64,000 nt of DNA from Sipunculus nudus (Eukaryota > Annelida > Sipuncula > Golfingiida > Sipunculidae): positions 16,453,839 to 16,517,838 of the forward strand of contig CM049316.1 in the NCBI GenBank assembly GCA_026874595.1, read 5' to 3'. The notes under the pieces are model-generated. The model worked only from the letters and a program-made list of their open reading frames with translations. It ran no database searches and was not told the DNA's origin. The position numbers were made by a program, and so were the translations under genes. Each line of letters opens with the position of its first letter. The stretch's first letter is position 1. Positions 1 through 64,000 of the stretch are shown here, piece by piece.

Positions 1-640
1 GGAACACAACAAATAAATCCTTGAGTATATTCCGAATAAGATCACGATTCCTTTTACGTAAATTGTGGGGTAAGTCAACATAACCATATCGAGAGTTTCG
101 GGTGGTAAGGCAGTTGTCCAAAAAACGTAATGGTGTTGATACAAAATGAGGCTGTTATGGGGACGGCAACCATGGTAAGTATGGCTCTTTTAGTAACCAA
201 ACTTTCGTATCTAGGAGGATAGATAATTGAAATGTAGCGTGCTATGGCCACCATCCATAAATAAACAAATGATGTTTTAGTACCGATCCCTAATAAATAC
301 CCCGAGACGTCTCGTTTTATAAGAATATAAAACAAATTCTGCTAAAACACCATAATGCCTATATACAGGTTACAGTAGCTCAAGGTACAGATCAGTGTAT
401 TTATAGACTTGGGGCGAAACTAAAACGTACCCACTGCGAGTATTGTCATGAGATTTCCAATTACTATAAATGGAGTAAATGTTCGAGTGACAACTAGCCA
501 AGTTGTTCTTTGTTCAGTATGGATAGATTTCAGGTCATCACCACTGTGGTTAGTATAATACCTGCCGATATATACAATAGTCTCTATAGCAAATACGTAC
601 CCGGTAAATGTTGTGATAAGGAGACTCAAATCAAATGTAC
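1..640 (-). pseudogene. Broken class A GPCR copy, cut by window start
   Basis: On the minus strand, 420-629 encodes an extracellular N-terminus with glycosylation-type sites and TM1 (ends ...GNLMTILAVGTF, then a TAG stop). In another frame 75-335 encodes TM3 to TM4, including YLWMVAIARYISIIYPPRYE. Both align with the intact receptor at 10,382-11,329. Bases 1-75 still resemble its TM5 coding sequence, so the rest lies outside the window. Breaks: a stop straight after TM1, indels through TM2, the E of the ERY motif changed to A, and PLRY changed to PPRY. Translation is therefore unlikely to give a full receptor. Copy identity is clear; the exact 5' limit is not. Confidence 0.8.
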
Positions 641-779
641 TCTCAAGATCGCATTACGAGTACGTCGTGAATATAGTTATATGCATCCTGCCATTCGGTG
701 TCACATTATGCCTCAGCATATGGCTGGGTTCTTAAAATATGTGCAACAATTGTCTAAATTTACATCAAACAGCGCCTAA

Positions 780-1557
780 AAGTTACGTACTGTTCATTTA
801 CACCTTTCACGTGTAACACAGTGGTAAGTCTTTATGTGGCCTCTATATTATTTACTTTGACTGTGAGGCGTCGTGTACATTATTCTTTCCTATGTTAAAG
901 GAAGCCCGGAACGTTTAAATAATATATACATGGATGTAAAATCGACAATCTGGTGCAAGAAATAAACTTTAACATTTTCTGTTTGGTATATTCAAGGATT
1001 TTATATATTTTTAACTGTACATTACAGTTAAATCATTTTGCTTCTCGTTCCAGAATATAATTTCCTTGTTATCCTCTCTACTAGCTCAAACTAGAACTCA
1101 GATTTGTTCACTGTACTATTTGATAGATAGAATTACCAAAACGGCCAAATAACTGTTGTTACTAATACTTGATATGGAACATATTTAATTGTCTATTCTT
1201 ATGTGGTTCAATGTTTTTCATATTTATCTTTCATTGAATAATCAGAATGTGAAAGCATCTTATGTTACTTTTATTAATACTCCCGTTGATATACTGTTAG
1301 TAGTAAGTCACTAGTAACACGTAATTCCATATACCACTTGTATTTTTGTGACCACAGAAGACAATACAGATTATATGAAAAAAATGTTTTGGAATAAGTT
1401 CTATATCCAATGAGACAACAGTAGTCCTGTCCTCATTGTCCAAAATCTATGGATTATAATCAGAAAAAAAGTGGAAACCATATTTGAAGGTTGTACTGCA
1501 CTTACATATTGAGTGTGTACATGATTAACTTTATCATGCATTGAGGTTTGTAGTTCA
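780..1557. other. Intergenic, nothing recognised
   Basis: AT-rich sequence between two receptor pseudogenes. No coding similarity, RNA gene or clear repeat was seen. Confidence 0.5.
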
Positions 1558-1999
1558 AATGACACCTAATAATACAAGTGCTACAAACTCTAGCATTCAT
1601 TTGCTGGATCTTTTTTTATCGCGATTATAGGAAAACGAGGGAATAGTGACAGGAATATTCATTCCATTTATATTGATCGGAAACCTCGGGGAGATAATCG
1701 GAGGGTAGAACTTTCCTGGTTGCGACCAAAGCCTAATGCCTTGATTTGTGCATTGGGCTTTTGCCACCTCTATATACATGTGGGTCTATTCTTTCAAAAT
1801 GTGTGCATTAATGCGGGGAAAACATTTTCGCCGTCTTGTATTTCTTAACGATTCGGCGCATACCCTTCTTTTGTTTATTATGGGTGATCCCCTGGAGCAT
1901 TATATCCCAGGCATTTATCCACTAAGGTACGAGAATATGGTTATTATCATAACCATGCCAGCCACGATTACCAATAATTTTTGCGACATTATACACTAG
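1558..1999 (+). pseudogene. Broken class A GPCR copy, second subtype
   Basis: A plus-strand ATG at 1,558 opens MTPNNTSATNSSIHLL, matching the N-terminus of the pseudogene at 14.6 kb (NNTRATNYSIHMLEL). A TM1-like stretch follows (GIFIPFILIGNL in shifted frames), then a TM2 remnant near 1,735-1,790 and a PLRYEN remnant near 1,918-1,935. The reading frame breaks several times and TM5-TM7 are missing. It retains the start codon that the 14.6-kb copy has lost. This is an old, decayed copy of the plus-strand receptor subtype. Confidence 0.65.
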
Positions 2000-4900
2000 T
2001 AAAGCATTTGCTATAATATGCACCAATGCTATATTACTCGAAATGTATGTTGTTCCCTTAGCATATCTTTGAAAGTGAATTGAAATGAATTCCTTTCATA
2101 AATACATACGTTTAATACATTTTCAAAGTAACAACTTTTACTTTTTTCAACAAACTTGGGCACATGTTCATCTTCTAGCTTGCAAATTATATTTGACCTC
2201 GGAGTATAGTAAAGCTGAAACCGAGACATTATTTCAAGATATGATTGCGACACTTCACTAACGATACAATAAACTATGCATATAAATTGTCTCAGAGTTC
2301 AGATTCTATATCATTGCTTTTTGATTTGCGTTAAGATTGAAATGCCATTGCTTCCACATTTCCGCGATAATGAAAAATAAAACCCGCCCCGTAGTTGGTT
2401 TGGTCATGGGGCGATTAGCTGATAATATGCCAATTAATTAATTTGTCACGAATGACGTTTCGTTCACCTTACACATGCTGGTCCGCTGACCATTATTAAA
2501 TGAGAGCGATTTCTAATTAAATGTCCGACTTTCTGTTTCATGGTAATACATCGTCAGATTATCGATACATTATATCTAGCAATAGGACATTTGAGTTTAT
2601 ATCACGGTGTATCAGTGCAAAAGTGAATTTTTGCAACTCTGGAATATACCATAAGAAGAATGTGCTACAGACAGAATTATCCACAGTACAAATGTATTTC
2701 TGAAGTGAAATATTTGGAAGACCATGGCAGTGCAACTGACTGATAAAACCGACAAAATCATCAAGTCGACAGCCGATATCACTAAAAATGATATTTCTAC
2801 ATATCCGAAATTAAGGTAGCCTCAGTAATACATAACTGAGGAACCCTACGAAATATATTTCGTATTATATATTAAATCAGCTTTCCAAACTTTCAATTAA
2901 ATGGTACTCTATCCTGATTCTGATTAGTATTTTAACTTAACTTGGGTCATTTTCCCATTAAATAACAACATTAACATTCTTTTCATTTTAATTATGCTAA
3001 AAAAATCTCTATAGAACATATTTTTGCTTGAAATAATATAATTATAAAGCGCTATATATAAAGCAAATGCTTAGTATAACTTGTTATTTTAGCTATTATG
3101 TCTGATGTATTTGTGTCCCACACCTCAGCTTGATCTTCTACAACAATGTGCATATATTTGTCGTATTTTTATTCAGCCGCGCTGACCCAGTCAGATTGCT
3201 AGTTGCAGGGTCGTATGTATCGCTGTGTGACTTACTCTCCCAGGTCGTCGTAGTCGGGCGCGCTAATCCTGTCGGATTACCAGTTCAAGGGCATGGAGTA
3301 CTAGTTGAAGGCAAGGTTAGTTGCTGTACTAGCAGTATTACCATCCAGAAACGAACGCTGAGCGTCTAGTAACTGTTAACACCTCGGAGAATACATGGAC
3401 TGTGTGTGCTCTAAAAATGGACAATTAACCTTGTGAGGTTGGAAACGTCATCGTTGCTTCGCCACTGCCTTGTGTTGTGTTGTGTACCTAAGTGCTAATA
3501 CGATGAGTGCCACATCATTACTGATTTTTACCAAAGGTTACCCGGTCCATCACTTGCTGAGGGCAGCCTTTTTCCTAGGGCATCGGCAAGGGGAAGCGTT
3601 TACCGGGTGACGGTGGCAGATATTTCCGCTTCATGTTTACGCTTTAAGTGTGACAGGTACGGGTGTTAGGAATCAAACGAGCCAACCCATTGCGTAAATA
3701 CATGGGTCTTGACATGATCGGTAATCCTTGGTGTCACTTCTTACCACATGCAAGATATTGTAAACAATGGACGTGACGTACCAGGCACCAAGTTTCAAGG
3801 TTTGGTCGATGCCTATAACATGGTCGCTTACTGCGGCAAAAAAGAGCGTTAGTTGGACATTTTTATATAAAAATGTTTAAAGTATATAAAGTGTATAAAA
3901 TACTAGAGTTCATAAAAGTCGTGGTACCTATGCATTTTCAGGATACTGTCAGGATTAGGCAGCGGATCTAGTAGTGACCAAGTGACTTTCACGTTGTGTC
4001 TGTTTGTATACGCAGTACAATCCTTTCTTTAGGGTCACTGTTTTCAACGTGTTCTCAGGTGATACCAAAAATGTGATTGCTGTGGTTTCTTTCCTGCTTT
4101 TCTACGCACCGCAATCATCTACAACGTTAATTTTATGGGCAGTCCTGTATTTGTTCACGTTTTCAGAATCGTCAAAGACAAAACGCGATTTTGACTTTTT
4201 ATCTCTTGTTTGGCAGTACCTTTCCGAGTTGAAGGATCCATAACCACTCTAAATATTTTCTCGGCTGATAGTGGAATGAACACAGTTGTATTGGATGGGG
4301 AACTTTTTCTCTGAATCGTTGTTGGCATTATTGGCATCAGTATCACTGCTGATATTGATAACATCGTTAGCTGAAAGCGGTTTACTCTTCGGAGTCGAAT
4401 GAAAGCAAGGTTTTTAAACCAAAAAAATCAGAACTAGGTTCATTTCCACTTAATGGGAGAACTGCTAGAACTGCAGATTTTAAGTTGCTCGCTGGTATAA
4501 TCAGTAGTGGAACACTGATATGATGACCACAAATTCTAAGCTGCAGGCTCTGGACGTAAACGCGACCACATTATCTTGACTACGTTCTTTTCTTCTTTAG
4601 TAGGTATTGTTGGCACATATCGGATTGTCAGCGCTTTGTAAACCACGTCATTTAGACCGTTTACCGATGGAAATATTGCATCAATCGGAGCGCCGATTAC
4701 ATTGGTATGGGCTTATTTTGTCTAAACAGAGGAAAAGCCGCCATCTCTGCACTATTTGCGGAGAGCCTTTTGTACTTGGGAGAAAAACACGCATCAAACT
4801 TACATCTCTGTTGCCATTTCCTCATCGCCACTAAGGCAAACCGATACGGCATTGAACAGACAATTCTCTTTCCTAGAAACGACAACAGGCCCTCCTTGAA

Positions 4901-5170
4901 CCTTGAACTCAATGCCATTGCAGCTAACAATCTTGTAAGCCATGCCTGTTTATAGGATCAGACTCGAAGGAAAAACCTTGTTTTATCATAATTCCTACTA
5001 CTGTTGCACAGGAATTTAAGACATACCCCCTTCATGATGCCTTGTGCAGTCGCTTGAAACTTCGTACAAAGTGTAAATTGCTATCTTCGCCACGTGTACA
5101 ATTTATGCAGAAATACGCTACAGATTCCCCTAACAATTTTTCTTCATGTCTTGAAGTCTTCATGTAATCA
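2000..5170. other. Intergenic, no gene recognised
   Basis: Several short open frames exist (for example 3,130-3,369, 4,004-4,243 and 4,607-4,955), but overlapping frames on both strands are equally open and none resembles a known family. The part from about 3.15 to 5.0 kb is less AT-rich than its surroundings and may be an old insertion, but no termini were found. Confidence 0.4.
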
Positions 5171-5175
5171 TCTTC

Positions 5176-5965
5176 ATTTTCACAAAGGCGTCTCGACCGT
5201 TGTTTCCCCAATCGTAATTTTAAGTAATTTTACGACATAATATGGCATCCATGATGAAAAAAATAAAATATTACAAGTATACCGATTTTTATCGTAGACT
5301 TGACTTCTGACCTGTCGTTTCCTTGAGCTTGTGTAATGGTTGCTTCCCTTATCTGTCTTGCTTGGTAGTACACAGTAAATAGAAGCCTTGAGTAAATTCC
5401 AACAAGAATAACATTTCCTGACATGTAAATTGTCAGGACAATAGGAATAATCCAATCGATGATTTTGGATGACACAGCCTTTGTCCAAAGTAGCAGGCCC
5501 AAAATGGCACTGAATAACGCTGAAACTGTCCTGGGACAAAAACCATAAGATATATTGGTTTTTGTAGTGACTAGATTTTCATATCTAAGAGGATACATAA
5601 TCGAGATGTAACGTTCTACCCGTAAATAGACAAATGAAGTATTAATGCCGATCCCTTATAAAAAATCCAAGGCATCTCCTTCTTTTCCAAGAAAAAGAAA
5701 TATATTCTGAAGGAATACTACGATACCTATATACAGCCCACAGCAGCTCAACGCGAATATTAATGCATTCGACATGTAGCGCAACCACTAAAACTTGCAC
5801 ACTGCGATTATTGTCATGAGATTTCCAATCACTATAAATGGAGTAAATATCCTAGTGATAACTAGACATGTTGTTACATTTCCAGCAGGAGAAGAATTCA
5901 TGTCATCACCACTATGATTTGTATTATTTGTGCCAAAATACGTCATAGTCAGTGTAGAATAGGGA
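5176..5965 (-). pseudogene. Broken class A GPCR copy, close to the intact receptor
   Basis: Minus-strand paralogue of the gene at 10.4-11.3 kb. The N-terminal region (5,900-5,960), TM1-TM2 (5,690-5,870), MYPLRYENLV (to 5,598), TM4, TM5 (GNVILVGIYSRLL) and the TM6 start (GILVIFY) are all recognisable. Breaks: about 10 bp are missing in the TM3/ERY region near 5,612, an indel in an A-run near 5,260 shifts the frame in TM6 (the C-terminal part, KLLKITIGETTVE, is in another frame), and TM7 with helix 8 is absent because homology ends near 5,176. Similarity also continues upstream of the receptor, so the duplication was larger than the gene. Confidence 0.85.
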
Positions 5966-6731
5966 TCAAATTTCGTTTATAATTCAATTACAACATATAA
6001 AAACCCATCACGAGAAAAAAAATTTTAGATGAATATTTAAGATAACGTTTATGTGTAAAATGTGTATTTCGGTAAAATGCTTCAGGAACCTGTTTAATCA
6101 AACTGTTGCACGGTAAAGTCAAGAAATGGAAAATTGTGTCATCTGCATTATTTGCTGCAACCTGTGTCGAAAATGAGAACAGGTTTTTTCTTAGTGTCAT
6201 ATTCCGGCTTAATTTTAACTTGGGCGTACATGACTCCCCACCCCTCTGAAGTATCGAAAACCAAACCACTGAAACATTTTATATATAATGTACAATCCAA
6301 ATTATCGAAAGTCAGCGGCAACATCTGGTGCAATGAATACTTTTCAGGTTTTCTGTTTCTGTTATGCAATTATATTAGTAGTCACACAACCAATTAAACA
6401 GCATGTGCTGCCGCCTGTTGCAGATAGCTGTGCTACGAAAGCGACAGGTATCTTACGGTAATCTATTCATGCTAGGTGCTAATGAGCATACTCTTCATAT
6501 ATTAATGTTCAGAGGAACTTAGGTTTAGACAGATCGGTGATGGTGTAGCACTTGGCATGGTTAAGGCACATTGTTATTTATTTTATGTAATAAATAAATT
6601 GTTTACAGTTTACTTGTTTGTTGTGACGTAGATTTGCTGAAATAGATATTATTAATTAGAAAATATATAAGATTTTTTTTTTGTCGTTTTGTGGCTTGTC
6701 ATATTTCAGATTATGTGTCATGTACTCTCGT
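5966..6731. other. Upstream flank shared with the 11.3-12.3 kb region
   Basis: Blocks here are similar to 11,950-12,310, for example a stretch with ACTTGGGCGTACATGACTCC at about 6,219 and again near 12,160. This shows a segmental duplication that includes receptor upstream DNA. Open frames in this stretch are not conserved between the two copies. Confidence 0.5.
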
Positions 6732-6953
6732 CTAGTTCATGTCTATATTTCCAAGGGAATAAAAGAATAAATGTAACATATAAACATACACCTTAGCTTT
6801 TATCACGAATGAAAGTCTCTTTCTGTCAAAGTACACGGGATTTTTTTCAAGTGCAACTACCAAAAGGGGAATAAAAGCCGAAAAGGGAGAAGCCAAAATA
6901 ACTAAAATGACAAAATGCACTAGCAATAGAATATTGTCTTGGCGATAACACAT
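6732..6953 (-). other. Duplicated conserved segment with open frame, possible upstream exon
   Basis: The minus-strand frame ends in ...RKRLSFVIKAKVYVYM..LFFYS and pairs with 12,324-12,545 (...SKRPLLVIIAKVYFYM..LFFYS). About half of 51 aligned residues agree and no gap breaks the frame. In both copies the AAG|GT context near the AKV codons (AAG|GTGTAT here, AAG|GTATAT in the other) would make a plausible 5' splice site, so this could be a 5' exon of the receptor transcript or a remnant of another protein. No known domain was recognised. Confidence 0.35.
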
Positions 6954-6959
6954 TCAAAA

Positions 6960-9285
6960 TAATCTCAGGGGAATCTATACAGTCAGTAGATTTGGGATAA
7001 TCGCAGAAGGTAATAATTAAGTAATGATAAATGTTTCATCGGTGTGTATGTTTTAGAATCGTTGCACCTCTTCACAGGGGAATATAAACAGACCCGGGAG
7101 ATAATATGGATCTTATAACATATGATCTCCGGACCGAGATGCGGTCGAATGCAGTATTTTAACCGTACAGACATAAATGAAAACAACTCAGTCTATGCTG
7201 AGTTATTTCTTATTACACACTGGCACTCTTCATCGTAAATTTTTGGGACTGGTTATATCAATATATATTATTTTTATGAATGTGAAAACTGTCCATTGGA
7301 TATTAACTCGTATATTTACTTAAATTATCAAATGTCTATTGGATATTAACACGTAGTTTTACTTTAATGTATCAAATATTTTCTTTACAAAACTGAAGGA
7401 TCTGGCACCACTCCTATGAATAAACTGGGAGACGATTCTAATGCCAATGCTTTTATTTTGACCAGCCTGACATTGTTTAACTATGTGTTTCTGTTTCCCA
7501 TTAAATGTTACATGCTATATCTTATAAACTTATTATCTACACAACGTTATTTGATTTTTTATACTTAAACTTTTTCCTCATACTTTACACCAATTGAAAG
7601 AGCCTTGTGATAGCAAAGGATGTATTTTGGTCATTTGTGACATTTTTTCAGTGCCTGTGAGAGAATGTTTTCGTCATTGTTCAGAACCTGTAATTATTCC
7701 TAGTTTTCATAACAGGAAAAACAGTTAATACTTAGTGCTGATCAATAGTTCTTTAAGGTGGCACCGTCATCTGTAAACCCTTAAATTATTATTTGTTATA
7801 AAGGCACTATTAGGCAATTTACTTTCAAATAAACTTCTATAAAAAGTGAATCAGGTGACAGAACGAGTTTTTAACATAACTTTGTAAAGTTATCACCAAA
7901 ACAACACATGTTCGATGAGACTTTGTACTCACAGTCTGTTCTGAAAGGGGGCAGACCGCGTCACACTCTCCTGTGCCTGACAGATGTGTAGCCAATGAAG
8001 CGCTTACAGTCGAAGTAGGAGCTAAGCGACTTGCACAGGCTTATTTCATTAAAGTAGTAATAATTGGTCTAGGCCTAATGATACTAATTAGAGAGTACAC
8101 AAAGACGATTATCATGCCGACTATCGACTTGACGGTCCCGTATCTATCGTTGTAGGTGTCATAGTGTGAAAGAAATGTTTCCTGTTTGTTAAGACTCCCC
8201 TTGTCCCTGACGTAATCTTATCTACCTGCTTTTGTCCGTTATTGTTACAATTTCACCCGTTCTTGTGCCACTTGAATTGTCAAAACTGGGATATATTTGT
8301 TCGTATTATTTTTTTTGTTTATATCAATATGGGCTACACGCACGTCACCTATCATGGATGTAAATTAACTCAATGCCTCATAAACCTCAGTCGGTTTGTC
8401 GATTCATGCACGAGATAATCCTTTTAAATTTTCTCATACGCATTTATTATTTGCGTTCTTCTTCAATATGTTTTACCGTATGTTGCAGGGAGAGAGGGGT
8501 AGTGAAAGAAAACACAGAGAGAAGTAATTATCAATAACTCTAAAAATCTCATACCGAAAAACTGTATAATTAGCTTGTATATATGGAGAGAGCGAGTATT
8601 ATATCGCTATTTATGTTTATTTCGATGACTAAATGACTGGAAGGTATAACCGGGTCGCTGAAGTTAGCGTGCACCTGATTGCCATTAACACATTGACTTA
8701 GGTTTAATATATCGAACGTCATTGATAAGATAAGCAAACAAATTTTACTTCCTCAGATAGATAAATTTTGAAAATTAAATACACTTAATGCGGTTCTGCA
8801 TGAAAATATGACTTAATCCACTTACTCCCTTACTTTAAGAAATTTGACACCTTATGCATACAGTACTGTAATAAACATTTTGCAGCTCATTTCTAGAAGC
8901 CATGTGATACCTATAAATAATTTAAAATGCTCTTATAGAAGCCAAGAGTATTTTTACCAGTTACACGTTTTTCTTCGCTCGTCTATATTAAAGCAACGGC
9001 GAAAATACAAATGGATACAAAAATGCTTGAAGCATTAAAACGAAGTTTGTATCTTTATCAGGCATGTAGTTCATAAAATATTATTTTATATTTACATCAT
9101 CCTAACAAATTCAGGACGGAACGAATAAATTCGAAGAGAAACAAGTATATAGCCAACTTGACAAAATCGACAATTGACTTTGTAGTAACAGAGTTTTAAA
9201 CACATAGTTAATGTTCTTCACATTTCATGGTCTTCTATAACATACTCTTGCAAACACAAATATACGAGCTTTTTCCTTGTGTCCT
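6960..9285. other. Intergenic, nothing recognised
   Basis: AT-rich, with only short unsupported open frames. A local near-duplication occurs near 7,290-7,380 (TTGGATATTAAC twice, about 45 bp apart). Confidence 0.45.
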
Positions 9286-9289
9286 CCCC

Positions 9290-9320
<31 letters not shown>
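9286..9320. repeat. Poly-C followed by (TC)n microsatellite
   Basis: An uninterrupted C run is followed directly by about ten TC units. The only open frame across it is low-complexity and not a gene. Confidence 0.9.
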
Positions 9321-10381
9321 GCGTAACCTATAGTGCTCAAATTGTAAGCAATAAAATTATAATTTGGTGGAGGTGATATGGAATACGTTGGATGATTGTC
9401 ATCGAGTTTCATGGTAATTGAATCTAAACGTTACCTGGTGATGATCGAGTTAAGCCACTGACTGGGTAGACAGAAACACATTAACCTTAAAGCAAAATAT
9501 GTCCCCATTACCAAGGCTTGCTCAAATCAGTAACTGTCCTGGGAATGCAAGGATGAATTAGTGGTGGATACTAATTGTTGGTAGAAGCCGTGATGTTCAG
9601 GTGGTTAAATGGTCATAAATCTATGGTGCAGTGTCTTACTTGGATTAAACATTTGCCCATTTACCAAAGACGTCTTGAGAAGTAGACAAATGTTATACAT
9701 GCATAGTCACCCCGATTTAACTATACATAGCATTTCCCTGCTTTAGGACCATGCAGTTACAATTAACGTCTTAATACTAATTCTGTTACACAGTAAACCA
9801 AACTTTGCTGGATTTACCTTTTTCAGAAAAAAAAACCGTGCATACAAGTGCAACGAGGTTCACTTTTTATTTTGGTCAGAAAACGGGCTTCCGTTCCAGT
9901 TAACAACGGGGCTAATTCAACACGAAAGCCCATGGTTTAACAGTACGACTTCAATCAACCATAATGTTAGCATCCAACGTTACCGAGTAAAGAATCGATC
10001 TCTTCCTCAGCTCATGTGATTTCTTCCGCGAGATCTCTTCCTCGGGTCTTGTCTTTCGCAACTCTTGAAACCCCTTTTATCCGCCCGGGAAGTATACATG
10101 TATCAATGATTAGTTGCCACAGTAAATATCTGACAATCTGTAACACGTTTGTCATTCTGCGTGCAAATCACGTACTTGCCACTCCTGAATTATCCCCACC
10201 TGCTACATAAAAGGGGCTGTGGTGTGATATCCAAATTCTCTGAGGCACTTTGGGAAGGAAAGTTTACAATATTTAGGAAAAAAAACTGATAATCTTGGAA
10301 TATTAAGCATATATCTTATATTTCAGGTGGTTAACATGATACACTACCCCTGAGTTCCAGAAGCAAAATCGTATCTGTTGT
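9321..10381. other. 3' flank of the intact receptor, nothing recognised
   Basis: No coding similarity seen. No AATAAA was identified close downstream of the receptor stop on the minus strand with any certainty. Confidence 0.4.
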
Positions 10382-11329
10382 TTACTGTCTTCGACAAAGA
10401 AAGAGCATCTTATAAGCTCGTCTGAAATCCTTATTTCTCCACGCATAAACAAAAACATTCACCGCAGAGTTTGCATAGCCAAAAGCATATGTAATTTCAG
10501 AAAGCGCTCCGACAGTTGTTTCTCCAGTCGTCATTTCAATTAATGTTTTGATAGAAAATGGTGTCCATGATAAAATATAAAATATTACAAGTATACCGAT
10601 TGTTATCGTAGCCCTGACTTCTGATCTGTAGTTACCTCGCGCAGGTATAATGGTTGCATCCCTTATCTGTCTTGCTTGATGGTATGCAGTCAATAAAATC
10701 CTGGAGTAAAGTCCAACCAGAATTACATTTCCTAACATGTAAATTGTCGGTGAAAATAGATGTATATAATCGATTATTTTTGGTGACACAGCATTAGTCC
10801 AAAGTAGCAAGCCCGAAATGGTACTGAATAATGCTGAAACTGTAACCGGGACGAAAACCATAAAACATATGGTCTTTTCAGTGACCAGATTTTCATATCT
10901 AAGAGGATACATAATCGAGATGTAACGTTCTATGGCCACCATCCATAAATAAACATATGAAGTATTAATGCCGATCCCGGTAAAATAATTTAAGGCATCG
11001 TCTTCTTTTTCAAGAACAAGAAATAGATTCTGAATGAAGAACACAATCCCTAAAAACAGGTCACAGCAGCTTAACGCGCATATCAGTGCATTTGACTTGG
11101 AGTGCAACCAAGAAAACTTGCACACTGCGATTATTGTGAAGAGATTTCCTATCACTATAAACGGAGTTAACAATCCACTTATAACTAGGTATGTTGTTAC
11201 ATTTTCATCAGGGGAAGAATCCATTTCATCACCGCTTTGATTTGTAAAATTTGTGCCGAAATACATCATAATCAGTGTAGAACAAGGATCAAATTTCGAT
11301 ATAAAGCACGTGTGGTGCTCGATAGGCAT
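10382..11329 (-). CDS. Rhodopsin-like (class A) G-protein-coupled receptor, orphan
   Basis: Intact 315-residue intronless frame, predicted in the plasma membrane. Seen: an extracellular N-terminus with NFT, NQS and NVT sequons; TM1 about 48-70 with the GN pair at 61-62; TM2 about 79-101 with LSCCD (D90); TM3 about 115-137 ending in ERY (134-136); TM5 about 190-212 with YSR; TM6 about 240-262 with SWTPF; TM7 about 273-296 with NSAVNVFVY; helix 8 RNKDFRRAYK and a C312 that could be lipidated. Odd: NPxxY is NVxxY, and no cysteine is seen at the top of TM3 or in the second outer loop, so the usual disulfide appears absent. The first ATG is used here, but M21/M22 just before the sequons could be the real start. 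Paralogous pseudogenes flank it. Ligand unknown; TM7/helix 8 looks loosely adenosine- or melanocortin-receptor-like, but no subfamily is claimed. Confidence 0.88.
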   Translation of the reverse strand: MPIEHHTCFISKFDPCSTLIMMYFGTNFTNQSGDEMDSSPDENVTTYLVISGLLTPFIVIGNLFTIIAVCKFSWLHSKSNALICALSCCDLFLGIVFFIQNLFLVLEKEDDALNYFTGIGINTSYVYLWMVAIERYISIMYPLRYENLVTEKTICFMVFVPVTVSALFSTISGLLLWTNAVSPKIIDYIHLFSPTIYMLGNVILVGLYSRILLTAYHQARQIRDATIIPARGNYRSEVRATITIGILVIFYILSWTPFSIKTLIEMTTGETTVGALSEITYAFGYANSAVNVFVYAWRNKDFRRAYKMLFLCRRQ

Positions 11330-12323
11330 TGATGTGATAGTTTCCCTGGATCAAAGAAGAACCTGTAGCAGCGTTAGGCATCGACACGTCTAAATTCATA
11401 GAAATGCATAGCGTAACCAGTTTTTTCCTCACGTTTAAGCATAATGCATTAAAGTTTGAATCTTACAAGAATGACCAAACTTCCGTCACACTTCCAACGT
11501 CATCATGGATGAGAATTGACATAAATAAGAATAAAGCATATCAAACAATGGTAGAGTAAAACCTTTTAATTATGTTCAAACATATAAGGTTGCACGAGGC
11601 TAGATATAGAAGGTACACGGAAAAAAAGTCCAATATCAAAATCGAAAGCAATATGACATCCAATTAGATGTTAATGTGCTTCCATTGAGATGGGTTGAAA
11701 CCCATACCATGGCGACGCCATTTACACCAAATGAGATCAATATACATGTAGGGGCACAGCCTTTTAGAAATTGTATTCTTGGCTCTGTCATATCCGCTGC
11801 CTGCCGAAGTTATAGGGTATACTTAATGGTACAGATCATTTATGATCATTTGTAACCTACACTTCTAATGATCAGGAATTCTTACAACCATTAGATTACG
11901 TGCATGGACATGTTTGTATTTCCATCACTGCATATAACAGAAAATCACGAAGAAAGTTCACGTTTTTATTTTTTTTAGATGAATGTTTGAGATTACATGT
12001 TTGTGTTAAAAATGTATTTAAGCTAAGTACACAGAAACACATCTGTGGAATGAATCTTTAGAACGTAAAAACGATTTTGTCCTCTGTATTTTTTATGAAA
12101 CATTTGTCAAACTTGAAAGTAAGTATTGTTCTGAGTATCGTATTGCGACTTAATTTTTAACTTGGGCGTACATGACTCCCTTCCAAATCCAAAGTATGGG
12201 CAAATCAAATAACTGAAATACTGTATATATCAATTACAATCCAAATTATCGACAGTTTGTAGCAAAATCTGGTGAAATGAAGACATTTTAGGGCTTTCTG
12301 TTTCTCTTATATATGCAAAGATA
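11330..12323. other. Upstream flank of the intact receptor
   Basis: Expected 5' region of the minus-strand receptor. Parts of it match 5,966-6,400 upstream of the 5.2-kb pseudogene. No core promoter motif could be placed with confidence. Confidence 0.4.
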
Positions 12324-12545
12324 TTAGATATTATTAATCAGTAAATATATGAGATGTGTTTTATCGTTTATTGTCTTGTCATGTTTCCTTTCATCTATTT
12401 TAGAATAAAAGAACAAATTTGACATATAAAAATATACCTTAGCAATTATTACGAGCAAAGGTCTCTTACTGTCATAGTAGATGGGATGCAGTCTTTCAAT
12501 TGCAATCTCCAACGGCGTAATAAATGACGAAACGAGAGAAGCCAA
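12324..12545 (-). other. Duplicated conserved segment with open frame, possible upstream exon
   Basis: Partner of 6,732-6,953. The frame reads ASLVSSFITPLEIAIERLHP, followed by YYDSKRPLLVIIAKVYFYM. It lies about 1 kb 5' of the intact receptor and has a GTATAT donor-like site after AAG. The ER..PIYY pattern faintly recalls the TM3-loop region of GPCRs, but that is weak. Either an upstream exon or a duplicated relic. Confidence 0.35.
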
Positions 12546-14632
12546 ATTGACTATTTAAAATGCCAACAATACAAGATTAATAGAAAATGGCTTTACCGAT
12601 GCACGACAGCACATAATAAATAGTCTCGGGAGAATTTTTGTTCCTTTAATTCAGAGGAGATTCGATTATTGTCTACACTAATATGAACTCAAGACTTCCA
12701 TCATTACTAATTATATTCTATCCAGGCTTTTGCAGGACATTGTGATTTTAGTCAAAGTGAAATACATGTACCTTCCTTTGGAAGTTCTTCTAAAAGACAA
12801 ACGGTAAAATAATATCAGGGAATCTATTATTAGATATCATTAAATCATGTCGTGAGAGTTTCATAGGAATGGAAAGCAAAATGTATTAAAAAATGTAAAA
12901 CTGCGATTTTGCTAAAATAATATATGTAAATAGATTCATGAATGGAAAAATCACTGATTGCAGTATTAAAATGTCCAGTATACAGTGCTATCAGTATGGA
13001 AACCAATATACTCGATCTATATTCAAATATAGCCTTTTTTTATACAGTGAAAAAAACTAAACAGAAGTAGCCAAAATAATTAAATATTTAGCTAAAAATT
13101 GTTGTCGAAACATTTGGTCTATCATGAGTATGAATGAGCCCTTCTGAACAAAAGCAGTTTGTTGGAACATTACATTGCCTTGCAATGATCTTATGGGAGT
13201 TACAGTTGCTGATCTTTAAACGATTAGACATAACTGTATAAATACTCTACCTATGTGTATTTGTGTAAACGAGTCGTTTTTGTCTATTTGATTGATTAAC
13301 CCGCGATATCAACACGGCCGAATATTTGATGTTACTAATACGTGATATGGAGCATTACGAAAGCTTTGTCTGTAATAATGGTGTTTTTTACATCATGTTT
13401 CTTCTCAATTGAAATTTGACACCTTAATGTACTCGTTAATGTAAAAAAAAACGCCCAACATGATAGGTTCATTTACTGAGCATACACATTCATTTTATTT
13501 GGAAGGCACAACGTTTAACCTCCACTGGATCTGCTTTTTCATGATATAAAACATAGCTCATTTCGGCATTCCGTGATGCCAAACAACATACAGTGCCACA
13601 CAGATATATTTGCTTAACAATATCTTGGAACGTTTTGGCATCCGGATCATCACTCGCATCTTTATGAGAACTGAAATTACAAAGTTATGTATGGTATACA
13701 GCCATAAGGAGTAAAACATTGTCTTTGCAAGGAAGTCCTTTCTACGGAACGGAGTGAGAGCAAATAGTGCAGTACAATCAGCCCTAGGGTAACTGAACAA
13801 TGACAAAAACGGGTTGTAGAATCGAGACTTTCCCATTTTTTATTCAGCAGGAACGTCTCCAAAAGTAGATATATACTAGTATTACATTGTTATCCCCTTT
13901 ATCTTATAATAAGATCCTAATACCATGGCGCATTTGAGAATATGTGTGATATCTTGTGAATATTGGCTTGTCTACCATACAAAACGGGGAATGATGGATC
14001 CGTCATGGTACCAACCCATCTATAGTATATGGAACATATATTTCATGACTGTCAATTGTATACCTTGTTTAATTTCCCGTTATTAATTGCCTAATGCATT
14101 TCATAATGTTAAACAAAGCCCCTACCCGACGGGCGTATTTAGTAAGCTTACACGTTTATTATATTGCTAACTGCTCATCCCACAACGCCCAATGAGTATA
14201 TCATTTCATTATACAGTCCTGTCTAATGCACCATTCACACGAAAGCAAATACATCAACAGACACTCCCATTTGCTCATTTGATAAGTTCCTATTTATCCG
14301 TTCCACGTACCATATGATACCATATGGATGTTAAACTGATTTTGCTTTGTTACCCGGATACCATATAACTCTTTGTGGTAACATTAACTTTAACAGGCGA
14401 TATACATTGCTTGTGAAATATCAGTAGGATCATATGGAAGAACGTTTCGGGTGTCCCGTTTTAAAAGAGGCCCTGTAAATCAAATAACTTGCCTGTACAG
14501 GTATCGCTAATAACACGAAAATTATGAATCCTCTTTAGAAATAAAACCATGAAAATCAGAAAACAAAAAGGCTGAACACTAATGAAATTATTTGCCGTTC
14601 TTGAGTGTATACATTATTAACTTTATCTTAGT
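12546..14632. other. Intergenic, nothing recognised
   Basis: Two overlapping minus-strand open frames near 13,558-13,862 have no recognisable similarity. No RNA gene seen. Confidence 0.45.
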
Positions 14633-15498
14633 TTGAAGGATACAGTTAAAACGACGGCAAATAATACAAGGGCTACAAACTATAGCATACATATGCTGGA
14701 ACTATTTTACAATGATTTTGGAAATACGTGGAAAATAATTACAGGAATATTAATTCCATTTATATTGACAGGAAACCTCATGACGGTAATCAGTGTGGAG
14801 GTTTTCCTGGTTGTGATCCAAGTCTAATGCTTTGATCTGTTCATTGAGCTGTTGTGACATTTATATAGGTAAAACGCTATTGTTCCAGAATTTGTCGATT
14901 TACCTTGGAGAAAACACTTTTACCGTCCGGTATTTCTCAGCAATCGACATTTATACCTCCATTGTTTATTTATGGATGATCGCCGTGGGTCGTTATATCT
15001 CGGTTATCTTTCCTCTAGATACGAGTCTCTGGTTACTAACAGACCCATATCTGATATGATTTCCGTCCCAATAATTATAGCGACATTTACACCAGTGTAG
15101 TAATTGTTATAATTTGGACAAATGCTGTGCCACCCGAAACGTATTTAGTTATATATGGTTTATCTACCCAGTCATTCACGCCTCAGGAACTGTAGCTCTG
15201 CTCGGAGTTTACCTCACCATACTCGACAGATAAGGGAAGTCACAACTTCACAAAGCCACTATAGGTCTGAAATCAATACAACCCTTTCAAATGGAAAACT
15301 TGTTTTATTCTAAGTTAATCTCTCATACCATTTTACTTGGTTGCGTTTCCTTTGAAGATTCAAAACAAACTGTTCCTTGTGAAGTACATTGACATTACTA
15401 GTGCCATTGCATAAATGGCAACTCCGCGGTGAACACATTTATTCATGCTTGGAAAAATATAAATTTCAAAAGAGCCTACAAGACGCTGATTCTTTGAA
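14633..15498 (+). pseudogene. Broken class A GPCR copy, second subtype
   Basis: Plus-strand receptor remains in order: N-terminus (NNTRATNYSIHMLEL), TM1 (GILIPFILTGNLMTVISV), TM2 (ALICSLSCCDIYIG), TM3 (SIVYLWMIAVGRYISVIFPL), TM4-TM5 pieces in other frames, and TM7/helix 8 near 15,410-15,498 (NSAVNTFIHAWKNINFKRAY, stop). Breaks: the ATG retained in the 1.56-kb copy is ACG here; a frame change in TM1 plus an in-frame TGA between TM1 and TM2; a one-base loss after FPL; the E of ERY is G; much of TM6 is missing. Clearly non-functional. Confidence 0.8.
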
Positions 15499-16260
15499 CA
15501 CATCTTTTGTTGTTAATGGAACTAATGTAAGCAAAAATTCAAGGAAAGTGTGACCTCATGTAAAATATGAAACATCTCAAACAATTCTATATAATTAATA
15601 TGGAATTTAATTTTTTCTAGACCACGGTTTACCTGCTTCCGTTCTAATTTGACTCTTCAAATTCGACAGACGTATCGGTGGTGTGCTCTTCTAGGACAAG
15701 TTTGTTTTATTTTGCGAGATTATGCCCTATTAAGCTGAATAATTAATAATTTTAATATTTCCCCAAACAGGAAACATTTTTTTATGTTTGAGTGTTTATA
15801 CAGAGATAAAAACAATTCGACGCATTAATGACAAATTCAGATTTTTGGAAATTTAGAAACTATAACTATGTATTGTTTTAATGAGAGTACTATAGATTAT
15901 CGGCTTGAAGCCATAACAGTATTTGCAAAAAGGGTCCTTTGAGTTTGATTATTTCATTTGAACATATCTATACATATACATTTGTGTATATGTATATATG
16001 CATATTTGTATACATTTTTAATCGTTGTGTATATACACGGGCATGACATACGACTTCCCATGGCCATGGCTTCAGTTCAATAATTTTACGGACTTCTGTT
16101 ACACTTGTTTCAAGTTCCTGCCACCAGGACACGTTATATGGTATGAGGACTAAAGCGAGACTCCAGAACAATGACTTATGGGACCGCCCTGACGCCTCAG
16201 ACAAGCTCATGCCTTGCATTAGCGATAGGGGATCAAGACTGTGCCAATTTGTTACAGGCT
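15499..16260. other. Intergenic, nothing recognised
   Basis: No coding or RNA feature seen. A short palindromic ATATGTATA-rich patch occurs near 15,970-16,010. Confidence 0.4.
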
Positions 16261-16320
16261 TTAGGATATATAATATAATATAATATATTATAATATAATA
16301 TAATATGATATAATATGTAA
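16261..16320. repeat. TATAATA microsatellite
   Basis: Near-perfect runs of TATAA/TAATA that are also self-complementary. The open frame that crosses it is low-complexity. Confidence 0.8.
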
Positions 16321-16920
16321 TAAGATAAAGAGTTAGAGTGACGCCTTTTAAATAGCCCAAGTGGGAACGATCCGAACGGATAAAAAAATGGTTATTGAGA
16401 ACGGGTAGAAACAAATCTCTATATAGTCCTTCCCAGTACCCATGGCCGCATGTCTTTTTTTTCAGGAACATACGCAAGACACTACAAAATTCTGGCCCAG
16501 TGGTAGCAGGAGCTATTTCACCGACAGCCTTAGTAAAATATAATGTCTTACTGAACTGAATTTATACGAGACAAATCTGGTAAATAATCCAAAATGTGAC
16601 AGAACAGTCATCAATGTTTGCGACATTTTCATCACCGGTGAACTGAGAAATAAACGAGTCATTCCAGTCGGTTACGTCAGACAATGCAACGTCATGCGCT
16701 TACGACCTTTGTGACGTCTATGAGACGTCACTTTTGTCTTATTAACAGCTGTCGAAACCCTGGAAATGGAAAGAATTTCATGGAGGAACGTACTGTCCAG
16801 CTTTACCGGAAAGTCGCCATCCTCGGTCTATTGACAAAACAACACAACAGGGGGGCAAAGTAAATACATATAACTTAATATCTTACACAATAGTGGCGGA
16901 ACATCTGCAAATAGGTGTAA

Positions 16921-17223
16921 ACCCGGCCATACACTAGGGAATTAGTCGCGCAATATGTTGCAACATGTTGCATGAGTGTATGGTTAAAAGTTTCATGTTC
17001 CCAGTGCTCTGCAACATGTTTCAAGAAATAGAACCAGTTCTATTTTCACGGTGTCAAGTTTCGTTCTTGCGTGCGAGCCAAGAGAATTGCAGGATTTTAG
17101 GTCACAGCATTAGGGTAATCGAGGTCATCAAAACTAGCTTGAAGAAGGCCACATCGAATGGACAAAGCAAAACAATGGGATCTTTTGGATTTGTACCAGT
17201 CATATATATATACATTTATATAC

Positions 17224-17275
<52 letters not shown>

Positions 17276-17605
17276 AGGTGTCCTCATGACACAAAGTCTG
17301 ATAACTTCTAACTCCATAACAAGGTTATAATATGCACCCTGCCTTTTCCTGTTCAGCAAATCTGCCATTGTCCAGATGCTCCTGATGCGGCGTCTGCGCC
17401 ATCGAAACGGAAGCGGCTGCACGTGTGAGAAAACCATCAAACATTTCATCAACATGAATCGTGGAAGCCATGTTGAAACTAAAATATTGCAGAAAACCAG
17501 ATTTTTTTGGTATAGATTCATGTTGCATCAGTGTATGTGGGTCGTGTTTAAAACAAAAAACGCCGCAACATGTTGCGCAACATGTTTCCTAGTGTATGGC
17601 CGGCT
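16921..17605. mobile_element. 685-bp MITE with TIRs, PIF/Harbinger-like
   Basis: The left end ACCCGGCCATACACTAGG and the right end CCTAGTGTATGGCCGGCT are inverted repeats. Both continue inward with CAACATGTTGC-type palindromes (about 16,960-16,975 and 17,565-17,585). The flanks carry TAA on both sides (16,918-16,920 and 17,606-17,608), as expected for a 3-bp target-site duplication. The interior has a TA microsatellite and a short minus-strand frame (17,325-17,528, with MASTIHVDEMFDGFLTRAAA), which could be a remnant of the parent element. The superfamily is inferred from the TSD and TIR style only. Confidence 0.75.
17205..17271. repeat. (TA)n microsatellite inside the MITE
   Basis: Almost pure TA dinucleotides. 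The IYIYIY open frames that cross it are artefacts. Confidence 0.9.
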
Positions 17606-17780
17606 TAAGAACAAAAATTACTTATAAAGAATATTCCATTAAAAATGCGGACAAGATTCTGGGACGGACTTTACCTGTTTCCACTTACAACCTGACGAAA
17701 AAGCCTGTGTGCTTCGAAAGCGTGTGTGAAATTAAGTAATTTAGGCGTGTCTTTTATCTATAGACTAACACAGTTAAACC

Positions 17781-17824
<44 letters not shown>

Positions 17825-17898
17825 ATTAAGATGTTTTATACGTTTAAAATACATAGTATGATATTATGGTATTAAATTCTCGCCGCTTTTATAATATA

Positions 17899-17952
<54 letters not shown>

Positions 17953-18018
17953 CTGACCGGAGAAATTCATGAGGACGAGTGAACGACGGGGCATAAAAGG
18001 CACTTGCCCCAGCTCCCT

Positions 18019-18050
<32 letters not shown>

Positions 18051-18241
18051 TATATATATTATATAATATATATTTCTGTGGTCCCTGTTCACACCTACCC
18101 GCGTTCTTCCTTCCGCACCCACACACATCACCTTTGTTTAATATTATATAAATACTATCTTTCATGTAGGTTTTGTTCTACCATGCAGGTTGGTTTATAT
18201 AAGGGATTTCCCCGAAGTGATATGTATATAACTACCACATT

Positions 18242-18274
<33 letters not shown>

Positions 18275-18585
18275 ATATGAGCTGCGATATATGTGTGTGT
18301 GTGTGTGTGTATAAAAACCTACCATAAAGTCATATATGTTTACCAGGGATACTAGGACTAAGGTTCTTACAAAAATTAGTTATATATACTAAACTAAATT
18401 CCAGCATGACGACTAATTTGCATGTAATGCAATATTAAAGTTAAAATCATGTGTATAATTAAAAAATAAGAGTATGCATGATGACCTCAGATTTGCCATG
18501 TGAAAGTGCTTTATTTTAAGACACTTTTTACTCGGATTGGAAGTTCAAAATGACTTGGACTGAAAGTAAAGTTCGGGAGTTGAAC
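17606..18585. repeat. Intergenic region with several (TA)n and (TG)n microsatellites
   Basis: TA runs at about 17,783-17,820, 17,901-17,951, 18,020-18,072 and 18,242-18,278, and a TG run at about 18,290-18,311. The intervening sequence holds no recognisable gene. Confidence 0.85.
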
Positions 18586-18589
18586 TCGA

Positions 18590-18660
18590 ACAAACGAGGG
18601 GTAAAACGCTCGGCAATCTCCGTCGGCGACCCGGGTTCGATCCCCGGCGTGACTATGAGA
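18590..18660 (+). mobile_element. tRNA-derived SINE head
   Basis: A perfect B-box (GGTTCGATCC, 18,634-18,643) lies in a CCGGGTTCGATCCCCGG arm. About 30 nt upstream is an A-box-like GGTAAAACGCTCGG. The rest does not fold as a full tRNA (no matching acceptor stem found), so a SINE head or decayed tRNA copy is the better call. Confidence 0.55.
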
Positions 18661-18934
18661 GAGGCTTGTAGCAGCCCGTCCACCGTCCATCAGCATAAAT
18701 AACGCAGAAGAGTCTTCGTATTCGTCATGAAACAAAGAAATTTTTATCAAATGCGTGTGTAACATATATGTCTTCGATAGTGTTTTCCACTTTAAATGTC
18801 GAAATCTAATATACAAATACAATTTTCGTGATTAATTAGCAATTAGATTTTATTTAAGTTATCTGCAGTTTATTACTTTCAAATTTATTAGTTGAATATG
18901 AGAGAATTTATGAACAGCTGCAGAACAACTGCAG

Positions 18935-19075
18935 TGCACCATGCAGGCCCTGGTAGGGGTCGACCGTGAGCAATCTCACGGTTCCTCTGGTGATACCGGT
19001 ACTCGAACTCGCGATCTGTGCATTAAGAAGTCCTGCGTGCTGTCGAGACCAAGGAACCCGGTCAAATGCAAAGAT
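18935..19075 (-). mobile_element. Possible tRNA-derived SINE head
   Basis: On the minus strand GAGTTCGAGTACC (about 18,998-19,010) resembles a Pol III B-box, with TTGGTCTCGACAGC upstream as a degenerate A-box. A short hairpin (CCGTGAG...CTCACGG) lies downstream. Weak but consistent with a SINE. Confidence 0.35.
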
Positions 19076-19495
19076 TTCAACATATCAGTTATTTCACTCT
19101 GAGCATTACATTAGAAAGATAATATTTTGCAAGTTACAAACGTAAATGCTCCTTTGCGCCATTGACTTTTTCTAAAACGATTGAAATTTTATATCCTAAT
19201 TTTGAAGAAACAGAAATATTAAATAATAAACCTCTCTACAGTTTGTATACATAACTAGAAACATAAGGGAACAGTTTTTCCGGAAAAGAAAATACTCATT
19301 TTTTTGGTGAAAATTGCCTAAAAATGTCCGCTTTACATTGCATATTATAAATATTTCCCATTATGGTAGAGGGATACATACCCTCCCCTTGTACCTGTAA
19401 CTAACACTAACGAAACCATGGTTCATAATTGAAAATTAAAAAAATATTTATATATATTTTCATACACTAAATATATAACGTATAGTAATAATAAT

Positions 19496-19501
<6 letters not shown>

Positions 19502-19549
<48 letters not shown>
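19502..19549. repeat. (TA)n microsatellite
   Basis: Pure TA run. A poly-C run (19,621-19,638) and a poly-G run (about 19,792-19,803) are close by, flanking a GC-rich, CT-biased patch that encodes nothing recognisable. Confidence 0.9.
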
Positions 19550-19553
<4 letters not shown>

Positions 19554-20814
19554 CATACATATACACGGATATATAACCGTTTTCATAGAACCAATGCATG
19601 CATATTAATTAGCGCCCGTACCCCCCCCCCCCCCCCCCTTTCGAATTTTTTGGATTCCACCACCAATAATGGCCCCCTCCCCTCCCTCAGTCCTCGCTAC
19701 GCCCTGAAAGGTCCCTGGCTCCGGAAAAGGCGAGGGTCCAAGTCGCAAAAAATAGTTCGAAAATTTCAAAAAAATGTTGTGGTGGCTGCAAGGGGGGGGG
19801 GGGTCCGGACCCCTAGCCCCTCCTCTGGATCCGCTTCTGAAATAGCCTCTTCCACAGGCTCAACACCAGTTGACAGCGGTACCGTCACCTGGCGTCTCTG
19901 GGAGAGACTATAACAATAAAAATTGTCCGATCACATTGAATGTATTTCTGATTTTACGACATAGACAATAGCTGAATGAAGTATAAATAAAACGTATTAT
20001 TTTTATTAATATATAGAATAAAATTGTGAATATCGATAACCGAATGGCGAATACAAGTGTGAATATTTATTTTATAAATTTACATTCATTCAACGGACCC
20101 ATTTCCGGCATGTGTTGAGCTAAGCGGGAAGAATGAACGAATCTGTCAGTTTCACCAACCTGGAACATCCGTCCCACTTCCTTAGGTGAAAATGTAGGGA
20201 ATGAAGTAAAACGGTCATAGGAGCATGTAAGATTTTAAGCTTTATAAAAATAGGTATACCCTGATGGACCTCATTTATTTTTTTTTTAACCGAAGCATGA
20301 ATCTACTAGACGTAATATTAGGAATGGGATGGGCGATAATAGAAGAATGGTAAATAAGACAACCTACCCCCCCCCCCCCACGATCCCGGACCTGTCATCT
20401 CAATCATTTTATTAAAATAAAATGTTTAACCAACACGCATTAATTTTATTCTTTCGTGATAAATTTTTTTACAGCAGAACTAAAGTATAGAAACCGTCTG
20501 CAGCCTACTGCCGGTACCTTATGCACAACGGGTGTGGCATAATAAATTGTTTCCTGAAAAAGGCCGATACATATTATTTTCCTGAGAATTCCCGTATTTA
20601 ATTTGGCTCATAACTGGAGTTTATTATATTAGCAGAGGAGGGGTCCGGGGAACCTGGGTTCCCTGTCTGAACGGGGGTACGTGTGGGGCCAGAGCCCCAT
20701 CCTCAAGCTTAATTTTCCTGTTCAAATAGTAAATGGTTTCCCATTTTCACGAAAGATGGCGCTTCAATCGCAGATATAAATGAACAAAACTCGCTCCTGC
20801 TCCTATCTCGTCTT

Positions 20815-20885
20815 CACGGCTCACTTAGTAGCGTGTAGGGTTCCTAGTCTAGAGATGCTACGTTCAATTCCTGATTCAGGCGACT
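20815..20885 (+). mobile_element. tRNA-like SINE head
   Basis: A-box-like CACTTAGTAGCGTG (20,822-20,835) and B-box-like GTTCAATTCC (20,862-20,871) have tRNA-like spacing, and the CTAGTCTAGAGATG segment sits where the anticodon arm would be. No acceptor stem closes it, so it is read as a SINE head. Confidence 0.5.
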
Positions 20886-22155
20886 TTTGATGTTTAGTAG
20901 TTGTTTATGTTGGAAGAGTTGATACGAGTGTAGGGACACCTACAGGGAAAAGTAGGAGTTAAAATAGGGAATGAGAGGGACAGTTTTACATATATTTTCA
21001 TGTTCCTCAATAGAACTGAAGCCCGCGTTCTATAGTGGCTCCTTTTTTTCTTATAAATTCCTGTTATTGAAAATAAAAAATTTACAAATAAATATAAATT
21101 ATTAACAAAAAAAATGATAATACTTATGCTTTCTGAATTAAAACCTCAAGTAGCAGGTCTATCAATTGGTGCCCCTGTTTATTGATACTACATCGCCTGT
21201 CGCCATAGGCCATTTCTACTTAACATACCCTCGTTCAGTTAGGGATTGTGGGGAAGGCCAGGACTTCACATGCACATGTTCACCTAATACTTTTATATTA
21301 ATATTCCTGAAGTCCTTGCCACAGAAACATTAATGTTCATGTATTTTGCCATGAACTTATTCAACATATTTAAATTGACTAAATTACCCTATTCACTCCA
21401 TTATACCTATGCTTCTGGTGTATTTAGAAGCCTTAGTGTATGGTGAGCAAACTCTTCTTAGTCTTCGCAGTGTGGACACCGCATAGATTTACCCAGGATA
21501 GTCTAGTAACATAATTTTGTGTGTGTAGGGTCTTGGATAGTAAGCTCCAATATTTTCTGGGTTTATAAGCTCGGCCTCTCATACATACTTGTTTTTTGGT
21601 CAATTTTGACATCATCTAAAGATAAAAAATGTTTGTTTTTACGACAACTGTGTTATTATATTCATTCGTAAGATGCAGCATATCTAGGCATGAATGCTAA
21701 ATCAAGCCTTGTACATGTACTGAATCAGTAAAATCAATAAAACAGATGAAATGTAAAATATCTTGCAATTAAGAATCACCTGAAACTGTCAACAAAGTAT
21801 GAAAACATTAAAATATGCTTTCTTAAAAGATGGGTCTTTAGACAACTCTTAAAACTGTTCAGCATTTCTGATCATAGAACATTTGAAGGGAGCTTGTACA
21901 TCTGCAAAATTCCTGCTACAAATTTTGATAATTTTCCTGCTGGCTTAATAAGTTAAGGCCTGAGAGCACAGGGTGGTTTATATGATGATACAAAGTCAGT
22001 AGTTACGTATTTTCTTTTTAGACCATGCAATACAATGCATGTCATGTGATAAGACTGATAAGACTTTGTACCAGTATGATATGCTAACATATTTATAACC
22101 AGTGTAAATCAGTATAAGATGATCTCACTTGGTCTCACCTTGCTATAACAATCTG
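20886..22155. other. Intergenic, nothing recognised
   Basis: AT-rich, with no coding or RNA feature supported. Confidence 0.4.
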
Positions 22156-22159
22156 TATT

Positions 22160-22480
22160 ATATTTAGGATAGTGCTCTGTTACAGATGAAATCCTGTCAC
22201 CTGTTCTGCTACTGTGTGTGGTAACAGCCTTACAGATGACAGACTTATTCCACCTATGATCCAGCCATGGAGCGGTATCTGATAATGATCCAGTATTGTA
22301 TGTGGTTACAGATGAAAGACTTGGTGTTAAGCCCTGATGGCCTGCCAGTAGCCAGCCTTGGACCAGTATCGGATAATAATCCATTATTGTGTGTTTTTAT
22401 AGATGACAGATTTGGTGTGAAGCCCTGATGGCCTGCCTGCAGCACATCTGATCCAGCCATGGACCACTATGTGATAATAA
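22160..22480. repeat. Short minisatellite, about 95-100 bp unit, about 3 copies
   Basis: Units share GATAATnATCCAnTATTGT, then GATGACAGA, AAGCCCTGATGGCCTGCC and GATCCAGCCATGGA. Copies start near 22,278, 22,371 and 22,471, with a more diverged one before them. Confidence 0.7.
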
Positions 22481-23545
22481 TCACCGGATGCAAAACAGCA
22501 GGTTGGTGAAATTTCAGATATCGCAAAAAATTTTGAAATAATAATTATAAGGCCAAAAGAAATTAATGATATGTTTCTCAGGCAGGGCCCGCGTCACTTT
22601 AAACCCCCTGCGTCAGATGTTTTTATTGCCTAAGTGTCGCATAGTAATCTAGTGATCGCTACTAGAAAAATAATCTATGATTCCTGCGTTGTTAATTTTT
22701 CCTCTGAATGATAGTTTGGCCATTTTTACCAACAAATATAATTCAAACGTTAATAAATCTGCTAAAACTTTTAACAAAATAGACCAGTCACATCGTTTAA
22801 TGACAGGGTTGGGCAAAACCCGAGTTTTAAGCATAAAACCCACCAGGGTATTACCGGCCCAACCCTGTTTAATGATTATCTCATATTTCACTCTATGTGA
22901 ACTATTTTCTTTAAAGGCCGCTACATGTTAATAGCTAACAATGTGTCAATATGCTCAATCTCCCTAAAACATATACTAATCTTTAAAAAGATAATTGGAA
23001 TTGGTCTAATTTTTGTGTGATAGAAATTATTTGCAGGTTATCCCAATTTTCATGCTTTATGACCTTTCGCCTCGATGAAACATGGCTGCCATTGCGGCTG
23101 ATCAGCAGAGATTGAGTTTTAAACCAGCTTCCATTTTACTTCTTTTGCAATTAAAATTTAAATAAGAAATATCAACAAAGATTATATAAGACTTAAAGAA
23201 ATTTACTGTTACTTGTATTTCTTTATCAAACAATCTCAGATCTTGTTCTGATACGAAAAACCATAATGCATTTCAATGAGGAATCCCCTATGTCATGGCA
23301 ATCGGCAAGGCCCCATGTGTTCCCATGAGAGATTATGACACCGGCACCGTATAATCTCCACTTAAAACCACACTTCCTATTAAAATCACACCCAGACTTT
23401 GCTGAAATCCCAGGTGGGACACCGCGAGGGGCTCACATACTAAGAAACATCCTTTAAAACCTCAACAACTTTTGCTAGGGAATGATTTGACATAAGACAC
23501 AATCAAGCTATGCTCTTGAAATCAACTCGACTCGGCCATTCCTGT
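22481..23545. other. Intergenic sequence upstream of MTBP
   Basis: No gene recognised. Somewhat richer in CpG from about 23,060, which may mark the promoter side of the MTBP gene. Confidence 0.35.
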
Positions 23546-23549
23546 CCAC

Positions 23550-23555
23550 TATAAA
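23550..23555 (+). promoter_or_regulatory. Candidate TATA box for MTBP
   Basis: TATAAA lies 68 nt upstream of the first candidate start codon at 23,618. Position fits a short 5' UTR, but no initiator could be verified and genes of this kind often lack TATA boxes. Confidence 0.25.
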
Positions 23556-23617
23556 ATTCCTTGGGCATTTTATTTCAACACATCAAAACACTTTTGCTTA
23601 CATATTTTTGTAAAATT

Positions 23618-23717
23618 ATGGATAATCGACAACCATCGTACATGAATAACTTCGGTATTATCATCGTCACATCGTACGTTGACATTGCTCTATGCGACGC
23701 CATGTCACAATTTGTGG
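23618..23717 (+). CDS. MTBP: MTBP exon 1 (candidate)
   Basis: ATG at 23,618 or, better placed for the family, 23,642 (MNNFGIIIVTSYVDIA: a hydrophobic first strand like the vertebrate start). The frame runs to G|GTGCGT, a weak donor whose phase (1) matches exon 2, giving ...SQFVG-SWTEHAVNF. No better start exon was found between 23 and 28 kb, but homology is too low here to be sure. Confidence 0.5.
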
Positions 23718-26700
23718 GTGCGTTTGTAAACATCGCTGGTCAACTTAACTAAATATCAATATAAATGAAGTTACATTTTCAAGATACGCACATATAGGAA
23801 AAATGACGTGGAAAACGAGTGATATGAAAGTGAAATGAAAGTGGCCGGTCAAGGTAAGCAAGTTTGTTTTTTTGCTGAAGAAAGTTTCCGTGTAGGGAGC
23901 CATCTTGTCAAAGCAGCGTTCACACAAGGGACGCTGGGACGGAATAGTCGACTGTTCTGTTTACCACCCATCGCGTACAGCTTTTCAAAATATTCTTAGC
24001 AAAACACCAGGGCATTTCGGCACATGGCGGCACTCAAACTTGATTTAAAATGATCGTCTGCCATTGTTTTACTCTTTACAATGTCAGATTTTTATTCAAT
24101 TTATGTTTTAAACAAATAATCGTTGCTAAGTAGTGCCGCAAATGGTTTTAAAGTAGGCATTTATTTCAATTTTGCTTGACCATGCCCAACGAAGTTGGAC
24201 GCTGTGTGTTACAGCAGGGGTTTTTAAACGAACTATTTGGTGACAATTCCCAAGATTTTTATAACAAGTTATGTATTGCACGAAAGATAATCAGTAATAT
24301 TTAATTTACAAATAACTAATAATTGTAAATAATACATTTACACAAGGCTCCCACGCATGCGAGACTGCTTCTAAGAGCGGCCTCCGAAAGTGGCCCACTC
24401 GTCGGCCCAAAAACGATGTCTGTCAGGAAGATATTCAGGAAACCCTTCTAGTTTAAACCACACAGTGCTTTCAGGAAAACAACCTGAATTCAAGATTTTG
24501 AATATCTTGATTAAACCGCGGTTTTAAGTGGTGATTTTACAGTAGTATTATATAATCTGCTTGATATTACACATGAATGAATTAAAAATGTCACATATTT
24601 AGAAGATCCTTTCAAACTTTTGACAATTTGACCTATACATTGTTTATTATCTTATATTTTAATCATTTGGCCAAAAGCAGGTATGGTTTTCAGGCACTTT
24701 TTTCAGAAATCAGTGCAGGCAAGCAATATTTTATTTTTTACCTTTTTAGCTCAGCTGACTATAAGTCATCTGAGCTATAGTAGTGGTCCATTGTCCGACG
24801 TCTGTCCGTCCGTCCGTAGATGTGGCACATTTTGAAACAGTAAGACCTAGGAATCCAAAATTCGTCATAATGTTAGATGTCCCCAAGATCTCCTACAAAG
24901 CCAAAAACTGGGTCTTTGCAACTTCGTTGATTTGAGAAATTAAGGAAAACCTCAATTTTTTTTATTAAAAACCTATTTTCACACTTCAGGACTGCCTAAT
25001 TTCAAACCTCTAATCTGTTTTTTCCTCATATTTGCAATAAATATTCCACTATATAGTTTCTATGTACATGCCAGAAATTAGGTCTGTATTATATAATTCT
25101 AAAAAGATATGGGCTCAAACATAATGCATTTTGTAAAAAATTAGAAAAGATATTTGATCACTTACACAAAACATGTTAAAACTAAGGACTTATTTCCAGT
25201 AATTTAACTTTAATTAATCAAAACTAAATTGTATACCCAAAATTAGATCAAAATCTTTTAAATTTTTTCAAATATTAGCAAAAATAAAAAATTAGTACCT
25301 TAATTTTTGCCCAACTTTGGCCACGGCAAGTTTTTTTCCTGTTAGTACTGTGGATTTAATTTTCACAGCATGTACACATAAGGATTTAATCTGTTAAAAT
25401 TTGAAATTTGAAAATAAAAGCTGCAAAAATTAGGCTAGTTATTGAATTTTTTTTTTTAGGCTCTTGTTGTATTCCCTTACATTGTCAAGCAGTCCACTTT
25501 GGTCACTGTAGGTCATTCAGTGCAGCTCTCTATGCTCCCCAGGCTGTTGGCATAATGTTAAATGTCCCCAAGATCTCCTACCAAGCTGAAAACTGGGTCT
25601 TTGCGACTTTGTTCCTTTGAGAAATTAAGGAAAAACCTCAATTTTTGTTAAAAACCTATTTTTTTACACTTCAGGACTGCCTTATATCAAAACCACTCAT
25701 CTGTTTTTCCTCATATTTACCATAAATATTCCTCTATATAGTTCCTATGTACATGCCAGAATAAGGTCTGTATTATATAATTTAAAAAAGTTATGGGCTC
25801 AAACATATTGCATTTTGTAAAAATCGCTTAACACAAAACATGTTAAAGCTATGGACTTTTTTCCAGTAATATAACTTTGATTAATCAAAATTAAATTGTA
25901 TACCCAAAATTAGATCGGCACGTTTTTTTCCTGTAAGTACTGTGGATATAAATTTCACAGCATGTACACATAAGGATTTCATCTGCAGCTCTCTAGGCTC
26001 CCCAGGCTGTTGGCATAATGTAATGCAATCCCATCACTAGGGCAAGCCCTTTCCACTGATTTGAGCTTGATCAGGCTGCCTGCAGTTAATACCATACCAC
26101 AGGGAACCTTTTTCTCTTCCCCCTCCCCCCCCCCCCACCGCCCCACCCCATTCTGTTTACAGACCTGTACTATGAACTAGATGAATCTTATAATTAACAT
26201 TTTTTCAGCAACGAGCAGTAACAACGGAGATCCCTCCCCCCACCCACCCCTTCAATACACAGGACTAATGAACATGAAGAATCTATAATTTTAATGTTAA
26301 ATAAATTCTTTTTGATGAGACTTGGACAATTTTAAAGAAAAACTTTTCAGGAATTTAATCCTAATATTCAAATGTGTTAAAATATTAGGATGTAATGTAA
26401 GTGCTTGCTGACAAGATTTAAGAAGATATAAATACTTTGTACCATTTCATTCATATCTCTTAAAGTTGGCGGGGCCGAGGTGTGAATAACACTGTTAACT
26501 TACTATTAAAATTAGGAATATTCGTCAAACTTTGTGGAATTAATTTTTAACTCATATGGCCATATATTTAACTTTTGAAAACTTAATTACCTTCACACAT
26601 TATTTGTTTAAGAAATGTTACTTTTATATAACACTTACCGTAGGCCTATTTGTTCCCTTGGTGCTTCACTAAATGGTTTAGATCATGTCCATTATTCTAT

Positions 26701-27362
26701 AATTTACAGAGTTTCATTTTAGCAGGGCCATTTTCTCAAAGCTTTTCTAATGATAATACACATGAAAAACCAAAAGAAATAAAAATATTTTGCAGTTACT
26801 TATATTTTCAAAAATTCAGCTGAGCGATGTGACCCATGGGTCCCTTGTTTTTGTATGTTTTGACAAAAATGTCATACAATCAGGGAAAAGCATGAAAATA
26901 ACCGTTTTTTTTGCTAAACAGGTAAAAATTACATAACAAAGGAAATATCATTACAAAGGAATCTTATCAAAATAATTATTTTATCTTCTTGAAAGATGAA
27001 AATCAAACTAAAAAATTTTGATGCGGGGTGGGGGTGGGGGGTAAATTTTGACACGGGTATTGCCTGAGAACCATACCTTTTTCTTTTTTTATTGGCCTTA
27101 TTTGTCATTTTCATGCCAGTGCTGGATAAATAATTTATGATATTAAACACTATTTTCACAGTTAAATAAAAAATCAAATGAAAAACCACTGGCCTGTGTC
27201 ATTATTTTGGAAAAAAAAGTGCCTGAAGCACATATTATTCTTTTTGGCCTAAAAGTAGCATTTTTATATGCCACCAACCACAAAACAACACTCATACATA
27301 CCCTTCGAAAGCCAGTACTGTCCAGGCAACCCAGCCTTTATTTCTCCCTAGTATTTCTCTTA

Positions 27363-27409
<47 letters not shown>

Positions 27410-30400
27410 TATATTTATTGTATTGAATAAAGTTGATTCATATTACAGTAAGTCTTCCTACTAATGATGAATTTTAAATGTTTATAAAATTGGTAAGGGA
27501 AATTGATCTTTTCTTAGTTAAGCAAATTAATATTAATTAATATTCACAACAAAGCCCATCCGTCTTATCTAGCTTTCTGAGTTGGTATTGTTTTTGTCTG
27601 TTGATTAAATTTATTTTGTGAATTTGGGGTGTCCTGTTGCTTGTTTAATGATAATAAAATAATGTTTGTATCTTCACAGTCATACCTAGTTACTGGCAGT
27701 CAGAATAGAATGTAAAAATTATGAATTATAATTGATCATCACTCATTACTTTTTGTTTTGTTTTTATAATTGAACTTGATTTTACAACCATTTTGATTTT
27801 GGATTAATAAATATTCCTTCTTTTTTACCTTGAAATTTGCTTATTAAATAATACACAAAACATTGATTATAAGTGAATCCAGTACATAACCTGTACGCCA
27901 TGCTGAAGGTCATGGTATTAACCAAGTTGTTGACACTTGTTTGCTGCACAAGGTTGAGTTTTTATGCTGTTTGCTACTGTTTTTGTTATTTCTCTGACTT
28001 GATAAGAATATTTTTTTTCTGCTTAAACTTCTTTTCATAAAAATACATAATCGTTTGTGACCGATTATGCAAAAGAGCAACCAGTTTAATTGATTATGAA
28101 CAAAAATGACCAATCATCGATATAATTAATTAATTCGCAAACCACTGATAATGAATTACTTAAATTGTGAAATCATCAGTTTTTTATCTTCAAATTTCTG
28201 TACTTCACACATTTAAATGGTATTACCACATGTTTTGCTGTATCAGTTGTTATTGTTTGGTTGTGCAGGTTCGTGGACGGAGCATGCAGTCAACTTTACC
28301 AAGAGGTTTATCAGCAGCAACAAGCGCTGCAGCATCCAGCCAGGTGGGATAGATGTGGTGCCTGCTGATCCTGGCACCTGTAGTTCATACTGTCTCCTCC
28401 CTCAGGTACAGATGCTTATATAAACTAGAGGGTTTGTAGAGACTGATGACCAAGTCTTTTGAACCCAAAAATATAAAATATGGCATGCATGTGTTTAAAA
28501 GACCTGGAATAAACTTTATAAATTTTACAAGAATATATTTTACAAAAGGATAGTTTTATTGGAAATTAGTCTGAACATGTACCTTCATGTGAACCAAATT
28601 GCGTCTGACATGATGCACACTTGTGCATTATTATGATATCTGTAATATATAACATGTACATCCTCTGTGTAATGCTAGTAAACTTGCAGATGACAGTTGA
28701 TTTAGATTATTTATATGTTATAGGAAGACGAGACTCAGCCTGCATGGATAACAACTAGTAATGATACTAGTATCAGTGACTTGCTACAAAAACACTCAGA
28801 GCCCAGGTAGGTCAGTTTGTGATGTAGAACTGTGATATTGTTTGCTGCAATAAACAGCCAGAGCATAAGTAGCTCATTGTCGAGCACAGGACTCAAAGCC
28901 AAGAGATCATGAGTGAGAAAATAAGCAAATAGTGATCAAATTTTTCATGAATTTTTTGATTTCCTGATTTTTTTTGGTGCCATTTTGTGAAAAGTTGTAA
29001 GGTTTTGTTTGTCACCTTTGGAGATAGAAAGAACTCGTTTTAGTCCTACTCTGTGTATGTCAGTAGGTGTGAACCTTCATGGTAGGGAAACAAATGGAGC
29101 CAGGTAATCATCTTTACTTTAAGGTTTTTCCACTATTGAGTAGAGACTGTAAGGAGGAGTATTCCTGTGCTAATCTGTATGTACTCATTCAGAATTATAC
29201 TTTAAATCCTTTGTAAAAAGTCTAGATCTCACGTTTCAAGTTTATTCAGTATCTAGAGGTTTCTAACACAAATCTTTCTTTCAATACAGAGAGGATGACA
29301 ACAGCTTGGTGGTTCAGCTGCACAAGCTCTGTGATGGCCTGCCAAACAGTGGTGAGTTCAATCCCCATGTGTCAGAAATGATTGGTAATAGCTATTAGTA
29401 ACAACTGTCAAATAATCCTACTTTTCCTTAATAGGTTTCTCCTACTTTTATGTTTCAGTCCTAATTTTCCTACTTTTTGTTAAAAATGTATACCTTTTCC
29501 TACTTTTTGTCTTGCGCAGTAATATGCTGCATTTGTCCAAATTTGCAAATTACTGTGGGTTGTTTAAATTTCATTGGTAGTTTTTAGTACCATGTGATGT
29601 CAAAACATGCTGTGCAAACCAAGGGCCACATAAAAATTGTTTAAACCAGTCCTTGATAATCACTTTTTATATGCCCATCTACGAGCGGACGCATTAAGGT
29701 ATACCCACCGTCCATTCGTTTACTTTTAGTGATGCCCCCATAACTTACTGGGGCTTTGGTGGGTTTTTGCAAAACTCACCTTAATTACTTACCAATAGAT
29801 TATCTCACCCCAGTTCCATTATGGGCAAGATCCACACTAAAAGGTCAGATGACACTAGGCTACTTTCTGGTGTCATCGCAATAACTTTACAAGTAATACA
29901 ATGGATTTTGATAAAACTCAACACAAATGTTAACCAATAAAATATCTCTCCTAAGTTCAATTTCCAGCAAAATCCACTCAAAATAAATGAGGGGTCAAAG
30001 GTCACCAGACTTTGATTGGACCATGGTGATTTACAAAAAATCTTGTAGATTTTGATCAAACTCATATATATTTACCAACAGAGTTTCTAACCTGAATTAA
30101 ATTCTTAGCAAAATTTGCAAATATTTAATGTGGTCAGAGGTCACCAGATAACAAAATGGTGTATCATGCACCATTTGCTGTGCTCTTGTAGGTTTTTATG
30201 TTTGTTCATCAAGAATAAGAATGAATACTGCAATGTTTAAGGGTGGGTTCAGTCTTACTTTTGTCCCTATTTTTTCTTAATTTTTCTACTTTTTCGTAAG
30301 GGTGTTCTTGACAGCTTGTCAGGTTAACCATTCATTCGTTGCTTGTAACCATAAGCACAAGTGATCATTATGTGAATCAACATGTTTGAAAGAATTAACT

Positions 30401-33400
30401 GAATTGTCTTCAGTGATTCTAAAGCTACATATTGCTGATGTCTGAGTGATCATTTTATAAATTTGCAATATTGAATGTCACACAGAATATGCAGTGTCTC
30501 TGGTTTAGCCTTCTGTCAGACTCTAAAATGTGGAAAACTTCAGGCTCAAACAAATGTTTATAAATGAGATGGTACTGCATCATTTTATCTTGGACTTTTA
30601 ACAATTTATCAATCATTATGTTATCAATCATTGTATCGCCAGACATAGTCTGGAGATACTATGGTTTAGGCACGGTCCCGCCGCCGCCGCCGCCGCAGAG
30701 ATTTCTTTTGGACACAATAACTCAAAAAATATTTCACGGATCTTTACCAAACTTGGTATATGTATAGATATGGGTGAGAGGACGACGCCTATTTAAAATG
30801 AGGTCATGACCTCAACTAGGAGAGTGACCTTGACCTTGAATAGGTTCAATTTTGGGGAAAATCACACAAATTCTTAAATATCTCAAGAAAACTTGCATGG
30901 ATTGATCCCAAAATAAAGTTGATCAAAGATCATGGATAGGGTTGTCATGTTCCAGAAACTGGTGGCGCCACCTATTATTCTTTACTTGTTTTCATGCCAT
31001 TTAATATCCCCAAAATTGCTACTTGACAGTACTGTGAGCATTATAAGTCAAAAACTAATAGACAGATTTCTTTCATATTATGCAAATACATAGATATGGG
31101 TTATGGGATGATGTTTATATAAATTGGGGTCATGACCTTACCTATGAGAGTGGCCTTGACCTTGAATATTGCCATATATGGTGAAAATCACACAAATTCA
31201 TTTATTTCTCAATAAGGGATGCATGCATTGGTCCAAAAATCAACTTGACCCAAGATCTTGGATAGTAATGTCATGTACGGGAAACAGGTGGCGCCACCTG
31301 TTATTCTTTTACTTGTTTTCGTGGCGTTTAATACCCCATCATTGCCACTTAACAGTACATTTATAACCTGGGAGCATTATAAGTCAAAAACTAATGGACA
31401 GATTTTTTTCATATTATGCATATACATAGACATGGATTATGGGATGATGTATATATAAATTGGGGTCATGACCTTTCCTATTAGAGTGGCCTTGACCTTG
31501 AATATTGCCATATATGGTGAAAATTACACAAAATCATTAATATCTCAATAAGGGATGCATGCATTGGTCCAAAAATCAACATGTTCGAAGATCTTGGAAA
31601 GTATTGTCATGTACCGGAAACAGGTGGCGCCACCTGTTATTCTTTTACTTGTTTTGTGCTGTTTAATACCCCATCATTGCCATTTATCAGTACTGTGAGC
31701 ATTATAAGTCAAAAACTAATGGACAAATTTCTTTCATATTATGCATATACATGGATATGGGTTATAGGATAATGTTTATTTGAATAGGGGTCATGACCTT
31801 TCCAATGAGTGGCCTTGACCTTGAATATTGCCATATATGGTGAAAATCACACAAAATCATTAATTTCTCAATAAGGGATGCATGCATTGGTCCAAAAATC
31901 AACTTGACCCAAGATCTTGGATAGTAATGTCATGTACCGGAAACAGGTGGTGCCACCTGTTATTCTTTTACTTGTTTTCGTGGCGTTTAATACCCCATCA
32001 TTGCCACTTAACAGTACATTTATAACCTGTGAGCATTATAAGTCAAAAACTAATGAACAGATTTCTTTCATATTATGCATATACATAGACATGGGTTATG
32101 GGTAATGTATATATAAATTGGGGTCATGACCTTTCCTATTAGAGTGGCCTTGACCTTGAATATTGCCATATATGGTGAAAATTACACAAAATCATTAATA
32201 TCTCAATAAGGGATGCATGCATTGGTCCAAAAATCAACATGTTCGAAGATCTTGGAAAGTATTGTCATGTACCAGAAACAGGTGGCGCCACCTGTTATTC
32301 TTTTACTTGTTTTGTGCCGTTTAATACCCCATCATTGCCACTTAACAGTACTGTGAGCATTATAAGTCAAAAACTAATGGACAGATTTTGTTGCATATAC
32401 ATAGACATGGGTTAGGGGATGATGTATATTGAAATTTGGATCATGACCTTTTCTATGAGAATGACCTTTTCTATGAGTGTGGTCTGATATTAATTGTTGC
32501 TGAAGATGGGGGGCTTATTCTTAAAGGGGGGGGGGGATTAATTGTCTGGCGATACTATGGCACCTGCAGTGCCAAGAAATATCTAGTTGTATGATGTCTT
32601 TTTCATTGTCCCCACTTCATGGAACAGGGGACATTGATTTGGGGTTTTCTGTCTGTCCCTCTATTGTCCATATGTATTTTTTCCTTTCTATGCAATAACT
32701 TTCATAAATATTATCTGATTTCATCCAAATTTGGGTCAGTGATTGCTCTCATGCTTACCTTGGTTGAGTTTGGTTTTGGAGTGTCTGTCTTACAAGATAA
32801 TAATGAAATATGGATATTTAATTTTTGATATAGTGAATCATCACATTTTGTTTCACTAAACACCAACATATGTTGCTAGTGGTGGACATAAATTACTTGA
32901 AATAAGTGCGGTTACTGCCAGATGCTGTCATCTGATGAGCATGGTTAAAATTATTTGCACTTAGTCACCACAGACTTTCAATCATCCTGGACTTTAAGGC
33001 TGAAGCTGGGGACATTCCTTGAATTTACTTATTATGAGTGGCTGTGGTATCCATTTCTACCAAAATGTATGCAAAGTCTTTATTAAACTGAGCCTTCAAT
33101 ATTGATTTGTGTTGACAGAGCTTGTTACAAAAAGATTTTATGAAAAGCTGTGCTTTTATGTATTGTTTAATTCTCTCTCTTACTAATATCAAAAGCAACA
33201 GCAGTTTTATTTGTAGTAACATACCTAATGATTAGGGACTGATATTTCCTTTCTTGCAGGAGAGCTTGTTGATGTCTTGTGGTTGATACAGGAGGAAGTA
33301 GATCTTCAGGTACCAAGGTAGAAAAAAAAAACATTTTTCTGGTAATGTATTTTGTCTGTGATAGGTTATAGGTAATACATGAAGCATTTAAACATAGTGC

Positions 33401-36400
33401 AGAAAATATGGACAGATGAAATCCTAAGAATATTAATAACTTTTGAATCAAGAATAAAGGATTCTGAGAACAATAAATTCATTCAAGAAGCACTCCGAAG
33501 CAGATATCTCATGCTTCTGCAGACTGTTAATATTAAATGATTATTTAAGGGCTCTATTGTAATAAAGAGATAATCTCCAAAACCTTTATTTAAATAAGCC
33601 AAAAGATGCTAATCCCACAGTGCGCAGGCTGTCTATTTTTTTTATATTAACATATATAATGTTGGGGGGGGGGGGAAGCTGCCAAATGGCTAATTATCAT
33701 AATCCAAGCATGTCCAACAAAGGCATATTGCAGCAAATCGGAAAAAAACAGAGGTTTGCAAATAACAAAAGATAGCGTTGCTACCAATCAACAGCTATGG
33801 TCATGATCAACCAAAACTGGTCACATCATTTTACTTTTTCTTAACATGGGCACATGTTCCATGCTTACTAACAGTCTCTTATGCATCAAGTCTCAGGGGC
33901 ATTACATGACCTTTACTAAATAGGAATTATCTACAGTTTATAAATATGTATAAAATATAAGTCAGAAAACACAACAATTTCACATATAAGACAAGTGAAT
34001 AACTTCAAACAGCTCGCTTGTATGAATATCATAAGTGTAATAATTTTCATGTGTTTGATTTTAAATATTTATGTGAAATATCAGTTGTGCATTATGGTGC
34101 TTCCTGCATTTTTTCAGTGATGATATCTTGCTTTATGGGGTTCTTAAAAGATTGCTGGGGTGGCACCGTGCTCGTGTTACACTGGCAGGCTGTGGACCAA
34201 TCACAGCGCAAAACCAAAAATGGCAGGAGGTTTTGTGCTCTGACTACATAGACTACTCTGAAAAATGCAGCACAGCCAGTGAGAAATCCCAGGTTTTATG
34301 GAGAGGTCCACTCAAATTAGTAACTGCCAGTGTAAGTTATATTCCTTTGTTTCTGCATAGTGGAATGTTTAATAAAGTAATTTATTGTTGTGAATCATAC
34401 CAGTTTCTTTCTAAGAATCATGACAGATTTAAGTACTTTTACCAACTAATACTTTACTGTTCATTACATAGTACTGATAAGATCAATAACAAGTTATCAC
34501 TCATATTTTTTCTGAGTGCATGTTTTATTAACAAAAACAAAGGTAAAACAAGGAATCTGCATTCTAAGGAATGCAAGCCTTAGGTTTGGGGGCTCATGGA
34601 AGTATTGAATGATGCTCCCAAAATGGTTTTGTACTCACTAATTTGGCCTATATTCACACATGGGTTCATGCATAAGTGACAATTTTTGTGAATATTCCTT
34701 GAAGGTGCTACTGAATCTGGATCATGTGCTCGATCCGCACCAAAATCTAATTGTTCATTCATATGCCCATTCACAAAATGACCTGAAAATTTCATGATAT
34801 TCTGTTCATGATTGTTTGAGTTACCTTGTGAACAAACACAAAAATTGTTGAATACATACCCACTTAGTAGAGGCAATAACCTGAGTAACAAGGTGAGATT
34901 ATCATTTCAGAACCTCAACACGACACTCCTGCCAGGGTACCAGCTGCAGTATGAGGAGAAGGAACCGCTGATCAAAGTTAACTTTGAAGAAATGGAAGAC
35001 AGCCCAAGAAAGCGGAGGTGCAGCCCTCGCAAACACAACCGTTCACCAGTGAAAGGTTTCCGGTCACCTGTCAAAGGATTCAGTTCACCACTGAAGGGGG
35101 TGAGATACTGTCATACCATAACATGGACATAGTACCTTTTATATCAGTATCTTTGATCAGTTAACTCAGTGATCAGCTCTGGAACAAGAAATCCAAGACA
35201 TCATCACCATGCTATTCCTGATAATACTCACTCATGAGGATGGAGGCCTGAAAAACTGTCCCACCTGCAGCAAGAATAAGATAGATTTGTGTGGCAAAGT
35301 TAGATCAAAATACATGTTTTTACACACATGTACACACCCTATATATGTGTGTGTGTGTATAAATATATGTATAAATGTACATACACACACAAGGAAAAGC
35401 GGCACCATGTCTGGTGTTTGTGTGACCTTATACAACCTGAATGTTACCAATTTACCTTTAAAAAGGAAAATAACAACTGTCTTAAGAGTGATCCAGAGTT
35501 TCCCTTTGTTATAATTGTGATAACAAATATAAACAAAGGCTTTTTTCCTGAATTAACTTCTGTTCTGTTCTATTTGTGATGATTCTGTTTATTGGTTATT
35601 TTCTTCCAGAGATATGGACCAGGTTTCCAAGAGACAGTCACCTTGGCAACAGAGTTGGAGATGTTAGATGTGGTCCAGTTGCAGTCAATTCCACATTTCT
35701 ACTTCACTGGGACGACCTTACAACTGTATCCTTTGTTAAGCCGGCTCTGTGCTTTGGAATAACCGTAGATCCCCATTTTATGACCACATGTGTTTTTAAA
35801 GCTGCATTGTTCTTACCTGTTTCATCAAATTACTTTGTGACAAATTTAGTTGATTATAAACCTAAATGTGAACAAAACTTTTTGCTGTATTCAATTTAAA
35901 AGTAAATATATGTTTCATTGACATTGTGCTGATATACTGTGGTTAGCTTGTTATTCGCGGTGGTCTCAAATTTGTGATATTCGCGGAAGGGGAAATGCCG
36001 CGAAATTGAAACCACGCAGATAGGAAACCTTGCTATCAAGGGAAAATAGTCTCTGAAGTTGCCACCACACGGCAATAATGGGCATAAGTGGGAAATGAAT
36101 ATAATCCAAATGACGATATTGTTGATCAAAGTTTGCGACGTGTCCTCGATCTAGTTTTAGGCTTAGTTTTCATTTACTCAAATCAGATATAACATTAAAG
36201 TGATATATAAAACAGTTAACAAAAGTAAAGAAATTATTTTTATTTATTTAAATAGTGTTTTATAGTACAGTATGACAGTTTATTTTACAATTATAAGATT
36301 AACTACATTTGAATTAACCATTCCCAGTAACGTTAATGTCAGTGGTAAAGAAAGAAGCAAGTCAAGTGCCATCCTAGAGCATCTGCAGGATGACACAGTG

Positions 36401-39400
36401 AGTAATCATTCACCTGTTTATATACTTGTTCATAGTGGTTTCAAATTCCTGAAGAGTAATTATTGTTAAATTAAAACCTTTGTGAATTATGGATGCTTCA
36501 TCTCCACTGGTGAACTGATATTAATATTGGTAAACAGAAAGAAAAAACATACCTAAATTGGTATCTCATCTAGGTATAGCATACCTGTAGGGTCAGTAAT
36601 GTCCTGGCAAAATGTTGATAATATTATATATATATAATCACATTTGTGTTACTTATATAGATAGTATAAATTATATCAAAACTATTGTATTAAGTGACAA
36701 TAATGAACTAGAATGTCCCCTAGTACATCTCTCTAAAATTATTGCCAGACTGGTCATATTTTGTTTGCATATTAAACCATGAAATATTTATGGCAATACT
36801 ATGTGAAGTTTATTGTATACTAAGATTGCAAAAATGTAGCTTTCACAAAACAATGAAAAGGTGAAAATTGCAAAACACAAAGTCAACCACAGTATTTCTC
36901 CAAGTAATACAAAAGAAAAAGAAAGCAGTCCATGACTGCAAATGTACCTCCACCAGGCTTCTGATCACATTTTGATGTGTGCTGAGTGAGTACAGGAAAA
37001 ACATGAACGGTGTCCCAGAGAAACCTGTGGCAGTGTTCAGCAAATTGAAGGTTAAATCACAGGTAGCCCTATCCACCAGTACAGTCCATTTTCAGATATA
37101 CCATTATGAATACTTTGATGGATTTAGGCAAGAGCAAAATCCATAGACTTGAAGGTCATTCACAAAAAGAAATTATACTCAAAAAGAGCTGCAATTCTTC
37201 AGAACAATAATTTTTTTGTGGCCTGACTTATGAAAAAAAAATTTCAGCTAGCTTATAACACAATTTTCATATTAAAATCTGTATGACTATTAATGCAAGA
37301 TATTTTACTACCTGACCTTTCAGATATGTTATCTGGTGAGACTCCGGTATGGTACAAAGGTCAAGACAGAAGGAACATTCACAACCACATCATGGGAGGA
37401 GGCCATTGATTGTGATGCCAGCATCATGTCTAGTAAGTACAGACCAACAGTAGATATATATTTTATTTAACAACAGCAGTGATAGAATCCTTCACCCAGG
37501 CCAAGGAGTATTTAGATTAAATTTCATCCTTCATGATAAAATGGTCAACCTTTTCAAAATTGTGGACTGGTGAAAATTATAATGGGACTTATTGCTCATA
37601 CTCAAACTTCAGCTGCTATAAAATTAATGTTATCCTATCAGAAAGTGTGAATATATGTTTAAAGTTTACCATAAAGATATACCAACATTTTTTTAATAAC
37701 TATCATGTTAATTATTTACCTGAATTATTTATTGAGCCTGCAGTTATCTATCATGTTAATTGTTTACCTGAATCATTTATAGAGCCTGCAGTTACATACA
37801 GTATTCAAGGTCACATGGGCTTCCACCATTTTGTGATCACACAGTCACGGGAAGCAGAAGAGCAGAAGTACCTGGCGCATCTGTTGTACCCCCCAAGCAG
37901 AATTAACGGGAAAGTGGCTCACGTCATGGCGCTAAACAGTATGGCACACCGGCCTTCATGCCTGCAGGGGGAAGACTCTAACAATGACGATTTTCTCGAC
38001 GCTTTACCATTTTTCCCAGGGACTGATTTTCTTGCCAAATGTAGGAATATAAGTTTTGTGCAGAGAGATGTACTCAGGAAATATATAGGTGAGTGGAGTT
38101 TGAGTTATCTTGTTTTTATGAAAGGATGCACATGTTCCTAGCAAGTTTAATTATAAACCTGTTAGCTGCTTCTACACCATGTGATAATGGACTGTGCTAA
38201 GTTCAGCTCCTGTTAGCAGGGATGCCTGAAAAGCACTATGTCATGTATGTTCTTATTATAAAATATGTTATGCGAAAGGAAATGAAGGCACATTCATTTT
38301 TTTACCTAACTTTTATAAAAATAAGTTTGCAGATCAGTTGGAACTGAAACATCTGTTTATTCATTCAGTCACTTATATCCTGTATTGTGTTTCAGAATGG
38401 AAGAAATCTACAGAGAGGTCAGAGGTCATCACAGTTAATGAGATTCAACATGTTCTGAAAGTGGTCCATGAGAAGTGTTTTTCTCTCCTGCAGGCAGATG
38501 CTGTCAGAAAGAAACATGCTGAAAACCCACTACCAAAGAATTTCATATCAGGTATGTGTGGAGCCTACATACCTAATCTTTTATCAGTATATAAAAACAA
38601 CAACACCAAGCCAAACATGGTTTAATGGATTTAATCTTTAAATTCTTTTTTCATTTTTATACTGTTTATTATATATATATACATATATATATATATAATT
38701 GTTAAAGTAGCAGAAAATATGATGGTTAAATAAACTTAAGAAATCATCATATGAGAACAGTTAGTATTCTTAAAAATTCATGTGTATATATTTTAGAATG
38801 TGAACTTGATGGAGCACACAGTATAGAAAAACAGTGTCTGGTCATCAAAGAGACTTTGGAGAAGGCTGCAGAAACTGCCCGGCGAGAGAAGTTGTGTAAA
38901 CAGAAATCGGGAGAAGGAATAAACATGTTCTCCCCACCCAGGAGTAACACAGGTAACTGGTCATAGCAGAGATCCAAAATATCCAAAACCTGTGACAAAA
39001 CACCATGAGTCACCCACTTGGTGTCAGATTTTAAAGGATAAAGTTGCACTGATAAATTTAAATAAAGTTATTTTTCAGAGTGAAATCCCTTTGTCATATT
39101 GCTTCTTGCTTGCAGGATAGTGATTGTCAACAAGAGGGAAATACTATTACTTACTCTTTTAGATTATCACTGAATCTTGATTTATGTCCATTTGACCACA
39201 CCACTTTTAATTCAATATCATGACATTTTCCTTCTCACATTTAACAGTTTCAGCTTGACAACAAATTCTTCAAGCATATTCAAAATGGTGGCATGTGACA
39301 TTTGTAAATGGCAATATTCCTCCAAAAATGTGTTGATTGTCAACAAGAGTGAAATACAGTTTCTGACATTTTAAAATTATCACTGAACCATGGCTTATAT

Positions 39401-42400
39401 GTAACAATTTTAAACATTAGGGATGCATAAAAAGCACTTAAAAATAAAAGCAGGGGGGCCCTATGGGGATGTTTAAGAGTGGCTGTAGTGCTTGTCCGAG
39501 TTGTAGATTTCCCATCTTGACACTGTATTTGACCCACATTTGCTGGGAATAGTTAAGGGCCTTAATCACAGTTGACGCATTGTGAATATTTGGTACCAAT
39601 TTCAGGGTTGGGGAAGGGGGGGGATTAGATATGAGTTATCTAAAAGATGAAAAAAGTTCAAACATATTTCTTACACAACACTATTCCTACAATAATCTTG
39701 GGCCATGTTGACCCACACATACATACCTTATTAGTAACATACAAGAGTCCACACAGAGACATCTGGCGGCAAACAACAACTGTGGTACCCAACCTTTTAA
39801 CAAGACTGCTGTCAGTTTAAAGGGACATAACCTGGAGTGATATTATGTGTATTTTTTCACATTATCAGGTCAGTTTTGCTTTATGCAAAATTTCCCAGCA
39901 AAACCATCCCAGCATATAGTCTCAGTATCTCCCATACGGCTGTTTAACACCGTGATATGGTCATGCGTGTGAGTAAACACAGTCCATGTGTTGCTGTTTA
40001 CCATAACAAGCGAGAAGTCTGACTTTGCTTATGCGCAACATATCCCAAACAAGAACTAGTCCATACATATACATAGAACTTCATGTCCACTGCTGGACAC
40101 ACATCATAATCCACCTTTATTTTACATTCTTGTACAAGAGTAAACCAACATTTCAGGGCAATATTTTGGTTGGTACAAATTTATTTAAAAGAGAAGGTGC
40201 TATTATTCGACTTAATTCAACATGCTTTATAGGTGATAAGGCCCCTTTAAGGCAGGTGTCTATTTCTTTAAAAAAATGTTATGATCTGGGCTCTAAATGA
40301 CACAGGGGATTTTTTAAGGCCTGGCATCTGATCAAGGAAATATGATAAGTACTCTGTGAACAATATTTGAACTTAAGATAATCATGCTTTCACTGACACT
40401 GCCTGATGAACTTTGATCCTGACCTTAGACCTTTTTTCAGTGTCAGGTCTGAACATGGATGTGGTAGATTTACTGAGCCACTTCAAGCGCGATGGTTCAG
40501 CAGCCAGAGCCCCACCCAAACCAGCACAGACAAAGGTGATGACATAGTCACGGCATCTCAGTATGACTTTATGGAATTGAAGTTGTTTTTTTTTAAATAG
40601 AGTAAGACAAATTAAGGCCAGATTGTATAATTTGTTGGCTTATAAACTTTATGTGCAGCCCTGAATGTAAAAGGATGGAAAATAATGATATAACTGTTCT
40701 TTGTTATTATCCTGCATGTAATTCATGAATGTTCATGAGCAAACTCTTGTACCTTTAAGTTGATAAGAATGTGCTTCCTTTCTGTAGACTTAAACCTTGT
40801 AACTGTTTTCTTCTTGTTCATAAAATATTGCTGTCATTACCTATACCCTATGTTTATTAATAGCTGCTAGGTTGTTCTGAAACCACTGTTGGATCTTTTC
40901 ATCTAACTGATATGTTCTTAAAGGAAAATAATTTAAAAGTGATCAATGAATTTTTTTCCAGTTTAAAGAAATTCAAGGTAAAGGTCCATGAACCAACAAA
41001 TTATAAATTCTACCTTTGGTCAAAACTAAATAATCATATGTGATATTATTATATAAGTACTACATAGAGAATGGTAACCACAAGTTATATGTTATGTTAC
41101 ATGAAATAATACTTCCCTGGGATAAACTGAATGTTTCACTGTACTTATGTGTATTGGTATTGATTACATTCTTGAACACTTACTTCATTGCTTTCATGTG
41201 GTTACAGCCCTCCACACGACGTAGTCCACTGCTGCCTAAGTTTGACAGCGGTGACGGGAAGCTTTCTGCTTGGCCCGAGTGTGTACATTACCAGTACCAT
41301 GGAATCTAGTGAGTTACAGTCTCTTTAAAAATCTTATACCAGTTTAGTTACTTTGAATATGGGACAGCACAAGCCTGTGTATGATAACCTTTCCCTTTCT
41401 TTTTTCCTTGCATCAGGACAAATGTGTTCTTGTATTGTTTCTGTGTTATGGAGATAACTTTGTGCAATATGGTATTTGAGGTCATGCTTTAAAAATAACA
41501 TACCCTCTTTAAGTATATTTATAAGATAAATAAATATTAAGTCGATCAGTGTTTTGTGCCATGTTACATTTCCTAAAATTCCTTTACTCATGTGAAACTG
41601 ATTCATTTTATGTTTAAACACATTTGGTTTAAAAAGTACACTGTAATATGAAGACATGAAGATATTTTACAAAATTCTTTATTGCAGCTACCACAGAGGA
41701 GTAAAAACTGAAAAATTTGAAAACTTCTGCAACAAATTAGCCACCAGACTGAGCCACATGGAAACATTATCCACCTGTGTTGGTAAGGCAAGACAGACAT
41801 TAACAAGACGAACCTCAAGCAGGTCTTCCTTAGTCAGTAGTGGACAAAACAGGCGACAAATAATTGAAAAAGACAGAAACAGCACTGTAAAAGACGTGAA
41901 ACTAGGTGGCAGGAAGCGGAAGCAACCAGACTCGGAAAATGACAGTTTTGAAAGTGTCCGAAGGAACAGTCTAGGTACCCTAGAACAAAACAGTCTGGAT
42001 ACTTCCAGAAGGAAAAGCCTGTCTGCTGTCAGGACAACCAGCTCAGGAAAGAGAGACAACCTAGTTGTGGGTAGGAGAGACAGTTTAGTTTTGGGTAGGA
42101 GAGATAGTTTGCCATCAGGTAGGAGAGACAGTATAGCATCAGGAAGGAGAGAGAGCTTGACATCAAGAAGAAGAGAGAGTTTGGGATTAGGAAGGAAAGA
42201 AAGCTTTGATTCAAACAGCAGAGACAGTTTTGATATGAGTAGAAGAGAGAGTTTGGACACAAGTGGTGGTACCAGTTTTGATTTAAGTAGGGATAGTTTT
42301 GGTTTTGGAAGGAGGGACAGCTTGGCTGAAAGTAGGAGAGAGAGTACTGAATCGAATCGGAGAGACAGTTTGGACACGTCAAGGAGAGAATCAACCAGTA

Positions 42401-45400
42401 ACCCAACACCTCCGGGTGAATCCACTCAAAGGTGAGATCACTTCAAATGTTGAAAATATGCCTCAAACAAAGCTTTATTTTTAGCCAACCTGTGAGCTTA
42501 TGCGATGGCGCAGCGTCGTCTGTCCATCGTCAGCCATCCGCTGTCCAGGGCTGGCTTTCTGCCATCCATGGCTGTAAGTCAGAAACCGTCGGAGCTAGCA
42601 GCTCCAAATTACATGTAAGAATTAGTCACATGTGAAACTTGGTGCCCTTGAGCTTATTATTGGGTATCTGCATTAATTTAGATTTTATAGAGAAAAAGCT
42701 TAAAAACCTTTAAATATTTTCTTCTCAGAAACTGTCCAGCCAAATTGTCCAATATTTCACCCTGGAACAATCTCAAGTTTGTTCGAATGGTTCCAGTTTG
42801 GAGATTTTTGGCAGAGTTACAGGAGGTTGAACTTTGTCATCTGTCCTAAAAAGCACACTAAACTTAAAATCTCAGAAGCAGCTAGAGCTATAATCACCAA
42901 ATTTTATACCAATGTTTGTCACATATGTCATATCTGATTTTGAGGTATTGGTGGTGCCAAATACATAGATGTGTTTTTTACAAGCGAATCTGTAATTTTA
43001 AACTCTTCTAGCTTATACACTGATTTATGATGAAACTGTTAAGCTGATTGGTTTAAACTTTACAAGAATTATTCTATGGTAGGGTTCTGCCACTTATATA
43101 AGAATAGATTGGGTAAATACAGTTTAAAAAAAACATTGTATTCAATTGAAAAAGGCTTTCTGTATTTGAAAACAGATTTGACAACGTGCTGAGTTTCAGC
43201 AGCCAAGTCAAGAGGTTACTCAGTACAAACAGGTGGGGTCCAGACATCACCATGGCAACTGACCTGGCTCGGGGGGGAGGTGTCTAGACAATGTTTAGAT
43301 GCTGAATTCCCAGATTATTGGAACTATATCTCTCAGATGTTTGAAAAAACTTGGTTTGCATTTTAAGTGAATTGGGTTTATCATCAGGTCACATGTGAAC
43401 TGCTGCCCCCTCATTTTTGGTTGACCTCTGACCTTTCCTCACTGCCCAGCGTCCATTTGTCGGTCCGTTGCCACACATAAACCCACATATCTTGCGAACC
43501 GTTTGATCGATCAGGCTAAAAATTTTGCACAAATGTAGCCCCTTGATAGCTTTATAACATACTCTAAAAATGGTGGTGCCACTTGCAACCATTTTTGCAC
43601 AGCGTCCATTTCTTCATCTGCCTTGGGATAATATCACTCATATCTCAGCAGTGGTTTGACTTATCCACCTGAAATTTTGCAGGTTTATACATCCTGGACA
43701 GCTTTCTCGATTTTATGACAGATGGCGCCACCTACATTCAGGTTTACTCTGCAGACATCCAAGTTCATATCTCGAGAACCGTTTGACCGATTGGGCCAAA
43801 ATTGTGCATGTGTATAGATCTCAAATAGCTCTTCATAATAGGCAAAACTGGTGGCGCCACCTGCAACCACTTTTGCACAGCGTCGATCTGTTCATCTGCC
43901 TTGGGATAAAATCACTCATATCTCAGAAGTGGTTAGATTTTTCCACCTGAAATTTAGCAGGTTTATACATCATGGACAGCTTTCTTGATTTATGACAGGT
44001 GGCACCACCTACATTCACGTTTACTGTGCAGACATCCAAGCTCATATCCCGGGAACCGTTTGACCGATTGGGCCAAAATTGTGCATGTGTATAGATCTCA
44101 CATAGCGCTTCATCATAGGCAGCACTGGTGTCGCCACCTGCAACCACTTTTGCACAGCGTCAATCTGTTCATCTGCCTTGGGATAAAATCACTCAAATCT
44201 CAGAAGTGGTTTGATTTATCCACCTGAAATTTTGCAGGTTTATACATCTTGGACAGCTTTCTTGATTTATGACAGGTGGCACCACCTACATTCACGTTTA
44301 CTGTGCAGACATCCAAGCTCATATCCCGGGAACCGTTTGACCGTTTGGGCCAAAATTGTGCATGTGTATAGATCTCACATAGCTCTTCATCATAGGCAAA
44401 ACTGGTGTCGCCACCTGCAACCACTTTTGCACAGCGTCCATCTGTTCATCTGCCTTGGGATAAAATCACTCATATCTCAGAAGTGGTTTGATTTATCCAC
44501 CTGAAATTTTGCATTTTTATACATCCTGGACAGCTTTCTTGATTTATGACAGGTGGCGCCACCTACATTCTCGTTTACTGTGCAGACATCCAAGCTCATA
44601 TCCCGGGAACTGTTTGACCGATTGGGCCAAAATTTTGCATGCGTTTAGATCTCACATAGCGCTTCATCATAGGCAGCACTGGTGTCCCCACCTGCAACCA
44701 CTTTTGCACAGCGTCCATCTGTTCATCTGCCTTGGGATAAAATCACTCATATCTCAGCAGTGGTTTGACTTATCCACCTGAAATTTTGCAGGTTTATACA
44801 TCCTGGACAGCTTTCTCGATTTTATGACAGGTGGCGCCACCTACATTCACGTTTACTGTGCAGACATCCAAGCTCATATCCCGGGAACCGTTTGACCGAT
44901 TGGGCCAAAATTGTGCATGCGTTTAGATCTCACATAGCGCTTCATCATAGGCAGCACTGGTGTCGCCACCTGCAACCACTTTTGCACAGCGTCCATCTGT
45001 TCATCTGCCTTGGGATAAAATCACTCATATCTCAGAAGTGGTTTGATTTATCCACCTGAAATTTTGCAGGTTTATACATCTTGGACAGCTTTCTTGATTT
45101 ATGACAGATGGCACCACCTACATTCATGTTTACTGTGCAGACATCCAAGCTCATGTCTCGGAAACCGTTTGACCAATTGGACCAAAATTTTGCATGCGTT
45201 TAGATCTCACCTAGCTCTTCATCATAGGCAACACTGGTGTCGCCACCTGCAACCACTTTTGCACAGCATCCATCTGTTCATCTGCCTTGGGATAAAATCA
45301 CTCATATCTCAGCAGTGGTTTGACTTATCCACCTGAAATTTTGCAGGTTTATACATCCTGGACAGCTTTCTCGATTTTATGACAGGTGGCGCCACCAACA

Positions 45401-48400
45401 TTCACGTTTACTCTGCAGACATCCAAGCTCATATCTCGGGAACTGTTTGACCGATTGGGCCAAAATTGTGCATGTTGTAGATCTCACATAGCTCTTCATC
45501 ATAGGCAAAACCGATGGTGCCTCATGCAACCATTAATGCACAGCACCCATCTGTTCCTCTGCCTTGGGATAAAATCACTCATGTCTCAGCAGTGGTTTAA
45601 CTTATCCACCTGAAATTTTGCAGGTTTATACATCCTGGACAGCTTTATCGATTTTATGACAGGTGGCGCCACCTACATTCACGTTTACTCTGCAGACATC
45701 CAAGCTCTTATCTCGGGAACCATTTGACTGATTGGGCCAAAATTTTGATGTGTATAGATCTCACATAGCTCTTCATCATAGGCAAAACCGGTGGTGCCAC
45801 CTGCAACCACTTATGCACAGCATCCATCTGTTCATCTGCCTTGGGATAAAATCACTCATATCTCAGCAGTGGTTTGACTGGACAATTTTCTTGATTTTAT
45901 GACAGGTGGCACCACCTACATTCATGTTTATGCTGCAGACATCCATGCTAATATGCAACACACCTCACTCTATTCCCCTTGCCACTTAATTCATGCCTCA
46001 CTTCACCCGTCCCACTCTGATTTCTGCAGATACACATAGTCGCTTGTCGAATACCAGTATTCTAGTTTTAAAATGTCCTAGTCTGAAACTTGCAGGTCCA
46101 AAATGTCCATTTTGCTGAAATCATAATGACTAAGGTAGATATGCAGCCTTTTATTTGTATGAAGGACTAATGCTAATCATGATGCGCTAAATGCTTTGAT
46201 TGGCTTGTGATTATGAAACACTTGAATATTTGAATATGTTTAAAAGGTTACAGTTCATGATGGGACTAAATTGCCATAGAACAGTGGAATATGATGTTTG
46301 GCCTCAGATTTTAACTGCGAAAAATTGATACGGTCCCTTTTTTCACCTATATGGAAGTTTGTTGCATAAACAGCACGTATATTAGTCTGAACGCATCCCA
46401 GCCTTTGATCCTGCAAAAGGGGTTTCCTACAGCAGTACAGGCATCCCTTATTGGTTGAACAGATGATTACAACTGCTCTTTTAATTTTACAAGAGTAAGA
46501 TACCCTTATCAAGAAAGTTTCCCTGAACAAACTTTTTACACAGTTATGTAGTCACAGGTCAGTTTCTCACACCTTTATGACATGTGAGGTGTTTTGTTTA
46601 AGCCTTGGCCCTGAAATAATTACAGCCAATGGGGTCAGTGCTCCTTACACGCTTAGGCTCAGCGGTCTGTGACTGTTCAAACATGCGATATCCGGACAGA
46701 GAATTAGTAGACCTAATAAATAGTTAAATCAACTGTTTATGAAATAATTTGGTCCCTACAGTTTATGGTCTTATTAGCTCAGCTGACTTTAAGTCATCTG
46801 AGCTATAGTTGTGGTCCATTGTCTGTCGTCTGTCTGTCCGTCCGTCCGTCCTCCCCTCTGTCTGTCCGGATGTCCGTCCGTAAGACTGGCACGTTTCGAC
46901 ACCATTGGACCTACGAATCTGAAATTGGCCATACAGTTAGATGTCCCAAAAATCTCCTACCATGCCGAAAATTGGGTCAATAGGACTTTGTTCCTTCGAG
47001 ATATTAAGGAAAAACCTCAATTTTATTAGAAATCTATTTTCACACTTCAGGACTGCCATTTGATATTTTCAAGGACAGGTAAATTTCATGTGTTTGGCAC
47101 TCTGTATTGAATAAGGTAGTAATTAACCATAAAATAAGAATAATCATATTCTGTAGACATAACGTGTCATTTATAATTTAGAGGGAATCTGTCAAGAGGT
47201 AGTCTATCAAGATTTTACATTATGTCCTTTAAGGCTGTTGTGGGGTTTAAAAAGGAGACTTTCCGTTTGTGCCCTGTCGCAATCTCATTTTTGATCTATC
47301 CCTCCATCTGTCTGTTCATATGTCAGACCCATTTTTATTGCGCATTATCTCAAGAAATGTTCAACATATTGCTGTGAACATTTTACAGCAGGTCAGGGGA
47401 TATATGCTGCTGCATTTCAGACCCATCAGAAAAACAATATGGCTGCTAGACAATGATCTTCTTATTCCTTCACACACATTTTCTCATTGCCAAGTGATTT
47501 CCATGGCAATTTTACGTGTGATTTATACCTTTTAGAGAATGTTGGCTGTCAAATTTCAGATCTGCAGGAATACATTTTGGCCACTAGACGGCAATCTTGC
47601 ACCAATCTATAAATTCCTTTTTGTGAAAGTATCTTAAGAACCTTTTAAGCACTTGCCTTGAAAATTTTACCAAGGATAGACGCTCATGAGAGGATATCTG
47701 CTACTGAAAGCAGACCCATCAGATCCAGTATCGCTGCAAGGCTGCCATTTTTATTAGCCCATCTATGATGGGATGTAATGTGGTATATATACCCACAATC
47801 CATCTGTCTGTCCATCTGTCCATTAACTTTGAGTGTCACTGCGATAACTTACCAGGGCTTGGTGGATTTTCACGAAACTCACCATTACCACTAACCATGC
47901 AATAGATTATCTCATACAAGTTTGAAAACAGGCAAAAATCAAAACTGAGTGGTTGCCTTCTTATTTGCTGTGGCTTCAAATTCGCGATCCTCACGGTCAA
48001 TCTGTGACCATGAAATTGAAAACCACACTGTTTTGAATGCATACAAGGCCATATGCATTAATTTCAGAACCTGCCGAACGGTGGCGACAGTTGTGATTAA
48101 TCTTCAACACATAGTGAAATCCATCAAGCCTTGTGTGTAAACTTTAAAAGTGATTCAGAGAGATTAATGGGGCCCATTTATAATAGTATTGGTTGGCTTA
48201 GGCCTAGATGCGAAAACTGTGACCCTTTGCAGGGATGTGCTCACACCAGGCGGCGCACCCAGCAGGTTTTGCTGCCGCCCAGCACATGACTGGAAAGTGT
48301 CAATGTGACGTATGCTTGGCAGTAATATTAAAAAATTAAAAAACATCTATTTCACAGTGTTTTACCTGTATTACTGTCAGTGACCCCTGTCTGATATATC

Positions 48401-51400
48401 TGTTGTGTATTTGTGCCAAGAGAGATGACATCCAGTGGCGCTTTAAATGAATAATTAATAAAAGGTACTCTTTCACATTGTTCTGTATTTTGTTAATGTT
48501 AGTGAATTAAATTTGCTTCTTAAAGTAGTAAACATAGCTGCTACGGTAGCGCCACCTTTTATTTGTATGAAGGACTAATGCTAATCATGATGCGCTAAAT
48601 GCTTTGATTGGCTTGTGATTATGAAACACTTGAATATTTGAATATGTTTAAAAGGTTACAGTTCATGATGGGACTAAATTGCCATAGAACAGTGGAATAT
48701 GATGTTTGGCCTCAGATTTTAACTGCGAAAAATTGATAGGGTCCCTTTTTTCACCTATATGGAAGTTTGTTGCATAAACAGCACGTATATTAGTCTGAAC
48801 GCATCCCAGCCTTTGATCCTGCAAAAGGGGTTTCCTACAGCAGTACAGGCATCCCTTATTGGTTGAACAGATGATTACAACTGCTCTTTTAATTTTACAA
48901 GAGTAAGATACCCTTATCAAGAAAGTTTCCCTGAACAAACTTTTTACACAGTTATGTAGTCACAGGTCAGTTTCTCACACCTTTATGACATGTGAGGTGT
49001 TTTGTTTAAGCCTTGGCCCTGAAATAATTACAGCCAATGGGGTCAGTGCTCCTTACACGCTTAGGCTCAGCGGTCTGTGACTGTTCAAACATGCGATATC
49101 CGGACAGAGAATTAGTAGACCTAATAAATAGTTAAATCAACTGTTTATGAAATAATTTGGTCCCTACAGTTTATGGTCTTATTAGCTCAGCTGACTTTAA
49201 GTCATCTGAGCTATAGTTGTGGTCCATTGTCTGTCGTCTGTCTGTCCGTCCGTCCGTCCTCCCCTCTGTCTGTCCGGATGTCCGTCCGTAAGACTGGCAC
49301 GTTTCGACACCATTGGACCTACGAATCTGAAATTGGCCATACAGTTAGATGTCCCAAAAATCTCCTACCATGCCGAAAATTGGGTCAATAGGACTTTGTT
49401 CCTTCGAGATATTAAGGAAAAACCTCAATTTTATTAGAAATCTATTTTCACACTTCAGGACTGCCTAATATCAAAACCACTCATCTGGTTTTCTTCATAT
49501 TTACCATAAATATTCCTCTATATAGTTCCTATGTACATGCCAGAAATTAAGTCAGTATTATTTAATTTAAAAAAGTTATGGGCCCAAACATAATGGACAC
49601 TGTAAAAAAATCAGGAAAGATATTTGGTCACTTAAGACCAAAAGTGTTAATGGTAGGGACTTTTTTTCAGTAATACAACTTCAATTAATCAAAATTTAAT
49701 TTTATACAAAAAATTAGATCAAAATCTGTTAATTTTGTTTAAATATTGGCAAAAATATAAAATTGGTACCTTAAATTTTGCCCAAGTTTGACCATGGCAC
49801 GTTTTTTTCCTGTAAGTACTGTGGATTTAATTTTCACAGCATGTTTTTGTTAGCATTTTGTCTGTTAATACAAAAAATTTGAAATCAGTTGATCAAAAAC
49901 TGTAGATTTTATTCAAGTTTTCAATGTAACTCTATATCCCCTTGACACTCAATCCATGCCCCCCCTCAACCGTCCTTCTCTGATTTTGGCGGATACACGT
50001 AGTCGCTTGTCGACTACCCGTATTCTAGTTTAAAAAAGTTATTGGGCCCAAACACAATGCATTTTGTAAATAATCAGGAAAGAAATTTGATCACTTAACA
50101 CAAAACTTGTTAAAGCTAAGCACTTTTTTTTCAGTAATATTACTTTTATTAATCAAAATTAAATTGTATACCTAAAATTAGATCAAAATCTTTTAAATTT
50201 TTTAAAATATTAGAAAAAAATAAAAAATTCTTACCTTGCCCAACTTTGACCATGGCACGTTTTTTACCTGTAACTGCTGTGGATTTAATTTTCTAAGCTT
50301 GTTTTGTTAGCATTTCAACTGTTAACACCAAAAATTTGAAACCAGTGGATCAAAAACTGTAGATTTCATTCAAGTTTTCAAGCACCATGTCACATCAAGT
50401 TTACATCAAGCTAGTGTTATGCAGTTTGCTAGAGCTCAGCTCCCCAGCTTCAGCTCTAAGTTCCTTAAATTTAGCATACAGTTAGATGTCTCCAAAATTC
50501 CCTACCATGCCAAGAATTTTATCACTAGGACTTAATTCCTTTGAAATATTAATGAAAAACTTCATTTTTCCATTAAAAACCCATTGTTACACTGTAAGAC
50601 TGCCTAATATCAAAACCACTGATCTGACTTTGATCATATATAATATACATATTTTTCTATACATTCGCTATGCACATGCCAGAAATGATGTCAGTGTTGC
50701 GTAATTGTTTTAAGTTGAGGGCCCAAAAATAATGCACTTTTTAAAAAAACAAGAAATATATTTACTCCTTTAACAAGAGGATTGCTGAAGCTAGAGATTT
50801 TATGTCAGGGATGTAACATTATTTAATCAAGGTTCAATTGAATACCAAAAATTAGTTCTGAATTTTTCAAATTTTATAAGTTATTAGTATAAATATAAAA
50901 TTAGTACCTTAAATTTTGCCCAACTTTGACCATGGCACGTTTGTTTCCTGAGAGCACTGTTGATATAATTTTCATATCATGCACACATAAGGATTTCATC
51001 TTTGTAGTTTAGAAAGCTGAAAGAAATTGGCCAAATATTGTAGCTTTTATTAATGTTTATATGAGACCATGTCAGACCCAGGCTTAATCCAGCCCCTCTT
51101 CAGTCACCTGTATGTTGACCTTGTTGACCTTTCATCAGATTATGCATGCTTGAGCGAAGCATACACTGGGGCAGCCAGGCAGCTAATGCCCAGCCACAGT
51201 TGATCCAGGTGTCCAACCCAAGTCATCTAGTAGTTGTTTTGAAAAACAACATAACAATAAACAATAAATTAATAATTTTGTGTTGGTTTTTTATAACAAA
51301 TTAAAGAAAAATTATAGAAAAGGAATTTGTAAGTTGATGAGTAACAGAAAATTAACTTGCAGTTACTGATGATGTAAGAATCTTATATGGATGGATAGAA

Positions 51401-54400
51401 TGTCAATCTCAATGTTATTCCAAATAACACCATGCAGTCACCTATGGTATTTTTCAGTGAAATTTTAATGATAAAAAAATAAATCATGTTATTCATTACT
51501 AATCATTAGGGATCATATGAAGGAAATTAATGATAGACAATGATACAGTTGATAATATTAATCTAGATTCCTACTGTGTCTAGTGTGTAGATTGATGTAA
51601 AAGTAGTCCAAAGTGAATATATTACATTTATTTTTTTTAATATAAATAAAAGCCGTAAAACCAGGTACTTATGATCATTATTCAAATTTGTGAATTTTGT
51701 ATATTCTGGATTCTCATCATCATTGTTTGGCTAAAACTGAATAAATACCAGACATGGTGCAAATACTTTTACAAATGTATTTGAATACGAGTATGAATCA
51801 TTATAAAATTTCTTGCATAAGAATGGGAATTCAAGTAAAAATGAAAGTATTTGAATACCAGTGCAAATACTTTCAAAATGTTTTCATGAATGCATTCATG
51901 AATATATTCTATAATATTATTTTAATAATCATTTCAGTTTTATTTTATAAAAAAAAATCATGATTCTCTTATTTTTTTTAATAAAAATTATATTTGGCAC
52001 AATATTTGTTATTAAATTTTAATAAATAGTTAAACACTTATATTATATGTGCTGCTTATAAGTTATATGGCCAAGTCAAAATCTGTGTGACAATAGCACT
52101 CCATTTGTCAATAAAATAAATGAAATCAATCCTCTTCCCTGTCTCCAAAGATACTATCAAAATCATAATAAGCTAAACACCAACAACTCATAATAAAGCT
52201 TTCATTTATTACCACACAAAACCAGCATGTGCCTCATTTCCAAATCATATTTTTTTATCATATATAACAGCTGAGCGCCGTGACCCATGGGTCCCTAGTA
52301 TTTGATAAATAAAATATACTACTAGAGAAATGATAGAGCATGAAAATGGAACCCTGTTAATCTTTTAAAAAATATTTTTTTTTAAATAAAGGCAACCACA
52401 GCATATAAAGAGGTCAGAGGTGGCAAGGGTACTTTATTTATTTGCTGCAATAACTTTACAGGAATATGAAGGATTTTTGATAAACGCAACAGAAATATTA
52501 ACCAATATTATCTTGCCTAAGTCCAATTCCCAGAAAACCCATGCATATTTAATGAGGTCTAAGGCCATGATGACTTACCAAAAATCTGATGGATATTGGT
52601 GAAACTTTTATAGATATTAACCAATACAGTTTCTCACCGAAATTTAATGAGGTCAGAGGTCAAAAGACATTAGATAGGTGTATTATGCATGTTTGTGGTG
52701 CTCTTGTTAGGAACTGGACTTCGTGGGGCCTTTAGGGTCTGAATCATTTCTACTTGTCAGTTACAATAAATGCTTTTGACTATGATAAAAGTATGGTTGG
52801 ACATGGGAAATGAATTGTTTAGAACATTGTTCATGATCAACTTTCCTTTTCCCCCAGAATGACACGTGGTGTGGTGACGTCACTCAGAGAACAGAACAAA
52901 CAGATTGAGGAGGAGGCCGGTAAAGTCAGCGCCGGGCAGGGAGGTAGTGAAGGTGGCGTGGCTGAATCAGAGAGGAGGGAGAAACGATCTGAGAGACACA
53001 AGAGGGTCAGTCATGTTACAGATATCATAGATATAATCTCATATTTTTGTTAATAATGCCTTGTGTACAGTTTGAGCTCATCCATCTTCTACCCATGACC
53101 GCATCATTCTGCTAATGCCTAATTAAGTTCCCATATTATAGTAGTAGGGACTGGTTGTAAAATTACTTTGACTATTATAAAAAAAGAAAAATGACTGATG
53201 TTCGATTTTTAATTGATTTATTTATGTACATGCTATATTTCGATAAAATATGCTGTAAAGATCAGTATGAGTGTAAAAATAAATCACACAGTTACTTTAT
53301 TTCAACTTTTCACCAGCCCATCTGACAACCAGATGATTTCTATTATCTAGATGTAACATTTGATCTTGGTTACTAGCTATTTCCTATACTTTGCTGAATT
53401 GAGCACACAAGCACTCCCAATACTGGGATGCTTTAATTGACCATCTGGCACATCACAGTGAATTCCTGATGCCTTTTCATGGTTTAGTAGGTGCAGATGT
53501 ATTAGAATGCCAATTCAAATAACACATTTGCATGCAGATACTATTAATGTAGAAATTGTACAAGCTGAGCCCATTTTCTGGCTTAAATAAAAAATTGTTG
53601 TCATAAAAGTACTGGAGTTCATGTAATTTGTTTGGAAATTATAGGTCTCAGTAAAAGCTTAGCATATATACCAAGTGCACCACCACATTTCAGGGAAAAA
53701 AAATGAAAACAATGTGTTTCTGGATTTAAGTGTTTTCTAAATTGAGTTCCTGACATCAAACATAAGCCCCCACCTGTATTTTAGTACCAGTACTTGCAAA
53801 TTACATTTTTCATACCATAGAAGTTGCTTGAGATTGTTCAACGTGAGCTGGAGGAGAGAGGCATCACCAAGTCAAGTGAAATGTTCAAGCCGGCTGCTAA
53901 AAGGTTGTATGACCTCACCAAAAGCTTTGTTAAGGTCAGTATGCTCCTTAAAGTTAATTATTTCACTTAAGTAACCCATTTCAGTGTTAGCAATGTAATT
54001 ATTACCTGTTTACTATATAAAAGCTAATTACCTTATAATGAGTAACACGTGTATATAGTTAATTTACTTTCTTGGATCTTTCCTATATCTGTCAGAAATG
54101 CTTAGCTGTATTTTATGCAAACTGTTCAAATTAATTTTACAAAAACTTTCATTTATATCACGTAAATAAGTATGACTATTATCATTTGAACCAAGTTTGT
54201 GTTCACAAAAGTTTTCATGCTTGTTTTGTCCAAATGCCTATCAGAACAATACTCTAATACTCTTTAGGTATTAATATTCTTGATCCAGTATATTGTAACC
54301 TGTAGTTGTTAAGAATTTCCGAAAGGTGTCACTAGTGTACATGTACACAAAACAAGACTGCTTGATGGACCATTTATGGATGTATATGAGATCTTTGCTT

Positions 54401-57400
54401 ACTGTAGTATGTTTTGTTTGTGTGTGTGCATCTCCAAATTTTATTTCAAGTGTGGAAGTGAAGGATATTGATATTACTTAATGGGACTTATATGACATGA
54501 TTACAAGGACTTTGTATTATAATATGTCTTGGGAATGAAAACAATACACTTTTGATTCAAGAGCAGAACAACTCTATAGTTTGCTGTTAGCATTGATGGA
54601 ACAGGGTCTGTCAGTTACAAAGAGCACAAGTTCACAGGGTACAGAGGGTCTTCCAGGTCATGAATATACAAGTCTGTGTGCTTGTGTTTGTTTGAGAGAG
54701 GTCAGGGAGGGGGAATAGTTTGATGTTTTTTTTTAATATTTTAATATCTGTTTCATTTACCTGCTTCAGGATCTGAAGACATCAAGAAATCTCAGACAGG
54801 TGATGGAACAGGTGGCCAAAAGTAATGCACAGCAGGTATGTACAGATAGTCAAAAGTAATGCATAGCAGGTATGTACAGATGGCCAAAAGTAATGTACAA
54901 CAGGTATGTACAGATGGTCATATATAATGCACAGCAGGTATGTACAGATGACCAAAAGTAATGTACAACAGGTTAGCACAGGGGGTCAAAAGTAATGCAC
55001 AGCAGGTATGTACAGATAGTCAAAAGTAATGCATAGCAGGTATGTACAGATGGCAAAAAGTAATGTACAACAGGTATGTACAGATGGTCATATATAATGC
55101 ACAGCAGGTATGTACAGATGACTAAAAGTAATGTACAACAGGTTAGCACAAGGGGTTAAAAGTAATGCACAGCAGGTATGTAAAGATGGTCAAAAGTAAT
55201 GCATAGCAGGTATGTACAGATGGTCAAAAGTAATGCAAAGCAGGTATGTAAAGATGGTCAAAAGTAATGCATAGCAGGTATGTACAGATGGTCAAAAGTA
55301 ATGCACAGCAGGTATGTAAAGATGGTCAAAAGTAATGCACAGCAGGTATGTAACGATGGTCAAAAGTAATGCATAGCAGGTATGTACAGATGGTCAAAAG
55401 TAATGCACAGCAGGTATGTAAAGATGGTCAAAAGTAATGCATAGCAGGTATGTAAAGATGGTCAAAAGTAATGCATAGCAGGTATGTACAGATGGTCAAA
55501 AGTAATGCATAGCAGGTATGTACAGATGGTCAAAAGTAATGCACAGCAGGTATGTAAAGAGGGTCAAAAGTAATGCACAGCAGGTATGTACAGAGGGTCA
55601 AAAGTAATGCACAACAGGTATGTACAGATGGCCAAAAGTAATGCATAGCAGGTATGTACAGAGGGTCGAAAGTAATGCACAGCAGATATGTAAAGAGGGT
55701 CAAAAGTAATGCACAGCAGGTATGTACAGATGGTCAAAAGTAATGCAAAGCAGGTATGTATAGATGGTCAAAAGTAATTCATAGCAGGTATGTATAGATG
55801 GTCAAAAGTAATGCACAGCAGGTATGTAAAGAGGGTCAAAAGTAATGCACAGCAGGTATGTACAGAGGGTCAAAAGTAATGCACAGCAGGTATGTACAGA
55901 TGGTCAAAAGTAATGCATAGCAGGTATGTAAAGATGGTCAAAAGTAATGCACAGCAGGTATGTACAGAGGGTTGAAAGTAATGCACAGCAGATATGTAAA
56001 GAGGGTCAAAAGTAATGCACAGCAGGTATGTACAGATGGTCAAAAGTAATGCAAAGCAGGTATGTATAGATGGTCAAAAGTAATTCATAGCAGGTATGTA
56101 TAGATAATCAAAAGTAATGCACAGCAGGTATGTACAGAGGGTCGAAAGTAATGCACAGCAGGTATGTACAGAGGGTCGAAAGTAATGCACAGCAGGTATG
56201 TAAAGAGGGTCAAAAGTAATGCACAGCAGGTATGTATAGATGGTCAAAAGTAATGCAGAGGGTCAAAAGTAATGCACAGCAGGTATGTACAGATGGTCAA
56301 AAGTAATGCAAAGCAGGTATGTATAGATGGTCAAAAGTAATTCATAGCAGGTATGTATAGATGGTCAAAAGTAATGCACAGCAGGTATGTACAGAGGGTC
56401 GAAAGTAATGCACAGCAGGTATGTACAGAGGGTCGAAAGTAATGCACAGCAGGTATGTAAAGAGGGTCAAAAGTAATGCACAGCAGGTATGTATAGATGG
56501 TCAAAAGTAATGCATAGCAGGTATGTAAAGAGGGTCAAAAGTAATGCACAGCAGGTATGTACAGAGGGTCGAAAGTAATGCACAGCAGGTATGTAAAGAG
56601 GGTCAAAAGTAATGCACAGCAGGTATGTATAGATGGTCAAAAGTAATTCATAGCAGGTATGTATAGATGGTCAAAAGTAATTCATAACAGGTATGTACAG
56701 AGGGTCGAAAGTAATGCACAGCAGGTATGTACAGATGGTCAAAAGTAATGCATAACAGGTATGTATAGATGGTCAAAAGTAATGCATAGCAGGTATGTAC
56801 AGAGGGTCGAAAGTAATGCACAGCAGGTATGTATAGATGATCAAAAGCAATGCACAGCCGGTATATACAGATGGTCAAAAGCAATGAAAAACAGATATAC
56901 TAGTACAGATGGTGAAAAGTAATGTACAACAGGTATACATTGCAAGTACAGATGGTCAAAAGTAATGCATAGCAGGTATGTATAGATGGCCAAAAGTAAT
57001 GCACAGCAGGTATGTACAGAGGGTCGAAAGTAATGCATAGCAGGCATGTACAGACAGTCAAAAGTAATGCAATGCAGGTATGTATAGATGGTGGAAAGTA
57101 ATGTACAGCATATACATACAGATTGTCAAAAGCAATGCACAGCAGGTATGTATAGATGGTCAAAAGCAATGTAAAACAGGTATACAATTACAGATGGTCA
57201 AGAGTTCTGTACAACAGGTATGTACAGATGGTCTAAAGTAATGCACAGCAGGTATGTAAAGATGTTCATAAGTAATGAACAACAGGTATGTACAAATGGT
57301 CCAAAGAAATGTAAAATAGGTATACAAGTACAGATGGTCATAAGTAATGTACAACAGGTATAAACAGATGGTCAAAAGTAATGCATAGGAGGTATGTACA

Positions 57401-57961
57401 GATGGTCAAAAGTAATGCATAGGAGGTATGTACAGATGGTCAAAAGTAATGCATAGGAGGTATGTACAGATGGTCAAAAGTAATGCACAACAGGTATGTA
57501 CAGAGGGTCATAAGTAATGTACAACAGGTAGGTACAGTAGTACACAGCAGTTATGTTCAGGTGATGAGATGCAATATGCAGCAGGTAATGCATTGCAGGT
57601 ATGTACAAGAACTTGTTAAAATGTCATCATGTATATTCTTTTAATATTTTATTTAATTTTTCACCCATTTCATTGTAAAGTTGTTAATATATTGCACCTG
57701 CAAATCTTTCAGTAAAAGGCCAGTGGCTGTTGGGGAATCTGTGCCATTCTTATCCCAGAAAACACATGAGCGCTTTGTCATTCTTGGCTTCAGGCAACTC
57801 TTTTAGTCTTTTTAAGTATTGAATATGTGAACATTTGTCTGAACAATCATGAAAATTCTTGATATCTTAGAAATGGATTTATCTTTGCCTGACTTGATTA
57901 TATGTTTTTCTTGCAGGTGATTGACTTTGAGAAGATACAACTAGGAATAATGGGTGACTAG
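23618..57961 (+). CDS. MTBP: MTBP (MDM2-binding protein), Treslin partner in origin firing; 20 exons
   Basis: Spliced gene recognised by family patterns. The N-terminal part has HAVNFTKRFIS (vertebrate NVYHLLKRSIS). Next comes WHRARVTLAGCGPI...VLWRGPLKL (vertebrate ITIAG...LWRGKI). The middle region has YGPGFQE (YGPALEF) and VHYQYHGIYY (VCHYHGIEY). The C-terminal domain has KRLYDLTKSFVKDLKTSRNL and then NAQQVIDFE. Exons (junction phases agree): 23618-23717, 28269-28405, 28724-28806, 29290-29351, 33260-33317, 34118-34331, 34911-35099, 35610-35734, 36343-36397, 37324-37432, 37783-38088, 38396-38551, 38797-38952, 40441-40535, 41208-41308, 41688-42431, 52858-53005, 53821-53934, 54770-54835, 57917-57961. 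Total 3,063 nt, 1,020 aa. Known family role: with Treslin/TICRR it helps load CDC45 onto MCM in the nucleus; first named for MDM2 binding. Exon 1 is the least certain. Confidence 0.88.
24748..26847 (+). mobile_element. Helentron/HINE-like non-autonomous element, copy A
   Basis: The 5' end is a hairpin (AGCTCAG ... TGACT/AGTCA ... CTGAGCT, 24,748-24,776), followed by a GTCC/TCCG run. The 3' end at 26,818-26,847 has TCAGCTGAG and the palindrome GACCCATGGGTC. CTCAGCTGA at the 5' end is the inverse of TCAGCTGAG at the 3' end. Inside, a block at about 24,862-25,340 recurs at about 25,550-25,920. No transposase frame. The Helentron assignment rests on end structure only. It lies in MTBP intron 1. 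Confidence 0.6.
27366..27402. repeat. (TA)n microsatellite
   Basis: Pure TA run in MTBP intron 1. Confidence 0.9.
28269..28405 (+). CDS. MTBP: MTBP exon 2
   Basis: Acceptor TTGTGCAG and donor CAG|GTACAG. Encodes SWTEHAVNFTKRFISSNKRC and ends CSSYCLLPQ. This matches the N-terminal NVYHLLKRSIS region of vertebrate MTBP. Confidence 0.85.
28724..28806 (+). CDS. MTBP: MTBP exon 3
   Basis: Acceptor TTATAG, donor AG|GTAGGT. Encodes EDETQPAWITTSNDTSISDL and on to HSEP; acidic linker followed by a helix corresponding to the vertebrate SLADLYEEA region. Confidence 0.8.
29290..29351 (+). CDS. MTBP: MTBP exon 4
   Basis: Acceptor AATACAG, donor G|GTGAGT. Encodes REDDNSLVVQLHKLCDGLPN S, matching the vertebrate ENLHQLSDKLP helix. 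Confidence 0.85.
29680..30200. repeat. Interspersed repeat fragment in MTBP intron 4
   Basis: Opens with TATGCCCATCTACGAGCGGA and TATACCCACCGTCCATTCG. Related sequence occurs at about 47,750-47,920 and 52,390-52,710 (shared phrases on plaque-like AACTTTACAGG, GGTCAGAGGTCA, and TTGTGGTGCTCTTGT). No terminal structure resolved. Confidence 0.5.
30625..32590 (+). repeat. Array of about 330-bp units with 20-bp palindrome, in intron 4
   Basis: The array is flanked by similar phrases, GTCTGGAGATACTATGG at 30,650 and GTCTGGCGATACTATGG near 32,547, which suggests one element with internal tandem units. A (CCG)n run follows the left end. Units carry AACAGGTGGCGCCACCTGTT (31,283, 31,619 and 32,277; one-base variant near 31,942), CCATATATGG (31,172, 31,508, 31,831, 32,166) and CCTTGACCTTGA. 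Spacings are 323-336 bp. Open frames in the units are not conserved as protein. Confidence 0.8.
32598..33025 (+). mobile_element. Possible short interspersed element
   Basis: The left end has CCCCACTTCATGGAACAGGGG and GGGGACATT, followed by TCTGTCTGTCC. GGGGACATT recurs at the right end (about 33,008). The arrangement resembles the other repeat types here, but boundaries are tentative. Confidence 0.35.
33260..33317 (+). CDS. MTBP: MTBP exon 5
   Basis: Acceptor TTCTTGCAG. Encodes GELVDVLWLIQEEVDLQVP. The first GT after CAG (33,310) is out of phase with exon 6; the GTAGAA donor at 33,318 restores the frame and is preferred. Confidence 0.8.
34118..34331 (+). CDS. MTBP: MTBP exon 6
   Basis: Acceptor TTTTTTCAG, strong donor GTAAGT. 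Encodes SDDILLYGVLKRLLGWHRAR, VTLAGCGPI and SQVLWRGPLKLVTAS, one of the clearest matches to the MTBP N-terminal family (ITIAG ... LWRG). Confidence 0.9.
34911..35099 (+). CDS. MTBP: MTBP exon 7, S-P-x-K cluster
   Basis: Acceptor ATTTCAG, donor GTGAGA. Encodes NLNTTLLPGYQLQYEEKEP and then, from about protein residue 249, five S-P-x-K motifs (SPRK, SPRK, SPVK, SPVK, SPLK) in a basic loop. These are CDK-type consensus sites; the vertebrate counterpart at this place has a basic linker without such a cluster. Confidence 0.88.
35610..35734 (+). CDS. MTBP: MTBP exon 8
   Basis: Acceptor TTCTTCCAG. Encodes RYGPGFQETVTLATELEMLD and on to GTTLQLYP; matches vertebrate YYGPALEFVQMIKL. The donor is a non-ideal GTTAAG, chosen because the next exon requires phase 2 and because the frame meets a stop soon after. 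Confidence 0.8.
36343..36397 (+). CDS. MTBP: MTBP exon 9
   Basis: Acceptor AATGTCAG, donor ACA|GTGAGT. Encodes GKERSKSSAILEHLQDDT, matching vertebrate NSTKQNSVLLLEQIS. Small (55 nt) but phase-consistent. Confidence 0.8.
37324..37432 (+). CDS. MTBP: MTBP exon 10
   Basis: Acceptor CCTTTCAG, donor A|GTAAGT. Encodes ICYLVRLRYGTKVKTEGTFT and on to DCDASIMS; matches vertebrate SSYYLLLQGNGNRRCKATLI. Confidence 0.85.
37703..37795 (+). repeat. Local duplication of the exon 11 acceptor region
   Basis: ATCATGTTAATTATTTACCT (37,703) recurs 48 bp later as ATCATGTTAATTGTTTACCT (37,751). Each copy ends in GAGCCTGCAGTTA, so the CCTGCAG acceptor exists twice. Confidence 0.75.
37783..38088 (+). CDS. MTBP: MTBP exon 11
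   Basis: Encodes VTYSIQGHMGFHHFVITQSR, LYPPSRINGKVAHVMALN and FLDALPFFPGTDF; matches the vertebrate QINGSFALNL ... LPHFSGE region. Two acceptors fit the phase: TTTATAG (start 37,783) and CCTGCAG (start 37,792), differing by three codons. Donor G|GTGAGT. A partial duplicate of the acceptor region lies 48 bp upstream. Confidence 0.85.
38396..38551 (+). CDS. MTBP: MTBP exon 12
   Basis: Acceptor GTTTCAG, donor G|GTATGT. Encodes EWKKSTERSEVITVNEIQHV followed by a helix to NPLPKNFIS; matches vertebrate KRRKLAKQPETVSVAELKSL. Confidence 0.88.
38797..38952 (+). CDS. MTBP: MTBP exon 13
   Basis: Acceptor ATTTTAG, donor G|GTAACT. Encodes ECELDGAHSIEKQCLVIKET and EKAAETARREKLCKQ, a charged helix, then FSPPRSNT. 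Corresponds to the vertebrate ERHVLQNLETFEKTKQK region. Confidence 0.85.
40441..40535 (+). CDS. MTBP: MTBP exon 14
   Basis: Acceptor CTTTTTTCAG. Encodes LNMDVVDLLSHFKRDGSAA and RAPPKPAQTK; matches vertebrate LLDAKELLKYFTSDGLP. A second acceptor six bases on (start 40,447) is also in phase and would drop two residues. Donor AAG|GTGATG. Confidence 0.82.
41208..41308 (+). CDS. MTBP: MTBP exon 15
   Basis: Acceptor GTTACAG, donor TA|GTGAGT. Encodes PSTRRSPLLPKFDSGDGKLS and AWPECVHYQYHGIY; matches vertebrate EKASVCHYHGIEYC. Confidence 0.9.
41688..42431 (+). CDS. MTBP: MTBP exon 16, long disordered R-R-x-S repeat
   Basis: Acceptor TTTATTGCAG, donor AG|GTGAGA; 744 nt open throughout. Begins YHRGVKTEKFENFCNKLATR (matches the vertebrate RDGGFSELQSRLIRYE region), then a basic linker (RKRKQPDSENDSF). 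From about residue 740 to 890 there are some 19 copies of an 8-residue unit, consensus RR[DE]SLxxG/S. Twelve units carry R-R-x-S. The unit repeats every 24 nt at DNA level. Low-complexity and probably disordered; basophilic-kinase or 14-3-3 sites are inferred. Confidence 0.9.
42479..46075 (+). mobile_element. Composite element carrying a 277-bp tandem array, in intron 16
   Basis: Left part begins TAGCCAACCTGTGAGC and runs through a GTCGTCTGTCC stretch. The right end has GTCGCTTGTCGAATACCAGT followed by ATTCTAGTTTTAAAA. The same right end (TAGTCGCTTGTCGACTACC) occurs at about 50,000-50,030. The interior is largely a tandem array. Element boundaries are inferred. Confidence 0.45.
43400..45960 (+). 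repeat. Satellite-like array, about 277-bp unit, about 9 copies
   Basis: The anchor CCACCTGAAATTT recurs near 43,665, 43,943, 44,220, 44,498, 44,775, 45,053, 45,328 and 45,607. Each unit has two GCCACC sites, typically GGTGGCGCCACC and GGTGTCGCCACC. The roughly 97-codon frame that repeats in each unit is a by-product of the 277-bp period, not a gene. The first and last units are diverged or deleted. Confidence 0.9.
46147..47057 (+). repeat. Near-identical 911-bp direct repeat, copy 1
   Basis: Matches 48,555-49,465 at a constant offset of 2,408 bp, with only one clear substitution noticed (about 46,331). Contains a Helentron-like 5' hairpin at 46,776-46,804. Similarity stops at CTTCAGGACTGCC, where this copy continues into unrelated sequence. 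Confidence 0.9.
47058..48554. other. Spacer between the 911-bp repeats
   Basis: Holds repeat fragments (CTGTCTGTTC at about 47,300; CCATCTGTCTGTCCATCTGTCC at about 47,800) and no gene. Confidence 0.5.
48555..49465 (+). repeat. Near-identical 911-bp direct repeat, copy 2
   Basis: Partner of 46,147-47,057. This copy runs on into a normal Helentron-like body, so it probably holds the original junction and copy 1 is the derived one. Confidence 0.9.
49184..52298 (+). mobile_element. Helentron/HINE-like element, copy C
   Basis: The 5' hairpin is at 49,184-49,212, with a TCCG run after it. The 3' terminus at 52,268-52,298 is CAGCTGAGCGCCG, then GACCCATGGGTC and CCTAG. The end CTAG after a palindrome fits Helitron-type 3' ends. 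The body repeats itself in part (blocks from about 49,465, 50,030 and 50,460) and contains a second element end near 50,000. Confidence 0.55.
52858..53005 (+). CDS. MTBP: MTBP exon 17
   Basis: Acceptor TTTTCCCCCAG, donor AGG|GTCAGT. Encodes RMTRGVVTSLREQNKQIEEE and ESERREKRSERHKR, the start of the conserved C-terminal domain (vertebrate QIKESRSQKH). Confidence 0.85.
53821..53934 (+). CDS. MTBP: MTBP exon 18
   Basis: Acceptor ATACCATAG, donor AAG|GTCAGT. Encodes KLLEIVQRELEERGITKSSE and MFKPAAKRLYDLTKSFVK, a strong match to the MTBP C-terminal domain. Confidence 0.92.
54770..54835 (+). CDS. MTBP: MTBP exon 19
   Basis: Acceptor CTGCTTCAG, donor CAG|GTATGT. Encodes DLKTSRNLRQVMEQVAKSNA followed by QQ; DLKTSR is the family hallmark. 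The last 28 nt of this exon plus the GTATGT donor are the unit of the tandem array that fills the next intron. Confidence 0.93.
54808..57605 (+). repeat. 34-bp minisatellite made from the exon 19 donor junction, about 80 copies
   Basis: The unit is ACAGATGGTCAAAAGTAATG followed by CACAGCAG and GTATGT. The first 28 nt equal the end of MTBP exon 19 (ACAGGTGGCCAAAAGTAATG then CACAGCAG) and the last 6 are the intron's GTATGT. Unit 1 spans the real exon-intron junction (54,808-54,841). A five-unit (170-bp) higher-order block repeats at 54,841 and 55,011. Units from about 57,050 on are more diverged. The stretch fills most of intron 19. Low-complexity frames on the minus strand across it are not genes. 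Confidence 0.95.
57917..57961 (+). CDS. MTBP: MTBP exon 20 (last coding exon)
   Basis: Acceptor TTTTTCTTGCAG. Encodes VIDFEKIQLGIMGD and TAG. Joined to exon 19 it gives NAQQVIDFE, matching vertebrate NAVQVIDW. Confidence 0.92.
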   Translation: MIDFEKIQLGIMGD

Positions 57962-58400
57962 ACATCAAGCAAAGCTGATACTGGAGACAGAAATAATACT
58001 TAAACCACTGGAATCTGCATCATGGGAGCAAGGTCATTTCACAACAAGTGTTAAAGAAGTAGTGCAATATTCCTAAAATGTTTTTGCCAAAGTTACATCT
58101 TATGTCTTTCTGCGGACTTTTGCAATGACACAATCTTTCACTGACATTCAACTGTCTTCTGTCTGTCACCTAATATCTCACCATTTGCTGCAGCTAACAT
58201 TGTGAAATTTAGGAAACATATTGATTATGTGATGAATATGCAAAAGAAGGATTTCAGTGGTGCCACCTAATAGGCTATGTTGACCTGTTTTCTATAAACC
58301 AAATTTAACTTTCCTCTTTCTTCTGAGATAAAGTATAAATTATTAACAATTTAGCTTTTGTATCATAGTAAACAGCCATTACAGGAAAGGAAATTAAATT

Positions 58401-58406
58401 AATAAA
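58401..58406 (+). terminator. Candidate polyadenylation signal 1
   Basis: AATAAA about 440 nt after the MTBP stop codon. Confidence 0.4.
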
Positions 58407-58770
58407 AAATGAGATATTTTTTTCAAAATGGTGTCTTTATGAAACTTAAATCTTCAGTCAAAAATTGGACAATTTGATTTGTTTGCATACATGATGTAAT
58501 GTCAGTTATCAGCTATCTGAGCTATTGTTTGACTGGTAAACAGATGTAAGGTACAGATGGCTCTCCCTTGGTTAGACTACTGCTGAAATTGGCTATGCAG
58601 GTGTTTACAGTTTCACTGTTTAACTTAATAATTAATAAGGATCTTAATAAGAATCTAATAAGGATTTAGAAATTAAAAATATGTAAAGTAACAGGTTCCT
58701 GAAATTTATTATAAAAGTCATGAATGAATTACGACATGTTTACCTTTTTGTAAAATCATGTAAAACACTG

Positions 58771-58776
58771 AATAAA
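58771..58776 (+). terminator. Candidate polyadenylation signal 2
   Basis: AATAAA about 810 nt after the stop, followed within 20-60 nt by T-rich and GT-rich sequence (TTGTTGTTTGTTGGTT near 58,824), a typical downstream element. Confidence 0.5.
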
Positions 58777-58799
58777 CGGGTATTACTGAAATGAAATTT

Positions 58800-59440
58800 T
58801 CTTTCACTTTACAAACGAATGATTTGTTGTTTGTTGGTTATGAGTATGTAGTTTGTTTTTATAGCAATTTATTCAGAAACTTATTGATGCAATTTGATCA
58901 AATGATGTTGAGGGTTAAGGTAACCCCAATATAATTTGGAGGTAATCTGGAACAATAATATGATTTTGTTGAAATGGTATCTTTACCATTATGAGATAGG
59001 GTTATGTGTTTAACACTAGCTGAGGGGGGCAGTCCTTCACACTGGGGACTCCTGTGTTGTATGGGCAGCTGACCGGTGGTACAACCATGGAGTCCCTGAA
59101 CTTTTCTCTGTTTGCATTCCAATACTCCCAGTACTTGTGTTGCTCACTCCAAAATTTGACTGGAATTTGTATGGGGTGTAATGGTGTTGTTTCTAGTCCA
59201 AACACTTAAAATTGGTAATTACTCTGTCCAGGGAAGGTCAGTTGTGTCATTGCACTTGCCCAGCAGTTTTCCATAAGCAGTAGTACTCCTCTGACCGCTT
59301 TGTCTTGATCTGCGCTGCATTTACACTGACGTACTGTTACCAAAATAGCACCAAATCAGATGTTAATAAGACATTGGAAGCCAAAATAGAAACCACAGTT
59401 TCTACCCCCGTGGAAGAAGATGTTGCTTTTTAATTGTTTT
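58800..59440. other. Intergenic, nothing recognised
   Basis: Contains open frames on the minus strand (58,898-59,205) without recognisable similarity. Possibly a repeat, since the next base pairs enter a Helentron-like body. Confidence 0.35.
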
Positions 59441-62313
59441 TGTACATGCCAGAAATTAAGTCAGTATTATTAAATTTAAAAAAGTTATGGGCCCAAACAT
59501 AATGGACTTTGTAAAAAAATCAGGAAAGATATTTGGTCACTTAAGACCAAAAGTGTTAAAGGTAGGGACTTTTTTTTCAGTAATACAACTTAAATTTATC
59601 AAAATTTAATTGTATACCAAAAATTAGATCAAAATCTGTTTTTTAAATATTGGCAAAAATATACAATTGGTACCTTAAATTTTGCCCAACTTTGGCCACG
59701 GCATTTTTTTTTCCTGTAAGTACTGTGGATTTAATTTTCACAGCATGTACACATAAGGATTTAATCTGTTAAAATCTGAAATTTGAAAATAAAAGCTGCA
59801 AAATTAGGCTAGTTATTGAATTTTTTTGGAGGCTCTTGTTGTATTCCCTTACATTGTCAAGCAGTCCACTTTAATGACTGTAGGTCATTCAGTGCACATC
59901 TCTATGTTCCCCAGGCTGTTAGCATAATGTTAGATGTCCCCAAAATCTCCTACCATACCGAAAATTGGGTCATTAGGACTTTGTTCCTTCGAGATATTAA
60001 GGAAAAACTGTTTTCCATAAAAAAAGCCATTGTTACACTTCAAGGCTGCCTAATATCAAAACCACTGATCTGTTTTTGATCATATTTAGTATTCACATTC
60101 TTTCATACATTTTCTATGAACATACCAAAAATTAGGTCAGTATTGGGTATTATTTTGAAGTTATGGGCCAAAATATAATGTAATTTTTAAAAAATCAGGA
60201 AATATATTTACTCACCTAACATGAGAATTGCTGAATCTAGAGACTTTTTTCAGGAATATAACTTTATTTAATCAAGATTCAATTGTTCACCCAAAATTAG
60301 ATCTGAATTTTGCAAATTTTTCAAGTTATTAGCATAAATAAAAAATCAATACCTTAAATTTTGGCAATGGCACGTTTTTTCCCTGTAAGCACTGTTGATT
60401 TAATTTTCACAGGATATATTAATAAGGATTTAATCTTTTAAAATCTGAAATTTCAAAGAAATTGATTGGAAAGAATAGCTTTTATTCACGTTTTCATGTC
60501 AAGTGTTGTTTACATCTAGCCCACCTAGTAGTACAGCCTTCACTTGCATTATGTAACCCACCCCAGGCAGCTTGCCTTGGCTCAGCTTGGCCACTACGAG
60601 CAGGCTTCCCCTCTGCCCTGCACCCCCCCCCCCCCCAGATGGTGCATAAACTAGATGAATGTTATTATTTTCTGTATTTGATTCATTCTTATTCTAGGTT
60701 ATCTATGCTACATTTTAGATTATGTATTGTACCACCAGGGTTACAATGATTAAAGTGTACATTTAATTGTGTCCACAAAGTGGTATATTGCTATGAAAGT
60801 GTGGATGTTCATGAGATAAGTAATTCCTTACTTCAGAAGAGTGAAAACTTCAACAGGTGTGAAATTGACTATTAATTCCAGTAATAAATTAAAACTGGGA
60901 TAGTAATTAGCACAATGATATTGTTTGTCCCTCATTCAACCAACAGTGTGTTTACTTTATTTGAAAAGACATTTTATTTTATCAAATTTACTGAATCTTT
61001 TATTTTATTTTGGTGAATAAAATTAAGCATGTACTGAAAAGTCCAATGTGCAAAACTTTTTTACAGTGATTCAAGGAATATTCTTGTAGATTCCATGTTG
61101 TGGCATTATTTTCTTTTAAATTCAGTTTAAACATTTATGATTTAAAAATAATAAAATATATGTGTATGCATAATATGACCCAATATGAGCTACACTCTGG
61201 ATATATAATGATTGCAACTTTTGCAACAATTCTAATATTTTAACTTATAGTTTCAGTTTTTTTACTATGTATATATAATGATTGCAACTTTTGCAACAAT
61301 TCTAATATTTTTACTTATATTTTCAGTTTTTTTTATTAAAAATCAATAAAACCTGTAAATAAAAAAAATGATTCAGATAAAACTTCTTAATGGAAAAGCG
61401 GATATGCTAAAAAAATAGGCTTATATATAAACTTAAATGCATTATTCTCTTGAAAGTGAAATAAAGGTATTAGTCCATTCTGTCCACTTGCCTGTCCATC
61501 TGTAAATTTTCATATGCATTACAGTATCTCAAAACTTTTACTGTTTTTCTTCATGACAGTCTTGTCAGAGTATTAGTTTGCAATCATATATTTAGAACTT
61601 TACTATAACCAAGTAGGAGGGCCCCTTTCCTCTTAGCTTTTCATATTCTTATATAAATGAAAAACATTACAATAGAATATTTCTACATCCACCTTCGTGC
61701 TGCCCTCATTTTTCCCTTCTCCAAACCTCATCCCAAAGTCAGCCTTAGTAAGCAAGAACAAGATGAATCAGATATATTCATACTTTAATTTTTTGAATAA
61801 CTATTCGTCAATAGGTACATATGTACATGCCAGAAATTATGTCAATATTGTGTAATATGTAGACATAATGTACCTTGTCAAGACTAAAGAGATATTGTGT
61901 CATACAGTCACAAATTCATAAATCACTTCATCAGCATAGTTAATCATAACATCATATCTGTCAAATTGAAAGCTTGCAGACTACCATACACTTTAGATCC
62001 TTCAACAAATAGCCTTATCATCATTCAACTACTGCTTATTACTGCTGTCATTGCATTCATATTTGCTCAAATATATCACAATTTTCAACCCCTCCTAAAT
62101 AAATAAAAAATAAACCACTATATTTTACTCTATTAATCCATCAGTCAGGTAATTTCATTTATCTTTTACTCACATATTACATTACATTCCTTTTTAATAG
62201 CCAAACATGTCCATGATATTCATAAGCTTTATCGACTCGATATAATATCACAGTGGAGAAACATTTATAGTCCAATCACAATCAGCTGAGCGCCGTGACC
62301 CATGGGTCCCTTG
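59440..62313 (+). mobile_element. Helentron/HINE-like element, copy D, 5'-truncated
   Basis: Starts inside the body (TACATGCCAGAAATTAAGTC) with no 5' hairpin. Ends at TCAGCTGAGCGCCG, GACCCATGGGTC, CCTTG (62,283-62,313). Sections match copies A and C. Confidence 0.55.
61195..61332 (+). repeat. Tandem duplication of about 69 bp
   Basis: ATATATAATGATTGCAACTT and the following TTGCAACAATTCTAATATTT occur twice in a row with few differences. Confidence 0.85.
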
Positions 62314-63268
62314 TCCTGTAAGTACTGTGGATTTAATTTTCACAGCATGTACACATAAGGATTTAATCTGTTAAAATCTGAAATTTGAAAATAAAAGCTG
62401 CAAAATTAGGCTAGTAATTGAATTTATTTTGGAGGCTCTTGTTGTATTCCCTTACATTGTCAAGCAGTCCACGTTGGTGACTGTAGGTCATTCAGTGCAG
62501 CTCTCTCCACTGAGTTGAGCTTGATCAGGCTGTCTGCAGTTAATACCATACCACAGGGAGCCTTTTTCTCTGGCAACCCCTGCTCCCCCCCCCCCCCCCC
62601 CCCCACCCCCATTCTGTTGACAGACCTGTACTATGAACTAGATGAATCTTAAAATTAACATTTTTTTCAGCAACGAGCAGACCCCTCCCCCCACCCACCC
62701 CTTCAATATACAGGATGAATCTAATAATTTTAATGTTAAATAAATTCTTTTTGATGAGACTTGGACAATTTTGATTGTTTTAAAGAAAAAAAAATCAGGA
62801 ATTTAATCCTAATATTCAAATGTGATAAAATATTAGGATCTAATGTAAGTGCCAACTTACAAGATTTAAGAAGATATAAATACTTTGTAGCATTTCATTC
62901 ATATCTCTTAAAGTTGGCAGGGCCTAGGTGTGAATAACACTGTTAACTTAGTATTAAATTAGGAATATTGGTCAAACTTTGTTGGATTAATTTTTAACTC
63001 ATATGGCCATATATTTAACTTTTGAAAACTTAATTACCTTCACACATTATTTGTTTATGAAATGGTACTTTTATATAACACTTACCGTAGGTCTATTTGT
63101 TCCCTTGGTGCATCACTAAAGGGTTTAGCTCATGTCCATTTTGGCAGGGCCATTTTCTCATAGCTTTTCTAATGATAATAAACATGAAAAACCAAAAGAA
63201 ATAAAAATATTTTGCAGATATTAATATTTTCCAAAATTCAGCTGAGCGATGTGACCTATGGTCCCTTG
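62314..63268 (+). mobile_element. Helentron/HINE-like element, copy E, joined to copy D
   Basis: Directly after the CCTTGT end of copy D comes body sequence (CTGTAAGTACTGTGGATTTA) matching copy A from about 25,350 on, including the poly-C tract and CACAGGGAGCC block. It ends in CAGCTGAGCGATGTGACC near 63,255, where the terminal palindrome is decayed (GACCTATGGTC). Confidence 0.55.
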
Positions 63269-63559
63269 TTTATACAAGGCAAAGATTTGTTACTGCTACT
63301 TTCATATAATTTATCCCTGAAAGGTACTCTGCAGTTAATTCAAGATTATTTTGAATTAGTTGATACATCTTATATTGTAATTACCTCATCTCTTTTGTGT
63401 CTATTCTGCTTCCCACATGCAAAGCCATTGCAAACAATAGGCGTTATGTACCAGTGAAACAAAAATTATTCTTGAACAGTCCAATGACCCGACTGTGATT
63501 TTACATGGAATCTGGAATCTGGACTTGATAAACTAGACCCAGTTACATTATAAAATAAG

Positions 63560-64000
63560 TGACCCATGGGTCATGATGTTCAGCTGATTGACCAGTTGGT
63601 ATGGGAAATAATGTGATACTAGATCAATTTTTGATGGACCTCCCAGGATGTCAAGTTAAAAGCTTCTAGGTCCAATGGTTATGGTTTGTGCCCTGTTAAC
63701 GGATGACCGCCTTTTTGAAGGTCTCAAAAATAGGGAGAAAATGCCTATAAATTTGAAAAAAGTACAGGTGGTGCCACCAATCTGCAGGAACTGATGAAAC
63801 ACTCCATGATCAATATTCATGCAAAGAATCATGGTGATAAATGCATTAGTTGTTCAGATACTGGAGCTTATGTATCAAATTTTCCATTATTCTGGTGGGT
63901 ACTTGCGAGCCCAAAAGCTCGGAGGATATGGGTAAGAGAGACCTAATTTCAGGTTTCCAAGGAGATTTCTCAAGGACCTCCCTTGATGTCAAGTAAGAAG
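63560..64000 (+). repeat. Start of a tandem array of about 339-bp units, cut by window end
   Basis: GGACCTCCCAGGATGTCAAG (63,638) recurs as GGACCTCCCTTGATGTCAAG (63,977). The unit contains GGTGGTGCCACC at about 63,768, as in the arrays inside MTBP. Confidence 0.65.

Follow-up and report, generated by a model that had tools for sequence, protein, structure and literature searches.

The last intron of the MTBP coding region is largely filled by a 34-bp minisatellite (54,836-57,604) whose unit is a copy of the exon-intron junction immediately upstream, and 63 of its 81 units keep an uninterrupted CAG|GTATGT that is identical to the real 5' splice site. Splicing from any of these 63 later donors would lead to one and the same truncated protein ending. 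I consider it most probable (about 0.72) that the array is a private minisatellite which grew by slippage, is of the same kind as the minisatellite of human IFI6 and larger, and is mostly tolerated since the first donor wins by position.

Most studies of donor choice between equal sites rely on engineered duplicates. The array offers a natural case with dozens of identical cutting signals, in which 64 donors are identical over 9 bases and sit in 34-nt surroundings that are nearly the same. Because these donors are so alike, and because the C-terminal part of MTBP sits at a single place in the assembly, the effect of position on donor choice should be readable almost alone.

The MTBP exons and the array

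Four C-terminal coding exons were joined, all on the forward strand: the third before last (52,858-53,005, donor AGG|GTCAGT, whole-genome match at C11:16506697-16506846), an exon of 38 codons (53,821-53,934, donor AAG|GTCAGT, also matched in the whole-genome search), the 66-nt penultimate exon reading DLKTSRNLRQVMEQVAKSNAQQ (54,770-54,835, acceptor TTCAG, donor CAG|GTATGT, likewise matched), and the last exon reading VIDFEKIQLGIMGD-stop (57,917-57,961, acceptor TTTTTCTTGCAG). The 3' end of the penultimate exon is ...ACAGGTGGCCAAAAGTAATGCACAGCAG, followed by the donor GTATGT. Together they scored 75.8 bits against the Pfam profile MTBP_C (PF14920), for which the cut-off is 28.4, with 95 residues aligned to 95 profile positions (163-257) up to the last position of the profile, which falls two residues past the junction at 54,835. 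The score was 70.4 bits without the last exon and 60.5 bits when the residues encoded by the unit were removed as well. Within the penultimate exon lie two additional CAG|GT sites, at 54,800 and 54,812, whose phase matches that of the real donor. Neither was accepted as the exon end, as the score then dropped from 75.8 to 58.6 or 62.6 bits. These profile scores bear out the first-pass annotation in placing the exon end at 54,835, and, judged by the profile match, this end and its coding sequence are old.

Of the two profiles expected farther upstream in a gene of the Sld7/MTBP family, MTBP_mid reached 25 bits, exactly its cut-off of 25, in one upstream open frame only, and MTBP_N reached 20.5 bits, below its cut-off of 30.1; PF14919 had no match in the whole genome and likewise none in 14 controls, which makes that absence uninformative. 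Searching the 1.43-Gb assembly with the joined C-terminal protein at E 0.001 returned matches at three exons, all of them of this gene, and no second locus; such a search cannot pick up the last exon because of its shortness. One PDB search for relatives of MTBP gave three chains at E 0.97, a level expected by chance, and another gave one designed helical repeat protein.

The MTBP region holds several other repeats. A 24-bp array (42,051-42,206) lies inside an open frame (41,647-42,435), reads as GRRDSL-type repeats and had no Pfam match; it is probably a serine-rich coding repeat of MTBP, and the R-R-x-S within it resembles a basophilic-kinase motif. Further tandem arrays occupy 43,566-45,879 (277 bp × 8.3, 93% matches) and 30,790-32,468 (336 bp × 5.1, 86% matches), and a 911-bp direct duplication (46,147-47,057 and 48,555-49,465, 2,408 bp apart) is 99.89% identical with a single mismatch, and is either very recent or a duplication made in assembly.

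The last intron of the coding region (54,836-57,916) is 3,081 nt long, and 2,769 nt of it (90%) are array. Tandem Repeats Finder covered 54,808-57,537 with a number of overlapping entries whose period is 34 bp or a multiple of it, while wrap-around alignment to the 34-bp consensus divided 54,808-57,604 into 82 units, namely exonic unit 1 and 81 intronic units, with an 83rd row that is a 2-base remnant. The founder copy (54,808-54,841) consists of the last 28 nt of the penultimate exon plus GTATGT and differs from the array consensus at 2 of 34 positions, and units 2-82 follow at 54,842-57,604. The first-pass description of about 80 tandem copies of this very segment, most of which keep the authentic donor, therefore stands. 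The donor string CAGGTATGT is found 64 times in the array region, as the real donor and the 63 later ones, with a spacing of 34 nt in 52 of 63 cases; in the rest of the 64-kb window, by which I mean the whole stretch of DNA analysed, it is found once on the forward strand and not at all on the reverse strand. The 81 units comprise 48 distinct types with higher-order structure, including a 170-bp duplication (54,842-55,181) in which units 7-11 repeat the variant pattern of units 2-6 with a few differences. Intact donors are present in 8/10 of units 2-11, 46/49 of units 12-60, and 9/22 of units 61-82, which form the diverged distal part of the array (56,833-57,604).

Three side observations concern the unit itself. 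Position 23 is T rather than C in 24 of the 82 rows that follow the exon copy (the 2-base remnant row counted), which mostly creates CATAGCAG and places UAG immediately before the donor, a stop if read in the register of the exon. This UAG is a candidate splicing silencer of the hnRNP A1-like type. On the minus strand, many open frames of 50-95 codons cross successive units between 54,782 and 57,405, most likely as a by-product of unit composition. No Rfam family matched the window at the gathering threshold.

Origin and growth of the array

The array is private to this place in the genome. A search for a 28-base core of the unit that tolerated up to 3 mismatches gave at least 66 matches in the 1.43-Gb assembly, on one strand and always within this array, the exonic copy included; no other locus was found under these settings, in which counts may be lower bounds, and the reversed pattern used as a control had no match in the assembly. 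A dispersed satellite that happened to land here was rejected on this result.

The direction of growth was read from the coding sequence. Putting the array consensus in place of the exon end changes two residues (VA to MV) and lowers the PF14920 score from 75.8 to 72.4 bits. The exon residues fit MTBP_C better, and the array was for this reason rejected as the source of the exon end. Since the exon end is old coding sequence by its PF14920 match, the exon predates the array and gave rise to it, which is the direction that had been proposed at first sight. Among the 77 indel-free units, which include the exon copy (5 of 82 units were left out for indels in the coding stretch), 32 have a stop in the register of the exon. 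The exon copy is free of such stops, so that it alone seems to be held by coding need.

ACA flanks the founder segment at both sides (GGA|ACAG and GTATGT|ACAAG), and such a short direct repeat fits slippage. Homogeneous in its middle, the array is more diverged towards both ends and most of all at the distal one: divergence of the unit bodies is 0.128 in units 2-11, 0.072 in units 12-60, and 0.131 in units 61-82. Minisatellites that have expanded in situ through slippage and unequal exchange usually look like this, with a homogenised middle flanked by older ends; because units 2-11 are nearly as diverged as the distal units, growth would not have run simply outward from the exon. Under the favoured explanation, the 34-bp segment across the donor junction of the penultimate exon would have been duplicated in tandem and in place, and replication slippage together with unequal exchange would have expanded it to a minisatellite of 2.8 kb that takes up nine tenths of the intron, while the exon copy would have been kept fixed by its role in encoding the conserved end of the MTBP C-terminal domain. 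The array shows that an exon junction can seed a minisatellite.

What the copies could contribute to splicing was assessed from their acceptors and their folding. The array contains 328 AGs, and the 20 nt preceding them are never more than 50% pyrimidine, compared with 60-80% at four real acceptors (for two of these four, the window was placed one base off). The ideas that the array makes new exons or supports recursive splicing were rejected on the grounds that no good acceptor can be recognised in the sequence; without one, the copies would make no new exons or introns and only extra downstream donors. RNA structure that hides donors was also rejected, as the fold of the exon and the first part of the array, the only portion folded, was ordinary (z = 0.18).

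Consequences of later donors and the choice of the first

Every one of the 63 later CAG|GTATGT donors leads to the ending ...NAQQVCTDSQK-stop, in which the TAA (54,857-54,859 in the first extension) closes the tail VCTDSQK, exactly the tail that had been predicted. Because this stop sits in the first extension, the choice of isoform is binary, between donor 1 and any other. The first-pass idea that the cell must choose the first of about 80 equal donors is right about near-equal donors, for which the evidence is given below, and has to be corrected to a choice between two endings. Under the vertebrate rule, a transcript is expected to decay only if its stop precedes the final junction by more than 50-55 nt. 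The stop-to-junction distance is 10, 44, 78, 146, and 180 nt for later donors one to five and increases further for the rest, which leaves 61 of 63 at 78 nt or more. By that rule, decay may follow from these 61, and the first-pass expectation of decay is doubtful for the nearest two, which fall inside the usual no-decay distance and are the donors where leakage is likeliest.

Loss of the last coding exon, which the first-pass annotation had named, turns out to cost little of the domain: the exon contributes 14 residues, all but the first two of which lie beyond the MTBP_C profile, and the protein with the alternative ending retains 73.5 bits against PF14920, compared with 75.8 for the normal ending. 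It lacks 13 of the last 14 residues (V is common to both endings) and gains six others. The MTBP C-terminal domain is required for full function, and its deletion leaves ~50% of replication in HeLa cells, according to a review (PMC9219753); losing only the tail could be milder.

Donor strength was taken as the energy of pairing to the U1 5' end, computed as a ViennaRNA duplex. Out of 309 GTs in the array, 30 paired more strongly than the real donor and 35 equally, the real donor itself included; of the 3,404 GTs that the window has outside the array, 11 reached its energy. The donors are therefore near-equal by this measure, and use of the first one must rest on position or on neighbouring exon signals. 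Exon length (66, 100, 134, and 168 nt by the first few donors) does not set these donors apart; what does is how near each lies to the unique part of the exon and how early it is transcribed. The first donor adjoins the exon, emerges earliest in transcription and gives a short exon, and would for these reasons be used in most transcripts; some leakage to donors 2-4 may occur, as reported for the human IFI6 minisatellite, and leakage to any later CAG|GTATGT would give the one truncated ending. Use of the first donor is a prediction, not a given; where donors are duplicated, splicing can prefer the downstream site. With equal use of every donor, ~1 of 64 transcripts would be normal, so that survival of the animal suggests either a strong positional rule or a harmless alternative ending.

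Conservation of the donors gave no clear sign of constraint. On a neighbour-joining tree of the units (exon copy included, units 43 and 44 dropped for gaps), parsimony changes averaged 2.33 per donor position versus 2.84 elsewhere (permutation p = 0.28; p = 0.33 without the exon copy), and the donor window ranked 15th of 34 circular windows. Within units 12-60, 1/9 donor positions and 11/25 other positions were variable (hypergeometric P = 0.083, permutation p = 0.065), and units 61-82 alone gave a permutation p of 0.55. Raw divergence in units 12-60 (2/435 donor bases versus 87/1,216 others) yields a Fisher p of 6e-10, a value that overstates the difference because array copies share ancestry and their bases are not independent. 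The donors are thus not clearly better conserved than the rest of the unit, though a weak constraint may act on them.

These results bear directly on readings in which the array has a function. If it tuned the output of MTBP, some transcripts would use later donors and acquire the VCTDSQK ending, and those spliced from the third later donor or beyond would carry a stop far enough from the junction for decay, with copy number as the dial. MTBP is essential for replication in human cells (PMC9219753), so its level could matter, and the array would supply the same stop from 63/63 later donors, at least 78 nt away for 61 of them. Tuning is nevertheless unlikely, given donors that are not evidently better preserved than the rest of the unit and a nearest pair, at 10 and 44 nt, that is too close for the usual rule. 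That the array is a splicing device, in which 63 identical U1 sites feed one alternative ending and copy number sets how often the first donor loses and thereby the amount or form of MTBP, is quite unlikely. Alternatively, U1 snRNP bound to later copies might strengthen recognition of the exon and its first donor while these copies remain unspliced. There are 63 strong U1 sites beginning 34 nt past the real donor. In PAH intron 11, exon definition is helped by U1 binding downstream of the natural donor (PMC5933811), and an engineered intron-bound U1 corrects exon skipping (PMC4822034). The real donor, however, is already strong by pairing energy, with few equals in the window outside the array, and hardly needs such help; as the donors are also not clearly conserved beyond the rest of the unit, this role is very unlikely.

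The copy number of arrays is often mis-assembled, and the 911-bp, 99.9% identical duplication lies only 5-9 kb upstream, which raises the question of whether the array itself or its copy number is an assembly artefact. The assembly, however, comprises 153 contigs for 1.43 Gb, as would be expected from long reads, and 48 distinct unit types with higher-order structure are unlike a looped assembly, making an artefact highly improbable. The density of U1 sites could also suggest that the array absorbs U1 snRNP, as the first-pass annotation had proposed, or protects the transcript from early polyadenylation. U1 snRNP is very abundant in the cell, and a single intron of a single gene is small against it; a sponge is unlikely, and the proposal was not borne out by the tree-based tests, in which donor positions were not significantly more conserved. 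The intron contains neither AATAAA nor ATTAAA in its 3,081 nt, so there is little to shield, and the two roles together carry next to no probability. A private minisatellite that is mainly tolerated rather than selected would account for the array with the first donor preferred by position.

Comparison with known donor repeats

The minisatellite of human IFI6 (6-16, G1P3) provides several splice donor sites (Turri, Cuin and Porter 1995, NAR 23:1854), and two of its downstream repeat units serve as donors and give three mRNA species (PMC4526556). The first-pass statement that no such case had been described is wrong in kind on this account. The IFI6 unit is reportedly 12 bp long and present in ~26 copies at an exon-intron boundary, with variants that differ by whole codons. 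In both genes, the units of a minisatellite are splice donors, with donor use predicted from the sequence in the present case; the tandem unit of 34 bp × 82, the exon's own donor included, has the unit size (roughly 10-100 bp), the many copies and the full donor of a donor-providing minisatellite. The MTBP unit differs in that 34 bp is not a multiple of 3, in its 81 intronic units, and in the one truncated ending that follows from every later CAG|GTATGT. By analogy, the MTBP array would be of the same kind as IFI6 and differ from it in unit length, copy number, effect on the reading frame, and gene. Among the matches listed, the literature had no published account of the MTBP array locus and no donor arrays other than those compared here.

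Two further systems share part of this arrangement. In the potato RdRp gene (PMC4974935), tandem duplication over an intron-exon boundary likewise copied splice signals, and it produced a new intron with its acceptor, whereas the MTBP array lengthened an old intron and no copy has a recognisable acceptor; the working acceptor that goes with intron gain by tandem duplication would be missing, judging by the array's AGs and their low pyrimidine content. Neighbouring 5' splice sites also compete in DOK7 intron 4, where the outcome is set by SRSF1 binding, by distance and position, and by donor strength (PMC5585400). DOK7 intron 4 presents two unlike donors, while the MTBP array presents dozens of identical donors in near-identical surroundings.
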